NCBI RefSeq assembly: GCF_003667225.1
Contig: NZ_RCOM01000007.1
Location: 1 to 58,163, forward strand
Direction: 5' to 3'
Origin: Kocuria rhizophila
GTDB taxonomy: Bacteria > Actinomycetota > Actinomycetes > Actinomycetales > Micrococcaceae
DNA: 58,163 nt
Below, one piece after another: positions 1 to 58,163 of this stretch. The notes below the pieces were generated by a model. That model was not told the DNA's origin and did not search any database. It saw only the letters and a program-made list of their open reading frames with translations. Within the stretch, counting starts at the first letter, position 1. The number at the start of each line of letters is the position of its first letter. Made by a program: the position numbers and the translations under genes.

Positions 1-91
1 TCTCCCTCGTGTGTCTGCGCCCGGGCCCCCGCCGCCGGACCCGGCAGACGGACGGCATCGCGCGCCCCCGGGCGCAGACACACGAGGGAGA
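1..91. repeat. 25-bp perfect inverted repeat covering an RBS
   Basis: Bases 1-25 are exactly the reverse complement of 67-91, with a 41-nt loop. The right arm contains the purine-rich GAGGGAGA (84-91) that is the evident ribosome-binding site for the ATG at 102, so in mRNA the hairpin would bury the RBS. The left arm begins at the first base of the window, so the repeat may extend further out. It is not followed by a T-run, so it does not look like a plain terminator. A contig-end fold-back artefact cannot be excluded. Confidence 0.75.
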
Positions 92-101
92 GCACCAGAG
101 C

Positions 102-846
102 ATGACCCAGCAGCACGACGCCGCCCGCACCCTCACCCGGCGGACCCTCGCCAAGGGCGCCGCGTGGTCGGTTCCGGTCATTGCGGCGGCGTCGGTTGCG
201 CCGGCGCTTGCCGCGTCCAGCCAGTGCCAGCCCGCGCTCCGGTTCAGCGGGGGCATGTTTTACGACTTCGGCACCATCGATTCCGGCACGGGGAGGACCA
301 ATCAGTACCTGACCCTGGGAGGTCAGACCTACGTGGACAACCTCCCACCCGGAGTAATCGTCACGGACATCAGCTACACCTTCTGGATGGAGAACCAACA
401 GGGGCAGGGCAGTAGCGGCCCGGGGGTGTTCTGGATGGGAAACTCCACCGCTAGCACGCGCAACACATGCTCGAACGGGACCTGCAATGCCTCTTGGTCC
501 CCCCACATCTGGCAGTGGATTCCGGTCACGGGTCACCAACACCGTCAACAACACGACTGTTGAACACCCAAATGCTGGCCCGCTGCCTTCGTGGGATGTC
601 AACATGTTCTGGTCAGCCGCCCAAGACACCGGAAACCGGTACAAGGTCGACTCTCAGACTGGGTGCAGGAATTTTGATTCAGGACCTTCTGGCCGGTTCC
701 GCGTGGATTACACAGGGGTGGTAGCCCTCACCACGGCCGATGTGCGCAACGGCAAGAAGAGAATTCGGTCATTCGCGGAAGTCACGGCCACTTTGAACAC
801 GGGTCAGAAACTCACCAAGTCCTACCCCGTGGTCTATACAGGCTGA
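102..846 (+). pseudogene. Tat-type secreted protein, frameshifted
   Basis: The ATG at 102 follows GAGGGAGA. The N-terminus TRRTLAKGAAW, then a hydrophobic Ala/Val segment and an ALA-A cleavage-like site (about residues 12-38), looks like a twin-arginine export signal. The reading frame stops at 563, but homologous-looking coding sequence continues in the +1 frame from about 515 to the TGA at 846 (VTNTVNNTTVEHPNAG and onward). The change of frame lies near 515-545, just after WSPHIWQW. Joining the two parts would give a protein of about 247 residues, with Cys pairs in both halves. I do not recognise a family. Either the gene is inactivated by a 1-base insertion (or 2-base deletion), or this is a sequencing error. 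Confidence 0.6.
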
Positions 847-872
847 TCTACCCCCCTCCCCACTCCCTCATA

Positions 873-1691
873 ATGGACCCCATGGATTCCCACGCCACCT
901 GGCCCGCGCCCGTCACCGTGAACGACCGGGGGTTCGACGCCGCCGCGCTGCGCCAGCTGAGGAAGGCGCCCTCTCCCGCGAGCGGCGACGAGGCGGGGCG
1001 GCCCCACGCGTCGTCGAGCACGGAGGCCGGGGAGACGGGCGTGGCGGCGGCCGAGTCGGCTGGTTCCCACGAGAGCGCGGTGACGTCTGCCGAGGCGGGC
1101 AGCGGGGCGGCGTCGTCGGACGGCGCGGCGGCGGACGGCCCCGGTGGCAGCGCACCTGCCGCGCGGAAACCGCCCGTGGGCGAGCGGCTGGTGGCGTCCC
1201 TGCTGCTCGTGATCCCGCTGGTGTCCGCGCTCGTGATCGTGCTGAGCGGAATGCGCTTCGCGGACACCCGCAACGGGCTGTGGCTGGGGGTCGTCGCCGT
1301 GGTCCTGGTGGCCGCGGCGCTGGCCTGGGTGGCCGTGCTGCGATGCTCCTTTGCCAAGGCGCAGGGGCACCTGGCCGCGCGGCTGCCCGGCGTGATCGGC
1401 TACGGCGTGGGCATCGTCCGCGAGCTGGACGTGGAGTCGCCCTTCGACGAGAACGGTGTCTCGGACACCGTGACCGCGCACCTCACCGTGCGCGTGAACC
1501 CCACGCAGGGTCCCGCGTTCACCGGCACCCTGGATGCCGTGTACGCCGTGGCGGACGCGGAGAAGCTCGAGGTGGGCTCCCACGGCCCGGTGCGCTACCT
1601 GCGCTCGGACCCGGAGAACACGGTCAGCATCGAAACCCGCCTGCCCGCGGAGAAGGTGCAGCAGATCTACCGTGCCGCCGCGATGAACTGA
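873..1691 (+). CDS. Hypothetical membrane protein with disordered N-terminus
   Basis: A 272-residue protein of no family I recognise. Residues about 30-100 are Ala/Gly/Ser/Glu-rich and probably disordered. Two membrane segments follow (about 105-126 and 134-155). The C-terminal part (about 160-272) is soluble and mixed alpha/beta in character, ending in an amphipathic VQQIYRAAA helix. The start could equally be the in-frame ATG at 882; neither has a strong Shine-Dalgarno sequence. Codon use is typical high-GC third position, which supports this strand over the antisense reading. It is convergent with the small membrane protein at 1891. Confidence 0.65.
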   Translation: MDPMDSHATWPAPVTVNDRGFDAAALRQLRKAPSPASGDEAGRPHASSSTEAGETGVAAAESAGSHESAVTSAEAGSGAASSDGAAADGPGGSAPAARKPPVGERLVASLLLVIPLVSALVIVLSGMRFADTRNGLWLGVVAVVLVAAALAWVAVLRCSFAKAQGHLAARLPGVIGYGVGIVRELDVESPFDENGVSDTVTAHLTVRVNPTQGPAFTGTLDAVYAVADAEKLEVGSHGPVRYLRSDPENTVSIETRLPAEKVQQIYRAAAMN

Positions 1692-1890
1692 CCACCGACC
1701 GTTCTTGCGGGGAGGAGGGCCCCAGGCCCTCGCGCCTCGCCGGAGGAGGACAGACGGCGGACCGGGCCCGCACGCGCCCGCCGTGACGAGCTGGCCCGGG
1801 CGACAACCGGTGATGGCGGGACGGCCACCGGCCCGGATCTGGACTCTGCGAGAGCAGTTCCGGAGTGGGAACGGTCCTGGCCGACGCCGC

Positions 1891-2265
1891 TCAGAACTCG
1901 GCGCGGTCTCTGGCGGGGGCTGCGGAGGGACGGACCGCCGAGGAACCGCCCTGCGCGGACGTCCCCGCCGATGCTGCGGAGCGCCCGGAGACCGAGTGCT
2001 GGGCGCGTGCGGGGGAGACGACGTCGTGCTGGTCGGTCTCCGGCTCCGGGTCCTCGACCACGCGGGTGCCGGTGCGGCGAGCGCGCGCGGGGAGGTCGTC
2101 GATCGCGGTGATGCTCACAGCCATGACGTTGAGGGCGATCCCCAGGATGGTGAGGATCCACGCGAGCACCGCCAGCGAGCCCACGGCGCACAACAGCCCG
2201 ATCACCACCAGGGCCACGGACGTGAGGTAGGCGGGGGTCTTGACACGCTGGAAATCGAACTTCAT
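1891..2265 (-). CDS. Small membrane protein, hypothetical
   Basis: A 124-residue protein. Two hydrophobic segments (about residues 13-30 and 31-53) form a hairpin, followed by a charged, Ser/Ala-rich, probably cytoplasmic tail from about residue 60. No catalytic motif or recognised family. The ATG at 2265 begins MKFDFQRVKTP; GGAT just before it is only a weak RBS. The roughly 200 bases between this gene and the convergent gene ending at 1691 show no clear terminator. Confidence 0.55.
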   Translation of the reverse strand: MKFDFQRVKTPAYLTSVALVVIGLLCAVGSLAVLAWILTILGIALNVMAVSITAIDDLPARARRTGTRVVEDPEPETDQHDVVSPARAQHSVSGRSAASAGTSAQGGSSAVRPSAAPARDRAEF

Positions 2266-2368
2266 GGATCCATTTCACCACGTTTCCCTGACCGCCCCGC
2301 CCGGTCGTGGGACAGCTGGGGGAACTTCACCCACAACTTAACTGCTTGTCAGACCCGGCCACCGCGCA

Positions 2369-2392
2369 GTTGACTGGGAGGTAGTTGTCAAC
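2369..2392. promoter_or_regulatory. Operator-like inverted repeat before aldo/keto reductase
   Basis: GTTGAC at 2369-2374 and GTCAAC at 2387-2392 form a 6-bp inverted repeat with a 12-bp spacer. It sits directly upstream of the GAAAGGA RBS (2393-2399) of the reductase at 2410. Position and symmetry suit a repressor site, but the arms are short and chance is possible. Confidence 0.3.
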
Positions 2393-2409
2393 GAAAGGAT
2401 TCAGTAACG

Positions 2410-3240
2410 ATGTCCAAGAACCAGACCCTCCAGCTTAATGACGGAAACACCATCCCGCAGTTCGGCTTCGGCGTGTGGCAGGTGGACGCGGACGTGGCGG
2501 AGGACGTGGTGAGCCAGGCCCTTAAGATCGGCTACCGCCACATCGACACCGCCAAGATCTACGGCAACGAGGAGGGCGTGGGCCGCGCGATCGCCAGCAG
2601 CGGCATTCCGCGCGAGGAGCTCTTCGTGACCACCAAGCTGTGGAACGACGACCAGGGCTACGAGTCCACCCTCGAGGCCATGGACAAGTCCCTGGAGCGC
2701 CTTGGCCTGGACTACGTGGACCTCTACCTCATCCACTGGTCCCAGCCGGAGAAGGGCAAGTACCTGGAGACCTGGAAGGCCTTCCAGGAGATCAAGGCCT
2801 CCGGCAAGGCCCGGTCCATCGGTGTCTCGAACTTCACGGAGAAGGCGTTGCAGGACGTGCTGGACACCGGGGTGGCCCCCGCCGCGCACCAGATCGAGCT
2901 GCACCCCTACTTCAACCAGCAGGCCCTGCGCGAGCTGGGTGCCCAGCACGGCATCGTCACCGAGGCGTGGTCCCCGCTGGGCCAGGGCAAGGCGGACCTC
3001 CAGGACGAGACCATCGGGAAGATCGCCGAGGCGCACGGCGCCACCCCCGCCCAGGTGGTCATCGCGTGGCACCTGGCCATCGGCAACGTGGTGTTCCCCA
3101 AGTCCGTGACCCCTGAGCGCATCCAGGAGAACTGGGACGCACAGAAGCTCACGCTCACCCCGGAGGAGATCGAGCAGATCAACGGCCTGACCCGTGACAA
3201 CGGCCGCATCGGCCCGGATCCCGCGGACTTCAACGACTGA
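2410..3240 (+). CDS. Aldo/keto reductase
   Basis: A 276-residue NADPH-dependent carbonyl reductase of the AKR superfamily, closest in style to the 2,5-diketo-D-gluconate reductase group. The catalytic tetrad is visible: Asp46 and Tyr51 (HIDTAKIYGNE), Lys76 (TTKLW) and His109 (LIHW). The C-terminal cofactor region has the PKSVTPERI pattern that binds the NADP phosphate. Length is normal for the family. The start is set by GAAAGGA 10 bases upstream. It is monocistronic: a strong hairpin follows at 3267. The physiological substrate cannot be told from sequence; detoxification of aldehydes is a common role. Confidence 0.93.
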   Translation: MSKNQTLQLNDGNTIPQFGFGVWQVDADVAEDVVSQALKIGYRHIDTAKIYGNEEGVGRAIASSGIPREELFVTTKLWNDDQGYESTLEAMDKSLERLGLDYVDLYLIHWSQPEKGKYLETWKAFQEIKASGKARSIGVSNFTEKALQDVLDTGVAPAAHQIELHPYFNQQALRELGAQHGIVTEAWSPLGQGKADLQDETIGKIAEAHGATPAQVVIAWHLAIGNVVFPKSVTPERIQENWDAQKLTLTPEEIEQINGLTRDNGRIGPDPADFND

Positions 3241-3266
3241 CTCCGCACGGTTCGCGACTGCCGTGT

Positions 3267-3314
3267 GACGAAGCCCCCGGGTGTCCTGCCTCACAGGAAC
3301 CCGGGGGCTTCGTC
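3267..3314 (+). terminator. Rho-independent-type terminator
   Basis: A 16-bp perfect stem (3267-3282 with 3299-3314) follows the aldo/keto reductase stop. The 16-nt loop contains a further TCCTG/CAGGA pairing. The T-run is poor, as is usual in high-GC actinobacteria. Confidence 0.75.
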
Positions 3315-3365
3315 CTGTGCGTCGGAAAGCAGTTCCCCGGGCATCCGGGTGCATCATGGTGACCC

Positions 3366-4877
3366 ATGAGTCACAGCACACCAGGCAGCGGCCTCACCGG
3401 CAACGCGCCGAACGATCCGAACCCGACCATCGACCCGCACAACCCCGCGGGCAGAAGAACCTTCTTCGGTCAGCCCGGCATGCTGGCCAACCTCTTCTCC
3501 GTGGAGATGTGGGAGCGCTTCTCCTTCTACGGCATGCAGGCCCTCGTCCTGTTCTACATGTACTACCCGGCGGCGGAGGGTGGTCTCGGCCTCGACCAGG
3601 GTGTGGCGACAGGCATCGTGGGCGCCTACGGCGGCACCGTGTACCTGTGCTCCATCCTGGGCGGCTGGGTGGCCGACCGTCTGATCGGCTCCGAGCGCAC
3701 CATGCTCGCCTCGGCGGTGCTGATCATGGTCGGCCACATCGCCCTGGCACTGATCCCCAGCGTGCCCGGTCTGGCCATCGGCCTGCTGTGCGTGGCCGTG
3801 GGTTCCGGTGGTCTGAAGACCACGTGCGTGAACCTGGTGGGCACGCTCTACGAGCGCGACGACCCGCGCCGTGACGCCGGCTTCTCCATCTACTACATGG
3901 GCGTCAACATCGGCGCCCTGTTCGGGCCGCTGCTCACGAGCTTCGCGTGGGGCACCTGGGGCTTCCACGCCGGCTTCGGCATCGCCGCCTTCTTCATGGC
4001 GCTCGGCCTGGTGCAGTACTTCCTCACCCGCAAGGGCCTGCCGGACTCCGTGCACACGGTGGCCAACCCCCTGCCCCGCTCGCAGTACGGCAAGTGGATC
4101 GGGATCGCCCTGGGCTTCGTGGTCGTGGTCCTGGTGCTGCTCTTCACCGGGATCCTCAACCCCGGCAACCTGTCCGGCGCCGTGGTCCTCATCTCTCTCG
4201 TGGCGGCCATCGCCCTGTTCGCCATCATGCTGAAGGACAAGGGGCTCTCCCCCGAGGAGCACTCCCGGGTGGTCGCCTTCATCCCCCTGTTCATTGCCAC
4301 AGCGGCATTCTTCGCCCTGTTCCAGCAGCAGTTCACCGTGCTGGCCGTCTACGCGGACACCCGCCTGGACCTGAGCCTCTTCGGCCTGGAGTTCAAGCCG
4401 TCCGCGGTCCAGTCCATCAACCCCGTGTTCATCATCCTGTTCGGCATGGTGTTCGCGGGCGTGTGGACCAAGCTCGGAACGCGCCAGCCCAGCACCCCGG
4501 TGAAGTTCGGCATCGCCCTGCTGCTGATCGGTGCGGCGTTCCTGCTCTTCATCACCCAGGCGGACACCGCGTCCGTGTTCGTGGGCTGGATCGTGCTGAT
4601 CCTCCTCGTTGCCACCCTGGGCGAGCTCTTCCTCTCCCCGGTGGGGCTGTCCCTGGCCACCAAGCTGGCACCGCGGAGGTTCCCGGTGCAGATGGTTGCC
4701 CTGTACAACCTCTCGGTGGCGCTGGGCACTGCACTGTCCGGCTCGCTGGCCGAGTTCTACAGCCGCGAGAACGAGGTCGCCTACTTCGGCACCATGGGCG
4801 CGGTCACCATCGTCCTCGGTGTGGTCATGCTGCTGGCCGCCAAGCCCATCCTCAGGATGATGCGCGGCATCCGCTGA
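3366..4877 (+). CDS. POT/PTR-family peptide:proton symporter
   Basis: A 503-residue proton-coupled oligopeptide transporter with about 14 hydrophobic segments. The POT signature ExxERF is present as EMWERFSFYGM (about residues 38-48), as is the PTR2 signature in FSIYYMGVNIGALFGPLL. Members import di- and tripeptides across the cytoplasmic membrane. The first 30 residues are a soluble Pro/Asn-rich tail. The ATG at 3366 has no strong RBS. The gene stands alone between two hairpin terminators. It is followed by an amino-acid permease, which hints at a local nitrogen-uptake theme, although the two are separately transcribed. Confidence 0.93.
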   Translation: MSHSTPGSGLTGNAPNDPNPTIDPHNPAGRRTFFGQPGMLANLFSVEMWERFSFYGMQALVLFYMYYPAAEGGLGLDQGVATGIVGAYGGTVYLCSILGGWVADRLIGSERTMLASAVLIMVGHIALALIPSVPGLAIGLLCVAVGSGGLKTTCVNLVGTLYERDDPRRDAGFSIYYMGVNIGALFGPLLTSFAWGTWGFHAGFGIAAFFMALGLVQYFLTRKGLPDSVHTVANPLPRSQYGKWIGIALGFVVVVLVLLFTGILNPGNLSGAVVLISLVAAIALFAIMLKDKGLSPEEHSRVVAFIPLFIATAAFFALFQQQFTVLAVYADTRLDLSLFGLEFKPSAVQSINPVFIILFGMVFAGVWTKLGTRQPSTPVKFGIALLLIGAAFLLFITQADTASVFVGWIVLILLVATLGELFLSPVGLSLATKLAPRRFPVQMVALYNLSVALGTALSGSLAEFYSRENEVAYFGTMGAVTIVLGVVMLLAAKPILRMMRGIR

Positions 4878-4893
4878 TCCAGCTCGTCGCGTG

Positions 4894-4933
4894 AGAGCGC
4901 GTCCCGCCCCACCCAGGGCGCGGGGCGCGCTCT
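4894..4933 (+). terminator. Terminator after POT transporter
   Basis: A 13-bp stem with one G-U wobble (4895-4907 with 4920-4932), extended by an A-T pair at 4894/4933 and followed by TTTCC. It lies 17 bases after the transporter stop codon. Confidence 0.7.
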
Positions 4934-5074
4934 TTCCACTCCTGCCGCAGTGCCCCCTGCGGCGCGCAGCATCCCTTAGGGTTACCTGTACGCAATGAGC
5001 CGCGGATCACAGGTCGAACCCCCGAGCGGGTGAACCGTGCGCGGCCGCACTCTGGTCGATCCGCGGAGGACAAC

Positions 5075-6574
5075 ATGAGCAGTTCAGCTACGCCGAACGG
5101 CGCCGCACCGGCGTCGTCGGCCACGGGCCGTGACACGGCCGCAGCCGGGGGCACGGACCCCTCGGGAGAGAACCACGAACTCAAGCGGGTGATGGGCCCA
5201 GGCCTGCTCCTGCTGTTCATCGTGGGCGACATCCTGGGCACCGGCGTCTACGCCCTGACCGGCAACATCGCCGGTGAGATCGGCGGCGCCGCGTGGGCCC
5301 CCATCCTCGTGGCGTTCGTGGTGGCCACCATCACCGCGTTCTCGTACCTGGAACTCGTGACCAAGTACCCGGGCGCCTCCGGTGCGGCGCTCTACACGCA
5401 CAAGGCCTTCGGCATCCACTTCCTCACCTTCCTGGTGACCTTCGCGGTGCTGTGCTCCGGACTGACCTCGGCCGCCACCGCGTCGAGCACCGTGGCGGCG
5501 AACTTCGCCAAGGGCTTCCACCTGGACCTGAGCCCGTTCGGCATCACCCTCGTGGCCGTGGGCTTCATGGCCCTGCTCGCACTCGTCAACCTGCGCGGCG
5601 TCTCCGAGTCCGTGAAGCTCAACGTGGTGCTCACCGTCATCGAGCTCACCGGCCTGCTGATCGTGATCCTCGTGGGCTTCTGGGCGGCGTTCCAGGGCAA
5701 CGCGGACTTCAGCCGCACCATGATCTTCGAGACCGCCGAGGACAAGAACATGTTCCTGGTGCTCTCCTCGGTGACGTCCCTGGCGTTCTTCTCCTTCGTG
5801 GGCTTCGAGGACTCCGTCAACATGGTCGAGGAGACCAAGGATCCCACCCGCAACTTCCCGCGGGTCATGCTGTTCGGGCTGTGCATCACGGGCGTCATCT
5901 ATGTGGTGGTGTCCCTGTTCACCGTGGCGATCGTTCCCATCGGTCAGCTCAGCGAGTCCACCACCCCGCTGCTGGACGTGGTCAAGATCGGTGCGCCCAA
6001 CATCCCGATCGACACCATCTACCCGTTCCTCACCATCTTCGCGGTGGCGAACACCGCGCTGATCAACATGCTCATGGCCTCGCGCCTGCTCTACGGCATG
6101 GCCAAGCAGGGTGTCATCCCCGGGTTCCTGTCCAAGGTCCTCCCCGGGCGCCGCACGCCCTGGACGGCCATCCTCTTCACCACCGCGCTGGGCATGCTGC
6201 TGATCGTGATCGTGAACAACATCATGGGCAAGAGCACCGCGTCCGCGCTCGGTGGCACCACGGCCCTGCTCCTGCTGGGCGTGTTCACCGTGGTCAACGT
6301 GGCCGCCATCATCCTGCGCCGCGACCGCTCCCAGGAGGGCCACGACTACTTCCACGCGCCGCGCGTGCTCCCCTACCTGGGTGCCGTCACGTGCGCGTTC
6401 CTGCTGGGCCCGTGGGCGCAGGACACCATCGAGTACCAGATCGCCCTGGTGCTGATCGCCCTCGGCGTGGTGCTGTGGCTCGTGAACTTCCTCTACGCCC
6501 GCCTGTTCACGGGGCGCCGCACGCGCTTCCAGCACCCCGAGGACATCGCCCACCTCGAGGACGTGGACCGCTGA
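5075..6574 (+). CDS. APC-family amino acid permease
   Basis: A 499-residue amino acid-polyamine-organocation transporter with about 12 membrane segments. The first helix carries the substrate-binding GDILGTGVYAL glycine motif, and the YPGASGAALY segment is typical of the family. I chose the ATG at 5075 because GGAGGA (5063-5068) lies 6 bases upstream; an in-frame ATG at 5030 would add 15 unconserved residues. Residues 1-30 are a soluble Ala/Thr-rich tail. The universal stress gene follows 49 bases later on the same strand and may be co-transcribed. Substrate unknown. Confidence 0.92.
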   Translation: MSSSATPNGAAPASSATGRDTAAAGGTDPSGENHELKRVMGPGLLLLFIVGDILGTGVYALTGNIAGEIGGAAWAPILVAFVVATITAFSYLELVTKYPGASGAALYTHKAFGIHFLTFLVTFAVLCSGLTSAATASSTVAANFAKGFHLDLSPFGITLVAVGFMALLALVNLRGVSESVKLNVVLTVIELTGLLIVILVGFWAAFQGNADFSRTMIFETAEDKNMFLVLSSVTSLAFFSFVGFEDSVNMVEETKDPTRNFPRVMLFGLCITGVIYVVVSLFTVAIVPIGQLSESTTPLLDVVKIGAPNIPIDTIYPFLTIFAVANTALINMLMASRLLYGMAKQGVIPGFLSKVLPGRRTPWTAILFTTALGMLLIVIVNNIMGKSTASALGGTTALLLLGVFTVVNVAAIILRRDRSQEGHDYFHAPRVLPYLGAVTCAFLLGPWAQDTIEYQIALVLIALGVVLWLVNFLYARLFTGRRTRFQHPEDIAHLEDVDR

Positions 6575-6623
6575 GGTCCCCGGCCCACCCCAGAACCCAC
6601 CACGTCACGGACCAGGAGACCCC

Positions 6624-7034
6624 ATGAACATCGTTGTCGGATACCTGCCCACCCCCGCCGGGCGCGCCGCGCTGCGTGCCGCCATCGACGAGGCCAAGCT
6701 GCGTGCCGCGGACCTCATGGTGGTCCAGGGCCACCACACCAAGCGGTGGGGCCGCCACACTGGTCCGGAGGAGACCGAGACCGCAGTGAGGGAGGACCGC
6801 GCCGCGCTGGACGCGAGCGGCGTCGCCTACGAGCTGATCCCCATGGCGGACGACGCCGACCCGGCGGACGTCATCCTCGACGTCACCGACCGCACGCACA
6901 CCACGCTGCTGGTGATCGGCACCCGCCGGCGCACGCCGGTGGGCAAGCTCATCATGGCGCCCACCACCCAGCGTCTGCTGCTCGAGGCCGGGTGCCCCGT
7001 GCTGTGCGTGAAGGCCGAGTACACGCAGGACTGA
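6624..7034 (+). CDS. Universal stress protein (UspA family)
   Basis: A 136-residue single Usp domain. It begins with the beta-strand MNIVVGYLPTPAGRAAL and ends with the family's VIGTRR...GCPVLCVKAE block. The ATP-binding pattern G-2x-G-9x-G-S/T is degenerate here (GTRRRTPVGK, with TTQRLL where the terminal G-S/T is expected), so nucleotide binding is uncertain. AGGAG lies 7 bases before the ATG. The gene follows the APC permease closely, an arrangement seen in actinobacteria where Usp proteins accompany transporters. Confidence 0.88.
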   Translation: MNIVVGYLPTPAGRAALRAAIDEAKLRAADLMVVQGHHTKRWGRHTGPEETETAVREDRAALDASGVAYELIPMADDADPADVILDVTDRTHTTLLVIGTRRRTPVGKLIMAPTTQRLLLEAGCPVLCVKAEYTQD

Positions 7035-7170
7035 CACGCCGCTGGACTCCCCCGGGAAATACCCCGGGACGTCCACGGCGGCGCTGAGGGCCGTGCGACG
7101 GGTGCACGCCGCGAGTTCTTCCCGAGACCGGGGCTGCGGGCACATCTCAGACTCCGCGCGCAGGACCGCA

Positions 7171-7218
7171 CGACGACGGCGGGCCGAACCTTCCAGAGGT
7201 TCGGCCCGCCGTTCGTCG
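7171..7218. terminator. Bidirectional terminator hairpin
   Basis: A 20-bp stem (7171-7190 with 7198-7218, one bulged T) with a 7-nt loop, lying between the rightward universal stress gene and the leftward PAP2 gene, which converge here. Confidence 0.7.
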
Positions 7219-7311
7219 TGGGCGCGCGCACACCATGTCCTGACGCGTCCGCCAATGCTCAGCGCGGGTCCACCCGCCACCGGCAGTGGGCGCGCGAGGG
7301 GGGCGCAGGGA

Positions 7312-8157
7312 TCAAGCCGCTCGGTCCGAGCGCCGCGGATCGTGGGTGTCGGAGGATCCCGTGACGCGGCGGGCCGTGGAGCCGTGCGCCTCGGTGGGAA
7401 CCGCCGCCCGGGTCGCGGCACGGCGCGAGTCTGGTGCCTCGAGGGACACGCCCACCTGCTGCCACGAGAAGCCGTACGCCAGGGCGGGGACCACCTTGTT
7501 GGCCACGGCGGTTCCCACCATCACCCCGGCCCAGGCCACCGGCAGGGCGGCCAGGACGTCGAGGGGGTAGTGGGCCCCCGAGTACACGCGGGCGGCACCG
7601 ACCACGGCCACTCCGAGGGTGCCCCACAGCAGCACGTTGCGCCGGGTCCGCCGGCGCGCGGCCACGAAACCGAGGGCGAGGACGATGGCGACCAGGGCAC
7701 CCGTGTGGGACGAGGGGAAGGATGTGGATCCCGCAACCACTTCCAGTGGATCGCCGGACACCGCCGGCCGGGGACGTTCCACGAGCACTTTCACGAGCCC
7801 CACCGCGCCCCAGCCCGCGAGCGCGGTGATGGCGAACCCCGTGGCGTCGAGGGGGCGGCGTCGGATCACGGCCAGCCAGCCGATGACGGCCGCGATGATG
7901 AGAACCACCCCGCCGTTGGACAGCGTGAACTGCACCAGGGTGGCGATGCCGTCCAGAAGGACGTTGCGATGCTGGGAGAGCCCCTCGAGCAACGCGGTCT
8001 CCCCGTCGGTCACCTGCGGTGAGAGCACCAGCAGACGACCGATTGTCGCTGTCAGCAGCACCACGACCAGAGGAACGGCCACGCGGTGACGCAACTGCGG
8101 CAAGTGCCACGGGGACCCGCCCGGCGAGGGGGAAGTGTACTGCGCCGGATTGGTCAT
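7312..8157 (-). CDS. PAP2-family membrane phosphatase
   Basis: About 281 residues; integral membrane type-2 phosphatidic acid phosphatase-like enzyme. The three family motifs are present in order: KVLVERPRP (K-x6-R-P), PSSHTG (P-S-G/S-H) and the RVYSGAHYPLDV block (S/A-R-x5-H-x3-D). Such enzymes hydrolyse lipid phosphates such as phosphatidic acid or undecaprenyl pyrophosphate on the outer face of the membrane. About five or six hydrophobic segments surround the motifs. I chose the ATG at 8157 (MTNPAQYTS); the open frame extends upstream to 8241 but that part is Arg/Thr-rich and unlike the family. The last ~50 residues are a charged cytoplasmic-type tail. Confidence 0.88.
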   Translation of the reverse strand: MTNPAQYTSPSPGGSPWHLPQLRHRVAVPLVVVLLTATIGRLLVLSPQVTDGETALLEGLSQHRNVLLDGIATLVQFTLSNGGVVLIIAAVIGWLAVIRRRPLDATGFAITALAGWGAVGLVKVLVERPRPAVSGDPLEVVAGSTSFPSSHTGALVAIVLALGFVAARRRTRRNVLLWGTLGVAVVGAARVYSGAHYPLDVLAALPVAWAGVMVGTAVANKVVPALAYGFSWQQVGVSLEAPDSRRAATRAAVPTEAHGSTARRVTGSSDTHDPRRSDRAA

Positions 8158-8233
8158 ACAGCAATGGTGACACGAGACACCGTGTGAATCCTGGTGTCGG
8201 CGTGTCGTGCTCCGCGTGGCGCCAGCAGACGCT

Positions 8234-8249
8234 CGTTTCACGTGAAACA
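8234..8249. other. parS: parS centromere site (distal, left)
   Basis: GTTTCACGTGAAAC at 8235-8248 matches the near-universal ParB binding palindrome TGTTTCACGTGAAACA except for C at the first base. It lies in the divergent intergenic region between the PAP2 and ROK genes, about 27 kb from dnaA and well separated from the other five sites. Confidence 0.92.
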
Positions 8250-8367
8250 GCTTGTGAAAAGGCTACCCATAAGCATTGCATGTCTTGTACGCCATATTAG
8301 ACGCCCGCTCCCGCGGGCCCCTTCCCGGCACCGGAGGACTTCCGCCCCACTTTCGCCCGGACTTCGT

Positions 8368-8382
8368 GTTCGTTGCCCGAAC
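8368..8382. promoter_or_regulatory. Possible autoregulatory operator of the ROK gene
   Basis: GTTCG-TTGCC-CGAAC is a perfect 5-bp inverted repeat, followed by TACACT (8389-8394), a -10-like hexamer, 36 bases before the ROK start. ROK regulators often bind inverted repeats near their own promoter. Short arms make this tentative. Confidence 0.3.
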
Positions 8383-8429
8383 GTTGACTACACTCAGGCC
8401 ACCACGAGCATTCGAGAAGGGAAGAGACG

Positions 8430-9722
8430 ATGACGTCCTCACCCACGGCGCGGCCCGCGGAGCGCCCGGCCACGGGTCGGCTCCGTCCACCGCGTCCATC
8501 CCCCGTCGAGAGCCCCGACGAGGCGGAGTCCAACGCCGCGCGGGCCGACACCGCGGCACGGGTCGCCAGTCCCACCGCCCCGGGATCGCAGACGGCCCTG
8601 CGCGTGGCCAACCGGCGACGAGTGGTGGACGCCGTGCGCGAACTGGGGGCCGTGACCCAGGCGAGGATCGCGCGGGAGACGGCCCTGGCGCCGTCGACCG
8701 TCTCGTCGATCGTCAAGGAGCTCACCCGGTGCGATCTGCTGGCCGTGGAGCCGGATCACGGGGGACGCAGGGGTCAGAATGTGCGGTTCAGCCCCCGCGC
8801 CGGGCACCTGCTGGGGGTGGACGTGGGACACCGCCACGTGGCCGTGGCCGTGGCGGACCTCAACGTGGAGATCCTCGCCCGGAAGTGCTGCGAGCTGCCG
8901 CCCGACCACGGAGCCGCCGAGGTCCTCGAGACCGCGCGCCGCATGGCCGACGAGCTGCGGGACGAGCTCGGGATCTCCGCTCAGCGCTTCCTGCAGGCCG
9001 GGATCGCGGTGCCCGCTCCCGTGGCCGAACGAGGGCGGGAGCTGGACTCCGCGGCCATCCTGCCCCGCTGGGCGGGAATGGACGTCCAGGATCTGGCATC
9101 CCGGGTGCTGGACTGCCCCGTGGTCCTGGAGAACGACGCGAATGCCGGCGCGGTCGGCGAGCACTCCCTCGGTGCCGGGCGGGACGTGCGCGACATGGCC
9201 TACCTGAAGGTCTCCCACGGGGTGGGTGCGGGGCTGGTCCTGGGAGGTCGGCTCTACCGCGGCGCCACGGGCTCCGCCGGGGAGATCGGCCACGTCACCC
9301 TGGACGAACGGGCCGGGCTCTGCCGCTGCGGGAACAGGGGCTGCCTCGAGACCTTCGTGTCCTCCGCCGCCGTGCTCGGTCTGGTGCACTCGTCGGGACG
9401 CCCGCTGGGGACGGTGCCGGACGTGGTGGACGCGGCCCTCGCGGGAGACCCGGGCTGCACCCGGGTGGTCGCGGATTCCGGGGGACTCATCGGCGGGGCC
9501 GTGGCCCAGCTGTGCAACCTGCTCAACCCGCAGCTCGTGGTCGTGGGCGGGGACCTCGCCCGCGCCGGGGACCTGCTGCTCGAACCGCTGCGACGGGCCG
9601 TGGAGAAGTACACCCTGCAGCGCGGGGACCGGGTGCGGATCACCACGTCCGAGCTGGGCCCGTTGGCGCACCTGACCGGCGCGCTGCTGCTCGCCCGGGC
9701 GGGGACCCCGCTCCCCGTGTGA
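8430..9722 (+). CDS. ROK-family transcriptional regulator
   Basis: 430 residues. After a disordered first ~50 residues comes a winged helix-turn-helix (about 53-105: ARIARETALAPSTVSSIVKEL), then a sugar-kinase-like ROK domain. The zinc-binding CxCGxxGCxE motif is at Cys298, Cys300 and Cys305, with His288 upstream. The ENDANAGAVGE substrate-binding motif is kept, but the kinase ATP loop DxGGT is degenerate (GVDVGHRH), so this is a regulator rather than a sugar kinase. RBS-like GAAGGGAAG lies just upstream. It precedes a sugar transporter gene on the same strand, the likely target. The inducer sugar is unknown. Confidence 0.92.
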   Translation: MTSSPTARPAERPATGRLRPPRPSPVESPDEAESNAARADTAARVASPTAPGSQTALRVANRRRVVDAVRELGAVTQARIARETALAPSTVSSIVKELTRCDLLAVEPDHGGRRGQNVRFSPRAGHLLGVDVGHRHVAVAVADLNVEILARKCCELPPDHGAAEVLETARRMADELRDELGISAQRFLQAGIAVPAPVAERGRELDSAAILPRWAGMDVQDLASRVLDCPVVLENDANAGAVGEHSLGAGRDVRDMAYLKVSHGVGAGLVLGGRLYRGATGSAGEIGHVTLDERAGLCRCGNRGCLETFVSSAAVLGLVHSSGRPLGTVPDVVDAALAGDPGCTRVVADSGGLIGGAVAQLCNLLNPQLVVVGGDLARAGDLLLEPLRRAVEKYTLQRGDRVRITTSELGPLAHLTGALLLARAGTPLPV

Positions 9723-9746
9723 GCCACCCGGTCCCGCCGGGTGGCT
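9722..9746 (+). terminator. Terminator after ROK regulator
   Basis: A 10-bp perfect stem (9722-9731 with 9737-9746) and 5-nt loop overlap the ROK stop codon region, so the ROK gene is probably transcribed separately from the transporter. Confidence 0.6.
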
Positions 9747-10066
9747 GTGGCCGGCCCGCGGTGCCTCCGCCCACGGGGCCCGGCGCGAGAGACCTCCGCG
9801 GGGCCTGATGCGATGTGGTGCGTCCGCCCTCTGAGCCGGAGCAGACATGACGCGCCGTTGTGTTCGACTCATGGACATTCTGTGATGCGAGTCCTACGCT
9901 GGGGTCACCGTCCACACCGGCGGCCGCTCCACATGCCTCCACGGTCACGGAGGCCCGGTCCTCGCCGACCGCGCCCCCTGGTCCCGCGCGTCCAGCTGTG
10001 CACGGCGGACGGCGGGGCACGGTATCCACCGAGCGTTGAAATTCACGACAGCAAGGGAGCTGTGGG
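9747..10066. other. Long intergenic region upstream of sugar transporter
   Basis: About 320 bases without a supported gene. It probably carries the transporter promoter and a binding site for the upstream ROK regulator. The segment around 9855-9900 is locally lower in GC and includes TACGCT (9895-9900), a possible -10, but no matching -35 at standard spacing is evident. AGGGAG (10055-10060) is the transporter RBS. Confidence 0.4.
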
Positions 10067-11497
10067 ATGAGCCAAGCGGCGCAAGCACACCCGACGGAAC
10101 ACCACCAGACGAACACCGCGGCGGTGGTTCGCATCACCACCGTGGCCGCCTTCGGTGGCCTCCTCTTCGGATACGACTCCGCCGTGATCAACGGCGCCGT
10201 CTCCTCGATCCAGTCCACCTTCGACGTGGACCCCGGACCGCTCGGCTTCGCCGTGGCCGCCGCCCTGCTGGGTGCTGCGGTGGGTGCCTTCTTCGGCTCC
10301 CGCATCGCGGACCGCACGGGCCGCATCCCCGTCATGAAGGTCGCGGCCCTGCTGTTCCTACTCTCCGCGATCGGCTGCGGCCTCACGCAGTCCATCGAGT
10401 GGCTCATCTTCTGGCGCGTGATCGGCGGCGTGGGCGTAGGCGTGGCCTCCGTGATCGCTCCCGCCTACATCGCCGAGGTCTCCCCCGCCCACCTGCGCGG
10501 GCGGCTGGGGTCCCTGCAGCAGATGGGCATCGTGCTGGGCATCTTCCTGTCCCTGCTCGTGGACGCCCTGCTCGCCAACTGGGCCGGCGGAGCCTCCCAG
10601 GAGCTGTGGCTCGGGCTGGCCGCGTGGCGCTGGATGTTCCTGATCATGGCCGTCCCCGCCCTCCTCTACGGCATCGGCTCCTTCCTGATCCCGGAATCCC
10701 CGCGCTTCCTGGTGGCTGCCGGCCGCGAGGACGAGGCGCGCAGCGTGCTGTCCCGGATCCACGGTGACGACGCCGTGGACGTGCGCGTGGACAAGATCCG
10801 CACCACCGTGAACAACGAGCGCAAGCCGCGCTTCTCCGATCTGCGCGGTTCCATGGCCGGGCTCAAGCCCGTGGTCTGGGTGGGCATCGGCCTGGCCGCC
10901 CTGCAGCAGTTCGTGGGCATCAACGTGATCTTCTACTACTCCAACACGCTGTGGGAGTCCGTGGGGTTCAAGGAGTCCGACTCCTTCGCCATCTCCGTGG
11001 CCACCTCCGTGGTCAACGTGCTCGTGACCATCGTGGCCATCTTCCTGGTGGACAAGGTGGGGCGGCGCCCGCTGCTGCTCGTGGGCTCCGGCGGCATGGC
11101 CGTGACCCTTGCTGCGATGTCCTTCGTCTTCGCCACCGCCGGCAAGGAGATGGTGGACGGTCAGCTCACCCCGGTCCTCGGCCCCGTGGCGGGCCCGGTA
11201 GCTCTCGTGGCGGCCAACCTCTTCGTGGTGTTCTTCGGCGTCTCCTGGGGCCCGCTCATGTGGGTGCTGCTCGGCGAGATGTTCCCCAACCACATCCGCG
11301 GTGCGGCTCTCGCCGTGGCCGGCGCGGTGCAGTGGCTCGCCAACTGGGCCGTGACCGTCTCCTTCCCCACCATGTCCAACAACTCGCTGGGCCTGACGTA
11401 CGGGATCTACGCGTTCTTCGCCGTGGTGTCCCTGGTGTTCACCATCAAGATGGTGCGCGAGACCAACAACGTGGAGCTCGAGGACATGCACGACTGA
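10067..11497 (+). CDS. MFS sugar porter (sugar:H+ symporter)
   Basis: 476 residues, 12 hydrophobic segments. Sugar-porter signatures are clear: GGLLFGYDSAVINGA in helix 1, the DRTGR loop, PAYIAEVSPAHLRGRLGSLQQ between helices 4 and 5, PESPRFL before the central loop, QQFVGIN-FYY in helix 7, DKVGRRPLLL, and the GEMFPNHIRGAAL motif. This matches the GLUT/XylE/GalP/IolT family. AGGGAG lies 7 bases before the ATG. It stands downstream of a ROK regulator that probably controls it. Glucose, galactose, xylose or inositol are all possible substrates. Confidence 0.94.
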   Translation: MSQAAQAHPTEHHQTNTAAVVRITTVAAFGGLLFGYDSAVINGAVSSIQSTFDVDPGPLGFAVAAALLGAAVGAFFGSRIADRTGRIPVMKVAALLFLLSAIGCGLTQSIEWLIFWRVIGGVGVGVASVIAPAYIAEVSPAHLRGRLGSLQQMGIVLGIFLSLLVDALLANWAGGASQELWLGLAAWRWMFLIMAVPALLYGIGSFLIPESPRFLVAAGREDEARSVLSRIHGDDAVDVRVDKIRTTVNNERKPRFSDLRGSMAGLKPVVWVGIGLAALQQFVGINVIFYYSNTLWESVGFKESDSFAISVATSVVNVLVTIVAIFLVDKVGRRPLLLVGSGGMAVTLAAMSFVFATAGKEMVDGQLTPVLGPVAGPVALVAANLFVVFFGVSWGPLMWVLLGEMFPNHIRGAALAVAGAVQWLANWAVTVSFPTMSNNSLGLTYGIYAFFAVVSLVFTIKMVRETNNVELEDMHD

Positions 11498-11516
11498 CCT
11501 GTTCCCCCGCACCACA

Positions 11517-11558
11517 CCGTCCGCCCCGGCCTGCACCTGCGCAGACCGGGGCGGACGG
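11517..11558 (+). terminator. Terminator after sugar transporter
   Basis: A 13-bp perfect stem (11517-11529 with 11546-11558) with a 16-nt loop, 20 bases past the transporter stop. Confidence 0.65.
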
Positions 11559-11698
11559 CGTCCGCGGCCCTGTCCGTGTCGCATGCTGGACGCATTTCCG
11601 TGCGCTTTCCTGCCGTCGGGTATTTTGCGAAGAACACTCGTGGGCGCTGCGGCCTTCCGGTCCCGGCGCCCGTCCTGACGGCGAAAAGAGACCTTCCC

Positions 11699-13360
11699 AT
11701 GACGCAGCCAACCGCCACCGCAGCTCCGGGCCGTATGTCCGCCGGGCACGTGATCGTCGAGTCCCTCGCGGCGCACGGCGTGGAGCGCGCGTACGTGGTC
11801 CCCGGGGAGAGCTACCTGGACGTTCTCGACGGCCTGCACGACTCCTCCATCGAGACGGTGGTGTGCCGCCACGAGGGCGGAGCGGCGTACATGGCGGAGG
11901 CGGACGGGAAGATGAACCAGGTCCCCGGGGTGGCCATGGTGACCCGCGGCCCCGGTGCGGCCAATGCGCACGTGGGCCTGCACACCGCGTGGCAGGACTC
12001 CACCCCCATGGTGCTGTTCGTGGGGCTGATCCCGTTCGAGCACCGGGAGAAGGAGGCCTTCCAGGAGTTCGACCCGCACCAGTGGTTCGCCTCGGGCGCC
12101 AAGCGCGTGATGGTGCTGGACCACGCGGAGCGCGCCTCCGAGTACGTGGCCGAGGCCATGTTCGCGGCCCGTTCAGGACGGCCCGGTCCCGTGGTGGTGG
12201 GGCTCCCGGAGGACGTCATCACCCGTGAGATCGACGCCACGCTGCACCCGGAGATCCCCGTGGCCGGCGGCGGCATGACCGTGGACGACTGGAAGGCCCT
12301 CGAGGCCGCGCTGCAGCAGTCCATGAAGCCCCTGTTCGTGTTCGGCGGCAACGACTGGAGCACGGAGGGCGCCGAGCGGTTCACTCAGTGGCTCGAGGAG
12401 CACCACATCCCGGCCGCCGCCGAGTGGCGCTGCGAGGGCACAGTGCCCTTCGGATCCCCCTCCTACGTGGGCCCCATCGGGTACGGGCGCCCCAAGCCCA
12501 CGTTCGACCTCATGGAGGAGACCGATCTGCTGGTCTTCGTGGGCACGGTCCCCGGAGACGTGATCACCAACGGGTTCCTGGTGCGCCAGGACTGGTCCAA
12601 GAAGAACTTCATCGTGACCATGGATCCCTCCATGCGCGGTCGTTCGGGCGCCGTGACCTACCAGATCGTGGCCAAGCCGGACGTGTTCGTGAGGGACCTG
12701 GTGCGGATGAACCTTCCGGTCAAGGACTCGTGGCGGGACTGGTGCCACCGCATGCGGCAGCAGCAGGTGGACTTCTGCACGCCCCAGCCGTGGCCCGAGC
12801 AGGACGGCCCCGCCACCATGGACGCCGTGATGACCGAGCTGACGCGGACCCTCCCGGAGGACGCCATGGTCACCTTCGGGGCGGGTGAGCACACCAACTG
12901 GGCGCACCGCTACTTCCCCACCAACGGGTACGCGTCCATGATCTCCGCGCGCAACGGGTCCATGGGGTACTCGGTGCCCTCCGCGGTGGCGGCATCGCTG
13001 AACTTCCCGGGCCGCCGGGTGATCTCGATCGCCGGGGACGGCGAGTTCCTGATGAACGGGCAGGAGCTGGCCACGGCCGCCCAGTACGGCGCCACCCCGC
13101 TCGTGATCGTGATGGACAACCAGGAGTACGGCACCATCCGCACCCACCAGGAACGCCAGTACCCGGGTCACGTGTCCGGGACGCAGCTGAAGAACCCAGA
13201 CTTCGCGGCCATGGCCGCCGCGTTCCACGGCGTGGGCATCCGGGTGGAGTGGCAGTCGGAAATCCCCGGGGCGCTGGAGCGGGCATACCGGGCCATCGAC
13301 GAGGACCACACGTTCGCGGTGATCCACGTGGTCGTGGAGCAACGCCAGAAGGCATACTGA
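11699..13360 (+). CDS. Thiamine-diphosphate-dependent enzyme (acetolactate synthase-like)
   Basis: 553 residues with the three-domain layout of the ThDP decarboxylase/ligase family. The N-terminal Pyr domain has the catalytic Glu59 (CRHEGGAAYMAEADGK), and the C-terminal PP domain has the ThDP-Mg motif GDG at 446-448 with Asn about 28 residues later (VMDNQEYGT). Relatives include acetolactate synthase, benzoylformate decarboxylase and glyoxylate carboligase; it lacks an obvious quinone-binding tail. The start at 11699 is preceded by AAAAGAGA; an upstream in-frame ATG at 11576 would add 41 residues of low-quality sequence. Exact reaction unknown. Confidence 0.9.
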   Translation: MTQPTATAAPGRMSAGHVIVESLAAHGVERAYVVPGESYLDVLDGLHDSSIETVVCRHEGGAAYMAEADGKMNQVPGVAMVTRGPGAANAHVGLHTAWQDSTPMVLFVGLIPFEHREKEAFQEFDPHQWFASGAKRVMVLDHAERASEYVAEAMFAARSGRPGPVVVGLPEDVITREIDATLHPEIPVAGGGMTVDDWKALEAALQQSMKPLFVFGGNDWSTEGAERFTQWLEEHHIPAAAEWRCEGTVPFGSPSYVGPIGYGRPKPTFDLMEETDLLVFVGTVPGDVITNGFLVRQDWSKKNFIVTMDPSMRGRSGAVTYQIVAKPDVFVRDLVRMNLPVKDSWRDWCHRMRQQQVDFCTPQPWPEQDGPATMDAVMTELTRTLPEDAMVTFGAGEHTNWAHRYFPTNGYASMISARNGSMGYSVPSAVAASLNFPGRRVISIAGDGEFLMNGQELATAAQYGATPLVIVMDNQEYGTIRTHQERQYPGHVSGTQLKNPDFAAMAAAFHGVGIRVEWQSEIPGALERAYRAIDEDHTFAVIHVVVEQRQKAY

Positions 13361-13391
13361 TCCGCACATAAATACAGGTCAGCAAGGCATC

Positions 13392-13436
13392 ACGACGCCG
13401 CCGCGAGCCTCCCTGCGAGGCTCGCGGCGGCGTCGT
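13392..13436. terminator. Strong bidirectional terminator
   Basis: A 19-bp perfect stem (13392-13410 with 13418-13436) and 7-nt loop between the convergent ThDP enzyme and MFS transporter genes. Its right arm abuts the transporter stop at 13439. Confidence 0.8.
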
Positions 13437-13438
13437 CG

Positions 13439-14698
13439 TCAGCGCAGCGGGTGCTCCGCCTGGTCCCGGTGCATCCGGCCCACGACGACCGCCACGACAC
13501 CCAGGGCGGGGGTCAGCAGGGCCACGCCCCAGAAGATGGCCTCGGGTGGGACCACCTGCGAGACCGGGCCCGCCACGGCCATGGAGATGGGCATGAGCAG
13601 CAGGGACACGAAGAAGTCCAGGGAGGAGATCCGCCCGAGCATGTGCGAGGGGACCCGACGCTGCAGCAGGGTGCCCCAGATGACCTGGCCCGCCCCGCCG
13701 GTGGCGCCGAACACGCACAGCGCGCCCGCCATGACCCACCACGAGCCGGTCATTCCCACCAGGCCGAAGGGCAGCGTGCCGAAGCCCCAGAGCCAGATCA
13801 TGGTGGTGAGATACTTCCGCGGCAGCTGGAGGGAGGCCATCACGCTGGAGCCCACCGCCGTGGAGATGCCGTAGAGACCCAGCATGGCGCCGTAGTCCGC
13901 CACCGTGCCCCCCAGCCGGTCCACCACGAGGAACGGGACGAGCACCTCGAGCGGACCCATGAACATGAAGATTGCACTCATGGCCCAGAGCAGGGTCCAC
14001 AGCAGCCACGGTGTGCGCACGCAGTACTGGAAGCCCTCCAGCATCTCGCGCAGCATCGAGGACTGCGACGCCGCCGCGTCCTGCGCGCCGTCACCGCCCC
14101 GCTCCGGGAGCCGCAGCCGCAGCATGAACACGAGCGCCACGGCGTGGCACACGGCGATGGCCAGGACAGAGGCCCCGGGCAGCGCCAGACCGGTGAGCGC
14201 ACCGCCCACGGCGGGGCCTGCCGCGAGCTGCAGCAGGGGGCGGGCCGTGCCCTCCACGCCGTTGGCCGCGAGCAGCTGGTGGACCGGCAGAATCCGGGGC
14301 AGCGCGGCGGAGTAGGCCGGGTAGAAGAAGCCCACGGCCCCGGAGAACACGAAGGCCGCAACGCCCAGGTGCCACAGGGCGAGGGTGTCCGTCCAGGTGA
14401 GGACCACGATGGTCGTGGCCGTGACCAGGTTGGTGACCTCCACGCACCGAAGGATCACCGTCAGTCGGAACCTGTCCGCAGCCACTCCCCCCACGAGCAC
14501 GAAGACGACCATTCCCACGGCCCCTGCCGCCGTGACCAGGGACAGGTCCACGGCCGATCCCCCGAGCTCCATGACCCGGGCCACCATGGCCACGGCCCAC
14601 AGCCCGGACCCGAACACGCTCACGCCCATGGCCAGGGCGAGCACCGTGTAGGCGCGCGAGGAGAAGGGGGCGAGGGCCCGGGGAAGTTTCACCGTCAC
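13439..14698 (-). CDS. MFS transporter (EntS/DHA3-like exporter)
   Basis: 419 residues with about 12 membrane segments. The GGVAADRFRLTVILR loop between helices 2 and 3 is the MFS motif A; the overall pattern (short N-terminus, QYCVRTPWLLW mid-loop, GRISSLDFF near helix 10) matches the EntS/MefA-type drug or siderophore exporters. Start ATG at 14698; no strong RBS seen. It diverges from the dehydrogenase gene at 14799 and shares a 100-base promoter region with it. Substrate unknown. Confidence 0.85.
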   Translation of the reverse strand: MTVKLPRALAPFSSRAYTVLALAMGVSVFGSGLWAVAMVARVMELGGSAVDLSLVTAAGAVGMVVFVLVGGVAADRFRLTVILRCVEVTNLVTATTIVVLTWTDTLALWHLGVAAFVFSGAVGFFYPAYSAALPRILPVHQLLAANGVEGTARPLLQLAAGPAVGGALTGLALPGASVLAIAVCHAVALVFMLRLRLPERGGDGAQDAAASQSSMLREMLEGFQYCVRTPWLLWTLLWAMSAIFMFMGPLEVLVPFLVVDRLGGTVADYGAMLGLYGISTAVGSSVMASLQLPRKYLTTMIWLWGFGTLPFGLVGMTGSWWVMAGALCVFGATGGAGQVIWGTLLQRRVPSHMLGRISSLDFFVSLLLMPISMAVAGPVSQVVPPEAIFWGVALLTPALGVVAVVVGRMHRDQAEHPLR

Positions 14699-14798
14699 AG
14701 GCTATCGGCAGCCGGAGACGCCCCGCGTGTGAGCCGGAACTCACCATGGCGTAGCGTGCAGAGTGACCAGCACACCTGCACCGATCCGAAGGAGCACC

Positions 14799-15800
14799 AT
14801 GCGCGCCACCCACGTCCCCAGCCCCGGAACCGTCGTGGTGAAGCAGTGGCCCGATCCCGAGGCCACGCAGGACGGCGAGTTCGTGGTCAAGATGGTCGCG
14901 GCGTCGGTGTGCGGCTCCGACCTGCACTCCGTGCTGCACGGGACGCTCCACCCGCGGGGCCCCGAGCTCCCCGGCTACCCGGGTCACGAGGGAGTGGGCG
15001 TGGTCACGGAGTCCCGCTCGGAGAAGTTCCCCGAGGGCACCGCGGTGCTGTGCCTCGCGCCCGGGGAGCTCGGCGGCGCCTTCGCCGAGTACATGCTCCT
15101 GGACGAGGACCACGCGGTGGCGCTGCCCCCGGAGGTGGACCCCACGGACCTCACCGAGATGCGGCGCTACCTCATGGCCCAGCAGATGGGCACCTGCATC
15201 TACGCCATGAACCTCTACTGGCCCACCGAGGTGCCGCCCCGGCGTGCCGGGACCTGTGTGGTCATGGGAGCGGGTTCCGCGGGGCTGTTCTTCCTGCAGG
15301 ACGCCCTGCGGCGGGGCTTCGAGCAGGTGATCGTCTCCGACAAGGAGGAGTCGCGGCTCGAGATCGCCCGGCAGCTGGGTGCCCGCACCGTGCACGTGCC
15401 GCACGAGGAGCTGACGGCCGTGGTCTCCGAGGCCACTGGCAACACGGGTGCGGACCTCGTCATCGAGGCCGTGGGCTCGGACGCCCTGCGCGCGGAGGCC
15501 GTGGAGATCGTGGCCGACCGCGGAATCGTCGGGTGGTTCGGCCTCTACGAGAGCTTCGAGTCCGCACCCGTGCCGGTCTACGAGGTCTTCCGCAAGTCGG
15601 TCCGGCTCCAGGGCTCCGTGGCCGCCCAGTCCGAGCCCGGTCTCGTGTCCTTCCACGAGGCCGTCCGGCGCATCCGGGACGGCGAGGTCACCGTGGACTA
15701 CTGCCTGGGCCCCGTGCACCCGCTCGAGGAGACCATCGACGTGCTGCGCACGGCCGAGCGCGGCGGGGACGGCCACGTGAAGTTCACGATCGTGCCGTAG
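14799..15800 (+). CDS. Zinc-type alcohol dehydrogenase family protein
   Basis: 333-residue medium-chain dehydrogenase/reductase. Catalytic zinc ligands Cys38 (VCGSD), His63 and Glu64 (GHEG) are present, and the Rossmann motif GAGSAG lies near residue 160. The four-cysteine structural zinc loop found in classical alcohol dehydrogenases is missing: only short loops fill residues 85-110. This places it with sorbitol/threonine dehydrogenase-like or sugar-processing members lacking the second zinc. The ATG at 14799 follows GAAGGAG; an upstream in-frame ATG at 14763 is less likely. Convergent with the DedA gene, 12 bases apart, without a visible terminator. Confidence 0.9.
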   Translation: MRATHVPSPGTVVVKQWPDPEATQDGEFVVKMVAASVCGSDLHSVLHGTLHPRGPELPGYPGHEGVGVVTESRSEKFPEGTAVLCLAPGELGGAFAEYMLLDEDHAVALPPEVDPTDLTEMRRYLMAQQMGTCIYAMNLYWPTEVPPRRAGTCVVMGAGSAGLFFLQDALRRGFEQVIVSDKEESRLEIARQLGARTVHVPHEELTAVVSEATGNTGADLVIEAVGSDALRAEAVEIVADRGIVGWFGLYESFESAPVPVYEVFRKSVRLQGSVAAQSEPGLVSFHEAVRRIRDGEVTVDYCLGPVHPLEETIDVLRTAERGGDGHVKFTIVP

Positions 15801-15812
15801 GCCCCGCGCGGG

Positions 15813-16469
15813 TCAGCTCTGCACGCTCCTGCCCCGCATACTCGTGATGATCTGGACGGCCACCGGGATCAGCGAGAGGAACACGATCAGGATGGCGATC
15901 AGGTCCACGTGGTCGCGGATCAGCGGGATGCCGCCCAGCAGGGAGCCCGCCACCACCATGATGGTGACCCACAGGAAGCCGCCCAGCACGTTCCAGCCCA
16001 CGAACTGCCGGTAGGGGTGGCGTGCGGCCCCCGCCACGAGGGGCACATAGGTCCGCACGATGGGCACGAAGCGCGCGAGCACGATCGACCGGCCCCCGTA
16101 CTTGTGGAAGAAGTCCTCGGTCTGGCGCAGGTACGCGGTCTTCAGGAACCGGGCGTCGTCCTTGAAGAATCGCCGCCCGTACCGGTGCCCCAGGAAGTAC
16201 CCCACCTGGTCTCCGGCCACCGCGGCGATGAACGGCACCAGGATCATGAGCCACAGCGGAATGTTCAGCGCCTCGTGCAGCAGACCGCCCGTGAACAGCA
16301 ACGAGTCGCCGGGCAGGAACGGGAACAGCAGCCCGGACTCGATGAAGACGATCACGGTCATGCCGGCCAGGGCCCAGGGTCCGAGCTGCTGCAGCAGCTG
16401 CTCGGGGTCCCCCAGTGGGAGCAGCTGGGGCGCGAGGGCTCCCGCAGTCTGCGTCAGTTCAAGCGTCAT
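15813..16469 (-). CDS. DedA-family membrane protein
   Basis: 218-residue member of the DedA/VTT family. Diagnostic features are IESGLLFPFLPGDSLL (acidic residue before the re-entrant FxPGD segment), GDQVGYFLGHRYG, and LARFVPIVRTYVPLVAGA with the conserved arginines. Family members are undecaprenyl-phosphate or phospholipid flippases/translocases and affect membrane homeostasis. About five membrane segments. The ATG at 16469 begins MTLELTQTAG. It has its own promoter region in the long gap to the divergent esterase. Confidence 0.92.
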   Translation of the reverse strand: MTLELTQTAGALAPQLLPLGDPEQLLQQLGPWALAGMTVIVFIESGLLFPFLPGDSLLFTGGLLHEALNIPLWLMILVPFIAAVAGDQVGYFLGHRYGRRFFKDDARFLKTAYLRQTEDFFHKYGGRSIVLARFVPIVRTYVPLVAGAARHPYRQFVGWNVLGGFLWVTIMVVAGSLLGGIPLIRDHVDLIAILIVFLSLIPVAVQIITSMRGRSVQS

Positions 16470-16879
16470 GGTGACCCATTATGCGCCCTCGGGACCGGGT
16501 CGCCGCGGCGGGGGTTCACGACGCCGCCCGGACCGTCCACGCTCCCGTCACCCGATTCCCGGGGCGCGTTCCACGGGGCGCGTTTCCCCGGGCTCGCTTT
16601 CCCCGGGCTCACTTTCCCCGGGGCCCGTCGTACCTGGGCAGGCGGGTCCGGAGTCCCCGTGCGGCTTCCTCGCCGGCCGAGCTCCGGCCGGGAGTGCGCT
16701 GGTGTGCACCTGGCAGCAGCCCCCTTGTTTTCTGCCAACACCCTGCCGTGTTCCGTGCCGTGCCCGTCCGGCACTCCGGATACCTATGCTGTCCCCGTGC
16801 GATGATCCAGTCTCCGTGGGGAGACCACCGGTCGTCCCACGGAGTCCACGGACAGTCCACAGGAAACGAGCAGTGTGCC
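16470..16879. other. Long divergent intergenic region
   Basis: About 410 bases between the divergent DedA and esterase genes. It contains a CCCCGGG-rich short tandem repeat (16562-16624). Weak open frames here have no RBS or family resemblance. Promoters of both flanking genes must lie here but I cannot place them. Confidence 0.5.
16562..16624. repeat. Degenerate tandem repeat, ~15-bp unit
   Basis: The unit CGCTTTCCCCGGGCT recurs about three to four times with variation (GCGTTCCACGGGG, GCGTTTCCCCGGGCT, CGCTTTCCCCGGGCT, CACTTTCCCCGGGGC). Each copy carries a CCCCGGG palindromic core. It lies upstream of the esterase gene. Confidence 0.7.
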
Positions 16880-18037
16880 ATGGCGTTCTTCGAGCTGACA
16901 GGGTGGCCCCTCTTCGTCGTCGTCGCGGGAGCGGCGCTGGCCCTGCTCGCGGTCACGGTGGTGGTCCTGCCGCGCCGTCGTGGGCCCGGGCTGGGGAAGT
17001 ACCTGCTCCAGCTGGTGTGCGTGGTCCTGGTGGTCCTGCTGACCCTGGTGGGTGTCTTCCTGAAGATGAACATGGACAACCAGTGGTACTCCAGCTGGGG
17101 TGACCTGCTCTCCAACGGCGGGGGGCCGGTGACCACCGCGACCGTCGGCGCCGTCCCGGCCGCCGTGACCACGCCCGCGAAGGATCTTCCCCACCAGCCC
17201 TTCACCGCCGCGCAGACGAACCCCGCCAGCAGCTCCTTCTTCGGGTCGCAGGTGGATGCGGCCAGCACCTCGGGGCAGTGGGTGCACTTCACCCTTCCCG
17301 GCCGGGAGTCGGGGATCACACAGGATGCCACGGCCTGGCTGCCGCCCTCCTACATGGCGCAGCCGCAGCGCGCCTACCCCGTGATCACCGCGTTCACCGG
17401 GTTCCCCGGGGACGTGCGGACCTACACCAAGGCCATGGACATCGGCCACCACATCCGCTCCGCGGTATCGGGCGGCACCATGCGGGAGGCCATCGTGGTG
17501 ATCCCGGACGTCTACCCGGGCAACAACGACACCGAGTGCGTGGACAGCGACCACGGGCGGTGGGAGACGTACGTGAGCAAGGACGTGGTGTCCTGGATCC
17601 ACGAGAACCTGAGGGTCTCGAGCGATCGGGCGGCGTGGTCCACCCTGGGCTACAGCGCGGGTGGCTGGTGCTCGGCCATGTTTGCCGTGCGCCATCCCCA
17701 GATCTGGTCCAGCAGCGTGAACCTGGCGGGCTACTTCGCGCCCATGTACAGCCCTGGACAGCAGTGGAAGACCGCGGATCCGGCGGCCTACGACCTCGCC
17801 TCGGTGGTTCGCCGCGACACGCCGGACGTCCGCCTCTGGTTCTTCTCCGGCGGTGAGGACACGGTCTCGGTGAACGCCGTGCACGGATTCGCCCCTGCCG
17901 TCTCCGCCCCCACAAGCCTGGAGACGAACATCTCCCAGAGCGGTGCCCACCGGGTCGCCCTGTGGGAGGCCCAGCTGGACTCCTCCCTGGCGTGGCTGGG
18001 CCGCACGTCCCCGGCGTTCGCGCCTCTGCCCGCGTGA
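16880..18037 (+). CDS. Membrane-anchored esterase, alpha/beta hydrolase fold
   Basis: 386 residues. Two N-terminal membrane helices (about 9-30 and 41-61) are followed by a ~50-residue linker and an esterase D/antigen-85-like domain (about 130-380). The nucleophile elbow is GYSAGG with Ser259; Asp327 (GGEDT) and His357 (SGAHRV) complete a plausible triad. PGNNDTECVDS is the conserved loop region of this group. The catalytic domain is expected outside the cell. The RBS before the ATG at 16880 is weak. The next gene starts 19 bases downstream, so the two form an operon. Acyl-ester substrate unknown. Confidence 0.85.
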   Translation: MAFFELTGWPLFVVVAGAALALLAVTVVVLPRRRGPGLGKYLLQLVCVVLVVLLTLVGVFLKMNMDNQWYSSWGDLLSNGGGPVTTATVGAVPAAVTTPAKDLPHQPFTAAQTNPASSSFFGSQVDAASTSGQWVHFTLPGRESGITQDATAWLPPSYMAQPQRAYPVITAFTGFPGDVRTYTKAMDIGHHIRSAVSGGTMREAIVVIPDVYPGNNDTECVDSDHGRWETYVSKDVVSWIHENLRVSSDRAAWSTLGYSAGGWCSAMFAVRHPQIWSSSVNLAGYFAPMYSPGQQWKTADPAAYDLASVVRRDTPDVRLWFFSGGEDTVSVNAVHGFAPAVSAPTSLETNISQSGAHRVALWEAQLDSSLAWLGRTSPAFAPLPA

Positions 18038-18056
18038 ACGGCCTCGGGAACCGGAT

Positions 18057-18737
18057 ATGAACGCGGGGGAATACACCGGAACGGTCCTCGCCACGGCGCT
18101 GGGCGGCTTCGACCCGGCGCCCATGGTCATCATGGCCGCAGCCCTCGGGGCGGGGGTGCGGCGCCGCCACATCATGGGCGCGTCCGCCCTCCTGCTGGGA
18201 GGGACCGCCGCGTGGGGCGTGGCCCTCACGCTTCTCGCGGGCCCTCGCCTGCAGAGCGTGGACTGGTGGGCCCTGGTGCGCCACGGCGGCACCGCCGCGT
18301 GGGTCGAGGTCGGTCTCGCCGTGGTGGTGGGCGGCTACGCGCTGTGGCGGGCCGTCTCGCGCCGCCGGGCCCGGGGAGAACCGACCCCGGAGAAGCCCGC
18401 CGCGAGCCCGTGGGCCCTGTACGCCACGTCACTGGTGTTCGTGGGGATCGTGGTGCTCGACATCCCGTTCGACATCCACGTGGCGGTCGCCGCTTCCCAG
18501 CCCCTGCCGCGGGTGGTCATCGGATGGGTGGCGTGGGCCCTGCTGAGCCAGATCGCCCTGACCGCCCTGGTCCTGCTGACCCTGCTGGGCCGGTTCTCCA
18601 CGGTCATGCGGCGCACGTGGGCAGCCGTCGCGCCCAGGATCACGGTGGTCGTCACTGCCCTGCTGGGACTGGCGTCCCTGCTCATGCTGCTGGACGCAGG
18701 TCTGTTCCTGTGGGCGGGACGGTTCCTGATCGAGTGA
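18057..18737 (+). CDS. Multi-pass membrane protein, hypothetical
   Basis: 226 residues with about six membrane segments, starting MNAGEYTGTVLATALGG. The DPAPMVIMAAALG stretch in the first helices resembles the LysE/Sap-like exporter fold, but this is a weak impression and I do not assign a family. A short charged loop (about residues 100-118) lies between the third and fourth helices. It follows the esterase gene by 19 bases and is probably co-transcribed, which suggests a shared role at the membrane. Convergent with the MFS gene that ends 12 bases away. Confidence 0.6.
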   Translation: MNAGEYTGTVLATALGGFDPAPMVIMAAALGAGVRRRHIMGASALLLGGTAAWGVALTLLAGPRLQSVDWWALVRHGGTAAWVEVGLAVVVGGYALWRAVSRRRARGEPTPEKPAASPWALYATSLVFVGIVVLDIPFDIHVAVAASQPLPRVVIGWVAWALLSQIALTALVLLTLLGRFSTVMRRTWAAVAPRITVVVTALLGLASLLMLLDAGLFLWAGRFLIE

Positions 18738-18749
18738 TCCGGGCCCTGC

Positions 18750-20000
18750 TCAGACCGCCGTCTGGGAGGCTGTGACGGGGTGCCCGGCCGCCAGGCGGCG
18801 TCGTCGGTCCGCCTTCTGCCGCTGGACGCCCGCGAGCGCGAGCAGCCCGCCCACGATGGACAGTGCGCACGCCACCACGGCGGGTGAGCGGTAGCCGAAG
18901 CCGGCGGAGATCACGACGCTGCCCAGCAGGGCCCCGATCGAGTTGGCCACGTTGAAAGCGGCGTGGTTCAGGGACGCGCCCATCAGCTGGGCGGAGCCCG
19001 CGGCCGTGATGAGCCAGCTCTGGATGCTGGGCATGATGAACGAGTTGACCAGCGCCATCACGAAACCGGCCACGAAGATTCCCACCGGGGAGCCGCCGAG
19101 GATCCCCATGAGCAGAAGTGCCAGGGCCAGTGCCGGGAAGCCCACCGCCATGGTGCGCCGGGCGCTGCGGTCGGCGCTGATGCCGCCGAGGGCGTTGCCG
19201 ATCGTCATGCCCACGCCCACCACCGCGAGCAGCCACGGGATCGCGCCGGCGGACAGCCCCGCGAGCTCACGGCCCATCTGGGTCAGGTACGTGTAGATCG
19301 CGAAGAACCCGCCGAAGCCCACCGCGGCCACGCCCATCACGATCCACACCTGGGGCAGGGCGAAGGCCTTGAGCTCACCCCGCCGGCTGGCCCCGACCAC
19401 GGGCTCCTGGCGGGGAACCGTGAACCACAGGCCGATGACGGTCGCGGCGAAGACCAGGGCCACCGCGCCGTACGCCATCCGCCATCCCCACGCCTGGCCG
19501 ACGGCCGTCATGACGGGTACGCCCACCACGTTCGCCACCGTGAGACCGGACAGCGCGAGGGCCACACCCTTGGCCTGGTTGCCGGGGCCCATGACGGTGG
19601 CGGCCACCAGGGACGCGAGCCCGAAGTAGGCACCGTGAGGCACGCCCGCCAGGAAGCGCAGCACGACCAGGGACTCGAACGAGGGTGCCAGCGCGGAGGC
19701 CAGGCTGCCCGCGAGCAGCGCCGCAGCCATCACCAGGAGCATGACCGTGCGCGACGACTTCGCCGCCAGGAAGGAGATCACCGGGGCCCCCACGACGACG
19801 CCGGCCGCGTAGGCGCTCACCATCCAGCCCGCCCGGGCGATCCCCGTCTCCGGCGACTGCCCGTAGAGCTGCGGCATGAGGTCCTGGGCGATCTGCGGGA
19901 GCAGGCCCATGGAGGCGAATTCGGTGCAGCCGATGCCGAAGCCGCCCAGCGCCAGGGCGAGCAGGGCGAGTCGGCGGCGAGCAGGAGTCAGCTGGGTCAT
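18750..20000 (-). CDS. MFS transporter (AraJ/DHA1-like efflux)
   Basis: 416 residues, 12 membrane segments. GIGCTEFASMGLLPQIAQDL in helix 1, the AKSSRTVMLLVM loop, RFLAGVPHGAYFG in helix 4 and SADRSARRTM mid-protein mark the DHA1 sugar/drug efflux group (AraJ, YdhP, PbuE type). The ATG at 20000 (MTQLTPARRR) has GAAAGG about 10 bases upstream; the longer in-frame start at 20138 adds 46 Arg/Pro-rich residues and is rejected. The gene faces a 400-base intergenic region with the DnaA-box cluster. Confidence 0.87.
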   Translation of the reverse strand: MTQLTPARRRLALLALALGGFGIGCTEFASMGLLPQIAQDLMPQLYGQSPETGIARAGWMVSAYAAGVVVGAPVISFLAAKSSRTVMLLVMAAALLAGSLASALAPSFESLVVLRFLAGVPHGAYFGLASLVAATVMGPGNQAKGVALALSGLTVANVVGVPVMTAVGQAWGWRMAYGAVALVFAATVIGLWFTVPRQEPVVGASRRGELKAFALPQVWIVMGVAAVGFGGFFAIYTYLTQMGRELAGLSAGAIPWLLAVVGVGMTIGNALGGISADRSARRTMAVGFPALALALLLMGILGGSPVGIFVAGFVMALVNSFIMPSIQSWLITAAGSAQLMGASLNHAAFNVANSIGALLGSVVISAGFGYRSPAVVACALSIVGGLLALAGVQRQKADRRRRLAAGHPVTASQTAV

Positions 20001-20404
20001 GACCACGCGGCCTTTCGAGGATCCGGGAGCGAGGGGCGGCACGGGGGCTGCCGTGCCTCTCGGGGCGGCTCTTCGCACGCGACGGCGGGTACGGGATGAG
20101 CGGGCGGCGGCGGACGGCACACATTCGTCGCGGCGCACACACGGACAACGCGCGCGGAGGGGGAATTATTCGCGCTGGGGGCCCATGTGCGGGAGGTCAC
20201 CGGCGCCTTCTCCCCACCCGGTGCACGGACGTTTTCCACAGGTGTGGAGAAAAGTGTGAATATCTTCCGGCACATGTGTGGATTGGAAGCCACGAAACCC
20301 GGAAAACCGGTATCCACAGGGTTGTTCACAGGTGTGGAATTACAGATGTGTAAGTTGTTAACAGGTGTGGACAAGCCCTGTGGAGAACAGCGCTGAACAC
20401 GTCG
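20001..20404. other. Intergenic region with DnaA-box-like cluster
   Basis: About 400 bases with no supported gene. The part nearest the MFS gene is GC-rich and probably holds its promoter. The part from about 20230 to 20390 is lower in GC and packed with DnaA-box-like nonamers, listed in the next entry. Confidence 0.55.
20232..20387. promoter_or_regulatory. Cluster of DnaA-box-like sites outside oriC
   Basis: Nonamers resembling TTATCCACA or its complement: TTTTCCACA 20232-20240, TGTGGAGAA 20243-20251, TGTGGATTG 20277-20285, GTATCCACA 20310-20318, TTGTTCACA 20322-20330, TGTGGAATT 20333-20341, TGTGGACAA 20366-20374 and TGTGGAGAA 20379-20387. An 11-mer ACAGGTGTGGA recurs at 20238, 20328 and 20361. 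The density in 156 bases matches or exceeds that of the dnaA flanks. It may be a DnaA-titrating or reactivating locus, or an origin remnant. Confidence 0.5.
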
Positions 20405-21253
20405 TCAGATCCTCCGCCGCAGCCGCGGCAGCATGAGCGCCGCCACGATCGCGCCGGTGACGAGCCCGCCCAGGTGGGCCTGCCACGCCACCCCTCCCAC
20501 CAGGAATCCGAAGGCCAGGTTGATCACGATCAGCACCGTGATGGGCACGATGCTGTTCTCGAAGTGCCGCATGAACACGAACATGGCGCCGAACAGCCCG
20601 AAGATGCCGCCGGAGGCACCGATCACGAGCACCCAGGGATCACCGAGCAGCAGCACCCCCACCGAGCCGCCGAGCACGGAGAGCAGGAACAGCACGGCCA
20701 TCCGCCACGCTCCCAGCAGCGGCTCCAGCATCCGGCCGAAGAGGTACAGGGTGTACATGTTCAGCAGCAGGTGCACCGGAGAGGGCATCGCGTGCACGAA
20801 ACCGCTCGTGAGCATCCGCCACGGCTGGGAGGCGGTGAGGGCGGGGGCGTAGCCCAGCACGGTGGAGAGGTCGTAGGGCGTGAACAGGCGCGTGAGCCAC
20901 TGCAGCGCCCACGTGCCCGCGCAGATGCCGATGAGCGTCCACGTCACCGGCCAGCCACTGCGTCCGCGCCCCCTCCGGGAACGCCCGCGGGAGGGCGCGC
21001 CGCCCCCGGCAGGGTCGTGCTGCCCCGCGTTGGACGGTCCGTGGCCGTGCGGCCCGTACCCGTGCGGTGCCGGGCCCTGAGCGGCGCCGTTGCCCTCCCG
21101 GGGGTCGCGCGGCTGCTGCCCGGGGAGGTACTGGCCGTAGCGGGGCGCCGGCACACCACCCGGGGGAGCTCCGTGTCCTCCCCCGGGGCCCAGGCTCCCG
21201 TGCGGGTGGGCAGGTCGCGGGTCGAACTCATCACCGGCGTGGTCGTCACTCAT
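20405..21253 (-). CDS. Rhomboid-family intramembrane serine protease
   Basis: 282 residues. The first 100 are a Gly/Pro/His-rich disordered cytoplasmic segment; six membrane helices follow. The catalytic Ser214 sits in GASGGIFG and His260 in WQAHLGG; Asn165 in HLLLNMYTL is the oxyanion residue. These three identify an active-type GlpG/rhomboid protease that cleaves within the membrane. It lies downstream of the cyclophilin gene on the same strand, but a hairpin at 21304 separates them. This rhomboid-cyclophilin pairing near the origin is common in actinobacteria. Confidence 0.93.
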   Translation of the reverse strand: MSDDHAGDEFDPRPAHPHGSLGPGGGHGAPPGGVPAPRYGQYLPGQQPRDPREGNGAAQGPAPHGYGPHGHGPSNAGQHDPAGGGAPSRGRSRRGRGRSGWPVTWTLIGICAGTWALQWLTRLFTPYDLSTVLGYAPALTASQPWRMLTSGFVHAMPSPVHLLLNMYTLYLFGRMLEPLLGAWRMAVLFLLSVLGGSVGVLLLGDPWVLVIGASGGIFGLFGAMFVFMRHFENSIVPITVLIVINLAFGFLVGGVAWQAHLGGLVTGAIVAALMLPRLRRRI

Positions 21254-21303
21254 GTCATCTCCGACATATCAACTGGTGGGGCGGGTCATCGCCCCCGGAT
21301 AGA

Positions 21304-21338
21304 CGTGGAGCCCACCCGGTGACCGGGTGGGCTCCACG
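21304..21338 (-). terminator. Terminator after cyclophilin gene
   Basis: A 16-bp perfect stem (21304-21319 with 21323-21338) and TGA loop, 22 bases downstream of the cyclophilin stop in the minus direction. Confidence 0.75.
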
Positions 21339-21359
21339 CTGTGTGGTCTCGAGTGGGAC

Positions 21360-21914
21360 TCAGAGAGCTTCCACGTCGATGGAGGTGATCACGCAGTCCT
21401 CCACGGGGCGGTCCTGGCCGCCGGTGCGGACGGTGTTGAGCTCGTCCACGACCTTCTTGGAGTCGTCGTCCGCCACCTCGCCGAAGATGGTGTGCTTGCC
21501 CTGCAGCCAGGTGGTGGGGGCGGTGGTGATGAAGAACTGCGAGCCGTTGGTGCCGCGTCCGTTGCGGGTGCCGGCGTTCGCCATGGCCAGCATGTACGGG
21601 GCGTTGAAGTTCAGCTCGGGGTGGATCTCGTCGTCGAAGTTGTAGCCCGGGCCGCCGATGCCCTGGCCCAGCGGGTCCCCGCCCTGGATCATGAAGTCCT
21701 TGATGATCCGGTGGAACACGACGTCCTTGTACAGCGGGCCGGACTGCTTCTCACCCGTGCGGGGATCGGCCCACTCCTGGGTGCCGTCCGAGAGACCCAC
21801 GAAGTTCTTGACCGTCTTGGGGGCGTGGTTGCCGAAGAGCTCCACCACGATGTCCCCGTGGTTGGTGTGGATGGTGGCCTTGTGCGTGGCAGTAGCGGAA
21901 GTCATGGCTGTCAT
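21360..21914 (-). CDS. Peptidyl-prolyl cis-trans isomerase, cyclophilin type
   Basis: 184 residues; cytoplasmic protein-folding isomerase. Core motifs are VVFHRIIKDFMIQGGDP, GTNGSQFFITTAPTTWLQGKHTIFGEV, with the catalytic Arg in FHRII and the Phe/Gln of the active site. It has no signal peptide, as in the PpiA-type enzymes of actinobacteria. The start is either 21914 (MTAMTSATATH) or the in-frame ATG at 21905; neither RBS is decisive. Confidence 0.94.
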   Translation of the reverse strand: MTAMTSATATHKATIHTNHGDIVVELFGNHAPKTVKNFVGLSDGTQEWADPRTGEKQSGPLYKDVVFHRIIKDFMIQGGDPLGQGIGGPGYNFDDEIHPELNFNAPYMLAMANAGTRNGRGTNGSQFFITTAPTTWLQGKHTIFGEVADDDSKKVVDELNTVRTGGQDRPVEDCVITSIDVEAL

Positions 21915-22073
21915 TCTGGCACGGGTGTCACGAAGCCGTCAGGACGGCCGAAAGGTGTTCAGCGCACAGTGAAAAGGCCCCCGGGCAGCCCGATCCCCGG
22001 GAGTCTCCCAGCTCACAGAACGTATGCTGGGAAGTGGAGATTCACATCATCGCCACTGTAGGAGGGAGACATC

Positions 22074-22985
22074 ATGAGCGTGTTCAAGAGCAAGGCTCAG
22101 AAGCAGGCCGAGGCCACCAGCAAGGCGGCCGGGCACAAGGTCGTCCACGCGGGGGACTGGCTGTCCACCGAGATCGCTGAGCTCGGCGAGAAGCTGCAGC
22201 ACGGTGTGGAGGCCGGCGCCACCGCCCTCGCGAGCGGCGTCGAGGCCACGAGCCCGTACGTCCAGGACGGTCTGGGCAAGGCCCAGAGCTTCGGCGAGGA
22301 CGCCCGCAAGCGCAGCGAGAAGGCCAAGGCCGCGGGTGTCGCGGCTGCCGCTCCCCTCGCCGCCAAGGCCGCCAAGAAGACCGCCACCGGTCGTGCCGCC
22401 GCCCAGGAGAAGTACTCGGGCGCCGTGGCCGCGCTGGCCGCCAAGGTCGCGGACGCGGACACCTCGGACCAGTTCGACGCACTCGTCACCAAGCTGACGG
22501 GCGACAAGAAGACGGTCAAGCGCATCCAGAAGGCCGCCAAGAACTCCGCCAAGGAGTACGCCAAGCAGCAGAAGAAGGCCCAGGGCGGCCACAAGGGCCT
22601 GCTGGTCCTCGGTCTGCTCGTGGCCGGTGGCGTGGCAGGCGTTGCCGCATGGCGCGCCTCCCGTCCGGTGCAGGATCCCTGGAAGACCCCGGCCACCGCG
22701 TCGCCGCGCGTGTCCGCGTCCCCCGTCAACACCAACTCCACCGTGGCCGCCGGCACCGGTGTGAAGGTGGACGACGTCAAGGACCCCACGTCCAGCGCAC
22801 ACCAGGGGGGCACCGCCACGCAGGCGGCCCACCGCGCCACGGACGGCGTGAAGTCGGTGGCCGAGGACGCCAAGCAGACCGTCAACGAGGTCAAGGAGCA
22901 GATCAAGGGCTCCAAGACCGATGACACCAAGCTGGGTTCCGCGGACAACGCCTCCAAGCACAACCCGGGCAACACCAAGCACTGA
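22074..22985 (+). CDS. Lys/Ala-rich helical membrane-anchored protein
   Basis: 303 residues, no enzyme motif. Residues 1-170 are Ala/Lys/Glu-rich amphipathic helix with repeated AAK/EKA patterns, like apolipoprotein or LEA-type helices. A single membrane helix follows (about 174-193, LLVLGLLVAGGVAGVAAW), then WRASRPVQDPW and a Thr/Ser-rich tail with a second Lys/Glu helix (about 255-285). The topology and the RPVQDPW juxtamembrane motif recall the actinobacterial DUF5324-type proteins, but that is my reading rather than a confirmed match. A very strong RBS (GGAGGGAGA) precedes the ATG, suggesting high expression. Confidence 0.65.
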   Translation: MSVFKSKAQKQAEATSKAAGHKVVHAGDWLSTEIAELGEKLQHGVEAGATALASGVEATSPYVQDGLGKAQSFGEDARKRSEKAKAAGVAAAAPLAAKAAKKTATGRAAAQEKYSGAVAALAAKVADADTSDQFDALVTKLTGDKKTVKRIQKAAKNSAKEYAKQQKKAQGGHKGLLVLGLLVAGGVAGVAAWRASRPVQDPWKTPATASPRVSASPVNTNSTVAAGTGVKVDDVKDPTSSAHQGGTATQAAHRATDGVKSVAEDAKQTVNEVKEQIKGSKTDDTKLGSADNASKHNPGNTKH

Positions 22986-22993
22986 GGTTGCGC

Positions 22994-23063
22994 AGGATCC
23001 CCGCCGGGGATCCCGCGGCCACAGCACGACGCCGCGCTCCTCGTTCGAGGGGCGCGGCGTCGT
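22994..23063. terminator. Double-hairpin bidirectional terminator
   Basis: A first small hairpin GGATCCCC-GCC-GGGGATCC (22995-23013) is followed by an 18-bp stem with one G-U pair (23026-23043 with 23046-23063) and a TT loop. It separates the convergent helical-protein and NRAMP-fold genes. Confidence 0.75.
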
Positions 23064-23079
23064 CGTTGTCAGGGCCGGG

Positions 23080-24375
23080 TCAGGAGAAGATCCCGGCCAC
23101 GGTGTCGTAGGTCTGGTAGACGCCCAGAATGATGAACAGCACCGCGCACACCACCAGCACGGCGTTGGTGAACATGCCGTTGCGCCACTTCTTGGGGGTG
23201 CGGGACGTGTTGAGCAGCCCCAGCAGGGTGACGGCCAGGAACGGCATGAACAGGGCGCCCAGCACGCCGTAGAGCAGGATCAGGAACACCGGCTTGTCCA
23301 GCAGCAGCAGGAGCATGGGCGGGAAGGTGAGCCACAGCAGGTAGAACTTGAAGTACTTGCCGCCGGTCCTCGTGTCCGGGTGCCCACTGGGCCTGTTCCG
23401 GACGTTGCCCCAGTAGTCCGCGAACATGAGGGACACACCGGACCACACGCCCACCACGGAGGAGAACGAGGCGGCCCAGAATCCCACGAGGAACGTCACG
23501 CCGATCACGTCCCCGTAGCGCTCGCGCAGCACCTTGTCGAGGTCCAGCAGCCCCTTGTCCCCGGCACTGATCGCGTAGCCCGCCGAGTAGAGCACCTCGG
23601 CACCCACCACGAGCATGGCCAGCACGAAGATGCCGGTCATGGTGTAGGCCACCACGTTGTCGAGCTGCATGACGCGCATCCACCGGGGCTGGTGCCAGCC
23701 CTTCTCCCGCAGCCAGTAGCCGTACGCGGCCAGGGTGATGGTGCCGCCCACCCCACCGGCCAGCGCCAGCGTGTACACCACGCCGCCCTGGGGGATCACG
23801 GGGATCAGCCCGGTGATCATCTCGGGGATGTCCGGCACCGTGATGACGGCCAGGCCCACCATGACCACGAACATGATGCCCACCATGGCCGCGGTGATCT
23901 TCTCGATGACCGCGTACCGTCCGAGCCACACGATCCCGAACCCCAGCACGCCCATGATCATGGCCCACGCCCACAGCGGCAGGAACGGGAACAGGGCCGC
24001 CAGGGGCAGCGCGGACGAGGACATGGCGGTGGCTCCGTACACGAAGCCCCAGATGATGATGTACGGGCCGAAGTACCAGGAGGTCCAGCGACCCAGGGAC
24101 CGCCAGCCCTCGAAGATGGTGCGGCCACTGGCCAGGGAGTAGCGCCCCGCTCCCTCCACGAGCACGATCTTCATGATGGTGCCGGCCACGACCGCCCACA
24201 GCAGGGTGTAGCCGTACCGGGAACCGGCGGTGAGGGTGGCCACCATGTCCGCGGCCCCCACGCCCGTGGCGGCGACCACCAGTCCGGGGCCGATCAGCTT
24301 CCACCGCTCGATCCGCTCGAGCGGCTCGTGGGGATCGACCGAGGCCAGGGGCTGCAGGGGGGTCTTGTCGCGCAT
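23080..24375 (-). CDS. NRAMP-fold divalent-metal transporter-like protein
   Basis: 431 residues with about 11-12 membrane helices and the NRAMP/LeuT-type layout (GPGLVVAATGVGAADMV start). In canonical NRAMPs helix 1 carries DPGN and helix 6 carries MPH, which coordinate Mn/Fe. Here helix 1 reads GVGAAD (residues 38-43) and helix 6 reads AGGVGGTITLAAYGYW, so both metal-binding motifs are absent. It therefore belongs to a divergent NRAMP branch with an unknown, possibly non-metal or Mg-like, substrate. The ATG at 24375 follows GGAG; the longer open frame to 24627 is rejected as Arg/Pro-rich. Confidence 0.82.
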   Translation of the reverse strand: MRDKTPLQPLASVDPHEPLERIERWKLIGPGLVVAATGVGAADMVATLTAGSRYGYTLLWAVVAGTIMKIVLVEGAGRYSLASGRTIFEGWRSLGRWTSWYFGPYIIIWGFVYGATAMSSSALPLAALFPFLPLWAWAMIMGVLGFGIVWLGRYAVIEKITAAMVGIMFVVMVGLAVITVPDIPEMITGLIPVIPQGGVVYTLALAGGVGGTITLAAYGYWLREKGWHQPRWMRVMQLDNVVAYTMTGIFVLAMLVVGAEVLYSAGYAISAGDKGLLDLDKVLRERYGDVIGVTFLVGFWAASFSSVVGVWSGVSLMFADYWGNVRNRPSGHPDTRTGGKYFKFYLLWLTFPPMLLLLLDKPVFLILLYGVLGALFMPFLAVTLLGLLNTSRTPKKWRNGMFTNAVLVVCAVLFIILGVYQTYDTVAGIFS

Positions 24376-24617
24376 GGGGAGACTCCGCACTTCGATATGG
24401 GGCACGTCACAGGTGGGGACCAGTCTGTCACGGCCCCGCGCTCCTCGGTGACAGTCGCGTTCCACGGCGGGCCGCCCGTGCCGCGCAGGAGGCGCCCCCG
24501 GGAACCGGCGGGCCTGAGGCACCCGGTGCCCCGGCGCCGTCGGCCCCGTGCATGTCCCTCTGTCGGTGCCGGCGGCCCTGCGCGGCCCCCCGCTCACCTG
24601 CTGGGGAACGAGAAGAA

Positions 24618-24649
24618 CCCCGGACACCTCATTGCAGAGGCGTCCGGGG
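24618..24649 (-). terminator. Terminator after tRNA-Ala
   Basis: A 13-bp stem with one mismatch (24618-24630 with 24637-24649) just downstream of the tRNA 3' end on the minus strand, followed on that strand by TTCTTCT. Confidence 0.75.
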
Positions 24650-24657
24650 TTCGAGTG

Positions 24658-24730
24658 TGGAGCCTAGGAGATTCGAACTCCTGACATCTGCCTTGCAAAG
24701 GCAGCGCTCTACCAACTGAGCTAAGGCCCC
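24658..24730 (-). tRNA. tRNA-Ala (anticodon UGC)
   Basis: 73 bases. Reading on the minus strand it starts GGGGCCTTAGCTCAG, has the anticodon stem-loop GCCTTTGCAAGGC with UGC, and the T-loop GTTCGAATC. The acceptor stem has the G3:U70 wobble that identifies alanine tRNAs. Discriminator A; the CCA is not encoded. It lies with tRNA-Ile next to gyrA, as in many actinobacteria. Confidence 0.97.
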
Positions 24731-24781
24731 GTATTCAGTTGCGGCGCTCCTCCGCCGGGAGGAACGCCGTGCCCGCGGTTC

Positions 24782-24904
24782 TCAGTCCACGGGATCCACT
24801 GCCGAATTCCACGCGTCCCGCTTGGCCTCGGCACCGCGCCAGGACTTCACAGCGGCCACCGTCAGTCCGGTCAGGGCAACCAGTGCCGCAATGCGTGACT
24901 TCAC
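24782..24904 (-). CDS. DLW-39 family small protein
   Basis: A 40-residue product starting at GTG 24904, preceded by GGAGG (minus strand of 24911-24915) at good spacing. The sequence MKSRIAALVALTGLTVAAVK is a single membrane helix, followed by a short charged SWRGAEAKRDAW segment and the tail NSAVDPVD. The small size, the helix followed by an R-x-x-x-A-K/E-x-D-x-W pattern, and the position between the two tRNAs beside DUF3566-gyrA match the actinobacterial DLW-39 family. Function unknown. Confidence 0.8.
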   Translation of the reverse strand: MKSRIAALVALTGLTVAAVKSWRGAEAKRDAWNSAVDPVD

Positions 24905-24953
24905 AGGGATCCTCCGGTCGAGCAGAACTCGCGGTGGGTGGGAATTCGATGGG

Positions 24954-25027
24954 TGGGCGTACCAGGAATTGAACCTGGGACCTCTTCGTTATCAGCGAAG
25001 CGCTCTAACCGTCTGAGCTATACGCCC
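24954..25027 (-). tRNA. tRNA-Ile (anticodon GAU)
   Basis: 74 bases. On the minus strand it starts GGGCGTATAGCTCAGACGG, has anticodon loop CTGATAA (GAU) and the T-loop GTTCAATTC. The acceptor stem GGGCGTA pairs with TACGCCC; discriminator A. CCA is not encoded. Confidence 0.97.
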
Positions 25028-25118
25028 TCAGCGTGGCCGGAACAGAGCATTCTCTGGCTGGCCACGCCAAGACTTTACCGGAGGTTGGTCCCCGCACCAA
25101 ATCTGTGCGGGCCGGGGA

Positions 25119-25604
25119 TCAGTCGTCGGTGAGGGTCACGCCGATGCCGCCGATCAACGACGCCGCGATGTTGTACAGGATCGCTCCCAGCACGGAGAGC
25201 GCAGACAGCAGGATCACGTTGACCACGGAGATCAGGGTGGAGAACAGCGCCGTGTTGCCGAGCGACAGGAACTTCTTGATGTCCGCTCCCTCCGCACTGC
25301 CACCGAGCATGGAGAGCAGCTCGTTGATGCCCTGGAAGAGACCGGTCAGATCCAGCACGAGCCACAGCACGAGGGACGCGACCACGGTGATGATCCCCAG
25401 GGCCACGGACAGCAGGAACGCCAGCTTCAGGACGGACCACGTGTCCACCTTGGAGACCACCAGGCGGGCGCGGCGCACCTTGGCCCGGGGGGCGGGTCGC
25501 ACGAGCCCCTTGCCGGAAGTCTTTCCGTTCTGCTGGGGCTTGGACTTCTTGGGGGAAGAAGTCGTCGCGGGCTTGCCCGCTTTCGAGGCCGAGCTCGCGC
25601 TCAT
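25119..25604 (-). CDS. DUF3566 domain membrane protein
   Basis: 161 residues. A Lys/Ser/Pro-rich cytoplasmic N-terminus (1-45) is followed by the DUF3566 domain with two membrane helices (about 60-87 and 120-150) and the conserved [22 protein letters not shown] opening. Its ATG overlaps the gyrA stop codon (ATGA), so it is translationally coupled to gyrA. This gyrA-DUF3566 pair is conserved across actinobacteria. Function unknown. Confidence 0.9.
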
Positions 25605-28315
25605 GCGTCACCTCCGTTGTCGTTGTCCTCCAACGCTACTGCATCGTTCTGGCCGTCGGAGTCAGCCTGGCCGTCCCCGGTGCCCTCCGGGACGACGTCA
25701 CCGGATCCGGTGTCCCGTCCCTCACCGACGACGCCGCCCGGCCCGGTGCCGTGCGCCGCGTCCTCCTCGGCCACTTCCTTCTCGATCTCGCGCTCCGCGT
25801 TGCGGGCCACACCCACGATGGTGTCCTCGGGGCCCGGCTTGGCGAAGATCACGCCCATGGTGTCGCGGCCGCGGGCCGGCACCTCACTCACGGTGGAACG
25901 GACCACCTTCCCGCTCTCCATGACCACGAGCACCTCGTCGTTCTCGCCCACGATCAGACCACCCACGAGGCCGCCGCGGACCTCGGCGAGCTTGGCCACC
26001 TTGATGCCCAGCCCACCTCGGCCCTGCACGCGGTACTCCTGGACGGAGGTGCGCTTGGCGTAGCCGCCCTCGGTCACCACGAACACGTGGGAGTCGTCGT
26101 GGACCACGTTGGCGGAGAGCAGCTCGTCACCCGAGCGGAACTTCATGCCCGTGACACCCGAGGTGGCGCGACCCATGGGGCGCAGGGCGTCGTCGTCGGC
26201 GCGGAAGCGCAGGGACTGGCCGTGGCGCGAGATCAGCATGACGTCGTCGTCCGTGTCCACGAGCATGGCCGAGACCAGCTCGTCGTCATCGCGAAGGTTG
26301 ATCGCGATCACGCCGGCGGAGCGGTTGGTGTCGTAGTCCGTGAGGCGGGACTTCTTGACCAGGCCGTTGCGGGTGGCCAGCACCAGGTACGGCGCGTCCT
26401 GGTACGAGCGCAGCTCCATGACCTTGGCGATCCGCTCCTCGGGCTGGAACTCCATGAGGTTGGCCACGTGCTGGCCCTTGGCGTCCCGCCCGGCCTCCAC
26501 GAACTCGTAGGCCTTGACGCGGTAGACCCGGCCCAGGGTGGTGAAGAACAGGATCCAGTGGTGGGTGTTCGTCACGAAGAAGTGCTCCACGACGTCGTCC
26601 CCGCGCAGCTGGGCGCCCTTGATGCCGCGGCCGCCGCGGTGCTGTGCGCGGTACTCGTCCGCGCGGGTGCGCTTGACGTAGCCGTCACGGGTGATGGTGA
26701 CCACCACCTGCTGCTGCGGGATGAGATCCTCCATGGAGACGTCCCCGTCGAAGCCGTACAGCACCTCGGTGCGGCGGTCGTCCCCGTAGCGCTCCACGAT
26801 CTCCGCGAGCTCCTCCGAGATGATCTCGCGCTGGCGTGCCTCGGACGCGATGATCTCCTCGTACTCGGCGATCAGCCGCTGCAGCTCCGCGTGCCGGTCC
26901 TGGATCTTCTGGCGCTCCAGGGCGGCCAGGCGCCGCAGCTGCATGTTGAGGATCGCCTGGGCCTGCGCCTCGTCGATCCCGAGCAGCTCCATGAGCCCGC
27001 TGCGGGCCTCCTCCACCGTGGGGGAGCGGCGGATCAGGGCGATGACCTCGTCCAGGGCGTCCAGGGCCTTGAGCAGGCCCAGCAGGATGTGCGCCTCCTC
27101 CTGCGCCTGCTTGAGGCGGTACCTGGTGCGCCGCACGATGACTTCCATCTGGTGCGTCACCCAGTGGTGCACGAACGCGTCCAGCGACAGGGTGCGCGGC
27201 ACGCCGTCCACGAGAGCGAGCATGTTCGCGGAGAAGTTCTCCTGCAGCTGCGTGTGCTTGTAGAGGTTGTTGAGCACCACCTTGGGCACGGCGTCGCGCT
27301 TGAGCACGATGACCAGGCGCTGACCGGTGCGCCCGGAGGTCTCGTCGCGCATGTCCGCGATGCCCTGGACCTTGCCGTCCTTGACCAGGTCCGCGATCTT
27401 GATGGCCAGGTTGTCCGGGTTGACCTGGTAGGGCAGCTCGGTGACCACCAGGCACGTGCGGTTGTGGATCTCCTCCACGCTGACCACGGCGCGCTGCGTG
27501 ATGGAGCCGCGGCCCGTGCGGTAGGCCTGCTCGATCCCCTTGTGCCCCAGGATCTGGGCGCCGGACGGGAAGTCCGGGCCCTTGACCCGCTTGATGAGCT
27601 CCTCCAGCAGGGTCTCGCGGTCCACGTCCGGGTTCTGCAGGTACCACTGGACGCCGTCCGCGACCTCGCGCAGGTTGTGCGGCGGGATGTTCGTGGCCAT
27701 GCCCACCGCGATGCCCGCGGAACCGTTGACCAGCAGGTTCGGGAACCGGGACGGCAGCACCGTGGGCTCCTGCTGCTTGCCGTCGTAGTTGTCCTGGAAG
27801 TCCACGGTGTCCTCGTGGATGTCCCGGACCATCTCCATGGCCAGCGGCGCCATCTTGGTCTCGGTGTACCGGGGTGCCGCGGCGCCGTCGTTGCCCGGGG
27901 AGCCGAAGTTGCCCTGCCCCAGCGCGAGCGGGTAGCGCATGGTCCAGTTCTGGATCAGTCGCACCAGGGCGTCGTAGATCGCGGAGTCGCCGTGGGGGTG
28001 GTAGTTGCCCATCACGTCTCCGACGACGCGAGCGCACTTGTTGAACGAGCGCTCCGGGCGGTAGCCGCCGTCGTACATGGTGTAGAGCACGCGGCGGTGC
28101 ACGGGCTTGAGGCCGTCCCGCACGTCCGGCAGCGCACGGCCCACGATCACGGCCATGGCGTAGTCCAGGTAGGAGCGCTGCATCTCCGTCTGCAGGTCGA
28201 TCTGCTCCACGCGGTCCGAGGTCACCTCGAGGTCGTCCACCACGACTCCCTCGACCGCCTCGGGGGTGTTCTCCGGATCCACGGGGCCGGGGCCTGCCTG
28301 CGTCTCGTCACTCAT
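25601..28315 (-). CDS. gyrA: DNA gyrase subunit A
   Basis: 904-residue breakage-reunion subunit of DNA gyrase. The winged-helix region holds the catalytic Tyr in [11 protein letters not shown]. The quinolone-determining region reads [10 protein letters not shown] with Ser111 and Asp115, the susceptible-type residues. The GyrA-box QHRGGRG starts the DNA-wrapping C-terminal domain, which has the expected six-blade repeat character, then an acidic tail (about 835-904) longer than in many species. It lies 77 bases downstream of gyrB, in the same operon. RBS weak. Confidence 0.99.
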
Positions 28316-28392
28316 GCGTTGCTGTCCGTTTCTGCTGGTCTCTCACGGTCCACTGTTCATGCCGGCAGGGGAATATCCGGCGGTTGACATGC

Positions 28393-30600
<2,208 letters not shown>

Positions 30601-30706
30601 GCCCTCAACGGCCGCCAGACGCCCCGGAACCCCGCCGTGATGGGTGACGTCATTTCCGGGGCCCGGAGCGGCTCGCGGGATTCTGGCGGGTTTTGGGCGG
30701 ATCCGC

Positions 30707-31300
30707 CTACCCGTACGTGTCCCGGGGGCCTCGACCCTGCACCGCCCAGCGTCCCCGCTTCCAGCTGGGCCCCACAGGGCCGTGGATCTCCAACCTGGTG
30801 ACGATGCCCTCGCCGAGCTTCTCGGCGAAGCTGCGCAGGATCTCGGACTGGATCAGCCGCAGCTGGGTGGCGTACGCCGTGGAGTCGCAGCGCACCCGCA
30901 CCACCGTGTCCTCGAAGTGCTCGGGCCACGTGTGCTCCGCGTTGCGCGGACCCACCAGGGAGGCCCAGTCCGCGAGCACGCTGCTCACGTTCACGGGGGT
31001 CTTCCACCCGCGGTGGGTCATGAGCGTGTCCACCACCGAGGACAGCGGCCGGGGGTCCCGCGCCGAGCGTCCCGGGCCGGAGAATCCCCCCAGCTGCCGG
31101 GGGTCCGTCCCGTAGCGGTTCCTGCTGCGCAGCGCCGGGGAACCGGTCCCCTCCTCCATGGCGGTTCCGAACGCCCGCATGTTCTTGGCCGCGGCCGCGG
31201 TGGACAGCGGCTTGTCCCCGCGGTCCTGCGCCGCCTTCCGCGCCCGCTGCAGGGCCACGGCCGCGGCGTCCACCACGTCCCGGTGCACCGTGTCACTCAT
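30707..31300 (-). CDS. DciA-type (DUF721) replicative helicase loader
   Basis: 197 residues. The C-terminal ~100 residues form the DUF721/DciA domain: VLADWASLVGPRNAEHTWPEHFED, then VRCDSTAYATQLRLIQSEIL. DciA proteins load the DnaB helicase at oriC in bacteria without DnaC/DnaI, and are usual near dnaA in actinobacteria. The first ~80 residues are basic and likely disordered. It overlaps the recF stop by 8 bases (ATGAGTGA), so the two genes are translationally coupled. No terminator before gyrB is obvious. Confidence 0.85.
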   Translation of the reverse strand: MSDTVHRDVVDAAAVALQRARKAAQDRGDKPLSTAAAAKNMRAFGTAMEEGTGSPALRSRNRYGTDPRQLGGFSGPGRSARDPRPLSSVVDTLMTHRGWKTPVNVSSVLADWASLVGPRNAEHTWPEHFEDTVVRVRCDSTAYATQLRLIQSEILRSFAEKLGEGIVTRLEIHGPVGPSWKRGRWAVQGRGPRDTYG

Positions 31301-32507
31301 CTCCGGCGCCCTCGTGCTGGTCCGCTCCGGCGGACGACGCCGCCGCGCCGCGTTCCCGGACCACGCCCGGCTCCACGTCCAGGACCGTGTGGGAGCTCTC
31401 GAGCAGAGCCGCGGGAAGGTCCTCGTCCACGGCCGCCGTGACGAGCACCTGTTCCGCCTGCCGCACGAGCTCCGCCAGCCGACTCCGGCGGCGGGCGTCC
31501 AGCTCCGCGAACACGTCGTCCAGGATCAGCACCGGAGCGGCACCCGGGGACGGGTCGTCGGCCACGTGCACGTACCAGGACCCCAGGCGCAGCGAGAGGG
31601 CGATGGACCAGGTCTCCCCGTGGGACGCGTAGCCCTTGGCGGGTGTGTCTCCCAGGCGGATCAGCAGATCGTCCCGGTGCGGACCCACCAGGGTGATGCC
31701 GCGCTCGCGCTCCTGGCGCTCCACGCGTTCGAAGGCGTCCATCATGAGCCCGTGGAGATCCGCCACGGTGAAGTGGGCGAGGGCGTGCTGGTCCGCGCCC
31801 GGGGCCACGGAGGAGCTCTCGTACTCGAGCCTGACGTGCTTGGGGCCCTCCGTGAGCTGCTGGTAGGCACGGTCCACCTCGGGCTCCAGGGCCTCGAGGA
31901 GCTGGAGCCTCGCGGCCATCAGAGCCGCGCCGGCCCGTGCCAGCTGGTCGTTCCACACCGCGAGCGTCGCCCGGTCCGAGTCCGAGAAGGCCCGGGAACG
32001 GCGAGTGGACTTGAGCAGGGCGTTGCGCTGCTTCAGCGCACGGTCGTAGTCCGAGCGGGCCGCGGAGAGCACGGGCCGCATGGCCGTGGCGAGGTCGTCC
32101 AGGAACCGCCGCCGGTGGGACGGATCACCCTTCACCAGGGTGAGGTCCTCGGGGGAGAACAGCACGGTGTGCAGTGTCCCGAGCGCCTCCCGGGCGCGCA
32201 CGGGTGCGGCGCGGTTGATCCGCACGCGGTTGGCCCGCGCCGCATTGAGCTCGTACTCCAGCACCGTGCGCTGCCCACCGCGGTTCACCCGCAGCCGGAT
32301 GATCGCACGCTCCGAGCCCGTGGCGATCAGGGGCCCGTTGCCGGAGACACGGTGGGAGGCCAGGGACGCGGCCCAGTCGACCGCCTCCACGATGTTGGTC
32401 TTGCCCACGCCGTTGGGACCGGCGAACACCGTGAGTCCCGGGGTCAGTGCGAGGTCCAGACCGGCGTAGGTCCGGTAATCCAGCAGCGAGAGGTGGTCTA
32501 CGAACAC
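31293..32507 (-). CDS. recF: DNA replication and repair protein RecF
   Basis: 404-residue SMC-like ATPase that loads RecA at gaps. Walker A is GPNGVGKTN, the signature region SHGETWSIALSLRLG, and Walker B VLILDDVFAELD. The start is taken as the GTG at 32507, giving VFVDHLSLLDYRTY, the normal RecF N-terminus; it lies 4 bases past the dnaN stop. The in-frame ATG at 32564 would add 19 unconserved residues. The C-terminus has an Ala/Glu-rich extension. Confidence 0.97.
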   Translation of the reverse strand: MFVDHLSLLDYRTYAGLDLALTPGLTVFAGPNGVGKTNIVEAVDWAASLASHRVSGNGPLIATGSERAIIRLRVNRGGQRTVLEYELNAARANRVRINRAAPVRAREALGTLHTVLFSPEDLTLVKGDPSHRRRFLDDLATAMRPVLSAARSDYDRALKQRNALLKSTRRSRAFSDSDRATLAVWNDQLARAGAALMAARLQLLEALEPEVDRAYQQLTEGPKHVRLEYESSSVAPGADQHALAHFTVADLHGLMMDAFERVERQERERGITLVGPHRDDLLIRLGDTPAKGYASHGETWSIALSLRLGSWYVHVADDPSPGAAPVLILDDVFAELDARRRSRLAELVRQAEQVLVTAAVDEDLPAALLESSHTVLDVEPGVVRERGAAASSAGADQHEGAGDE

Positions 32508-32511
32508 ACGA

Positions 32512-33636
32512 TCACTGGTTGGGCAGACGGACCGGCATGAGCAGGTACTTGTAGTCCACGTCATCCTCGCCGTCCGGCTCTGCCTGCGCGGAGAGCACGG
32601 CGGGCTTGGGCGGAGCGGTGAACGAGAACCGCACGTAGGCCGAGTCGAACGCGTTCAGTCCCTCGGACAGGTACGTGGGGTTGAACGCCACGGTGATGTC
32701 GTCCCCGTTGAGCTGCGCGTCAAGGACCTCGGAGGCCTGGGCATCCTCACCGGTGCCGGCGTCGAGCGCCACCTGGCCCTCGCTGAAGGCCAGCCGCACC
32801 GGGGTGTTGCGCTCGGCCACGAGGGACACGCGGCGCACGGCCTCGACGAGCTCCGAGGTGCGCACCACCGCGGTGATCGGGGTGTTCTCGGGGAACAGCG
32901 AGCGGATCTTGGGGTACTCGCCGTCGATCAGCAGGCTGGTGGTGCGCCGACCGCCGGACTCGAAGCCCACGAGCTCGGTGTTCTCGGCCAGCGCCATGTT
33001 GACGTCCCCGGCAGAGCCGAGGGTCTTGGCGACGTCGTTGAGGGTCTTGGCCTTGATGAGTGCCGCGGTGGACAGCGTGGGATCGGTGGGGCGCCACGTG
33101 AGTTCGCGCATGGCCAGGCGGTACCGGTCCGTGGCTAGGAGGGTCATCTTCTCGCCCTCGATCTCCATGCGGATGCCGGTGAGGATCGGGAGGGTGTCGT
33201 CCTTGGACGCCGCGATGTTCACCTGCGCGACGGCGTGGGCGAACTCGTCACCGGCCACCACGCCCGAGAGCTCCGGGAGGCCCGGCAGCTGGGGGTAGTC
33301 GTCCACCGGCATGGCTGCGAGGTTGAACTTGGAGGACCGGCACGTGAGGGTGACCTTTCCGCCGTCGGCCTCGAGCTGAACGGGCGCGGAGGGCAGCGAG
33401 CGGCAGATGTCCGCGAGCAGGCGACCCGAGACGAGGGTGGTTCCCTCCTCCATGACGTCCGCACTGATGGTGAGGCGAGCGGAGATCTCGTAGTCGAAGC
33501 TCGCGATGGACAGGGACCCGTTCTCCGCCTTGATGAGCAGACCGGACAGCACGGGAACGGGGGGCCGCGGGGACAGCGAACGAGCAGTCCAGGTGACTGC
33601 TTCAGCCAGTACGTCGCGCTCGACCGAGAACTTCAC
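32512..33636 (-). CDS. dnaN: DNA polymerase III sliding clamp (beta subunit)
   Basis: 374 residues, normal length. The start is the GTG at 33636 (VKFSVERDVLAEAV) with AGAGGGG upstream; the longer frame to 33711 is discarded. It shows the three clamp-domain pattern and the terminal YLLMPVRLP motif that contributes to the partner-binding pocket. It heads the leftward dnaN-recF-dciA operon directly from the origin. Confidence 0.98.
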   Translation of the reverse strand: MKFSVERDVLAEAVTWTARSLSPRPPVPVLSGLLIKAENGSLSIASFDYEISARLTISADVMEEGTTLVSGRLLADICRSLPSAPVQLEADGGKVTLTCRSSKFNLAAMPVDDYPQLPGLPELSGVVAGDEFAHAVAQVNIAASKDDTLPILTGIRMEIEGEKMTLLATDRYRLAMRELTWRPTDPTLSTAALIKAKTLNDVAKTLGSAGDVNMALAENTELVGFESGGRRTTSLLIDGEYPKIRSLFPENTPITAVVRTSELVEAVRRVSLVAERNTPVRLAFSEGQVALDAGTGEDAQASEVLDAQLNGDDITVAFNPTYLSEGLNAFDSAYVRFSFTAPPKPAVLSAQAEPDGEDDVDYKYLLMPVRLPNQ

Positions 33637-34237
33637 GAAGGTGCCCCTCTGTTGGCTTTGGACAGGAGTGTCTTCCCTGCATGGTATCCGCCACGGAGGA
33701 CGCCTCCCCAACGGGGTGAGGTGGTGGGGAGATCGTGTGCGCCGCCGTCGCGTCGGGGATTCGTGTAATTACAGAGATCCTCGAGGGGCGCACGGGGTGG
33801 ATCGTCCGGATTTTTGTTATTCGGTGGATCTTTCTTTAAGGGTCAGAAGTGTTAATAACCCCTGTGGGTTCTGTGGATAACCGCCTGCATCCCAGCCGTC
33901 GAGCGGCTCCACGGTGTTGATGCACTGTGGATCGGCGGCCACCTGCCTGTGACCGCTCAGTGCAGAACTTCCGCGTGATTCCGGGGATTCCACAGCACTG
34001 CCCACCGATTCGCAGACGTTCTCCACCGGCCCAGGCTCGTTGTCCACAGATTTTTCCACACCGCCTCGTTCTCGCCCGTGCACAGGCCGTCCACACAGGG
34101 CCCTGGCGCTGTGGAACGCGCCTCCAGAAGCGCGGGGTGGAGCGGTCCGTGCCTGTGGACGAATCACAAGAACGGGGCCCCGGACATGGCCAGGGCCCCG
34201 TGGAGGATCTCTGCGGTGCGGGTGCTCGCCGCCGGGC
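33637..34237. other. oriC: oriC, dnaN-dnaA intergenic region
   Basis: About 600 bases without a gene between dnaN and dnaA, both on the minus strand. An AT-rich stretch (33810-33859, including TTTTTGTTATT and GTTAATAACC) is a candidate unwinding element. DnaA boxes: TGTGGATAA (perfect) 33872-33880, TGTGGATCG 33926-33934, TTGTCCACA 34040-34048, TTTTCCACA 34052-34060 and TGTGGACGA 34154-34162, plus weaker GGTGGATCG 33796 and GGTGGATCT 33823. Actinobacterial origins usually lie here. The dnaN promoter must also be within it. Confidence 0.88.
34172..34201 (-). terminator. Terminator after dnaA
   Basis: ACGGGGCCC (34172-34180) pairs with GGGCCCCGT (34193-34201), a 9-bp perfect stem and 12-nt loop, 36 bases past the dnaA stop, separating dnaA transcription from the origin core. 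Confidence 0.55.
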
Positions 34238-35932
34238 TCAGCCCTCGCGCGACTGCTGCTTGATCCGGTTGGTCAGTTCCGTGACCTGGTCGAAGATCTG
34301 TCGACGCTCCGCCATGAGGGTGCGGATCTTGCGGTCGGCGTGCATCACGGTGGTGTGGTCACGGCCCCCCAGCTCCTGCCCGATCTTGGGAAGGGACATG
34401 TCCGTGAGCTCGCGCAGCAGGTACATGGCGATCTGCCGAGCCGTCACGAGGGTCCGGGTGCGGGACTTGGACTTCAGCTCGTCCAGGGTGATGTTGAAGA
34501 ACGCCGCAGTCTGGCCCAGGATCGACGCCGCGGTGATCTCCTGCCCGCCGTCGTCCGTGATCAGGTCCTTGAGCACCAGCTCGGCGAGGGGAAGATCCAC
34601 GGGCTGCTTGTTGAGCGACGCGAACGCGGTCACCCGGATGAGCGCGCCCTCGAGCTCGCGGATGTTCGTGGAGATGTGGGACGCGATGTACTCCATCACG
34701 TCGTCCGGGGCATCCATGCCTTCACTGATGGCCTTCTTCCGCAGGATCGCGATGCGCGTCTCAAGCTCCGGCGGCTGCACGTCCGTGATCAGACCCCACT
34801 CGAACCGGGACCGCATGCGCTCGGCGAAGCCGGTGAGCTGCTTGGGAGGCATGTCGGAGGTGATGACGATCTGCTTCTCGTGGTTGTGCAGCGCGTTGAA
34901 GGTGTGGAAGAACTCCTCCTGCGTGTGCTCCTTGCCCGCGAGGAACTGGATGTCGTCGATCAGCAGGAGGTCCACGTTGCGGTAGATGCCCTTGAAGGAC
35001 GAACCCTCGTCGTCCCGGATGGAGTTGATGAAGTCGTTGGTGAACTCCTCGGAGTTCACGTACCGCACCCGCATCTTGGGATAGAGCCGCTTGGCGTAGT
35101 GGCCAATGGCGTGCAGCAGGTGGGTCTTGCCCAGGCCGGAGTCCCCGTAGATGAACAACGGGTTATATGCCTTGGCGGGGGTCTCCGCGACCGCGAACGC
35201 TGCGGCGTGGGCAAAACGGTTGGACTGGCCGATCACGAAGGAGTCGAACACGTACTTGGGGTTCAGCCGGGCGGAGCTGTCCCACTCGGAATCGGCGGGG
35301 CTGGTGTCCGAGCCGTTGCCGGTGGTGAGCACCTCCCGCGGCGCGGGGACCGGGGTCTGCTCCCTGCGGGGCGGAAGTCCTCCGAACTCCGCATCCCGAC
35401 CGGGTGGGGCAACGGACGGCTCTGCGCCGGGACGGGTCGAGAACCGGCTCTCGGGATCCGCCGCCTGTTCCTGGGGAGTGAGGAACGAGCCCGGCGCGCG
35501 CTCCGCCTCGATCTCGGTCAGCGAGGGCGCGCTGGGTCCGCGCTGCTGGGTGGAGCTGGACTCGGTGTCCGCCCGGCCACCGTCCGCCGGGGCGCGGTGC
35601 GTGCGATCAGCGCTGGCGCGGCGGGTGTCAGCCGGGGGCCGCGACGGGCTCGGCTGCATCTCGAGCTCCGGGTCCACCACGAAGGCCACCAGGGTGTCGG
35701 CGCCGAAGACCCTGTGCACGGTGTCGTCCAGGATCTCGGACATGGGTCGGTGCTGGAGGAACTCGCGGGTGACCTCACTGGGAACGGCCACCAGGAGCGT
35801 GGAGCCCATCAGCCCACGGGGTTCGCACAGCGCGATGTTGCCGCGTGAGCGCCCGGTCACCCGGGGATTCTCGTTCATGAAGCGGACACACTCTGCCCAC
35901 TGCTCGGACAGTGTCTGGTTGTCCTGCTGCAT
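34238..35932 (-). CDS. dnaA: Chromosomal replication initiator DnaA
   Basis: 564 residues. Domain I (1-~95, helicase and regulator contacts), a long Pro/Ser/Arg-rich domain II linker (about 96-225), the AAA+ domain III with Walker [10 protein letters not shown] (from about 263) and Walker [10 protein letters not shown], and the DNA-binding domain IV with [10 protein letters not shown]. The ATG at 35932 ([12 protein letters not shown]) follows CAGGAG at ideal spacing; the frame to 35989 is not needed. The long linker accounts for the size and is typical of actinobacteria. Confidence 0.99.
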
Positions 35933-36527
35933 GAGCGACTCCTGACGTGTTGGACCGGGAACGGCCCAGTTTTCCACAGAGTTGTTCACAGCGGTGGATA
36001 AACCTCGTGGGGGGTGGCCGTGGGGTTCAGCCTAGATCAGGTGTCACGGCACTTCATAGCCCGAATCCGCGGGCAGGTGGAACTACAGACGTGTAGTTCG
36101 CGCCTGGGGATAACCTGCCGCGCCACGGCGCGGACCGGCCGTTTTCCACATGCCCTGCGGACCGTGGATGCACAGCTGTGGAAGTGCTGTCCGCCGCGCG
36201 TGCGACCCCTTCGGGAGAGCGGGGTGCGGGTCTGCGGGCCGGGTGGCCACCGGCAGGGCAGCTCCGGGTCGGGCCCTTCGTGGCGGTAACGGCGCGGTGC
36301 CCGCTGGCCGGCGGCGGGAGCTCTGGTCGGCGACGGCCTCGGACCCGGGGGCGGGCGGCGTCGAGCCCGGTATTTGACCCGGCTGGCCCCATTGACTACT
36401 GTGGATAGGTCTTGTGCGTGCAGCATCGCGATCTCTGCATGCCCGCACGCCCCCAGAAACCTACCGCGTGCGCCCCCTGCGACTTCTCGCAGTCGGCTCA
36501 CCGTAGTCCAACCTCATGGAGTGACTA
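35933..36527. other. dnaA-rpmH intergenic region with DnaA boxes
   Basis: About 595 bases between the divergent dnaA and rpmH genes. DnaA-box-like sites near dnaA: TTTTCCACA 35971-35979, TTGTTCACA 35983-35991 and GGTGGATAA 35994-36002; further sites TTTTCCACA 36142-36150 and TGTGGATAG 36400-36408. This suits DnaA autoregulation and a second half of the origin. The middle (36190-36370) is GC-rich with no supported gene. Confidence 0.75.
36374..36408 (+). promoter_or_regulatory. Putative rpmH promoter overlapped by a DnaA box
   Basis: TTGACC (36374-36379), a 17-bp spacer, then TACTGT (36397-36402) form a good sigma-A-type promoter. The DnaA box TGTGGATAG (36400-36408) overlaps the -10, so bound DnaA could repress rpmH. 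Confidence 0.55.
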
Positions 36528-36665
36528 ATGCCCAAGCGGACTTTCCAGCCGAACAACCGCCGCCGCGCCCGCAAGCACGGCTTCCGTGCTCGCATGCGCA
36601 CCCGCGCCGGCCGCGCCATCATCGGTGCCCGCCGCAGCAAGGGTCGCGCCAGCCTCTCGGCCTGA
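36528..36665 (+). CDS. rpmH: 50S ribosomal protein L34
   Basis: 45 residues, [19 protein letters not shown] start, with the basic [19 protein letters not shown] body. This is the universal L34. GGAG precedes the ATG by 6 bases. It opens the rightward rpmH-rnpA-yidD-yidC-khpB-rsmG block. Confidence 0.99.
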
Positions 36666-36690
36666 GCCCCCGCGTCTCGAGGTTCGCGTC

Positions 36691-37032
36691 ATGCTGCCCA
36701 CTCGGCACCGGATGCGGACCTCGGCGCAGTTCACGACCACCGTACGTTCCGGTGCCCGCAGCGGTCGCCGGAACGTCGTCGTATCCGTGCGCATGCACAC
36801 GGGTGAACCGTCCCGCGTGGGGTTCGTGGTCTCCAAGGCCGTGGGCAACGCGGTGACGCGCAACAAGGTCAAGCGCCGGCTGCGCGAGCTCAGCGCGAGC
36901 AGCGTGCGGGACCAGCCCCACGGCATGGACGTGGTGGTGCGGGCCCTGCCCCCCGCTGCGGCCGCGGACTGGGACGAACTGGGCAGCGACTACCGGGCCG
37001 CATTCACGGCCGCGGTGCGGCGGGCACGATGA
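36691..37032 (+). CDS. rnpA: Ribonuclease P protein component
   Basis: 113 residues. Small basic protein subunit of RNase P, which matures tRNA 5' ends. The RNR signature is present as VGNAVTRNKVKRRLRE with the central cleft residues. I chose the ATG at 36691 (MLPTRHRMRTS), 25 bases after rpmH, with GAGG upstream; the open frame to 36586 overlaps rpmH and is rejected. Confidence 0.97.
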   Translation: MLPTRHRMRTSAQFTTTVRSGARSGRRNVVVSVRMHTGEPSRVGFVVSKAVGNAVTRNKVKRRLRELSASSVRDQPHGMDVVVRALPPAAAADWDELGSDYRAAFTAAVRRAR

Positions 37033-37098
37033 CGCTCACAGCTGGTCCCGGGCACCATGCCGTAACGTGCCCCGTGGACGATCGAGAAGGAGGCGCAC

Positions 37099-37533
37099 GT
37101 GACACCACGGGTGACTCCTGAGCAGCTGCTGGCACGCGCCCCGCACGAGTTCAACACCTCGGGTGGTGTGCTCGGCGCGGTCAAGCAGGCTCCGCAGAAC
37201 CTTCTGATCGCCCTGCTCAAGCTCTACAGGACCATCGTCTCCCCGCTCTACGGGGACGTGTGCCGCTACTTCCCCTCCTGCTCCGCCTACGCGCTCGAAG
37301 CCGTCACCGTGCACGGTGCTGTGCGCGGACTGGGGCTGAGTGTTATGCGGCTGCTGCGCTGCCACCCCTGGGCCGCCGGGGGGATCGACAGGATCCCGGG
37401 GGGTGGCCGGGAGTTCCCGACCCTCGCCACGACCCCCAGAATCGTTCTGCTCAACCACCCGAACCTCGTGCGTGAGTACACGCACGACTGTCAGGCCCGC
37501 CACCATGCGGCTCAAGGAGCCAACGCTCGATGA
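37099..37533 (+). CDS. yidD: Membrane protein insertion efficiency factor YidD
   Basis: 144 residues from the GTG at 37099, preceded by AAGGAGG. The YidD core is PLYGDVCRYFPSCSAYALEAV and RLLRCHPWAAGGIDRIP, with the conserved cysteines. N-terminal ~35 residues and the C-terminal ~40 are extensions beyond the usual ~70-85-residue protein. Its stop overlaps the yidC start (ATGA), so the two are coupled. Confidence 0.96.
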   Translation: MTPRVTPEQLLARAPHEFNTSGGVLGAVKQAPQNLLIALLKLYRTIVSPLYGDVCRYFPSCSAYALEAVTVHGAVRGLGLSVMRLLRCHPWAAGGIDRIPGGGREFPTLATTPRIVLLNHPNLVREYTHDCQARHHAAQGANAR

Positions 37534-38513
37534 ACTTCTTCGACCTGATTCTCTTGCCCTTCAAATGGATCGTGTCCGCAGTCCTGTGGGTGTTTCACGA
37601 GCTGTTCACCCTGATCGGTGCCGATCCCACGTCCGGTCTCACCTGGGTGCTGTGCATCGTGGGTCTCACCCTGGTGATGCGGACGCTGACCATCCCGCTG
37701 TTCCTCAAGCAGATCAAGTCCATGCGCGGCATGCAGGAGCTGCAGCCGGAGATGGCCAAGCTGCAGGCCAAGTACAAGGGCAAGAAGGACCAGCTCTCCC
37801 GCCAGGCCATGGCGGAGGAGCAGATGGCCCTGTACAAGAAGCACGGCTCCAACCCGTTCGCGGCGTGCCTGCCCGTGATCGTGCAGATGCCCATCTTCTT
37901 CGCCCTGTTCCAGGTGCTGCGCTCGGTCCCCCAGGCGGCCGCCAACAACGAGGCGATCCACCTCCTCACGCCGGAGATGGTCCACCAGTTCAACGAGTCC
38001 ACCATCTTCGGCGCCCCGCTGTTCTCCACACTGATGCAGCCGGGTGACGGCAACCACACCGCCACGGTCATCCTGGCGATCGTGATGATCGTGGCCATGA
38101 GCGCCACCCAGTTCATCACGCAGAAGCAACTGACTGCCCGCAACATGAGCGACACTGCCAAGGCCTCGCCCATGTACCGCCAGCAGCAGATGATGCTCTA
38201 CCTGTTCCCCATCATCTTCGCGGTGGGCGGCATCAACTTCCCCCTGGGCGTGCTCGTCTACTGGACCGTCTCCAACCTGTGGTCCATGGGCCAGCAGTGG
38301 TGGGTCATCCGCAACAACCCCACCAAGGGTTCCCAGGCGGAGCGCGAGCTCAACGATCGGCGCGCCGCCAAGGGTCTGCCCCCCGTGGGCATGACCAAGA
38401 AGGAGCACGAGGAGAAGGTCGAGGAGCAGCGGGTGCGTGCGGCTGCCGGCCAGCGCAACCAGCCCGTGTCCAAGAAGCGTCAGAAGCAGCAGACCAAGAA
38501 GAACAACGGCTGA
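37530..38513 (+). CDS. yidC: Membrane protein insertase YidC/Oxa1
   Basis: 327 residues, Gram-positive-type YidC with five membrane helices and no large periplasmic domain. Features include the first helix with FDLILLPFKWIVSAVLW, the cytoplasmic hairpin around MRGMQELQPEMAKLQAKYKGKKDQLSRQ, and the basic C-terminal tail (about 290-327). It inserts proteins into the cytoplasmic membrane alone or with Sec. The tail's Lys/Gln-rich character suits ribosome contact. Confidence 0.98.
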   Translation: MNFFDLILLPFKWIVSAVLWVFHELFTLIGADPTSGLTWVLCIVGLTLVMRTLTIPLFLKQIKSMRGMQELQPEMAKLQAKYKGKKDQLSRQAMAEEQMALYKKHGSNPFAACLPVIVQMPIFFALFQVLRSVPQAAANNEAIHLLTPEMVHQFNESTIFGAPLFSTLMQPGDGNHTATVILAIVMIVAMSATQFITQKQLTARNMSDTAKASPMYRQQQMMLYLFPIIFAVGGINFPLGVLVYWTVSNLWSMGQQWWVIRNNPTKGSQAERELNDRRAAKGLPPVGMTKKEHEEKVEEQRVRAAAGQRNQPVSKKRQKQQTKKNNG

Positions 38514-38526
38514 GAGGTCTCCCGCC

Positions 38527-39075
38527 ATGAACGAGACGGACAACGCCCAGGACACGGCTCTGGAGGAGACCGTGGCACCGGAGTCGCAGGTGGACACTGC
38601 CCCGCTCTCCCCGCTGGAGGAGGAGGGCGAGATCGCCGCGGACTACATCGAGGAGCTCCTCGACACCGCGGACATCGACGGTGACATCGACATCGAGGTG
38701 CGCGACGGCCGCACCTACGTCTCCGTCGTGGCCGAGGACGACGACGCCGATCTGCGGGCTCTCGTGGGCCAGGACGGTGAGATCGTGGAGGCTCTTCAGG
38801 AGCTCGCCCGCCTGTCGGTCCTCAGTGCCACGCAGCGGCGCAGCCGCCTGATTCTCGACGTGGCGGGTCACCGGGACGAACGCGCGGCCGAGCTTCGTTC
38901 CCTGGCCGACGACGCCGTGGCCAGGGTCCGCGCGGACGGCGAGAGCGTGCACCTGCCGCCCCTGTCCCCGTACGAGCGCAAGATCGTGCACGACGCCGTG
39001 GCGGAGGCCGGGCTGGTCTCCGAGTCCGAGGGCGACGGCGCTGGGCGCCACATCGTGATCTCGGCCGGCGTATGA
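38527..39075 (+). CDS. khpB: RNA-binding protein KhpB/Jag (KH and R3H domains)
   Basis: 182 residues. An acidic N-terminus (1-~40), a KH-type region around LVGQDGEIVEALQELARL, and the R3H domain with LPPLSPYERKIVHDAV. KhpB/EloR proteins bind RNA with KhpA and affect elongation and division in Gram-positives. The ATG at 38527 follows GAGAGG. The gene runs into rsmG with an ATGA overlap. Confidence 0.93.
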   Translation: MNETDNAQDTALEETVAPESQVDTAPLSPLEEEGEIAADYIEELLDTADIDGDIDIEVRDGRTYVSVVAEDDDADLRALVGQDGEIVEALQELARLSVLSATQRRSRLILDVAGHRDERAAELRSLADDAVARVRADGESVHLPPLSPYERKIVHDAVAEAGLVSESEGDGAGRHIVISAGV

Positions 39076-39806
39076 GCGCCCAGGAGTCCAACGGACGGCC
39101 CGCGGGGCCGTCGGCCGGAGGGGCAGGCGGTTCCGGCCAGGAACCCGCTCACCGGGCCGCACCGGAGCCCCAGCCGGCTCCACCACTCGGGGACCTGGAA
39201 CCTGCGGCGCGGGCCATCTTCGGCCCCCGGCTGGACCTTGCGCGGCGCTACACGGAGCACCTGGCCTCATCCGGGATCGTACGCGGTCTCATCGGGCCCC
39301 GGGAAGCCCCGCGCCTGTGGGAGCGGCACGTTCTCAACTGCGCCGTGGTGCAGGAGCTCATCCCCGCTGACTCGCGCGTGGTGGACGTGGGGTCGGGGGC
39401 GGGTCTGCCGGGTCTGTGCCTGGCCATCGCCCGCCCGGATCTGCAGATCACCCTGGTGGAACCGCTGGAACGGCGCGTGGTGTGGCTCGAGGAGGTCGTC
39501 TCCGACCTCGAGCTGGACAACGTCCGGGTGCTGCGGGCCCGCGCGGAGCAGGCCAAGCAGGATGTCGGCGCCGTGGACGTGGTCACGGCGCGCGCCGTGT
39601 CAGCTCTGGTCGGTCTCGTGGACATCACCCTCCCCCTGCTGAAGGGCCGGGGTGAGCTGCTCGCCCTCAAGGGCCGGTCGGCGGAGGACGAGCTCACGAA
39701 GGCGTCCAAGAAGTTGGGGCGCTTCGGTGTCAGGGAGTCGGAGGTTCTGACCGTGGGCGAGGACCTGCTGGCCGAACCCACCACGGTGGTGCGCCTGGTG
39801 CTCTGA
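39072..39806 (+). CDS. rsmG: 16S rRNA (guanine-527-N7) methyltransferase RsmG
   Basis: 244 residues. SAM motif VVDVGSGAGLPGLCLAIARPD and the following TLVEPLERRVVWLEE mark RsmG, which methylates G527 of 16S rRNA; loss gives low-level streptomycin resistance in other bacteria. The first ~40 residues are a Gly/Pro-rich extension. Its ATG overlaps the khpB stop. Confidence 0.97.
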   Translation: MSAQESNGRPAGPSAGGAGGSGQEPAHRAAPEPQPAPPLGDLEPAARAIFGPRLDLARRYTEHLASSGIVRGLIGPREAPRLWERHVLNCAVVQELIPADSRVVDVGSGAGLPGLCLAIARPDLQITLVEPLERRVVWLEEVVSDLELDNVRVLRARAEQAKQDVGAVDVVTARAVSALVGLVDITLPLLKGRGELLALKGRSAEDELTKASKKLGRFGVRESEVLTVGEDLLAEPTTVVRLVL

Positions 39807-39885
39807 CCTGCCTCTGGCACCAGGGTGCGGGGACGGATGCGGATAAGCTACGAGGAGCACGCATCAGCCATGAAAGGGACCGTCG

Positions 39886-40938
39886 ATGACCACCCCGGAG
39901 CACGACCCGCAGGCCGTGAAACGCGGACACGATTTCGGGTTGCCGCCCGATCCCGCTAATCAGTCCAAAAAGGTTGTCCCGGATCGCGGCAAGCATGTTT
40001 CACGTGAAACAGACGCTCACGCCGGTCTTGCAGCACAGGATGCGGTGGCTGATACCGCTCTGGGGAGGAAACTCGTGGAAGAGAACAAGCGTCGCGCCAA
40101 GCTCAAGAACGTCCACTTGGAGCATCCGAAGAACACTCGCTTCATCACCATCAGCAACCAGAAGGGCGGCGTGGGCAAGACCAGCACGTCCGTGAACCTG
40201 GCGGTGGCGCTGGCCCAGCAGGGTCAGCACGTGCTGGTGGTCGACAACGACCCCCAGGGCAATGCCTCCACTGCCCTCGGCATTCCCCACGGAGCGGATG
40301 CGGACTCGGTGTACGACATCCTCATCGACGAGGTGCCCGTGGCGGACGTGGTCAAGGAGTCTCGCGAGATGGAGAACCTGTGGGTACTCCCCGCCACGAT
40401 CGACCTCGCGGGCGCGGAGATCGAGCTGGTGTCCGTGGTGGCTCGCGAGCAGCGTCTGCAACGAGCTCTCGCGGAGTACGCGGAGTCACGCGAGCAGAAC
40501 GGTTTGCCGCGGCTGGACTACGTGTTCATCGACTGCCCCCCGAGCCTGGGTCTGCTGACCATCAACGCGTTCGTGGCGGCCACGGAGGTGCTGATCCCCA
40601 TCCAGTGCGAGTACTACGCTCTGGAGGGACTGAGCCAGCTCCTCAACAACATCAAGATGATCCAGAAGCACCTCAACCCCCAGCTCACGGTTTCCTCCAT
40701 TCTGCTGACCATGTACGACGGCAGGACCAACCTGGCGTCGCAGGTGGCAGACGAAGTGCGTCAGCACTTCCCGGACGAGGTGATGGAGACGATGATCCCG
40801 CGATCTGTGCGGATCTCGGAAGCACCCAGCTATCAGCAGAGTGTCATCACCTACGACCCGAGCTCCACAGGCGCGCTCTCCTATCTTGAAGCGGCGGCTG
40901 AACTGGCCGCGCGGGAGCCTGGCACTTCCCAGAGATGA
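39886..40938 (+). CDS. parA: Chromosome-partitioning ATPase ParA
   Basis: 350 residues. The deviant Walker A KGGVGKT is at 93-99, with the ParA Walker A' and B (VLVVDNDPQGN, YVFIDCPPSLG). An N-terminal ~85-residue extension precedes the ATPase; within it residues 37-42 (HVSRET) are encoded by a parS site. It moves ParB-parS complexes on the nucleoid and, in actinobacteria, interacts with polar proteins. GAAAGGGA precedes the ATG. Confidence 0.98.
   Translation: MTTPEHDPQAVKRGHDFGLPPDPANQSKKVVPDRGKHVSRETDAHAGLAAQDAVADTALGRKLVEENKRRAKLKNVHLEHPKNTRFITISNQKGGVGKTSTSVNLAVALAQQGQHVLVVDNDPQGNASTALGIPHGADADSVYDILIDEVPVADVVKESREMENLWVLPATIDLAGAEIELVSVVAREQRLQRALAEYAESREQNGLPRLDYVFIDCPPSLGLLTINAFVAATEVLIPIQCEYYALEGLSQLLNNIKMIQKHLNPQLTVSSILLTMYDGRTNLASQVADEVRQHFPDEVMETMIPRSVRISEAPSYQQSVITYDPSSTGALSYLEAAAELAAREPGTSQR
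39996..40011. other. parS: parS site within parA
   Basis: TGTTTCACGTGAAACA, the full 16-bp consensus, lies in the coding sequence of the ParA N-terminal extension (encoding VSRET). Confidence 0.97.
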
Positions 40939-41057
40939 GGCCTCACGTGAGTCGGCGCCACCGACAGGTTCACACGAGGTGGCGGCCGAGCATGCAGGAC
41001 AGCTGAGACCACCGGCCAGGTCGCGGATAATCTCACTGGCGGATGCGGCCCACAATG

Positions 41058-41095
41058 GGATGCCCCGATGTTTCACGTGAAACATTGGGGCATCC
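41058..41095. terminator. parS: parS embedded in a 38-bp palindrome (terminator-like)
   Basis: The 16-bp parS TGTTTCACGTGAAACA (41069-41084) is the exact centre of a 38-bp inverted repeat (GGATGCCCC arm) with a single G-U mismatch. It lies between parA and parB. In RNA it would fold into a 19-bp hairpin, so one sequence could act both as ParB site and as transcription terminator. Confidence 0.88.
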
Positions 41096-41234
41096 TGCTG
41101 TTCGCAGTGGGGGATGTCGAGCGACGCCGTGACTGATTCGGGACGCCCCAGGACATGGCGGGGAATGCTTCCGTCAACGCGTGGGGCGAACCCCACCACG
41201 ACTACGATGGACAGCACATCATCGGTGAAAGGAC

Positions 41235-43352
41235 ATGAACGTGGTCGAACGACGTCGGGGGCTTGGGCGAGGTCTTGGTGCCCTCATCCCCAGTGGAGAA
41301 CCGGAGACTCAACGCAAAGCTGCGGGGAGCCAAAACGAGGCCACCGATGAGCCCAGCAAGCCGGAAAGCGGTCGACGACGTCAGCGAACCGGCTCGGTCG
41401 GCGGCGCAGAGGCATCCAAGACATCCGGGAACTCGAAGAACGCGGCCTCGACCGGCAAGGCGCCCAAAACCGGAACGGCAGGCAAGGGCGCGCCTTCATC
41501 GAAGCGAACGACGACAAGCGACAAGGCGACCTCCCGTTCTTCCGGGACTGACGCGGTTAAGAAGGCCGGGTCTGGAGCCAAGAAGTCCACGACGGCCACG
41601 GCAGTGGAGGCGCGCAGTGCTGCGGGGGCCGAGGAGATGGACAAGAGCACGAGGACGACGGCCGGCAAGGCGTCCTCGGACGGCGCAAAGACCGTGGGGG
41701 CCAGGAAGTCCTCCAATGGTGGTGCCGGTGCCGGCGCCGCAGCCGTCGGCACGGGGAGTGAGCGGAAGAACGCGGTCAGCCCCGAAGGCCCAGGCGCACA
41801 TGCTGATGTCGAGCAGTCCGCTACGCCCAGTGACCGCGCGGCAGAAACCACGCAGGACTCCGCAAGGCATGACAGCTCAGGCCGGAAGGACCACGAACGG
41901 GATAGCGATGTTTCACGTGAAACATCCAGTGCAGCCGCGTCCCGGCCGGGCGGTCGTTCCAAGGACTCGACAGGTCGACCAGCTCAACGCCGTCGCGACA
42001 TGGGGCAGGCACTGCGAAGCACAACGAATGTGAGCCGGCCCGTGGACATGTTCTTCCTGCCGTCCGATCCAGACTCCTTCTCCGATGCCCCGTCCAGCCC
42101 TGTGGGCACGTCGGGAGTGACGCCGGACGGTGACGGGGACACTTGGCGAGCAACGCACCGCGAAGGTGCGTCGAGTGTCTCGGAGACATCCACGCCGACT
42201 TCCGGGCGCGATTCCTCCATGGCGCCCGAGCCCACTACGTCTCCTGCGGACGACCAGAAAAACCGTACCGATGTGGCTTCCAAACAGGACAGTTCCACCG
42301 GGACGAGCGATGTTTCACGTGAAACATCCGCCGCGAAGGGCTCTGACACCTCGGGGTCACAGGGCATTGGAGAAGATGCCACGGTGGAAGGCGCGCGGAC
42401 CCGAGACGAAGACACTTCTCCGCTGGCCGAGAGCTCTCCGGAGACTGCGCCCGATTCAAGCGCAGGTATGCCCACGGATGATGCAGGCACCACCGAAGTG
42501 AACGATAACGGCGGCGACCTGCGAGTCGTTCCGGGTGCTGCCTTCGCCGAGTTGGCGGTGACGGACATCCACCCCAACCGCAAGCAGCCACGGCAGGTGT
42601 TCGACGAGGACGAGCTGGCGGAGCTGGCCTTCTCGGTGAAGGAACTTGGGGTTCTCCAGCCCATCGTCGTGCGTCCCAGCCGCGACGGAGGTCCGGAAGC
42701 CTATGAGCTGGTCATGGGTGAGCGCCGTTGGCGGGCGGTTCAGGCTGCTGGGATGAGCACCATCCCCGCGATCGTCCGGGAAACGGCCGATGACGAATTG
42801 CTCCGGGATGCACTGCTGGAGAACCTGCACCGCGCCCAGCTGAATCCCCTGGAAGAGGCGGCCGCGTACCAGCAGCTGATGGAAGAATTCGGTGCCACTC
42901 AGGAGCAGCTGTCGGAGCGCATCGGGCGGTCCCGCCCGCAGATCTCAAACACGTTGCGACTGCTGCGTCTTCCTGCACTGGTGCAGCGACGTGTGGCGGC
43001 CGGTGTACTGAGTTCCGGTCACGCTCGCGCTCTGTTGGCGCTGCCGGATCCCGCGGAGATGGAACGTCTGGCTCAGCGCATTGTGGCGGAAGGTCTGTCC
43101 GTGCGCGCGACGGAGGAAGCGGTGGCGCTCTCCGACGGCCTCAAGCGCCAGTCCACCAGGCGCAAGGCACCGAGCACGCGACACGACGACCGTCTGGGCT
43201 ACATCGCTGATGCCTTCTCGGACAAGCTCGACACCAGCGTGAAGATTCAGCTGGGCGCTCGTAAGGGCAAGATGACCATCGAGTTCGCGTCGGTGGAGGA
43301 CCTGAACCGCATCATCGACGTTCTGGACCCCAAGCTCGATTCGGAGAGCTGA
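41235..43352 (+). CDS. parB: Chromosome-partitioning protein ParB with giant linker
   Basis: 705 residues, about twice the usual length. [13 protein letters not shown] (7-19) is the N-terminal peptide that stimulates ParA. Residues about 25-430 are low-complexity Ser/Thr/Ala/Lys/Asp-rich, basic first and more acidic later, and probably disordered. The core follows: [15 protein letters not shown] (about 443), the CTP-binding GERRWRA (495-501), the helix-turn-helix (about 552-580, [21 protein letters not shown]) and the C-terminal dimerisation domain. Two parS sites lie within the linker. ParB spreads from parS and loads SMC. The ATG at 41235 follows GAAAGGA. Confidence 0.96.
41909..41924. other. 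parS: parS site 1 within parB linker
   Basis: TGTTTCACGTGAAACA; encodes ParB residues 225-230 (DVSRET). Confidence 0.97.
42311..42326. other. parS: parS site 2 within parB linker
   Basis: TGTTTCACGTGAAACA; encodes ParB residues 359-364 (DVSRET), about 400 bases from the previous site. Confidence 0.97.
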
Positions 43353-43384
43353 GCGCCAGAAGGTTCCTCGAGGCATCCCGAGCA

Positions 43385-43430
43385 CACAGAAGGCCCTGAT
43401 GTTTCACGTGAAACATCGGGGCCTTCTGTG
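43385..43430. terminator. parS: parS embedded in a 46-bp palindrome (bidirectional terminator)
   Basis: The parS TGTTTCACGTGAAACA (43400-43415) is centred in a 46-bp inverted repeat with one G-U mismatch (arms CACAGAAGGCCC / GGGCCTTCTGTG). It lies between the convergent parB and cwlM-like genes, where a bidirectional terminator is expected. Same design as the parA-parB copy but with different outer arms. Confidence 0.9.
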
Positions 43431-43496
43431 TCCTCAAGCTGTAGTGGCCGCGCACGCACCCCGGGCAGAGAGGGGTGCTGAGGCAGGGCACATCGC

Positions 43497-44849
43497 TCAG
43501 ACCGAAGGGTCGCTGTGCACCTCAGTACGAGGGTTCACCCGGTAGTAGGCTTCGATGTCCGCGAGACTCATGGTGCCCGTGGCAGTCGGCTCCGGCGCGG
43601 GAGCCGTGACGCGCTGGAGCCCGCACAGCAGCGATTCGGCCAGACGAGCCCGGTAGGACGCGGTGCGCAGCTGCTCCCGCTCCACGGGGCTGGAGAGATA
43701 GCCCAAGTCCACCCAGGCGGTGGCTGCCCCTGCGCTGCGCAGCGTGCTCCACTGCCGGGCGTGGCTGCCCAGGTCCAGGGCGCCGGTTCGGGCCACGAGT
43801 TCCCGGAGGATCATGTCCGAGGCCTTGTGGCCGATGGGTGCGTAGGACTGTCCGGTGGCGGGGTCGCCCCAGTAGAACGTGGCGACGCCCTGAGCATGTG
43901 GGGAGCGGTTCCAGTCGCACTGCAGGCACAGCACCACGGCCTGGGGATGCGCTGCCAGGGCCTCCTGCTGCGTCCGGACGCTCACACGACCGCCCGCCGT
44001 GCGGTTCCCTGAGTCCGGTCCCGGGGAGGAAGAAGTGCTCTCGGACTCCTGGTCCCATGGTGTGACGGCAGGATCGTGCTCCGTGCGTGGGTGCTTCGGC
44101 TCCTCCTGGGGCGAGGAGCCCCCGCAGGAGGAGGGATCCACCAGCACGGGCACGGCCCCCACGTTGCGCAGCAGGTCGTAGGCGCGGACCGCCACGTCCA
44201 TCGTGATCTCTTCCTGGGCCGTGGTGAACTCGGGGGGTGCGGCATCGGGTGCTGTGGCGGAGCCCGCGGCGGAAGGGACCAGAACGACCTCCCGTCCGCG
44301 AAGCGCCTCGTGCAGCGACTCCAGCCGCCGGTGGTCGCGCAGGGAGAAGGCCTTGGCGGTGGTGATCTTCTTGCTCACGCGGGCCAGTCCCGTGAGCGTC
44401 TCCCGGTCCACGACGCCGTCGACCTCGGTCCCGAGGCTGCTCTGCAGCTCCTTGACCGCGTACTCGGTCTGGCGCGTGAACGTCCCGTCCAGGTGTCCGT
44501 AGTAGAAACCCAACAGGGACAGGTTGGTTTGCAGCTCTTCCACGTCGTCACCGTGCAGCGGCCGCTCCTCCTGCAGGAACAGCGGCCGGTCTCCCAGGGA
44601 GTACTGCGCATCGTTGAGCGCCGCCTCGGTGTCCGGCCCCACCACACCGTCCACGATGAGGCCCTTGCGCTGCTGGAAACCCCTCACCGCCCGGTCCACG
44701 TGACCGTCGAAGACCGAGGGATCGCGGGCGGTGTCGGGCGCCAGCTCGGTGTCCTGCGCGCCGGCGCGCAGCAGCCTTTCCCTGAGCCCCAGGACCCGTC
44801 GATCGGACACGCCGTGGCGAAGCGGTGCTCCTGCGGTGGGTTGCGGCAC
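43497..44849 (-). CDS. CwlM-like peptidoglycan-binding pseudo-amidase
   Basis: 450 residues. Two N-terminal peptidoglycan-binding (PG_binding_1) repeats (about 15-75 and 95-155: VLGLRERLLRAG, VDGVVGPDTEAAL, LLGFYYGHLDGTF) are followed by an amidase_3-like domain. The zinc site of real amidases is not kept: DPGHGG is replaced by VPSAAG, and the later SLHAN-type segment reads LQCDWN; only the central Glu region (QEEITMDVAVRAYDLL) remains. Position beside trxA-trxB and parB matches mycobacterial CwlM, an inactive amidase homologue that regulates MurA. No signal peptide is visible, which fits a cytoplasmic regulator. Confidence 0.85.
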   Translation of the reverse strand: MPQPTAGAPLRHGVSDRRVLGLRERLLRAGAQDTELAPDTARDPSVFDGHVDRAVRGFQQRKGLIVDGVVGPDTEAALNDAQYSLGDRPLFLQEERPLHGDDVEELQTNLSLLGFYYGHLDGTFTRQTEYAVKELQSSLGTEVDGVVDRETLTGLARVSKKITTAKAFSLRDHRRLESLHEALRGREVVLVPSAAGSATAPDAAPPEFTTAQEEITMDVAVRAYDLLRNVGAVPVLVDPSSCGGSSPQEEPKHPRTEHDPAVTPWDQESESTSSSPGPDSGNRTAGGRVSVRTQQEALAAHPQAVVLCLQCDWNRSPHAQGVATFYWGDPATGQSYAPIGHKASDMILRELVARTGALDLGSHARQWSTLRSAGAATAWVDLGYLSSPVEREQLRTASYRARLAESLLCGLQRVTAPAPEPTATGTMSLADIEAYYRVNPRTEVHSDPSV

Positions 44850-44920
44850 GTGGGCCTCCCTGCTGTTGGTCGTCCCGCTCGTGCGGGCTTCTGGTCTGGG
44901 GTGAATGATGTCAGAGAAAA

Positions 44921-44955
44921 CCCGGGCCCGCGCACCGGCGGTGCGCTGACCCGGG
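44921..44955 (-). terminator. Terminator after trxA
   Basis: Nested stem CCCGGG (44921/44950) plus GCGCACC/GGTGCGC (44930-44936 with 44940-44946), followed on the minus strand by TTTTCT. It lies directly after the trxA stop, so the cwlM-like gene is probably transcribed separately. Confidence 0.7.
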
Positions 44956-44964
44956 CGGGTGGTC

Positions 44965-45300
44965 TCACGCGGAGGGGGTGAGGTACTCCCCGAACTCCTT
45001 CTCCAGCGCGGACTTGGGCTTGGCGCCCACGGAGGTCTTGGCCACCTCGCCGTCGGCGAAGAGGTACACCGCGGGGATGGAGGTGATGCCGTACTGGGAG
45101 GCGATCGCGGGGTTGTCGTCCACGTTGACCTTGACCACGTCCACCTGGTCGGCGTACTCGGCGGCCAGGGCGTCCAGGACGGGGCCGAGCTGGCGGCAGG
45201 GGCCGCACCACTCCGCCCAGAAGTCCACGATGGTGGGCTTGGAGTTCTCGAGGACCTCGGTCTGGAAGGTGGCGTCGGTGACGTCCTTGGCTGAGCTCAT
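44965..45300 (-). CDS. trxA: Thioredoxin
   Basis: 111 residues with the WCGPC redox motif at 31-35 (Cys32, Cys35), preceded by VDFWAE, and the cis-Pro IPAVYLFADGE region. It is the cytoplasmic disulfide reductase reduced by TrxB, whose gene lies just upstream in the same direction. Normal length. Confidence 0.98.
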   Translation of the reverse strand: MSSAKDVTDATFQTEVLENSKPTIVDFWAEWCGPCRQLGPVLDALAAEYADQVDVVKVNVDDNPAIASQYGITSIPAVYLFADGEVAKTSVGAKPKSALEKEFGEYLTPSA

Positions 45301-45416
45301 GTCTGGTTCCTTTCGTCGGTGTCGCCCGGACGGTTATGTCCGGAGGGTTCCGCGGGGACGGGTCCGGGCGGAGGAGTGGGGTCAGCGACCAGGGGGTGCA
45401 CGCGGCCCCCGCCGGC

Positions 45417-46445
45417 TCAGCTGTCCAGCGCCGCCAGGTAGTGCTCTACATCCACGGCGGCCACGCAGCCCGAGCCCGCGGCCGTGATGGCCTGGCGGTA
45501 GGTGGGGTCCACCACGTCGCCCGCAGCGAAGACACCGGGCAGCGAGGTGGTGGAGGAGCGGCCGTCCACGGCGATCGTGCTGTCCACCGTGAGCTCCAGC
45601 TGGTCCCGCACGAGATCCACGCGCGGGTCCGAGCCGATGGCCACGAACAGCCCGGTGACCGCGAGTTCCGAGGCCTCGCCGGTGACCGTGTCCTCCAGGG
45701 CGAGGGACTCCACCTTGTCCGCACCGTTGATGCCCGTGACCCTGGTGTTCCACAGGATCTCGATCTTGGGGTCGTCGAACGCGCGCTGCTTCATGATGTC
45801 CGAGGCACGGAACTCGTCCCGGCGGTGGATCAGCGTGACCTTGTCCGCGAACTTGGTGAGGAAGGTGGCCTCCTCGATCGCGGAGTCACCACCGCCCACC
45901 ACGGCGATGTTCTGCCCCTTGAAGAAGAAGCCGTCGCACGTGGCGCACCAGGAGACACCGTGTCCGGACAGCCGCTCCTCGTCCTCGAGCCCCAGCTTGC
46001 GGTAGGCGGAGCCCGTGGAGATGATCACGGCGCGCGCCCGCAGGACCGTGCCGTCCTCGACGGTCACGGTCTTGACCTCACCGTCCAGCTCCACCGAGAC
46101 GACGTCCTCGAAGCGGATGTCCGCGCCGAAGCGTTCCGCCTGCTGCTGCATGCTGTCCATGAGCTCGGGGCCCATGATGCCGTCCACGAACCCGGGGTAG
46201 TTCTCCACCTCGGTGGTGTTCATGAGTTCGCCGCCGGCGGTCACGGAGCCCGCCAGCACCACGGGCTTGAGGTTGGCCCGTGCCGTGTAGATCGCGGCGG
46301 TGTACCCCGCGGGGCCGGAGCCCACGATGACGACGTCGTGGACGGCGTCGTCACCCGGGGCCGCGGCCGGGGCGGTGGACGGCTGGGCGGCGCCGCCCAC
46401 GCCGATGTTCACGGCGCTGGAGAAGATGCCGGGCTGGTTGCTCAC
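45417..46445 (-). CDS. trxB: Thioredoxin reductase
   Basis: 342 residues. FAD motif [10 protein letters not shown] (42-51), redox-active CATC (167-170) and the NADPH motif [10 protein letters not shown] are intact. Starts at the GTG 46445 ([10 protein letters not shown]). The first ~34 residues are an extension. It passes electrons from NADPH to thioredoxin, encoded 116 bases downstream. Confidence 0.98.
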
Positions 46446-46647
46446 TGCTTCGAAGCCTTTCCCTGGGTCACCGCGTTCGCGGAGGTCGACTACACGTCAG
46501 AACGTGGGGAGCACGCTCAGATATTCCACCCTGTGGGGCGTCCTGGGCTGGTCGCGCCGCACGGGGGACGACGACGCCGCACCGCGGGTTCCCGGGGCCT
46601 GGACAGCCCCGTGGGCCCACCGTGGGGACCACCCGGACCCCGTGGGG

Positions 46648-48489
46648 TCAGCGGACGTCCACCTCTCCGATCCGCAGACCGAAGGGGTATCCGCCAATGG
46701 GGTTGCTCAGCTGGGGCAGCTCGGTCCACTGGACCAGCACGTACTGGTGGGGCGTGCTGCGGGCGGCGTCCGCGAGCGCAACGGTGGCCTCGGGGCCGGT
46801 GAAGGAGCCCTTGCCCACCTCCTGGGCGCCCTCGAGAGAGGGCTGGTCCGAGACGTAGACGGTGAACTGGCCACCGGAGCCGTCCGCCTGCTGGATGGTC
46901 AGCTCCTGGGCCGTTGCGGGTTCCTTCAGCTGCACCGCGAGACCCACGCTGTCCGCAAGGTTGCCGAACTGCGCGCTGGAGAACCCGTAGCTGAGCCAGT
47001 AGGTGGCGGGATCGCCGTCCGTGGCCTGGTTCAGGGTGGCGTCCGTGTCCGCCATGAAGTTCGGATCGGAGGTCAGCCGGGAGGCGGAGGCCACGTCCGG
47101 CGCCGCCGCGGCGCTGGGTGCGGCCGTCGCGGCGGGAGAGCCGCTGGGATCCGCCGGAGCCGCGGTCTGCTCCGGTGCTCCCTCACTGGTGAACTGGCTC
47201 GTCAGGGTTCCGAGTCCCCGGAACCCCAGGACAATGGCGGCAATCAGCACAATGGCCAGCAGGAGCAGCAGGAGCCAGCGCAACGGCCCCTTGCGGGAGT
47301 CCTCCGCGGTGGAGCCGTCGGTGCCCGGTGCGCCCCCGGCGCCCGTGCCCGTGGCGGCCGCACCGACCGTGGCCGTGCTGGTGGGTGAAGACGCGGTGTC
47401 CGAGCCTGCGGGGTCCGGCTCCGGATCAAGCCCCTGCCCGCTCCGCTGATCCGCAGCACCCGCCTCCGCGGCTCCTCCGAGAGCGGCGTCTGCCCCCGCA
47501 GCTCCTCCGAGAGTGGCCCCGACACCAGCGGTGCCCGCGACGGCAGCTCCCGCACCGGCGGTCTCACCGGTGCTCTCATCGGCCGTTCCCGCGGTGGTCC
47601 GCCCCGTGGCCCGCCCCGCGGTCCTCTCGTCGGTCCGCGCGGTGGAACCTGCGGTGGCTCCCTCGGCGCGGTCCCGGGATGCGGCGGCCGGAGCGGCGTC
47701 GTCGAGGGGTCCGGGCGCGTCAGGGGACCCGGCGGCGTCGCCGGACGGGACGGCGCGTGAGCCGCCGTGGCGCTCGTCCAGGCGGTCCGGCTTGCCCTCG
47801 GTGCGCTCGAAGCTCTCGTAGCGGTTGTCGCCGTCGTACGTGGGGTCGATGGCGCCGGCGGCCACCGTGGCACCACCGGAGCCGCCGCGGGAGGCCGCGC
47901 GGTCGAACATGGTGGAGCGCACGGCACCCGGGCGGACCTTGCGCGCGAGGCCGAGCCTGTTGCGCACGGACGGTGCGGGCGGCGCCGAGGAGTAGTCGTC
48001 GTAGTCCGAGGCGCTCCAGCGCGTGACGGCGGGCTCCTCGTCCTGGGGCTTCTCCGTGCGGGGTGCGACGCTGCGCTGCGGCTGGGTGGGATCCGGCTCC
48101 TCGTAAATGTAGGACGCGGAGGACGCGGTGCGCGCGTCCCCGAAGATGTCGTCGGAGAGGGAGTAGTCGTCCGAGTGCTGGTCCGCGAACAGCAGCGCGT
48201 CCAGCAGGTCCGCGGCGGGTGCGTAGGACGTGACCAGGTAGGTGGCGTCCTCGGTCTGGCCCATGTCCAGGACCTGGAAGCCGCTGTGCCCGGAGCCGGC
48301 CGCGAGGGAACGGGCGTTCTCCACCACGGTGGACTCGTGCGCGGGCGCGGGAACCAGGATGGACACCCGACGGCGCAGGATCTGGTCCTCGCCCTGGAGC
48401 ACGTGGTCGTGGTCGGCGGTGCTCAGCAGCGACGCGCTGACCTTGTAGCGGCCGCCCAGGACGGTTCCGAGCGCAATGGGCTGGGACAC
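46648..48489 (-). CDS. Pseudokinase N-lobe / discoidin-like membrane protein
   Basis: 613 residues from GTG 48489 (VSQPIALGTVLGGRYKV) with GAGGGAG upstream. The N-terminal ~110 residues resemble a Ser/Thr kinase N-lobe but lack the glycine loop and the catalytic Lys (VSILV instead of VAIKV), and no HRD or DFG follows. A long acidic then Ala/Gly/Thr-rich linker (about 130-400) leads to one membrane helix (404-424). The outer C-terminus (about 470-613: DATLNQATDGDPATYWLSYGF, FTVYVSDQP) resembles an F5/8-type discoidin sandwich. In mycobacteria the equivalent parts are fused to MurJ (Rv3910); here murJ is separate and 65 bases upstream. Confidence 0.85.
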   Translation of the reverse strand: MSQPIALGTVLGGRYKVSASLLSTADHDHVLQGEDQILRRRVSILVPAPAHESTVVENARSLAAGSGHSGFQVLDMGQTEDATYLVTSYAPAADLLDALLFADQHSDDYSLSDDIFGDARTASSASYIYEEPDPTQPQRSVAPRTEKPQDEEPAVTRWSASDYDDYSSAPPAPSVRNRLGLARKVRPGAVRSTMFDRAASRGGSGGATVAAGAIDPTYDGDNRYESFERTEGKPDRLDERHGGSRAVPSGDAAGSPDAPGPLDDAAPAAASRDRAEGATAGSTARTDERTAGRATGRTTAGTADESTGETAGAGAAVAGTAGVGATLGGAAGADAALGGAAEAGAADQRSGQGLDPEPDPAGSDTASSPTSTATVGAAATGTGAGGAPGTDGSTAEDSRKGPLRWLLLLLLAIVLIAAIVLGFRGLGTLTSQFTSEGAPEQTAAPADPSGSPAATAAPSAAAAPDVASASRLTSDPNFMADTDATLNQATDGDPATYWLSYGFSSAQFGNLADSVGLAVQLKEPATAQELTIQQADGSGGQFTVYVSDQPSLEGAQEVGKGSFTGPEATVALADAARSTPHQYVLVQWTELPQLSNPIGGYPFGLRIGEVDVR

Positions 48490-48554
48490 GGTGGCTCCCT
48501 CTGATTCGGGCGCCGCGGCGGTCGCACGGACGCGAGAACGAACTTTCCGGCAGT

Positions 48555-50210
48555 CTACCGGCCGAGCTTGGCCTTCAGCGGGGCCACGAGGGACGCGAAC
48601 TCCTGCACCCGGAAGACCTTCAGGGCCACCGCGTAGCCCACGGCCATGGCGATGCCTCCGACCGCGATGGTGACCAGCGCCGTGACCTGCCGGTGCCACG
48701 GGAAGCCGTCCGTGCTGTAGCCGCCCATGAGCCACAGGGCCGCCACGCCGACGAGCCCCGCAACGAGGGAGGCCGCCAGAATCCGGGCGTGCGAGCCCAC
48801 GATGCGGGACAGGCCGTAGTCGCCGATCCGCCGCTTGAGCGCGTAGTGGTAGATGACCGTGGCCAGGATGTTCTGCAGGGCGTAGCACCCGGCCACGGCG
48901 AACACCATCTGCTCGGGCGGGACGGAGTGGGCGATGACCACGGCGCCGACCACCGTGAACACGGACACCGCGAGCTGCACCATGAACGGCGTGCGGGCGT
49001 CCTCCTGGGCGTAGAACGCGCGGCCCAGCATGAACGCCGTGGACATGAACGGTGCGCCGATCGCGATCACGGTGATGACCTGTCCGATCACGGCGCCCGC
49101 CGCGGGGACACCGCCGGAGAACAGCATGCCCAGCGGTCCGGCGTAGACGATCAGGGCCACCATGCAGAACACCGTGGCCACGCCCGTGACGCGCAGGCTC
49201 GAGGAGAGGGAGGACACCAGGGACTCGCGGTCGTGCTCCGCGGCGGCGGCCGCCATCCGGTTGAACAGCACGGTGGCGATGGACAGCCCGATCACCCCGT
49301 GGGGCAGGGCGTAGAGCATCGTGGCCTGGTCCAGCACGGCCGTGCCCGCGATCGGGGCGGGACCGCCCGGGCCGGCGGGAACGTCGGAGCGCGCTCCGGT
49401 GGGAATGGCCGCCGTGCGGTACAGGGCCATGAAGGCGAGGTTGGCGATCACGCCGGTGGCCAGGGTCCAGCCGCCCAGCCGACCCGCGGCGGACAGCCCG
49501 ATCCCGCGCCACCCGAAGCGCGGGCGGATGCGCAGACCCAGGCGGGCGAGCGGCCAGAACAGGATGAAGGCCTGGGCGGCCACGCCCACCGTGGACATTC
49601 CCACGAGCCAGAACGTCTGCGCCGACGTCCAGTTCTCCAGCGTGTGCGGGGTGGTGCGGAACGGGCCGAACAGGTAGATGAACACCAGCAGCGAGGCGAT
49701 CGCGATGACGTTGTTCAGCACGGGCGCCCACATGTAGGCCCCGAACGCGCCCTTGGCGTTGAGCACCTGGCCCACCACGGTGTAGAGCCCGTAGAAGAAG
49801 ATCTGGGGGAACGTGATCACCGCGAACATGGTGCCCATGGCCAGCTGCTCCTGGGACCAGCCGGGGCCCATGAGCCGCATGATGGGCCCCACGCACAGCA
49901 GCACGGCGGCGGTGATCACCAGCAGGGCGATCACGGCGAGCGTCAGCAGCCGCGAGATGTAGTCAGCGCCCTCGTCCTCGGACTTGGACGCCTTGATGAT
50001 CTGCGGCACCAGAACCGCGTTGAACACGCCGCCGGCGATCAGCACGTAGATCAGGTTGGGCAGGGTGTTGGCCAGCTGGAACACGTCCGCCATGGTGGCG
50101 GCGGAGCCGATGGCCACCGTGATCAGGAAGGTCTTGACGAAACCCAGGATCCGGGACACCAGGGTCCCGGAGGCCATGATGGCGCTGGCGCGCGCCCCGG
50201 AGCTCTGCAT
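48555..50210 (-). CDS. murJ: Lipid II flippase MurJ (MviN)
   Basis: 551 residues, 14 membrane helices. MASGTLVSRILGFVKTFLITVAIG is the conserved opening; the LPHGVIGLSIATVLFNRMA segment and the FYAQEDARTPF motif are diagnostic. It exports lipid II for peptidoglycan synthesis. ATG 50210 follows AGGAGG; the longer frame to 50372 is rejected. It has no fused pseudokinase, unlike mycobacterial MurJ; that function is encoded by the next gene. Confidence 0.96.
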   Translation of the reverse strand: MQSSGARASAIMASGTLVSRILGFVKTFLITVAIGSAATMADVFQLANTLPNLIYVLIAGGVFNAVLVPQIIKASKSEDEGADYISRLLTLAVIALLVITAAVLLCVGPIMRLMGPGWSQEQLAMGTMFAVITFPQIFFYGLYTVVGQVLNAKGAFGAYMWAPVLNNVIAIASLLVFIYLFGPFRTTPHTLENWTSAQTFWLVGMSTVGVAAQAFILFWPLARLGLRIRPRFGWRGIGLSAAGRLGGWTLATGVIANLAFMALYRTAAIPTGARSDVPAGPGGPAPIAGTAVLDQATMLYALPHGVIGLSIATVLFNRMAAAAAEHDRESLVSSLSSSLRVTGVATVFCMVALIVYAGPLGMLFSGGVPAAGAVIGQVITVIAIGAPFMSTAFMLGRAFYAQEDARTPFMVQLAVSVFTVVGAVVIAHSVPPEQMVFAVAGCYALQNILATVIYHYALKRRIGDYGLSRIVGSHARILAASLVAGLVGVAALWLMGGYSTDGFPWHRQVTALVTIAVGGIAMAVGYAVALKVFRVQEFASLVAPLKAKLGR

Positions 50211-50275
50211 GGAACAAGGCCTCCTGCACGAAGGGTGGGACCGTCCGCGGCGCGGCACGGGTCGAACGGGACACC

Positions 50276-50776
50276 TTACAACTGGTGGATGATGTATTCC
50301 CGGGCGATGTCGGCAATGCGCCGCTCGTTGGGGAAGGACAGCTTGCGCCCGAGGTCGTCGATGCCCGCCCACGCCACGTCCACGGCCTCGTGGTCGGGAT
50401 CGTTCTCGGTGGTCAGAAATCCGCCGGTGGCCTCCAGCAGGAAGTGGTGGACGGTCTTGTGCACACGGTGCCCGGAGACGGTGAACCAGTAGTCGATGCT
50501 GCCCAGCGGGGAGAGCACCCGGCCCCTGATCCCGGTTTCCTCCTCGATCTCCCGCACGGCGGCTTCCTGGTTGGTCTCCTCACCCTCGGGATGCCCCTTG
50601 GGGAGGCACCACTCCAGGCGCCCACCGCGGTTGATGCGAGCGATGATGGCCACCGGATGCGTGGGGTCGGACAGGTTGACCACGATCCCACCGGCCGAGA
50701 CCTCTTCCACCGTGGGCAGCGCGGAGACCGGTTGGTTCGGTCGCCTCTTGGGCGCGCTGGGTACGGGGAAAGCCAT
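50276..50776 (-). CDS. Nudix hydrolase
   Basis: 166 residues. The Nudix box GHPEGEETNQEAAVREIEEETGI at residues 61-83 has all catalytic acidic residues (GX5EX7REUXEEXGU). It hydrolyses nucleoside diphosphate derivatives; the substrate is unknown. The ATG at 50776 (MAFPVPSAPKRR) is chosen; the huge open frame continuing to 55513 is antisense noise. It is divergent from the CCA enzyme and upstream of murJ on the same strand. A Nudix gene beside MurJ and the CCA enzyme is a conserved actinobacterial arrangement. Confidence 0.93.
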   Translation of the reverse strand: MAFPVPSAPKRRPNQPVSALPTVEEVSAGGIVVNLSDPTHPVAIIARINRGGRLEWCLPKGHPEGEETNQEAAVREIEEETGIRGRVLSPLGSIDYWFTVSGHRVHKTVHHFLLEATGGFLTTENDPDHEAVDVAWAGIDDLGRKLSFPNERRIADIAREYIIHQL

Positions 50777-50929
50777 GCCGTCTACCTTAGCCACAATCAC
50801 CTGGCACTCCCTGACGGCCGCCGGAGGCCCCCGCCGCAGCCCCGGCAGGGCAGTCGAGGAGCCGTGGCGCGACCCCGCCCCGGTTCGGTGGCGGCGGCCG
50901 GCGAGGCCGCTCGGGGCCGTGATGCGATA

Positions 50930-52366
50930 ATGGCTCGCATCATGACGCAGCTGCTGGACACCTCCTCCCTCCATCCCGTCTCCCTCGAACTGGGTCGGCT
51001 CTTCGCCGCCTCCGGGCACGACCTGTCCCTCGTGGGCGGTCCCGTCCGCGATCTGCTCCTGGGGCGGGAGGCCCTGGACCTGGACTTCACCACGGACGCG
51101 GATCCCGATCAGACCCTGGCCGTCATCCGTGACTGGGCGGACGCCCACTGGGAGATCGGACGGGACTTCGGGACCATCGGGATGCGCAAGGCGGGCATGC
51201 AGCTGGAGATCACCACCTACCGTGCTGAGGCCTACGACCCCGACTCGCGCAAGCCCACCGTGGCGTTCGGGGACGACCTCACGGAGGATCTGCGCCGCCG
51301 TGACTTCACGGTCAACGCCATGGCGCTGCGGCTGCCGGACATGGAGCTCGTGGATCCCTTCGGGGGCATCAAGGACCTGCACGCGGGTGTCCTGCGCACC
51401 CCCGGAACCCCGGAGGACTCCTTCACGGACGATCCCCTCCGCATGATGCGCGCCGCCCGCTTCACGTCCCAGCTGGGTCTGACGGTGGCGGAACCGGTGC
51501 GGGAAGCCATGACCGCCATGGCCCAGCGGATCGAGATCGTCTCCGCGGAGCGCGTGCGCGAGGAGCTGGTCAAGCTGATCTGCGGCGCCCACCCGCGGCG
51601 CGGCGTGGAACTCATGGTGGACACCGGTCTCGCGCAGATCGTGCTGCCCGAGGTGCCGGCGCTGCAGCTCGAGACGGACGAGGCCCACCACCACAAGGAC
51701 GTCTACCAGCATTCCCTCACGGTCATGGAACAGGCCGCAGAGAAGGAGACGGACCCGGCGGGCCCCGTTCCCGCCCCGGACTTCGCGCTGCGCTTCGCCG
51801 CGCTGATGCACGACGTGGGCAAGCCCGCCACCCGGCGCTTTGAGCCGTCCGGGGCGGTCAGCTTCCGCCACCACGAGGTGGTGGGCGCCAAGCTCACACG
51901 CAAGCGGATGAAGGCGCTGCGCTTCGACAACGAGACGATCAAACGGGTCACCCGCCTGGTGGAACTGCATATGCGTTTCTACGGATATGGGGAGGCGGAC
52001 TGGACCGACTCCGCGGTGCGCCGCTACGTGCGGGACGCGGGGAGCGAGCTCGAGCGGCTGCACCGGCTGACCCGCTCGGACGTGACCACCCGGAACCGGC
52101 GCAAGGCCGCCCGGCTGGCCGGGCACTACGACGAGCTCGAGCGGCGCATCGCGCAGCTGGCGGAGCAGGAGCAGCTCGACGCCGTGCGCCCCGAGCTGGA
52201 CGGGCAGCAGATCATGGAGATCCTGGGCATCCCGCCGGGACCCCAGGTGGGGCGGGCCTACAAGTACCTCCTGGAGCTGCGCCTGGACGAGGGGGCGCTC
52301 GGGGAGGACGAGGCGCGGGAGCGGCTGCTGCGGTGGGCCCGTGAGAAGGGCATCGGGGGCTCCTGA
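50930..52366 (+). CDS. cca: CCA tRNA nucleotidyltransferase
   Basis: 478 residues. Class II nucleotidyltransferase: GGPVRD (36-41), catalytic DLDF (50-53), RRRDFTVNAM and the EDPLRMMRAARF-like motif (here DDPLRMMRAARF). An HD domain follows (ALMHDVGKP, about residue 290) and a C-terminal EHR-type region. It adds 3'-CCA to tRNAs, needed here because both tRNA genes of the window lack CCA. The start is 50930 (MARIMTQ) or 50942. Confidence 0.95.
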   Translation: MARIMTQLLDTSSLHPVSLELGRLFAASGHDLSLVGGPVRDLLLGREALDLDFTTDADPDQTLAVIRDWADAHWEIGRDFGTIGMRKAGMQLEITTYRAEAYDPDSRKPTVAFGDDLTEDLRRRDFTVNAMALRLPDMELVDPFGGIKDLHAGVLRTPGTPEDSFTDDPLRMMRAARFTSQLGLTVAEPVREAMTAMAQRIEIVSAERVREELVKLICGAHPRRGVELMVDTGLAQIVLPEVPALQLETDEAHHHKDVYQHSLTVMEQAAEKETDPAGPVPAPDFALRFAALMHDVGKPATRRFEPSGAVSFRHHEVVGAKLTRKRMKALRFDNETIKRVTRLVELHMRFYGYGEADWTDSAVRRYVRDAGSELERLHRLTRSDVTTRNRRKAARLAGHYDELERRIAQLAEQEQLDAVRPELDGQQIMEILGIPPGPQVGRAYKYLLELRLDEGALGEDEARERLLRWAREKGIGGS

Positions 52367-52579
52367 GCTGAGCGGCGGCGTCGTGCCGAGGGGCGGGGCA
52401 CTGCGCCACCCCGGTGTGGTCCGGCGCTGGGGCCGCGCCACAGGCCCGGTGCCGCGCGCCGTTCCACCGGGCAGGTGTTGCCCGGCGCCGCGCGCCGCAG
52501 AGTGACATGACGCCCGAGAACGCGCACCCGCGTGGAACACTGGTGATCGATTCCCCGCCCACGTCCTAGGAGACCCCGC

Positions 52580-53839
52580 ATGAGCCTCGAAGGTGCGCGC
52601 AACAGGTCCGGAGCGAGTGCCGGCCTGATGCTGCTGGGCGTGGGGCTGTACACCGTGATGATGGCCTACCTCATCCGCATCCCGTGCCACGTGCCGGAGT
52701 GGAACGTCGCGGAGCAGGTCCCGCAGCTGTGCGCCACCGTGATCGACGCGGGCGATCTGGGGGTGCACTCGTCGGACGTGGCCGGAGGCTTCTTCACGGG
52801 CGGCCCCACGGGGGACCAGCCCGTGCTGGTGGGCATGATCACCACGATCATCGGGTGGTTCGCCTCCAACCTGTCCTCCCTGATGGGCCTGGACGTGGGG
52901 CAGGGCTTCTACCTGGACCTCTCGGTGGTGCTGCTGGCGCTGGTGTGGCTGGCGATCGTGGCCGTGGTGTCGTCGCTGAGCGGCAACCGCAGCACGGATG
53001 CGCTGGTCATGGCGCTGTCCCCCGTGGTGGTGCTGGTGGGCTTCCAGTCCTGGGACCTGTGGGCCGTGCTCTTCATGATGCTGGCCGTCCTGGGCTACGT
53101 GCGCGGCAACCCCGCCGTGGCCGGGATCATGGTGGGTTTCGGCGCGTCCGTGGCCTTCTTCCCGGTGGTGGTGCTTCTGGCCATCCTGATCATGGCCGCC
53201 CGGCACCGGTTCCTGAAGGACATCGTCTCCGCGCTGCTGTGGGCCGTGTTCGCGTGGGCGCTGATCAACGGCACGTACATGCTCACGGCCTGGGACCGGT
53301 GGCTCGCGCAGTTCAACGAGATGGTCCGCTCCGACACGGGCAGCTCCTCCCTGTGGAACGTGTGGGGCTCCACCGTGGAGCCTCGCACCGGAGTCTCCCT
53401 GGGCGCCGGGGACGGTGGCCAGTTCGTCCTGCTGAGCATGGTGCTGGCCCTGGTGTTCGTCCTGCTCGTGGCACTGCTGAGCAAGCGTGAACCCTCCGTG
53501 GTGCAGGTGACGTTCCTGCTGCTGGCGCTCTACATCCTGCTGGCCAAGGAGTACTCCCTGACCTACGTGCTGTGGCTCGTGCCGCTCGTGATCCTGTGCC
53601 GGCGCAACTGGGTGGAGTTCGCGCTGTGGCAGGTGGTGGAGACCCTCTACTGGGCCACCGTGGTGCTTCCCAGCTCGGCGTGGCCCACCCTGCCCTGGGT
53701 GCAGGAGTTCGGGTGGAGCGCCCAGGACCTGCTGGCCGTGGTGCGCTACGCGTTCCTCGTGTACCTGGTGGTGGCCGTGGTGGTGGACATGTTCCGGGGC
53801 CGCAAGGCGGCGGCCCTGGGCGCCTCCGCCGTGCAGTAG
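52580..53839 (+). CDS. Polytopic membrane protein, GT-C-like (GT87/DUF2029 style)
   Basis: 419 residues with about 9-10 membrane helices. Placement just upstream of rpsF and the helix pattern recall mycobacterial Rv0051 and GT-C mannosyltransferase-like proteins. A long extracytoplasmic segment (about 35-85) contains two Cys (CHVPEWN, LCATVID). No DxD or clear catalytic pair is visible, so enzyme activity is uncertain. AGGAG precedes the ATG. It is followed by another envelope protein gene 15 bases later. Confidence 0.7.
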   Translation: MSLEGARNRSGASAGLMLLGVGLYTVMMAYLIRIPCHVPEWNVAEQVPQLCATVIDAGDLGVHSSDVAGGFFTGGPTGDQPVLVGMITTIIGWFASNLSSLMGLDVGQGFYLDLSVVLLALVWLAIVAVVSSLSGNRSTDALVMALSPVVVLVGFQSWDLWAVLFMMLAVLGYVRGNPAVAGIMVGFGASVAFFPVVVLLAILIMAARHRFLKDIVSALLWAVFAWALINGTYMLTAWDRWLAQFNEMVRSDTGSSSLWNVWGSTVEPRTGVSLGAGDGGQFVLLSMVLALVFVLLVALLSKREPSVVQVTFLLLALYILLAKEYSLTYVLWLVPLVILCRRNWVEFALWQVVETLYWATVVLPSSAWPTLPWVQEFGWSAQDLLAVVRYAFLVYLVVAVVVDMFRGRKAAALGASAVQ

Positions 53840-53854
53840 CCCGCCGCGGAACCC

Positions 53855-55006
53855 ATGAGCAGACACGAACCCGAGGCCCTCGAGAACCTGGCGCTGCCCA
53901 CCCTGCGCGCCCTGGCCGTGCCGCTCGTGGTGGTCCTCGCCCTCGTGGTCGGCATCGTCACGGTGTGGACCTCCGCCGCGAACTGGTTCCTGGTGGCTCG
54001 GGACCCGGAGTCCCCCGTGGACACCTACCTGAGCCACCTGGAGGGCGGCAGCTCCCGGCAGGTCATGGCGCCGCTGCTGACCACGGAGGACGACGGGCTC
54101 GACCAGGTGCTCACCAACCCCGCGTACCGAGCCGCGGGCAACCGCCCGCAGCGCCACGAGTTCGTGGGCACCCGGGTCACCGGGGACACGGCGGTGGTCA
54201 CTGTGGACGTGGGCCTGGGGGACGGCTCCGTGGTCCGGCGCGCCTACACCGTGCACCTCGTGACGGCGTGGGGGCCGTTCAACGACGCCTGGCAGCTGCG
54301 CGAGCGCGAGCACGCGCCCGTGACCGTCCGCCTGCCCGCCGCCGTGGACGCGCTGGCCGTCAACGGGCAGAAGGTCCGCCCCGAGGGCACCGCGATCGGG
54401 TCGGACCCGGACGCCCCTCCTGGCGGTCCCGCCCGCACCTGGCGCTTCGAGGGCCTCCCCGGTCAGTACGACGTCGCCCTGCCGCAGGACTCGTACCTGC
54501 TGGCCGGGAAGCATGCCGTCACGGAGATATCTCTTGCGGATCCGCGTCCGGCCGAGGCGGGCATGACCTACGAGGCCTCGCCACGCATGTGGGAGGAGGT
54601 GGAGCGCGAGGTGCAGAACACCCTCAGCACGTGCGGCAGCGTGGTGCGTTTCGACGCGGCCACCTGTCCCGTGCCCCGGAAGGCCGAGCGGGCGCCGTCG
54701 TCCGGGGGTGGCGCACCGACCGGGACGAGCGGTCTGGCGGACGGGGTCTCCAACGTGCGCTGGCAGCTCACCTCGCGTCCCGCGCTGCTGCTGGAGCCCG
54801 ACGCGCGGGATCCCCTCACCTTCCACGCGGTGCCCTTCCGGCAGGCGCAGGCCCGGGTCACGTGGCTGCAGAACGGGCGGCAGATGGTGGAGACGGTGTC
54901 CTTCGAGATCGAGGTGACGGCCCGCACCACCGGGGAGCACCTGGACACCGACGTCCGGTTGCGCTCCCCGCTGACCCACGCCCAGGCGGGCCCTCGGCCC
55001 TCCTAG
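53855..55006 (+). CDS. Membrane-anchored extracytoplasmic protein, hypothetical
   Basis: 383 residues. A single N-terminal membrane helix (about 18-42) anchors a large outer region with no family I recognise. Residues 120-230 are beta-rich (VNGQKVRPEG, GQYDVALPQDSYLLAGK look like Ig-like or PEGA-like strands). Two Cys (STCGSVV, ATCPVP, about 8-10 residues apart near 257-268) could form a disulfide. It is in a likely operon with the preceding and following envelope genes. Confidence 0.6.
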   Translation: MSRHEPEALENLALPTLRALAVPLVVVLALVVGIVTVWTSAANWFLVARDPESPVDTYLSHLEGGSSRQVMAPLLTTEDDGLDQVLTNPAYRAAGNRPQRHEFVGTRVTGDTAVVTVDVGLGDGSVVRRAYTVHLVTAWGPFNDAWQLREREHAPVTVRLPAAVDALAVNGQKVRPEGTAIGSDPDAPPGGPARTWRFEGLPGQYDVALPQDSYLLAGKHAVTEISLADPRPAEAGMTYEASPRMWEEVEREVQNTLSTCGSVVRFDAATCPVPRKAERAPSSGGGAPTGTSGLADGVSNVRWQLTSRPALLLEPDARDPLTFHAVPFRQAQARVTWLQNGRQMVETVSFEIEVTARTTGEHLDTDVRLRSPLTHAQAGPRPS

Positions 55007-55057
55007 ACTGGAGACAGCCGAGACACCGCAGTGCAGCACGAGGACAGGGGAGCCACC

Positions 55058-55447
55058 ATGGCCGAGGAACCGGAGTACTACCGCGCGCAGCCCATGCCGC
55101 CGCGGGGCGGGGCCGGTCCGGGCTCGCCGTACGGCAACACCGCCGGCGCCTCCTGGGGAGGCCCTACGGTCAACGTGAACGTGGTGGGTGGCAAGTCCAC
55201 GCTGCTCGCGTACGTGCTGTGGTTCTTCCTGGGCCAGTTCGGGATCCACAAGTTCTACCTGGCCCAACCGTTCCAGGGCCTGATCTACCTCACCCTCGGG
55301 GTGGCGGGGTGGGCCACCGTGGGCATCATCATCGGATGGTTCCTGCTGATTCCCCTGTGGCTGCTGCTGCTCGTGGACATCTTCGTGATCCCGGTGCGGG
55401 TGGGCACTCTCAACGCCCGGCTGGCCCGGCGCGTCAGTGGCTACTGA
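55058..55447 (+). CDS. TM2-domain protein
   Basis: 129 residues. A Pro/Gly-rich disordered N-terminus (1-45) leads to the TM2 domain: KSTLLAYVLWFFLGQFGIHKFYL then GLIYLTLGVAGW, two membrane helices with the conserved FGxHxFYLG-type loop. The ATG at 55058 follows AGGGGAG. TM2 proteins occur across bacteria; function unknown. Confidence 0.88.
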   Translation: MAEEPEYYRAQPMPPRGGAGPGSPYGNTAGASWGGPTVNVNVVGGKSTLLAYVLWFFLGQFGIHKFYLAQPFQGLIYLTLGVAGWATVGIIIGWFLLIPLWLLLLVDIFVIPVRVGTLNARLARRVSGY

Positions 55448-55474
55448 GGCTCCGCTGTAGTAAAGTGGGCAAGT

Positions 55475-55520
55475 CTGTGTGCCGTGCGCCGTTTCTCGTG
55501 CCGGCACCGACAACGCACAG
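55475..55520 (+). promoter_or_regulatory. Putative S6:S18 mRNA leader
   Basis: CTGT/ACAG (55475-55478 with 55517-55520) and GTGCCG/CGGCAC (55479-55484 with 55502-55507) form a stem with a one-sided bulge CGACAACGC on the 3' side. An asymmetric bulged hairpin upstream of rpsF is the form of the autoregulatory S6:S18 binding element. A possible promoter with TAGTAAAGT (55458-55466) lies just before it. Confidence 0.45.
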
Positions 55521-55577
55521 AACCTCCTGCTGCGGAAGGACCGCAGCCGCTCAGCCCGAAGGAGGTGGGTTCTTTAC

Positions 55578-55883
55578 ATGCGTGAATACGAACTGATGGT
55601 CATCCTCAACCCCGAGGTGGAGGAGCGTGCCGTCGAGCCGACCCTCAAGAAGTTCCTCGAGGTCGTCACCAAGGAGAACGGCACCGTCGACAAGCTCGAC
55701 ATCTGGGGCCGTCGTCGCCTGGCCTACGAGATCCAGAAGAAGTCCGAGGGGATCTACGCCGTGGTGAACTTCACCGCCGAGCCGCAGACCGCCAAGGAGC
55801 TGGACCGTGTCCTGAGCCTGAACGAGGCCGTGATGCGCACCAAGATCATCCGCCCGGAAGAGCAGAAGATCCACGGCAAGTGA
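55578..55883 (+). CDS. rpsF: 30S ribosomal protein S6
   Basis: 101 residues, [17 protein letters not shown] start and [18 protein letters not shown] end. GAAGGAGG is upstream. The start of the conserved rpsF-ssb-rpsR-rplI operon. Confidence 0.99.
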
Positions 55884-56004
55884 GCTGACGTGCGGTTCAC
55901 CCGGACTGCACACCGCACTCTCCCCGGCAGCCCTCACGGGCTCCGTGAGATGCTTGTCAACCCACTGAGTCTCGCATCCAGCGTCCACACATCCGGAGGT
56001 TCAC

Positions 56005-56631
56005 ATGGCTGGCGACACCGTCATCACAGTGATCGGAAATCTGACCGCAGACCCCGAACTTCGCTTCACCCCGTCCGGAGCCGCCGTGGCCAACTTCACC
56101 GTTGCGTCCACCCCGCGCGCCTTCGACCGGCAGAGCAACGAGTGGAAAGACCAGGAAACTCTTTTCATGCGCTGCTCGGTGTGGCGTGAGGCAGCCGAGA
56201 ACGTGGCGGAGTCCCTCACCAAGGGCACCCGCGTGATCGTCCAGGGCCGCCTCAAGGCACGCTCGTACGAGACCAAGGAAGGGGAGCGCCGCACCAGCAC
56301 CGAGCTGGAAGTGGACGAGATCGGCCCCTCCATGAAGTACGCGACCGCCAAGATCAACCGGAACTCGCGCGGCGGAGGAAACTCCTACGGCGGGAACCAG
56401 GGCTTCGGTGGCGGTCAGGGCGGCTTCGGAGGAAACCAGGGCGGCGGCCAGGGAGGGTTCAACGACTCCCAGGGCGGCGGCGGTGGTTTCAACCAGGGCG
56501 GCGGGTTCAACGGGAACCAGGGCGGCCGTGGCGGCCAGCAGCGACCGCAGCAGGGCGGTGACCCCTGGGGTCAGTCCTCCGGCGGGAACTACGACTGGGG
56601 CGCCGACTCCGAGGACGAGCCCCCCTTCTAA
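56005..56631 (+). CDS. ssb: Single-stranded DNA-binding protein
   Basis: 208 residues. OB fold in residues 1-~112 ([31 protein letters not shown]), then a Gly/Gln/Asn-rich linker made of short FGGxQGG repeats, and the acidic tip DSEDEPPF that binds partner proteins. Located between rpsF and rpsR as usual. Confidence 0.99.
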
Positions 56632-56651
56632 ACGTCAACAATCCACCCCAT

Positions 56652-56671
56652 CCCGCAGGTTCGCCTGCGGG
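56652..56671 (+). promoter_or_regulatory. UUCG tetraloop hairpin between ssb and rpsR
   Basis: CCCGCAGG pairs with CCTGCGGG around the TTCG loop: a very stable 8-bp hairpin without a T-run, 26 bases before the rpsR start. It may be an attenuator or mRNA-stability element that adjusts S18 and L9 synthesis relative to S6 and SSB. Confidence 0.5.
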
Positions 56672-56697
56672 CTCCGCACCAGAAAAGGAGCACCACG

Positions 56698-56934
56698 ATG
56701 GCCAAGGCTGAAATTCGCAAGCCGAAACCAAAGCAGAACCCGCTCAAGGCGGCTGACGTCACCGAGATCGACTACAAGGACGTCGCACTGCTGCGCAAGT
56801 TCATCTCCGATCGCGGAAAGATCCGCGCTCGCCGCGTGACCGGCGTGTCCGTCCAGGAGCAGCGCAAGATCGCCCAGGCGATCAAGAACGCTCGTGAAGT
56901 GGCACTGCTGCCCTACTCCGGCGCCGGCCGCTGA
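56698..56934 (+). CDS. rpsR: 30S ribosomal protein S18, cysteine-free form
   Basis: 78 residues. [24 protein letters not shown] is the S18 core. The N-terminal zinc-type cysteines (CxxC) of classical S18 are absent ([19 protein letters not shown]), so this is a zinc-independent type, as in Micrococcaceae. Confidence 0.98.
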
Positions 56935-56954
56935 TCAGAGAGGACTGAGAACTC

Positions 56955-57404
56955 ATGGCAAAGATCATCCTGACCCAGGAAGTCTCCGGGCTCGGTTCCG
57001 CTGGCGACGTGGTGGACGTGAAGAACGGCTACGCCCGTAACTTCCTGTTCCCCCGCGGCTTCGCCACCCCGTGGAGCCGTGGCGCCGAGAAGCAGATCGA
57101 GTCGATCAAGCAGGCTCGTGCGGCACGTGAGCTGTCCTCCCTCGAGGACGCGCAGGCTCTCGCCGCCAAGCTGACCTCCACCACCCTGACCGTTCCGGTC
57201 ACGGCCGGTGCCGAGGGCCGCCTGTTCGGCACGGTCCGCGCCGGCGACATCGCCTCCGCTGTGGAGAACGCCGGTCTCGGTTCCATCGACAAGCGTCGCG
57301 TGGACCTGACCCAGCGCATCAAGACCACCGGCGTGTACCAGGCCGTGGTCCACCTGCACGAGGACGTCAACGCGAACGTGGAGTTCGAGGTCGTCCCCGC
57401 CTGA
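56955..57404 (+). CDS. rplI: 50S ribosomal protein L9
   Basis: 149 residues. [31 protein letters not shown] is the N-terminal domain; the C-terminal domain follows the connecting helix (about 50-75). Last gene of the operon; a terminator follows at 57508. Confidence 0.99.
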
Positions 57405-57507
57405 TCCCCGTGGTCCCGCCGCAGCACCCCGGTGCTCGGCGAGCCCGTCCGCATCCGTCAAGGGGCGCGGACGGGTGGACCCCGGTGGATCCGCGCAGGA
57501 TCCGTGA

Positions 57508-57537
57508 GAACCCCGTGGAATGCCCTCCACGGGGTTC
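57508..57537 (+). terminator. Terminator after rplI
   Basis: GAACCCCGTGGA (57508-57519) pairs with TCCACGGGGTTC (57526-57537), 12 bp, followed by TTCC. Confidence 0.8.
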
Positions 57538-57593
57538 TTCCATGCCCGGAGGCATCCAGCCTCTCCGGAGCGGTTCGTGGGAGGATCGAGGTC

Positions 57594-57908
57594 ATGATCT
57601 CCAGGAGTGTGTACACGGTGAGCACGGGCCGGAGGCTGTTCTGGGCCGGGCTGGGATGTGTGGCCCTGACCGTGGTCCTCTTCTTCGGCGGGTTCCTGGT
57701 GGGCAACTCCTTCAGCCCGGAGTTCTCCATGGGGGTGCTTCTGGCGGGGCTGATCCTGAGTGCCGTCACTTCCCTGGTGGCCGGGATCATCGGGGTCGCC
57801 GGGATCGTGGCGTTCCCCCGGCTGCGCGGCAGGTTCGTGCTGGTGCTCCTGCTGGCGCTGCTGTGCTCCCCCCTGCTGTGGCTCATGTCCCTGGTGCTCA
57901 TCAGCTGA
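57594..57908 (+). CDS. Small three-helix membrane protein, hypothetical
   Basis: 104 residues with three hydrophobic segments (about 15-35, 43-67, 76-101). No family recognised. GGGAGG and GAGG precede the ATG at 57594. Codon use is like the neighbours. It lies where dnaB often follows rplI in actinobacteria. Confidence 0.55.
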   Translation: MISRSVYTVSTGRRLFWAGLGCVALTVVLFFGGFLVGNSFSPEFSMGVLLAGLILSAVTSLVAGIIGVAGIVAFPRLRGRFVLVLLLALLCSPLLWLMSLVLIS

Positions 57909-57909
57909 T

Positions 57910-57950
57910 TCATCCACAGCTGAGCCTGCTTGTCCACAGAGATCTCCACA
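57910..57950. promoter_or_regulatory. Three DnaA-box-like sites
   Basis: TCATCCACA 57910-57918, TTGTCCACA 57930-57938 and ATCTCCACA 57942-57950 lie in the same orientation, directly after the small membrane protein gene and before the IS30-like sequence. They may be a small DnaA-binding group. Confidence 0.4.
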
Positions 57951-57958
57951 TGCTGGGC

Positions 57959-57999
57959 GGATTCAACTGGTTGTCGCAACACCCTGATCGTGAGGGTGT
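57959..57999 (+). mobile_element. Left end of an IS30-like insertion sequence (partial)
   Basis: The sequence between the DnaA-like sites and the transposase start includes GGATTCAACTGGTTGTCGC, which has the look of an insertion-sequence terminal repeat. The right end lies beyond the window, so the inverted repeat cannot be verified; the boundary is an estimate. Confidence 0.4.
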
Positions 58000-58163
58000 G
58001 TGGTGGGACGAGATCCAGAGGAATCAGCGGTGCCGGCGGGTGCGCGTCGACAGTGGCAAGCGGATCGGGCGATCAGACCGAAGCTGCGGTCGCCGGGGCA
58101 TCCGAAGTACCGCCGGGATGTCGAGTCAGCGTTCTGGGATCAGATAGCGCTGGGATTGCTGGC
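58000..58163 (+). CDS. IS30-family transposase, N-terminal fragment
   Basis: An open frame with no stop from GTG 58000 (or 58003) to the window edge, at least 54 residues. It contains RPKLRSPGHPKYRRDVESAF and then WDQIALGLLA, the pattern of the N-terminal helix-turn-helix of actinobacterial IS30-type transposases (SPGRP-type motif, then RR-x-FW-x-x-IA-x-G). GTGAGGG just upstream could be the RBS. The gene is cut by the window end. Confidence 0.6.
   Translation, partial: MVGRDPEESAVPAGARRQWQADRAIRPKLRSPGHPKYRRDVESAFWDQIALGLL

Follow-up and report, generated by a model that had tools for sequence, protein, structure and literature searches.

The parA-parB locus

The window analysed here is a 58,163-nucleotide stretch of the draft genome of Kocuria rhizophila (2.7 Mb in 195 contigs), in which adjoining parA and parB genes are read from the forward strand. 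With parA next to parB and canonical parS sites nearby, the ParB locus is classed as chromosomal ParABS. Six parS sites with three or fewer mismatches occur in the window, five of them exact, where 0.06 would be expected from shuffled sequence. The 14-bp parS core is found six times in the whole draft genome, every time on this contig. Five of the window's six sites lie within or directly beside parA and parB, and a long linker inside ParB hosts two of the genome's six, both reading DVSRET in the frame of the parB ORF. The features are listed in order of position.

8234: parS with one mismatch in the 16-mer, about 31 kb from parA/parB
39886..40938, + strand: parA, stop codon included, adjoining parB
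39996-40011, + strand: parS within parA in the VSRET frame; HVSRET runs from residue 37, ahead of the Walker A stretch at 94
41069-41084, + strand: parS between parA and parB, at the centre of a long hairpin (41056..41097)
41235..43352, + strand: parB ORF, stop codon included, 705 aa
41253..41294, + strand: ParA-stimulating-type peptide, residues 7-20; conserved in the alignment, dN 0 in the closest pair (15 codons)
41295..42518, + strand: linker predicted to be disordered, residues 21-428 (pLDDT, composition, fast evolution)
41909-41924, + strand: parS in the linker, exact 16-bp TGTTTCACGTGAAACA, coding VSRET at residues 226-230
41988..42065, + strand: conserved island, residues 252-277, 26 aa (alignment, dN)
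42036..42056, + strand: RPVDMFF core motif, residues 268-274, with residues invariant in the aligned ParBs
42311-42326, + strand: parS in the linker, exact 16-bp TGTTTCACGTGAAACA, coding VSRET at residues 360-364
42543..42830, + strand: ParB_N (CTPase) domain, residues 437-532 (Pfam, above cut-off)
42717-42737, + strand: GERRWRA arginine patch within ParB_N, residues 495-501, invariant in 33 aligned proteins
42837..43127, + strand: HTH_ParB domain, residues 535-631 (Pfam, above cut-off)
43212..43325, + strand: ParB_C dimerisation domain, residues 660-697 (Pfam, above cut-off)
43400-43415, + strand: parS 3' of parB, at the centre of a terminator-like hairpin with a 22-bp stem (43384..43431)

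Residues 7-20 of ParB match by sequence an N-terminal ParA-binding peptide, and binding is predicted on that basis; the ParA-stimulating function of this peptide is established in other ParBs (PMC12462528). Because the peptide ends at residue 20 and conserved sequence restarts at L429, the insert between them comes to about 408 residues. This confirms a preliminary description of the locus, which had reported a ParB with a very long insert of about 405 residues that holds two of its own parS sites in frame as DVSRET. In all comparisons linker length was counted between the GLGRGL motif and the beginning of the core, and by that measure the window ParB has a linker of 424 aa.

Coding capacity and predicted disorder of the linker

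The disorder attributed to the insert in the preliminary description is borne out by two kinds of prediction. In an AlphaFold2 model based on 33 aligned sequences, pLDDT is mostly below 50 over residues 18-430, with block means of 51-54 at residues 251-270, and from residue 431 on the block means are 58-96 and mostly above 70. Charge-hydropathy analysis likewise places the linker in the disordered range (H 0.378 vs a boundary of 0.418). It consists of 16% Ser, 13% Ala, 12% Thr and 11% Gly, and aromatic and large aliphatic residues are scarce.

The linker contains no in-frame stop codon, with 4 and 14 stops in the other two forward frames, and the parB frame is open through the linker in 27/27 Kocuria genomes. 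dN/dS is given for the ten closest Kocuria pairs only, and among these all segments for which dS is finite have a lower dN. The closest pair, L005/L006, serves as the main reference because dS is large or undefined in several of the others. Over its 298 linker codons without gaps, dN/dS is 0.64 in the N-terminal linker (176 codons) and 0.72 in the C-terminal linker (122 codons), next to 0.00 in the ParA peptide (15 codons), 0.00 in the island (26) and 0.06 in the core (272). Across the three codon positions G+C varies little in the linker (0.61/0.66/0.69; 0.73/0.44/0.78 in the core), so that by itself it lends no support to coding and is neutral either way.

An in-frame ATG is present at residue 412, and the linker could in principle be an annotation artefact, left untranslated with ParB starting near that codon. 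This is extremely improbable, as the ParA peptide and the island are conserved in frame upstream of residue 412, stops are lacking in all 27 Kocuria genomes and dN lies below dS; an untranslated linker, or an internal start only, was rejected on open frames, stop counts and dN<dS. The same evidence contradicts two possibilities that had been raised in the preliminary description, namely a start at about residue 420 with no longer product, which does not sit with a peptide and an island at dN 0 in the same frame upstream, and a frameshift, which does not sit with the open frame. The comparisons show a linker that is coding, predicted to be disordered and, the island excepted, fast-evolving, in support of the earlier description of a translated tether with predicted disorder.

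Beyond the island the linker aligns poorly between most species, and in a consensus of the 27 Kocuria linkers VSRET is the only conserved block apart from the island. The sole hints of a composition-level constraint are at the ends of the linker, where 27/27 Kocuria have a net acidic C-terminal segment and 20/27 a net basic N-terminal one. Together with a dN/dS below 1, the acidic C-terminal segment indicates some protein-level constraint, so that the word spacer may understate the role of the linker. It is conceivable, if rather doubtful, that the Ser/Thr/Ala/Gly-rich linker is a working part whose length or composition is selected for condensation, far ParA capture or phosphorylation. Such a role would agree with the charged end segments, with a dN/dS of about 0.65-0.7 and not 1 in the closest pair, and with the recurrence of long linkers in Micrococcales (Kocuria, some relatives, and 9/9 and 5/6 ParBs of the families f11 and f6), but it is opposed by the poor alignability outside the island, by a 1.9-fold variation in length within the genus and by a consensus that holds no further conserved block except VSRET.

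A conserved RPxDxFF island

Counts across relatives refer to 191 ParBs kept from 238 loci, after removal of 33 identical sequences, ten loci that the search patterns did not recognise (L028, L029, L079, L208-L210, L218, L221-L223), three in which the ParA motif was not found (L152, L235, L238) and one with a negative parsed length (L216). The set from outside the order comprises 40 chosen loci of the class, 34 of which were parsed with the motif. Some of the locus sets overlap in species.

Part-way along the insert lies a conserved feature that is absent from the preliminary description. Five residues, R268, P269, D271, F273 and F274, do not vary across 33 aligned ParBs, and an RPxDxFF-type motif occurs in 174/191 ParBs. 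The pattern behind this count requires R, P or A, and D, and admits only hydrophobic residues at the two final positions, which are F in 98% and 99% of cases. The motif is absent in 17/191, many Corynebacterium ParBs among them, and a PVDxFF-like string is found in 5/34 ParBs from outside the order. A conserved stretch precedes RPVDMFF in Kocuria and Rothia.

In relatives with short linkers RPxDxFF follows the ParA peptide at a distance of about 5-20 residues, from which it follows that Kocuria probably gained sequence on both sides of the motif. The island is a candidate binding peptide for a partner, and its conservation points to a further ParB partner in Micrococcales. DivIVA, described as interacting with ParB in C. 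glutamicum (PMC9298525), was considered as a candidate for this partner. A search of the open-licence literature with five spellings of RPxDxFF found none.

parS sites within the linker

Among the 191 non-redundant ParBs every exact in-linker parS (144/144) is read in the frame GTT-TCA-CGT-GAA-AC, giving VSRET, while of the alternative frames one is interrupted by a TGA stop and the other would read FHVK; linker sites with one mismatch are divided 23, 5 and 1 between the VSRET frame and the other two, and these frame counts are not independent events because many of the sites are inherited. The spelling of the peptide is more telling. VSRET occurs 147 times in the linkers and is spelt as an exact parS in 144 of these, where the codon usage of 27 Kocuria parB genes leads to an expectation of 0.0019 (about 0.2%), a value that is if anything too high because the parS codons themselves were counted. 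The sites are dense in the linker, with 144 in 34,362 linker aa vs 4 in 52,185 core aa. In 17 aligned pairs (18 were listed; L110/L112 was left out, L110 being a duplicate) substitutions affect 14/504 nt of shared sites and 4418/8970 nt of the rest of the linker, a contrast that is overstated because the shared class admits only recognisable sites. A further 159 nt of the same pairs, 98 of them substituted, fall in sites that only one partner has; individual linker sites, as far as the aligned pairs go, do come and go.

The spelling of nearly every linker VSRET as an exact parS shows, at the level of codon comparison, that the linker sites are under selection as DNA and not as peptide. Selection on the VSRET peptide itself was rejected on the same count. 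The earlier suggestion that the linker DNA doubles as a host for parS in the frame of DVSRET is thus supported. No report of parS within parB was found in the open-licence literature, and in-gene sites may be described in subscription papers that map actinobacterial parS.

The positions of the sites are only partly kept within the genus. The window site at 41909-41924 lies 42 residues before the RP motif, and the corresponding distance is 37-42 residues in L001-L008. A parS-to-RP-motif spacing of 37-42 aa is found in 17/27 Kocuria and is absent in 10/27, two of which have 51-52 aa and eight another spacing or none.

The linker of L016 contains three near-tandem units of ten residues (PSDVSRETGT, PSDVSRETPT and RSDDSRETGG), each of which holds a parS or near-parS. 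Their arrangement suggests in-frame duplication of a parS-bearing unit.

One lineage has a shifted centromere sequence. In the one-contig genome G010 (locus L026) TTTCACGTGAAA is absent, and eight copies of the asymmetric GTTTCACGTGGAAC are present within 2.2 kb at the parB locus, two of them inside the ParB linker, where they code for VSRGT. The linker sites of G010 thus track, by this comparison, the centromere sequence of the genome and not the peptide. A mixed state is seen in G011 (locus L024), with three copies of TTTCACGTGAAA and three of GTTTCACGTGGAAC.

parS in parA and in hairpins around parB

The N-terminal extension of parA also hosts parS. In 154 relatives for which parA was located, 86/90 exact in-ORF sites are in the VSRET frame and 4/90 in the FHVK frame, which shows that the FHVK frame is not impossible.

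The two sites that flank parB lie in strong predicted RNA structures, with fold z values of -5.9 for the intergenic and -8.0 for the 3' site, compared with -1.6 and -1.0 at the two sites in the linker. Complementary flanking pairs number 11/14 in the hairpin at 41056..41097 and 13/14 in that at 43384..43431. Across relatives, of the exact parS that lie no more than 200 bp downstream of parB, 45/88 have at least 11/14 flanking pairs complementary, a level reached by 0/144 sites in linkers, 6/261 upstream and 1/31 farther downstream. The sites centred in such long, covarying inverted repeats include those of L001-L008, L011, L012, L014, L016, L018, L020 and others, and the remaining 43/88 near-downstream sites, several Kocuria among them, fall below that pairing level. 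When near and far downstream sites are pooled (119 = 88 + 31), 52 cases have at least 10/14 pairs; all 52 arms differ, and several pair types occur at every position. Among the first 11 pairs, mismatches of the G-U type on the sense strand number 15, those of the A-C type 4 and others 8 (15 vs 4, p 0.02). An RNA hairpin, possibly a terminator, built round parS would fit these patterns better than a palindrome acting only as DNA. A clear U run is absent in the 12 downstream flanks inspected, which counts against an intrinsic terminator. Nothing on parS associated with terminators or hairpins was found in the open-licence literature.

The crowding of five of the six window sites inside or immediately next to parA and parB raises the question of whether the in-gene sites are mainly regulatory, such that ParB clamps inside parB would hinder its own transcription and serve autoregulation rather than segregation. 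A precedent exists in P. aeruginosa, where promoters adjacent to parS3 and parS4 are described as repressed at raised ParB (PMC5521831). Such a role is nevertheless unlikely to be the main one, since one parS lies far off at 8234 and C. glutamicum is described as clustering ten parS near oriC of which nine are intergenic (PMC7083940), so that parS near oriC need no autoregulatory role.

Linker length and parS hosting

Comparison of ParBs across related genera shows that long linkers are Kocuria-wide, as all 27/27 linkers measure 224-424 aa (median 318) and that of the window is the longest among the 191 non-redundant ParBs, followed by linkers of 423 and 420 aa. Every one of the 27 Kocuria linkers holds 2-5 sites (exact or one mismatch), with at least one exact site in 25/27. 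In 54 other Micrococcaceae the median linker is 160.5 aa and at least one site with no more than one mismatch is present in 32/54. Micrococcales outside the family have a median of 155 aa in 51 parsed ParBs and reach 423 aa, the order-wide medians being biased upward because long open frames were a criterion in choosing some of the loci and 30 loci are the best-scoring ones. For members of the class from other orders the median is 53.5 aa (34 parsed ParBs; range 16-162), and exact in-linker parS occur in 4/34. The statement in the preliminary description that a normal ParB linker has a few tens of residues therefore holds outside the order and fails within Micrococcales. In L239 and in L240 (8.9 and 9.2 Mb; same class) the parB linker carries a single parS, read as VSRET.

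Long linkers without parS are found in two other families of Micrococcales, most of whose ParBs were fetched for their long open frames. In f11 all nine fetched ParBs (L199-L204, L217, L219, L220) have linkers of 243-423 aa, and in f6 five of six (L205-L207, L224, L225) have linkers of 309-413 aa, in each case with no in-linker parS. A parS-like site with no more than one mismatch is absent from the whole 3.3-4.1 kb stretches of all nine f11 loci, so that the parS of f11 may differ or sit elsewhere. With these 14 ParBs, the view that the long linker is special to the window ParB is not supported. Conversely, the sixth f6 ParB, L226, holds two parS in a linker of 141 aa, and in L139 and L144 two sites are accommodated in 54 aa.

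Raw Spearman correlations between linker length and in-linker parS count are 0.45 in 191 ParBs and 0.71 in 81 Micrococcaceae. Taken with the near-tandem units of L016 that bear parS or near-parS, these values could be read to mean that the linker grew in order to host parS, a centromere-driven expansion of the protein. That is highly improbable, since phylogenetic contrasts give r 0.11 and p 0.11 (log length 0.09, p 0.21) with 36 signs for and 33 against, linkers of 243-423 aa exist without in-linker parS, and two sites fit in 141 or 54 aa; parS-driven growth was rejected on the contrasts, the parS-free long linkers and the parS-bearing short ones. Linker length and parS hosting are separable on these comparisons, and neither the 14 parS-free linkers nor the contrasts support a tie between them.

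Proposed organisation

The reading that we consider probable is that of a standard chromosomal ParABS system in which the ParA peptide would be carried on a very long, weakly constrained and disordered tether, with RPxDxFF part-way along it, and in which the parS sites in the linker are selected as DNA. The linker DNA may be permissive ground where ParB-loading sites persist, which would make parB part of its own centromere. The linker protein would act as a flexible spacer carrying two binding peptides that work independently, one for ParA at the tip and one for a partner at RPxDxFF.

Ideal-chain arithmetic gives an effective concentration of the two ParA peptides of a dimer that falls from about 2 mM with arms of 35 aa to about 30-40 µM with arms of 424 aa, and an rms reach that rises to 16-19 nm for the 424-residue arms. 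From the lower effective concentration and the longer reach, longer ParA capture and a looser coupling to the clamp state would be expected. The reference case is M. xanthus, where clamp closure is described as juxtaposing two short N-terminal tails and thereby strongly raising ParA stimulation (PMC12462528).

More tentatively, the Kocuria centromere may be woven into parA and parB, with parS sites placed in disordered codons and at the centres of terminator-like hairpins. Clamps would then load inside the transcription unit of ParB and might couple occupancy to ParB supply, and RPxDxFF would serve Micrococcales ParB as a second motif for binding a partner, on a long tether independent of that of the ParA peptide.

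The linker is a clear case of one DNA stretch that is selected as a centromere while its protein product is only weakly constrained. The natural series of ParBs with linkers from 16 to 424 residues would offer a direct test of tail length, clamp gating and ParA capture.

Comparison with known systems

The closest known relatives are the chromosomal ParB/Spo0J proteins of M. xanthus, C. glutamicum and S. coelicolor, which share with Kocuria ParB the ParA peptide, the ParB_N domain with its arginine patch, the HTH and the C-terminal dimer domain, as well as a neighbouring parA and canonical parS. A search of the open-licence literature on ParB linkers and disorder was without result, as was a search of plasmid proteins with a composite query, in which no record covered 80% of the query. 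We know of no sites of its own within the linker of KorB, the ParB of plasmid RK2. KorB is like Kocuria ParB in belonging to the ParB family and in having disordered regions (PMC5577506), but it is a plasmid protein.

What sets Kocuria ParB apart from the M. xanthus protein is the length of the unstructured region, described as residues 1-35 in the latter (PMC12462528) vs about 408 residues in Kocuria. A parS site inside a coding sequence has been described in C. glutamicum, where parS1 lies within trpCF (PMC7083940), and Kocuria differs from it in having 2-5 sites per linker, genus-wide and within the very gene that encodes the binding protein. The ParBs of f11 and f6 resemble those of Kocuria in their 243-423 aa linkers and in an RPVD- or RPAD-type FF motif, and differ in that none of the 14 has in-linker parS. 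Overall, the Kocuria locus is a genus-wide variant of a known system and not a new kind of system.

Follow-up and report, generated by a model that had tools for sequence, protein, structure and literature searches.

In-frame parS sites in the long, predicted disordered linker of ParB in Kocuria

The window analyzed here, a stretch of 58,163 nucleotides from Kocuria rhizophila, carries adjoining parA and parB genes and six 16-bp matches to parS (three or fewer mismatches), against 0.06 expected from 100 shuffles. Because the genome as a whole has 6 core matches and the window also 6, the sites in the window should be all of them. The outlying site, about 32 kb from parA, overlaps the first codons of a minus-strand open reading frame (ORF) at 7312-8241. 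The features are as follows.

8234-8249: parS with one mismatch at its edge and an exact core
39886-40938, plus strand: parA, adjoining parB, with an N-terminal tail ahead of its P-loop domain
39996-40011: exact parS in the N-terminal tail of parA, reading KHVSRETD
41069-41084: exact parS between parA and parB
41228-41233, plus strand: AAAGGA, resembling a Shine-Dalgarno sequence and placed 7 bases upstream of the GTG at 41241
41235, plus strand: alternative parB start, an ATG 6 bases upstream of the GTG, giving 705 aa
41241-43352, plus strand: parB, encoding 703 aa when read from the conserved GTG
41241-41294, plus strand: N-terminal ParA-contact peptide with GLGxG motif, from the motif and conservation of the start
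41295-42530, plus strand: predicted disordered linker, residues 19-430 of the 703-aa protein, from composition, AlphaFold and dN/dS
41909-41924: first exact parS in the linker, reading DVSRETS in frame
41997-42065, with 42036-42056, plus strand: conserved RPxDxFF region of the linker, from alignment, regular expression, dN/dS and genome pattern
42311-42326: second exact parS in the linker, reading DVSRETS in frame
42531-43349, plus strand: CTPase (ParB_N), helix-turn-helix (HTH) and dimerisation domains, from Pfam and AlphaFold
43400-43415: exact parS just after parB

ParB is encoded by a single uninterrupted open frame (41235-43352, plus strand), the true start of which is likely the GTG at 41241 on comparative grounds: among 27 Kocuria ParB, 21 have GTG and 6 have ATG at the equivalent position, a purine-rich Shine-Dalgarno-like stretch precedes it in 27/27 (by eye), and the ATG equivalent to 41235 is found in just 2/27. 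In the 705-aa version, Pfam places ParB_N at residues 437-532 (E 6.6e-34), HTH_ParB at 535-631 (E 1.9e-35) and ParB_C, the C-terminal dimerisation domain (PF23552), at 660-697 (E 1.1e-7), the last also matched by 5noc_A (E 3.1e-4), and the arginine patch GERRWRA (493-499) occupies invariant columns of a 69-row alignment. The protein thus resembles chromosomal ParB/Spo0J (Class Ia, CTPase clamp) in having ParB_N, HTH_ParB, ParB_C and the GLGxG peptide, given as the ParA-contact motif of ParB in passages of PMC12207404, and the locus further resembles such systems in the adjacency of parA and the presence of parS in the par region. By analogy with the family, we predict that this ParB binds CTP, closes as a clamp and spreads from parS. 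It differs in its 412-residue linker, its RPxDxFF motif and its two in-frame parS sites. A plasmid origin was rejected, the best plasmid match having 61% identity over 37% of the query and covering the domains only.

The N-terminal region is reported to vary between ParB proteins (PMC9298525). The original prediction placed an insert of ~405 residues at 41307-42525, which is right to within a few residues (41295-42530, 412 residues). The linker of about 412 residues between the GLGxG peptide and the CTPase domain makes the window ParB the longest in this respect among 224 distinct ParB. Linker length, counted between the last residue of the GLGRGLG match and a point 58 residues ahead of the GERR motif, has a median of 315 in Kocuria (range 221-421, n=27), 156 in the other members of its family, f1 (51-353, n=94, including a few named Rothia-like records added by hand), and 61 in the other Actinomycetes sampled (13-161, n=103). 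These ParB derive from 256 loci with 227 distinct ORFs, less three without a recognised peptide, one of which (L192) was left out solely because its peptide reads ALGRGLG; loci L257-L268 enter no count. An earlier, narrower set comprised 187 loci, 8 without a ParB ORF, giving 152 distinct ORFs and 151 with a linker. Searches of the family and of the class matched 253/255 and 146/148 genomes, respectively, and DNA was covered for part of these (L029-L107 and L188-L256). Comparison with related genera bears out the unusual length, 412 residues against a median of 61 in other Actinomycetes, but not the idea of an insert, as 27/27 Kocuria ParB have linkers of 221-421 residues. Judged from these sequences, the Kocuria linker is an expansion of a family-wide, length-variable linker rather than an insert private to one protein. 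Tandem repeats were considered as its source and discarded, since the window linker contains merely arrays of period 6-7 totalling 19 bases.

Disorder had been anticipated for this region, and prediction agrees. AlphaFold confidence (pLDDT, per 10-residue block) is 31-50 over residues 1-430 and 74-94 over residues 431-630, with neither helix nor strand before residue 430; as the underlying alignment had 69 sequences, the low values are consistent with disorder but are not proof of it. The linker is hydrophilic (mean scaled hydropathy 0.377, Uversky index -0.115), with 27.7% Ser+Thr and 4 aromatic residues in 412, and its C-terminal part is net acidic in 27/27 Kocuria while the N-terminal part is near neutral. 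It is thus predicted to be intrinsically disordered. A folded element was sought and rejected, no helix or strand being modeled even in the RPxDxFF region, where block means are 49 (residues 251-270), although pLDDT of at least 50, seen at few places in the linker, occurs at residues 255-259 and 266-273.

The linker is taken to be translated, given its conserved start and dN/dS below 1. Across 11 Kocuria pairs picked by hand, the linker part that precedes the central motif gave dN/dS of 0.31-0.71 (11/11 pairs), the part that follows it 0.36-0.90 (10/11 pairs computable), the motif itself 0-0.20 (9/11 computable) and the ParB domains 0.02-0.13 (10 pairs computable); the linker values are rough because many pairwise dS exceed 1. 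The closest pair (dS ~0.25) gave 0.67 and 0.69 for the linker, that is, weak constraint. From these values the linker looks to be drifting fast yet in frame. A frameshift was contemplated in the original prediction; one open frame throughout and dN/dS below 1 led us to reject a frameshifted or untranslated linker.

The same prediction had considered a start at about residue 420. Public entries instead use one near residue 254, and conservation argues against an internal start as the sole one. The corresponding alternative is that the N-terminal part is untranslated, or sometimes so, and that the main product is a protein of ~450 aa from the ATG at 42000 (residue 254) lacking the ParA peptide, perhaps as one of two isoforms. 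Among the matches listed (120 of 3724 homologues), the first 60 residues are devoid of a GLGRGL-type peptide in 51, of which 42 begin at the residue-254 methionine or a few residues before it; P0011, a protein of 450 aa that aligns with 64% of the query at 99% identity, begins at the equivalent of M254. Another 69 of the same 120 do carry the peptide, however, and the upstream start codon, Shine-Dalgarno-like stretch and peptide are kept in all 27 Kocuria with the frame open throughout. Further, dN/dS is below 1 upstream of the internal methionine in 11/11 pairs, and that methionine has no consistent Shine-Dalgarno sequence (in many rows of one clade AGAAGG lies just 2-3 bases ahead) and in one clade lies within the conserved stretch ARQKAMKARMDMGEALR, with conservation continuing upstream. 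We therefore regard this alternative as improbable. The internal start in database entries is, from the sequences, probably an annotation error, with perhaps a minor isoform arising from it, and many database Kocuria ParB entries lack the ParA-contact peptide, probably through a wrong start.

The description of the linker as long and disordered stands but overlooked a conserved motif, RPxDxFF, which in much of Kocuria belongs to a longer DMGxALRxTTxxxRPxDMFFLPS. A regular expression found it in 157/224 linkers (124 strict, 33 relaxed) and not in the other 67, and the 69-row alignment, in which gapped rows may not count, lists its D, F and F as invariant. As a codon pattern it has one match per genome, at the parB linker, in 9/9 Kocuria tested; three other genomes of the order gave two matches in one and none in two. 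It is absent from 8/8 Nocardioides and 2/2 Corynebacterium named loci and from 10/10 ParB of family f21. In short-linker relatives the motif lies 17-20 residues in, near the N-terminal peptide, whereas in Kocuria it lies ~108-252 residues into the linker, a shift in position which implies that the linker expanded on both sides of it. The conservation suggests that RPxDxFF may bind a partner as a docking motif, and it is newly offered here as a conserved ParB motif. Two loci, L125 (titled Kocuria massiliensis) and L129 (Curtobacterium sp. S6), encode ParB with RPVDFFF as in Rothia records, which suggests that these titles are wrong names.

Both parS sites attributed to the linker by the original prediction are present as exact, in-frame copies. 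They are not private to the window ParB, as 116/224 ParB have at least one linker parS (16-mer, two or fewer mismatches): 27/27 in Kocuria, 65/94 in the rest of the family and 24/103 in other Actinomycetes. Their absence by the same measure from 29/94 and 79/103 ParB of the latter two groups indicates that a linker parS is not required. The linkers of the 224 ParB hold 183 such sites in 30,804 codons (5.9 per 1000), compared with 4 in 60,416 codons (0.07 per 1000) from the CTPase domain to the stop, though site counts are not independent events given the kinship of the rows. Every one of the 27 Kocuria linkers has at least two core parS (14-mer, one or fewer mismatches), with two to five per linker; one (L027) has a single site by the 16-mer measure, a value taken from an otherwise unused set built with a narrower pattern that missed ~35 loci. 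Together these linkers contain 71 of the 182 core parS found genome-wide (25-75% per genome), with per-genome counts for all 27 Kocuria genomes and individual positions for some; many of the genomes are drafts and two are less than 80% complete. About two fifths of core parS in Kocuria therefore lie within one disordered stretch.

The number of sites does not account for the length of the linker. Within Kocuria the two are uncorrelated (Spearman -0.24, p 0.22), which led us to reject growth driven simply by parS number and indicates that parS hosting alone does not explain the length; in the other two groups the correlation is weak (0.21 and 0.22), and an overall value of 0.64 over 151 ParB is mostly a between-group effect. 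At locus L017 (2338-2424) the linker contains a 30-bp repeat in 2.9 copies, the units of which hold parS or near-parS; by its sequence, this is parS multiplied through in-frame tandem duplication.

The original prediction emphasized that the sites read DVSRET in frame. That reading is correct, but what is conserved is the parS DNA and not the peptide. Among 157 exact VSRET peptides in linkers, the 14-mer core is perfect in 155 and off by one base in 2, none being freely synonymous in spelling; the window is 64-73% GC, whereas the parS codons are AT-rich. Over 162 linker sites, changes numbered 2 at the inner wobble positions (4, 7, 10, 13), 23 at the positions where a change alters the amino acid (3, 5, 12, 15), and 57 and 68 at the outermost positions 1 and 16, and the profile of change is similar for 547 parS outside linkers. 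On this spelling evidence, selection has kept linker parS at the level of DNA and not of peptide. The converse, a functional role for VSRET as a peptide motif with the match to parS coming second, could draw on the recurrence of the same five residues in ParB linkers and ParA tails. With 0/157 linker VSRET having more than one core mismatch, and 25 of 27 one-off peptides (VSRGT 9, VPRET 7, others) having a core with a single mismatch, we consider it very improbable; on this spelling, kept to the parS core, VSRET as a selected peptide was rejected. A literature search on VSRET returned nothing on ParB among the matches listed.

Selection on the DNA is accompanied by a nearly uniform reading phase, 182 of 183 linker parS being in the VSRET phase, although in-frame copies keep their phase and the rows share ancestry, so that 182:1 does not represent 183 independent choices. 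The other open phase would read FHVK and is not found in linkers at three or fewer mismatches. The third phase contains a stop (TGA); eight core sites (two or fewer mismatches) occur in it and the TGA is lost in each. Among the candidate sites of this phase, those in the linkers of L169, L174, L181, L182 and L189 are spelled GTTTCACGGGAAAC, with the stop removed, and those of Pseudokineococcus L161, L164 and L173 are spelled GTTCCACGTGGAAC. In-frame parS is likewise widespread in ParA tails among the sampled relatives, with 151 sites in the VSRET phase against 16 in the other open phase (189 parA ORFs), some of the 16 possibly preceding the true parA start. In other genes the VSRET bias is weaker and its strength uncertain, the counts being 11 VSRET against 3 FHVK outside parB and 10 against 4 outside parA and parB, since these sites are few and their phase was assigned by GC contrast.

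These findings lead us to propose that Kocuria ParB has an expanded, translated and disordered N-terminal tether in which a protein job and a DNA job would share the same letters. As protein, the tether would be a flexible leash that sets the ParA-stimulating peptide at a distance from the CTPase clamp and also displays RPxDxFF; as DNA, it would be a landing strip for parS, nearly always in the VSRET phase. Almost any hydrophilic sequence would do for such a leash, so that some of the sites at which ParB loads on the chromosome could have settled there. ParB would then load as a CTP clamp on parS within its own gene and, as follows from the behavior of the family, spread over parAB. We think it fairly likely that the linker is a permissive disordered tether of this kind, hosting centromere DNA while presenting the ParA peptide and a docking motif as protein. 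The linker sites presumably are bound by ParB and contribute to segregation, and the leash may aid ParA capture.

An alternative is that the linker serves mainly to drive condensates or as a kinase target, with the parS sites as passengers. Its Ser+Thr content and the net acidic C-terminal part seen throughout Kocuria would suit such a role, and ParB of Mycobacterium tuberculosis is phosphorylated by Ser/Thr kinases, according to PMC7022226. This composition is generic for disorder, however, and parS letters kept against synonymous change are not mere passengers, making this account unlikely. We similarly doubt that parS inside parB is there for autoregulation, with bound ParB hindering its own transcription. 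Sites do occur at several places in the locus, with one in the tail of parA, one between the two genes, two in the linker and one just past the end of parB, and PMC2346475 proposes a regulatory role for parS in the parA coding region of Mycobacterium bovis BCG. Yet clamp loading near oriC needs no regulation, and parB runs for 670 and 1070 bases before the two linker sites are reached, which puts them at a distance from any putative promoter just upstream of the gene.

A bolder form of the tether proposal is a self-hosting centromere, in which the linker DNA would be a main loading platform, tying clamp loading to ParA contact and to expression of parB within one locus, and RPxDxFF would be a previously unrecognised docking motif linking ParB of Micrococcales and some relatives to a partner. 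We offer this tentatively. In all 27 Kocuria genomes examined, the centromere and its binding protein are written in the same letters, which opens to testing the idea that disordered protein regions provide room for cis-acting DNA.

Sites for parS within par genes have precedent. In B. subtilis a parS lies within spo0J. As a control, the B. subtilis genome as a whole was matched in our survey. Literature searches on parS within spo0J and on ParB of Arthrobacter or Micrococcus yielded nothing relevant among the matches listed. The parS that M. bovis BCG carries within the coding sequence of parA (PMC2346475) has the same placement in a par gene; Kocuria differs in that a single disordered linker contains two to five core sites, a quarter to three quarters of those in the genome. 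Disorder in a ParB family protein also has a parallel in KorB of plasmid RK2, which has disordered regions according to PMC5577506; KorB is a plasmid repressor as well as a partition protein and is likened to Kocuria ParB on disorder alone. No account of a long ParB linker holding parS was found in a literature search that most subscription journals lay outside, nor is one described in the available portions of PMC7022226, PMC12207404, PMC9298525, PMC5002424, PMC4255298, PMC2346475 and PMC8242196, among which the review PMC4255298 has nothing in those portions on linker parS in Kocuria.

The closest likenesses came from our own sample. Families f21 (genus g55; Streptomyces-like, at a guess) and f22 (perhaps Micromonosporaceae-like, again a guess) have one parS in the linker, read in the VSRET phase, in 9/10 ParB and 9/9 distinct ParB, respectively, and a PVDVFFP-like motif akin to the Kocuria RPxDxFF is present in 6/9 ParB of f22. 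Both families differ from Kocuria in having linkers of 47-87 aa with one site, and f21 also in having RPxDxFF in 0/10 linkers. Several f21 loci (L228, L229, L242 and others) have a distinct conserved segment, ERGVAAAKV-like, before the in-frame parS.
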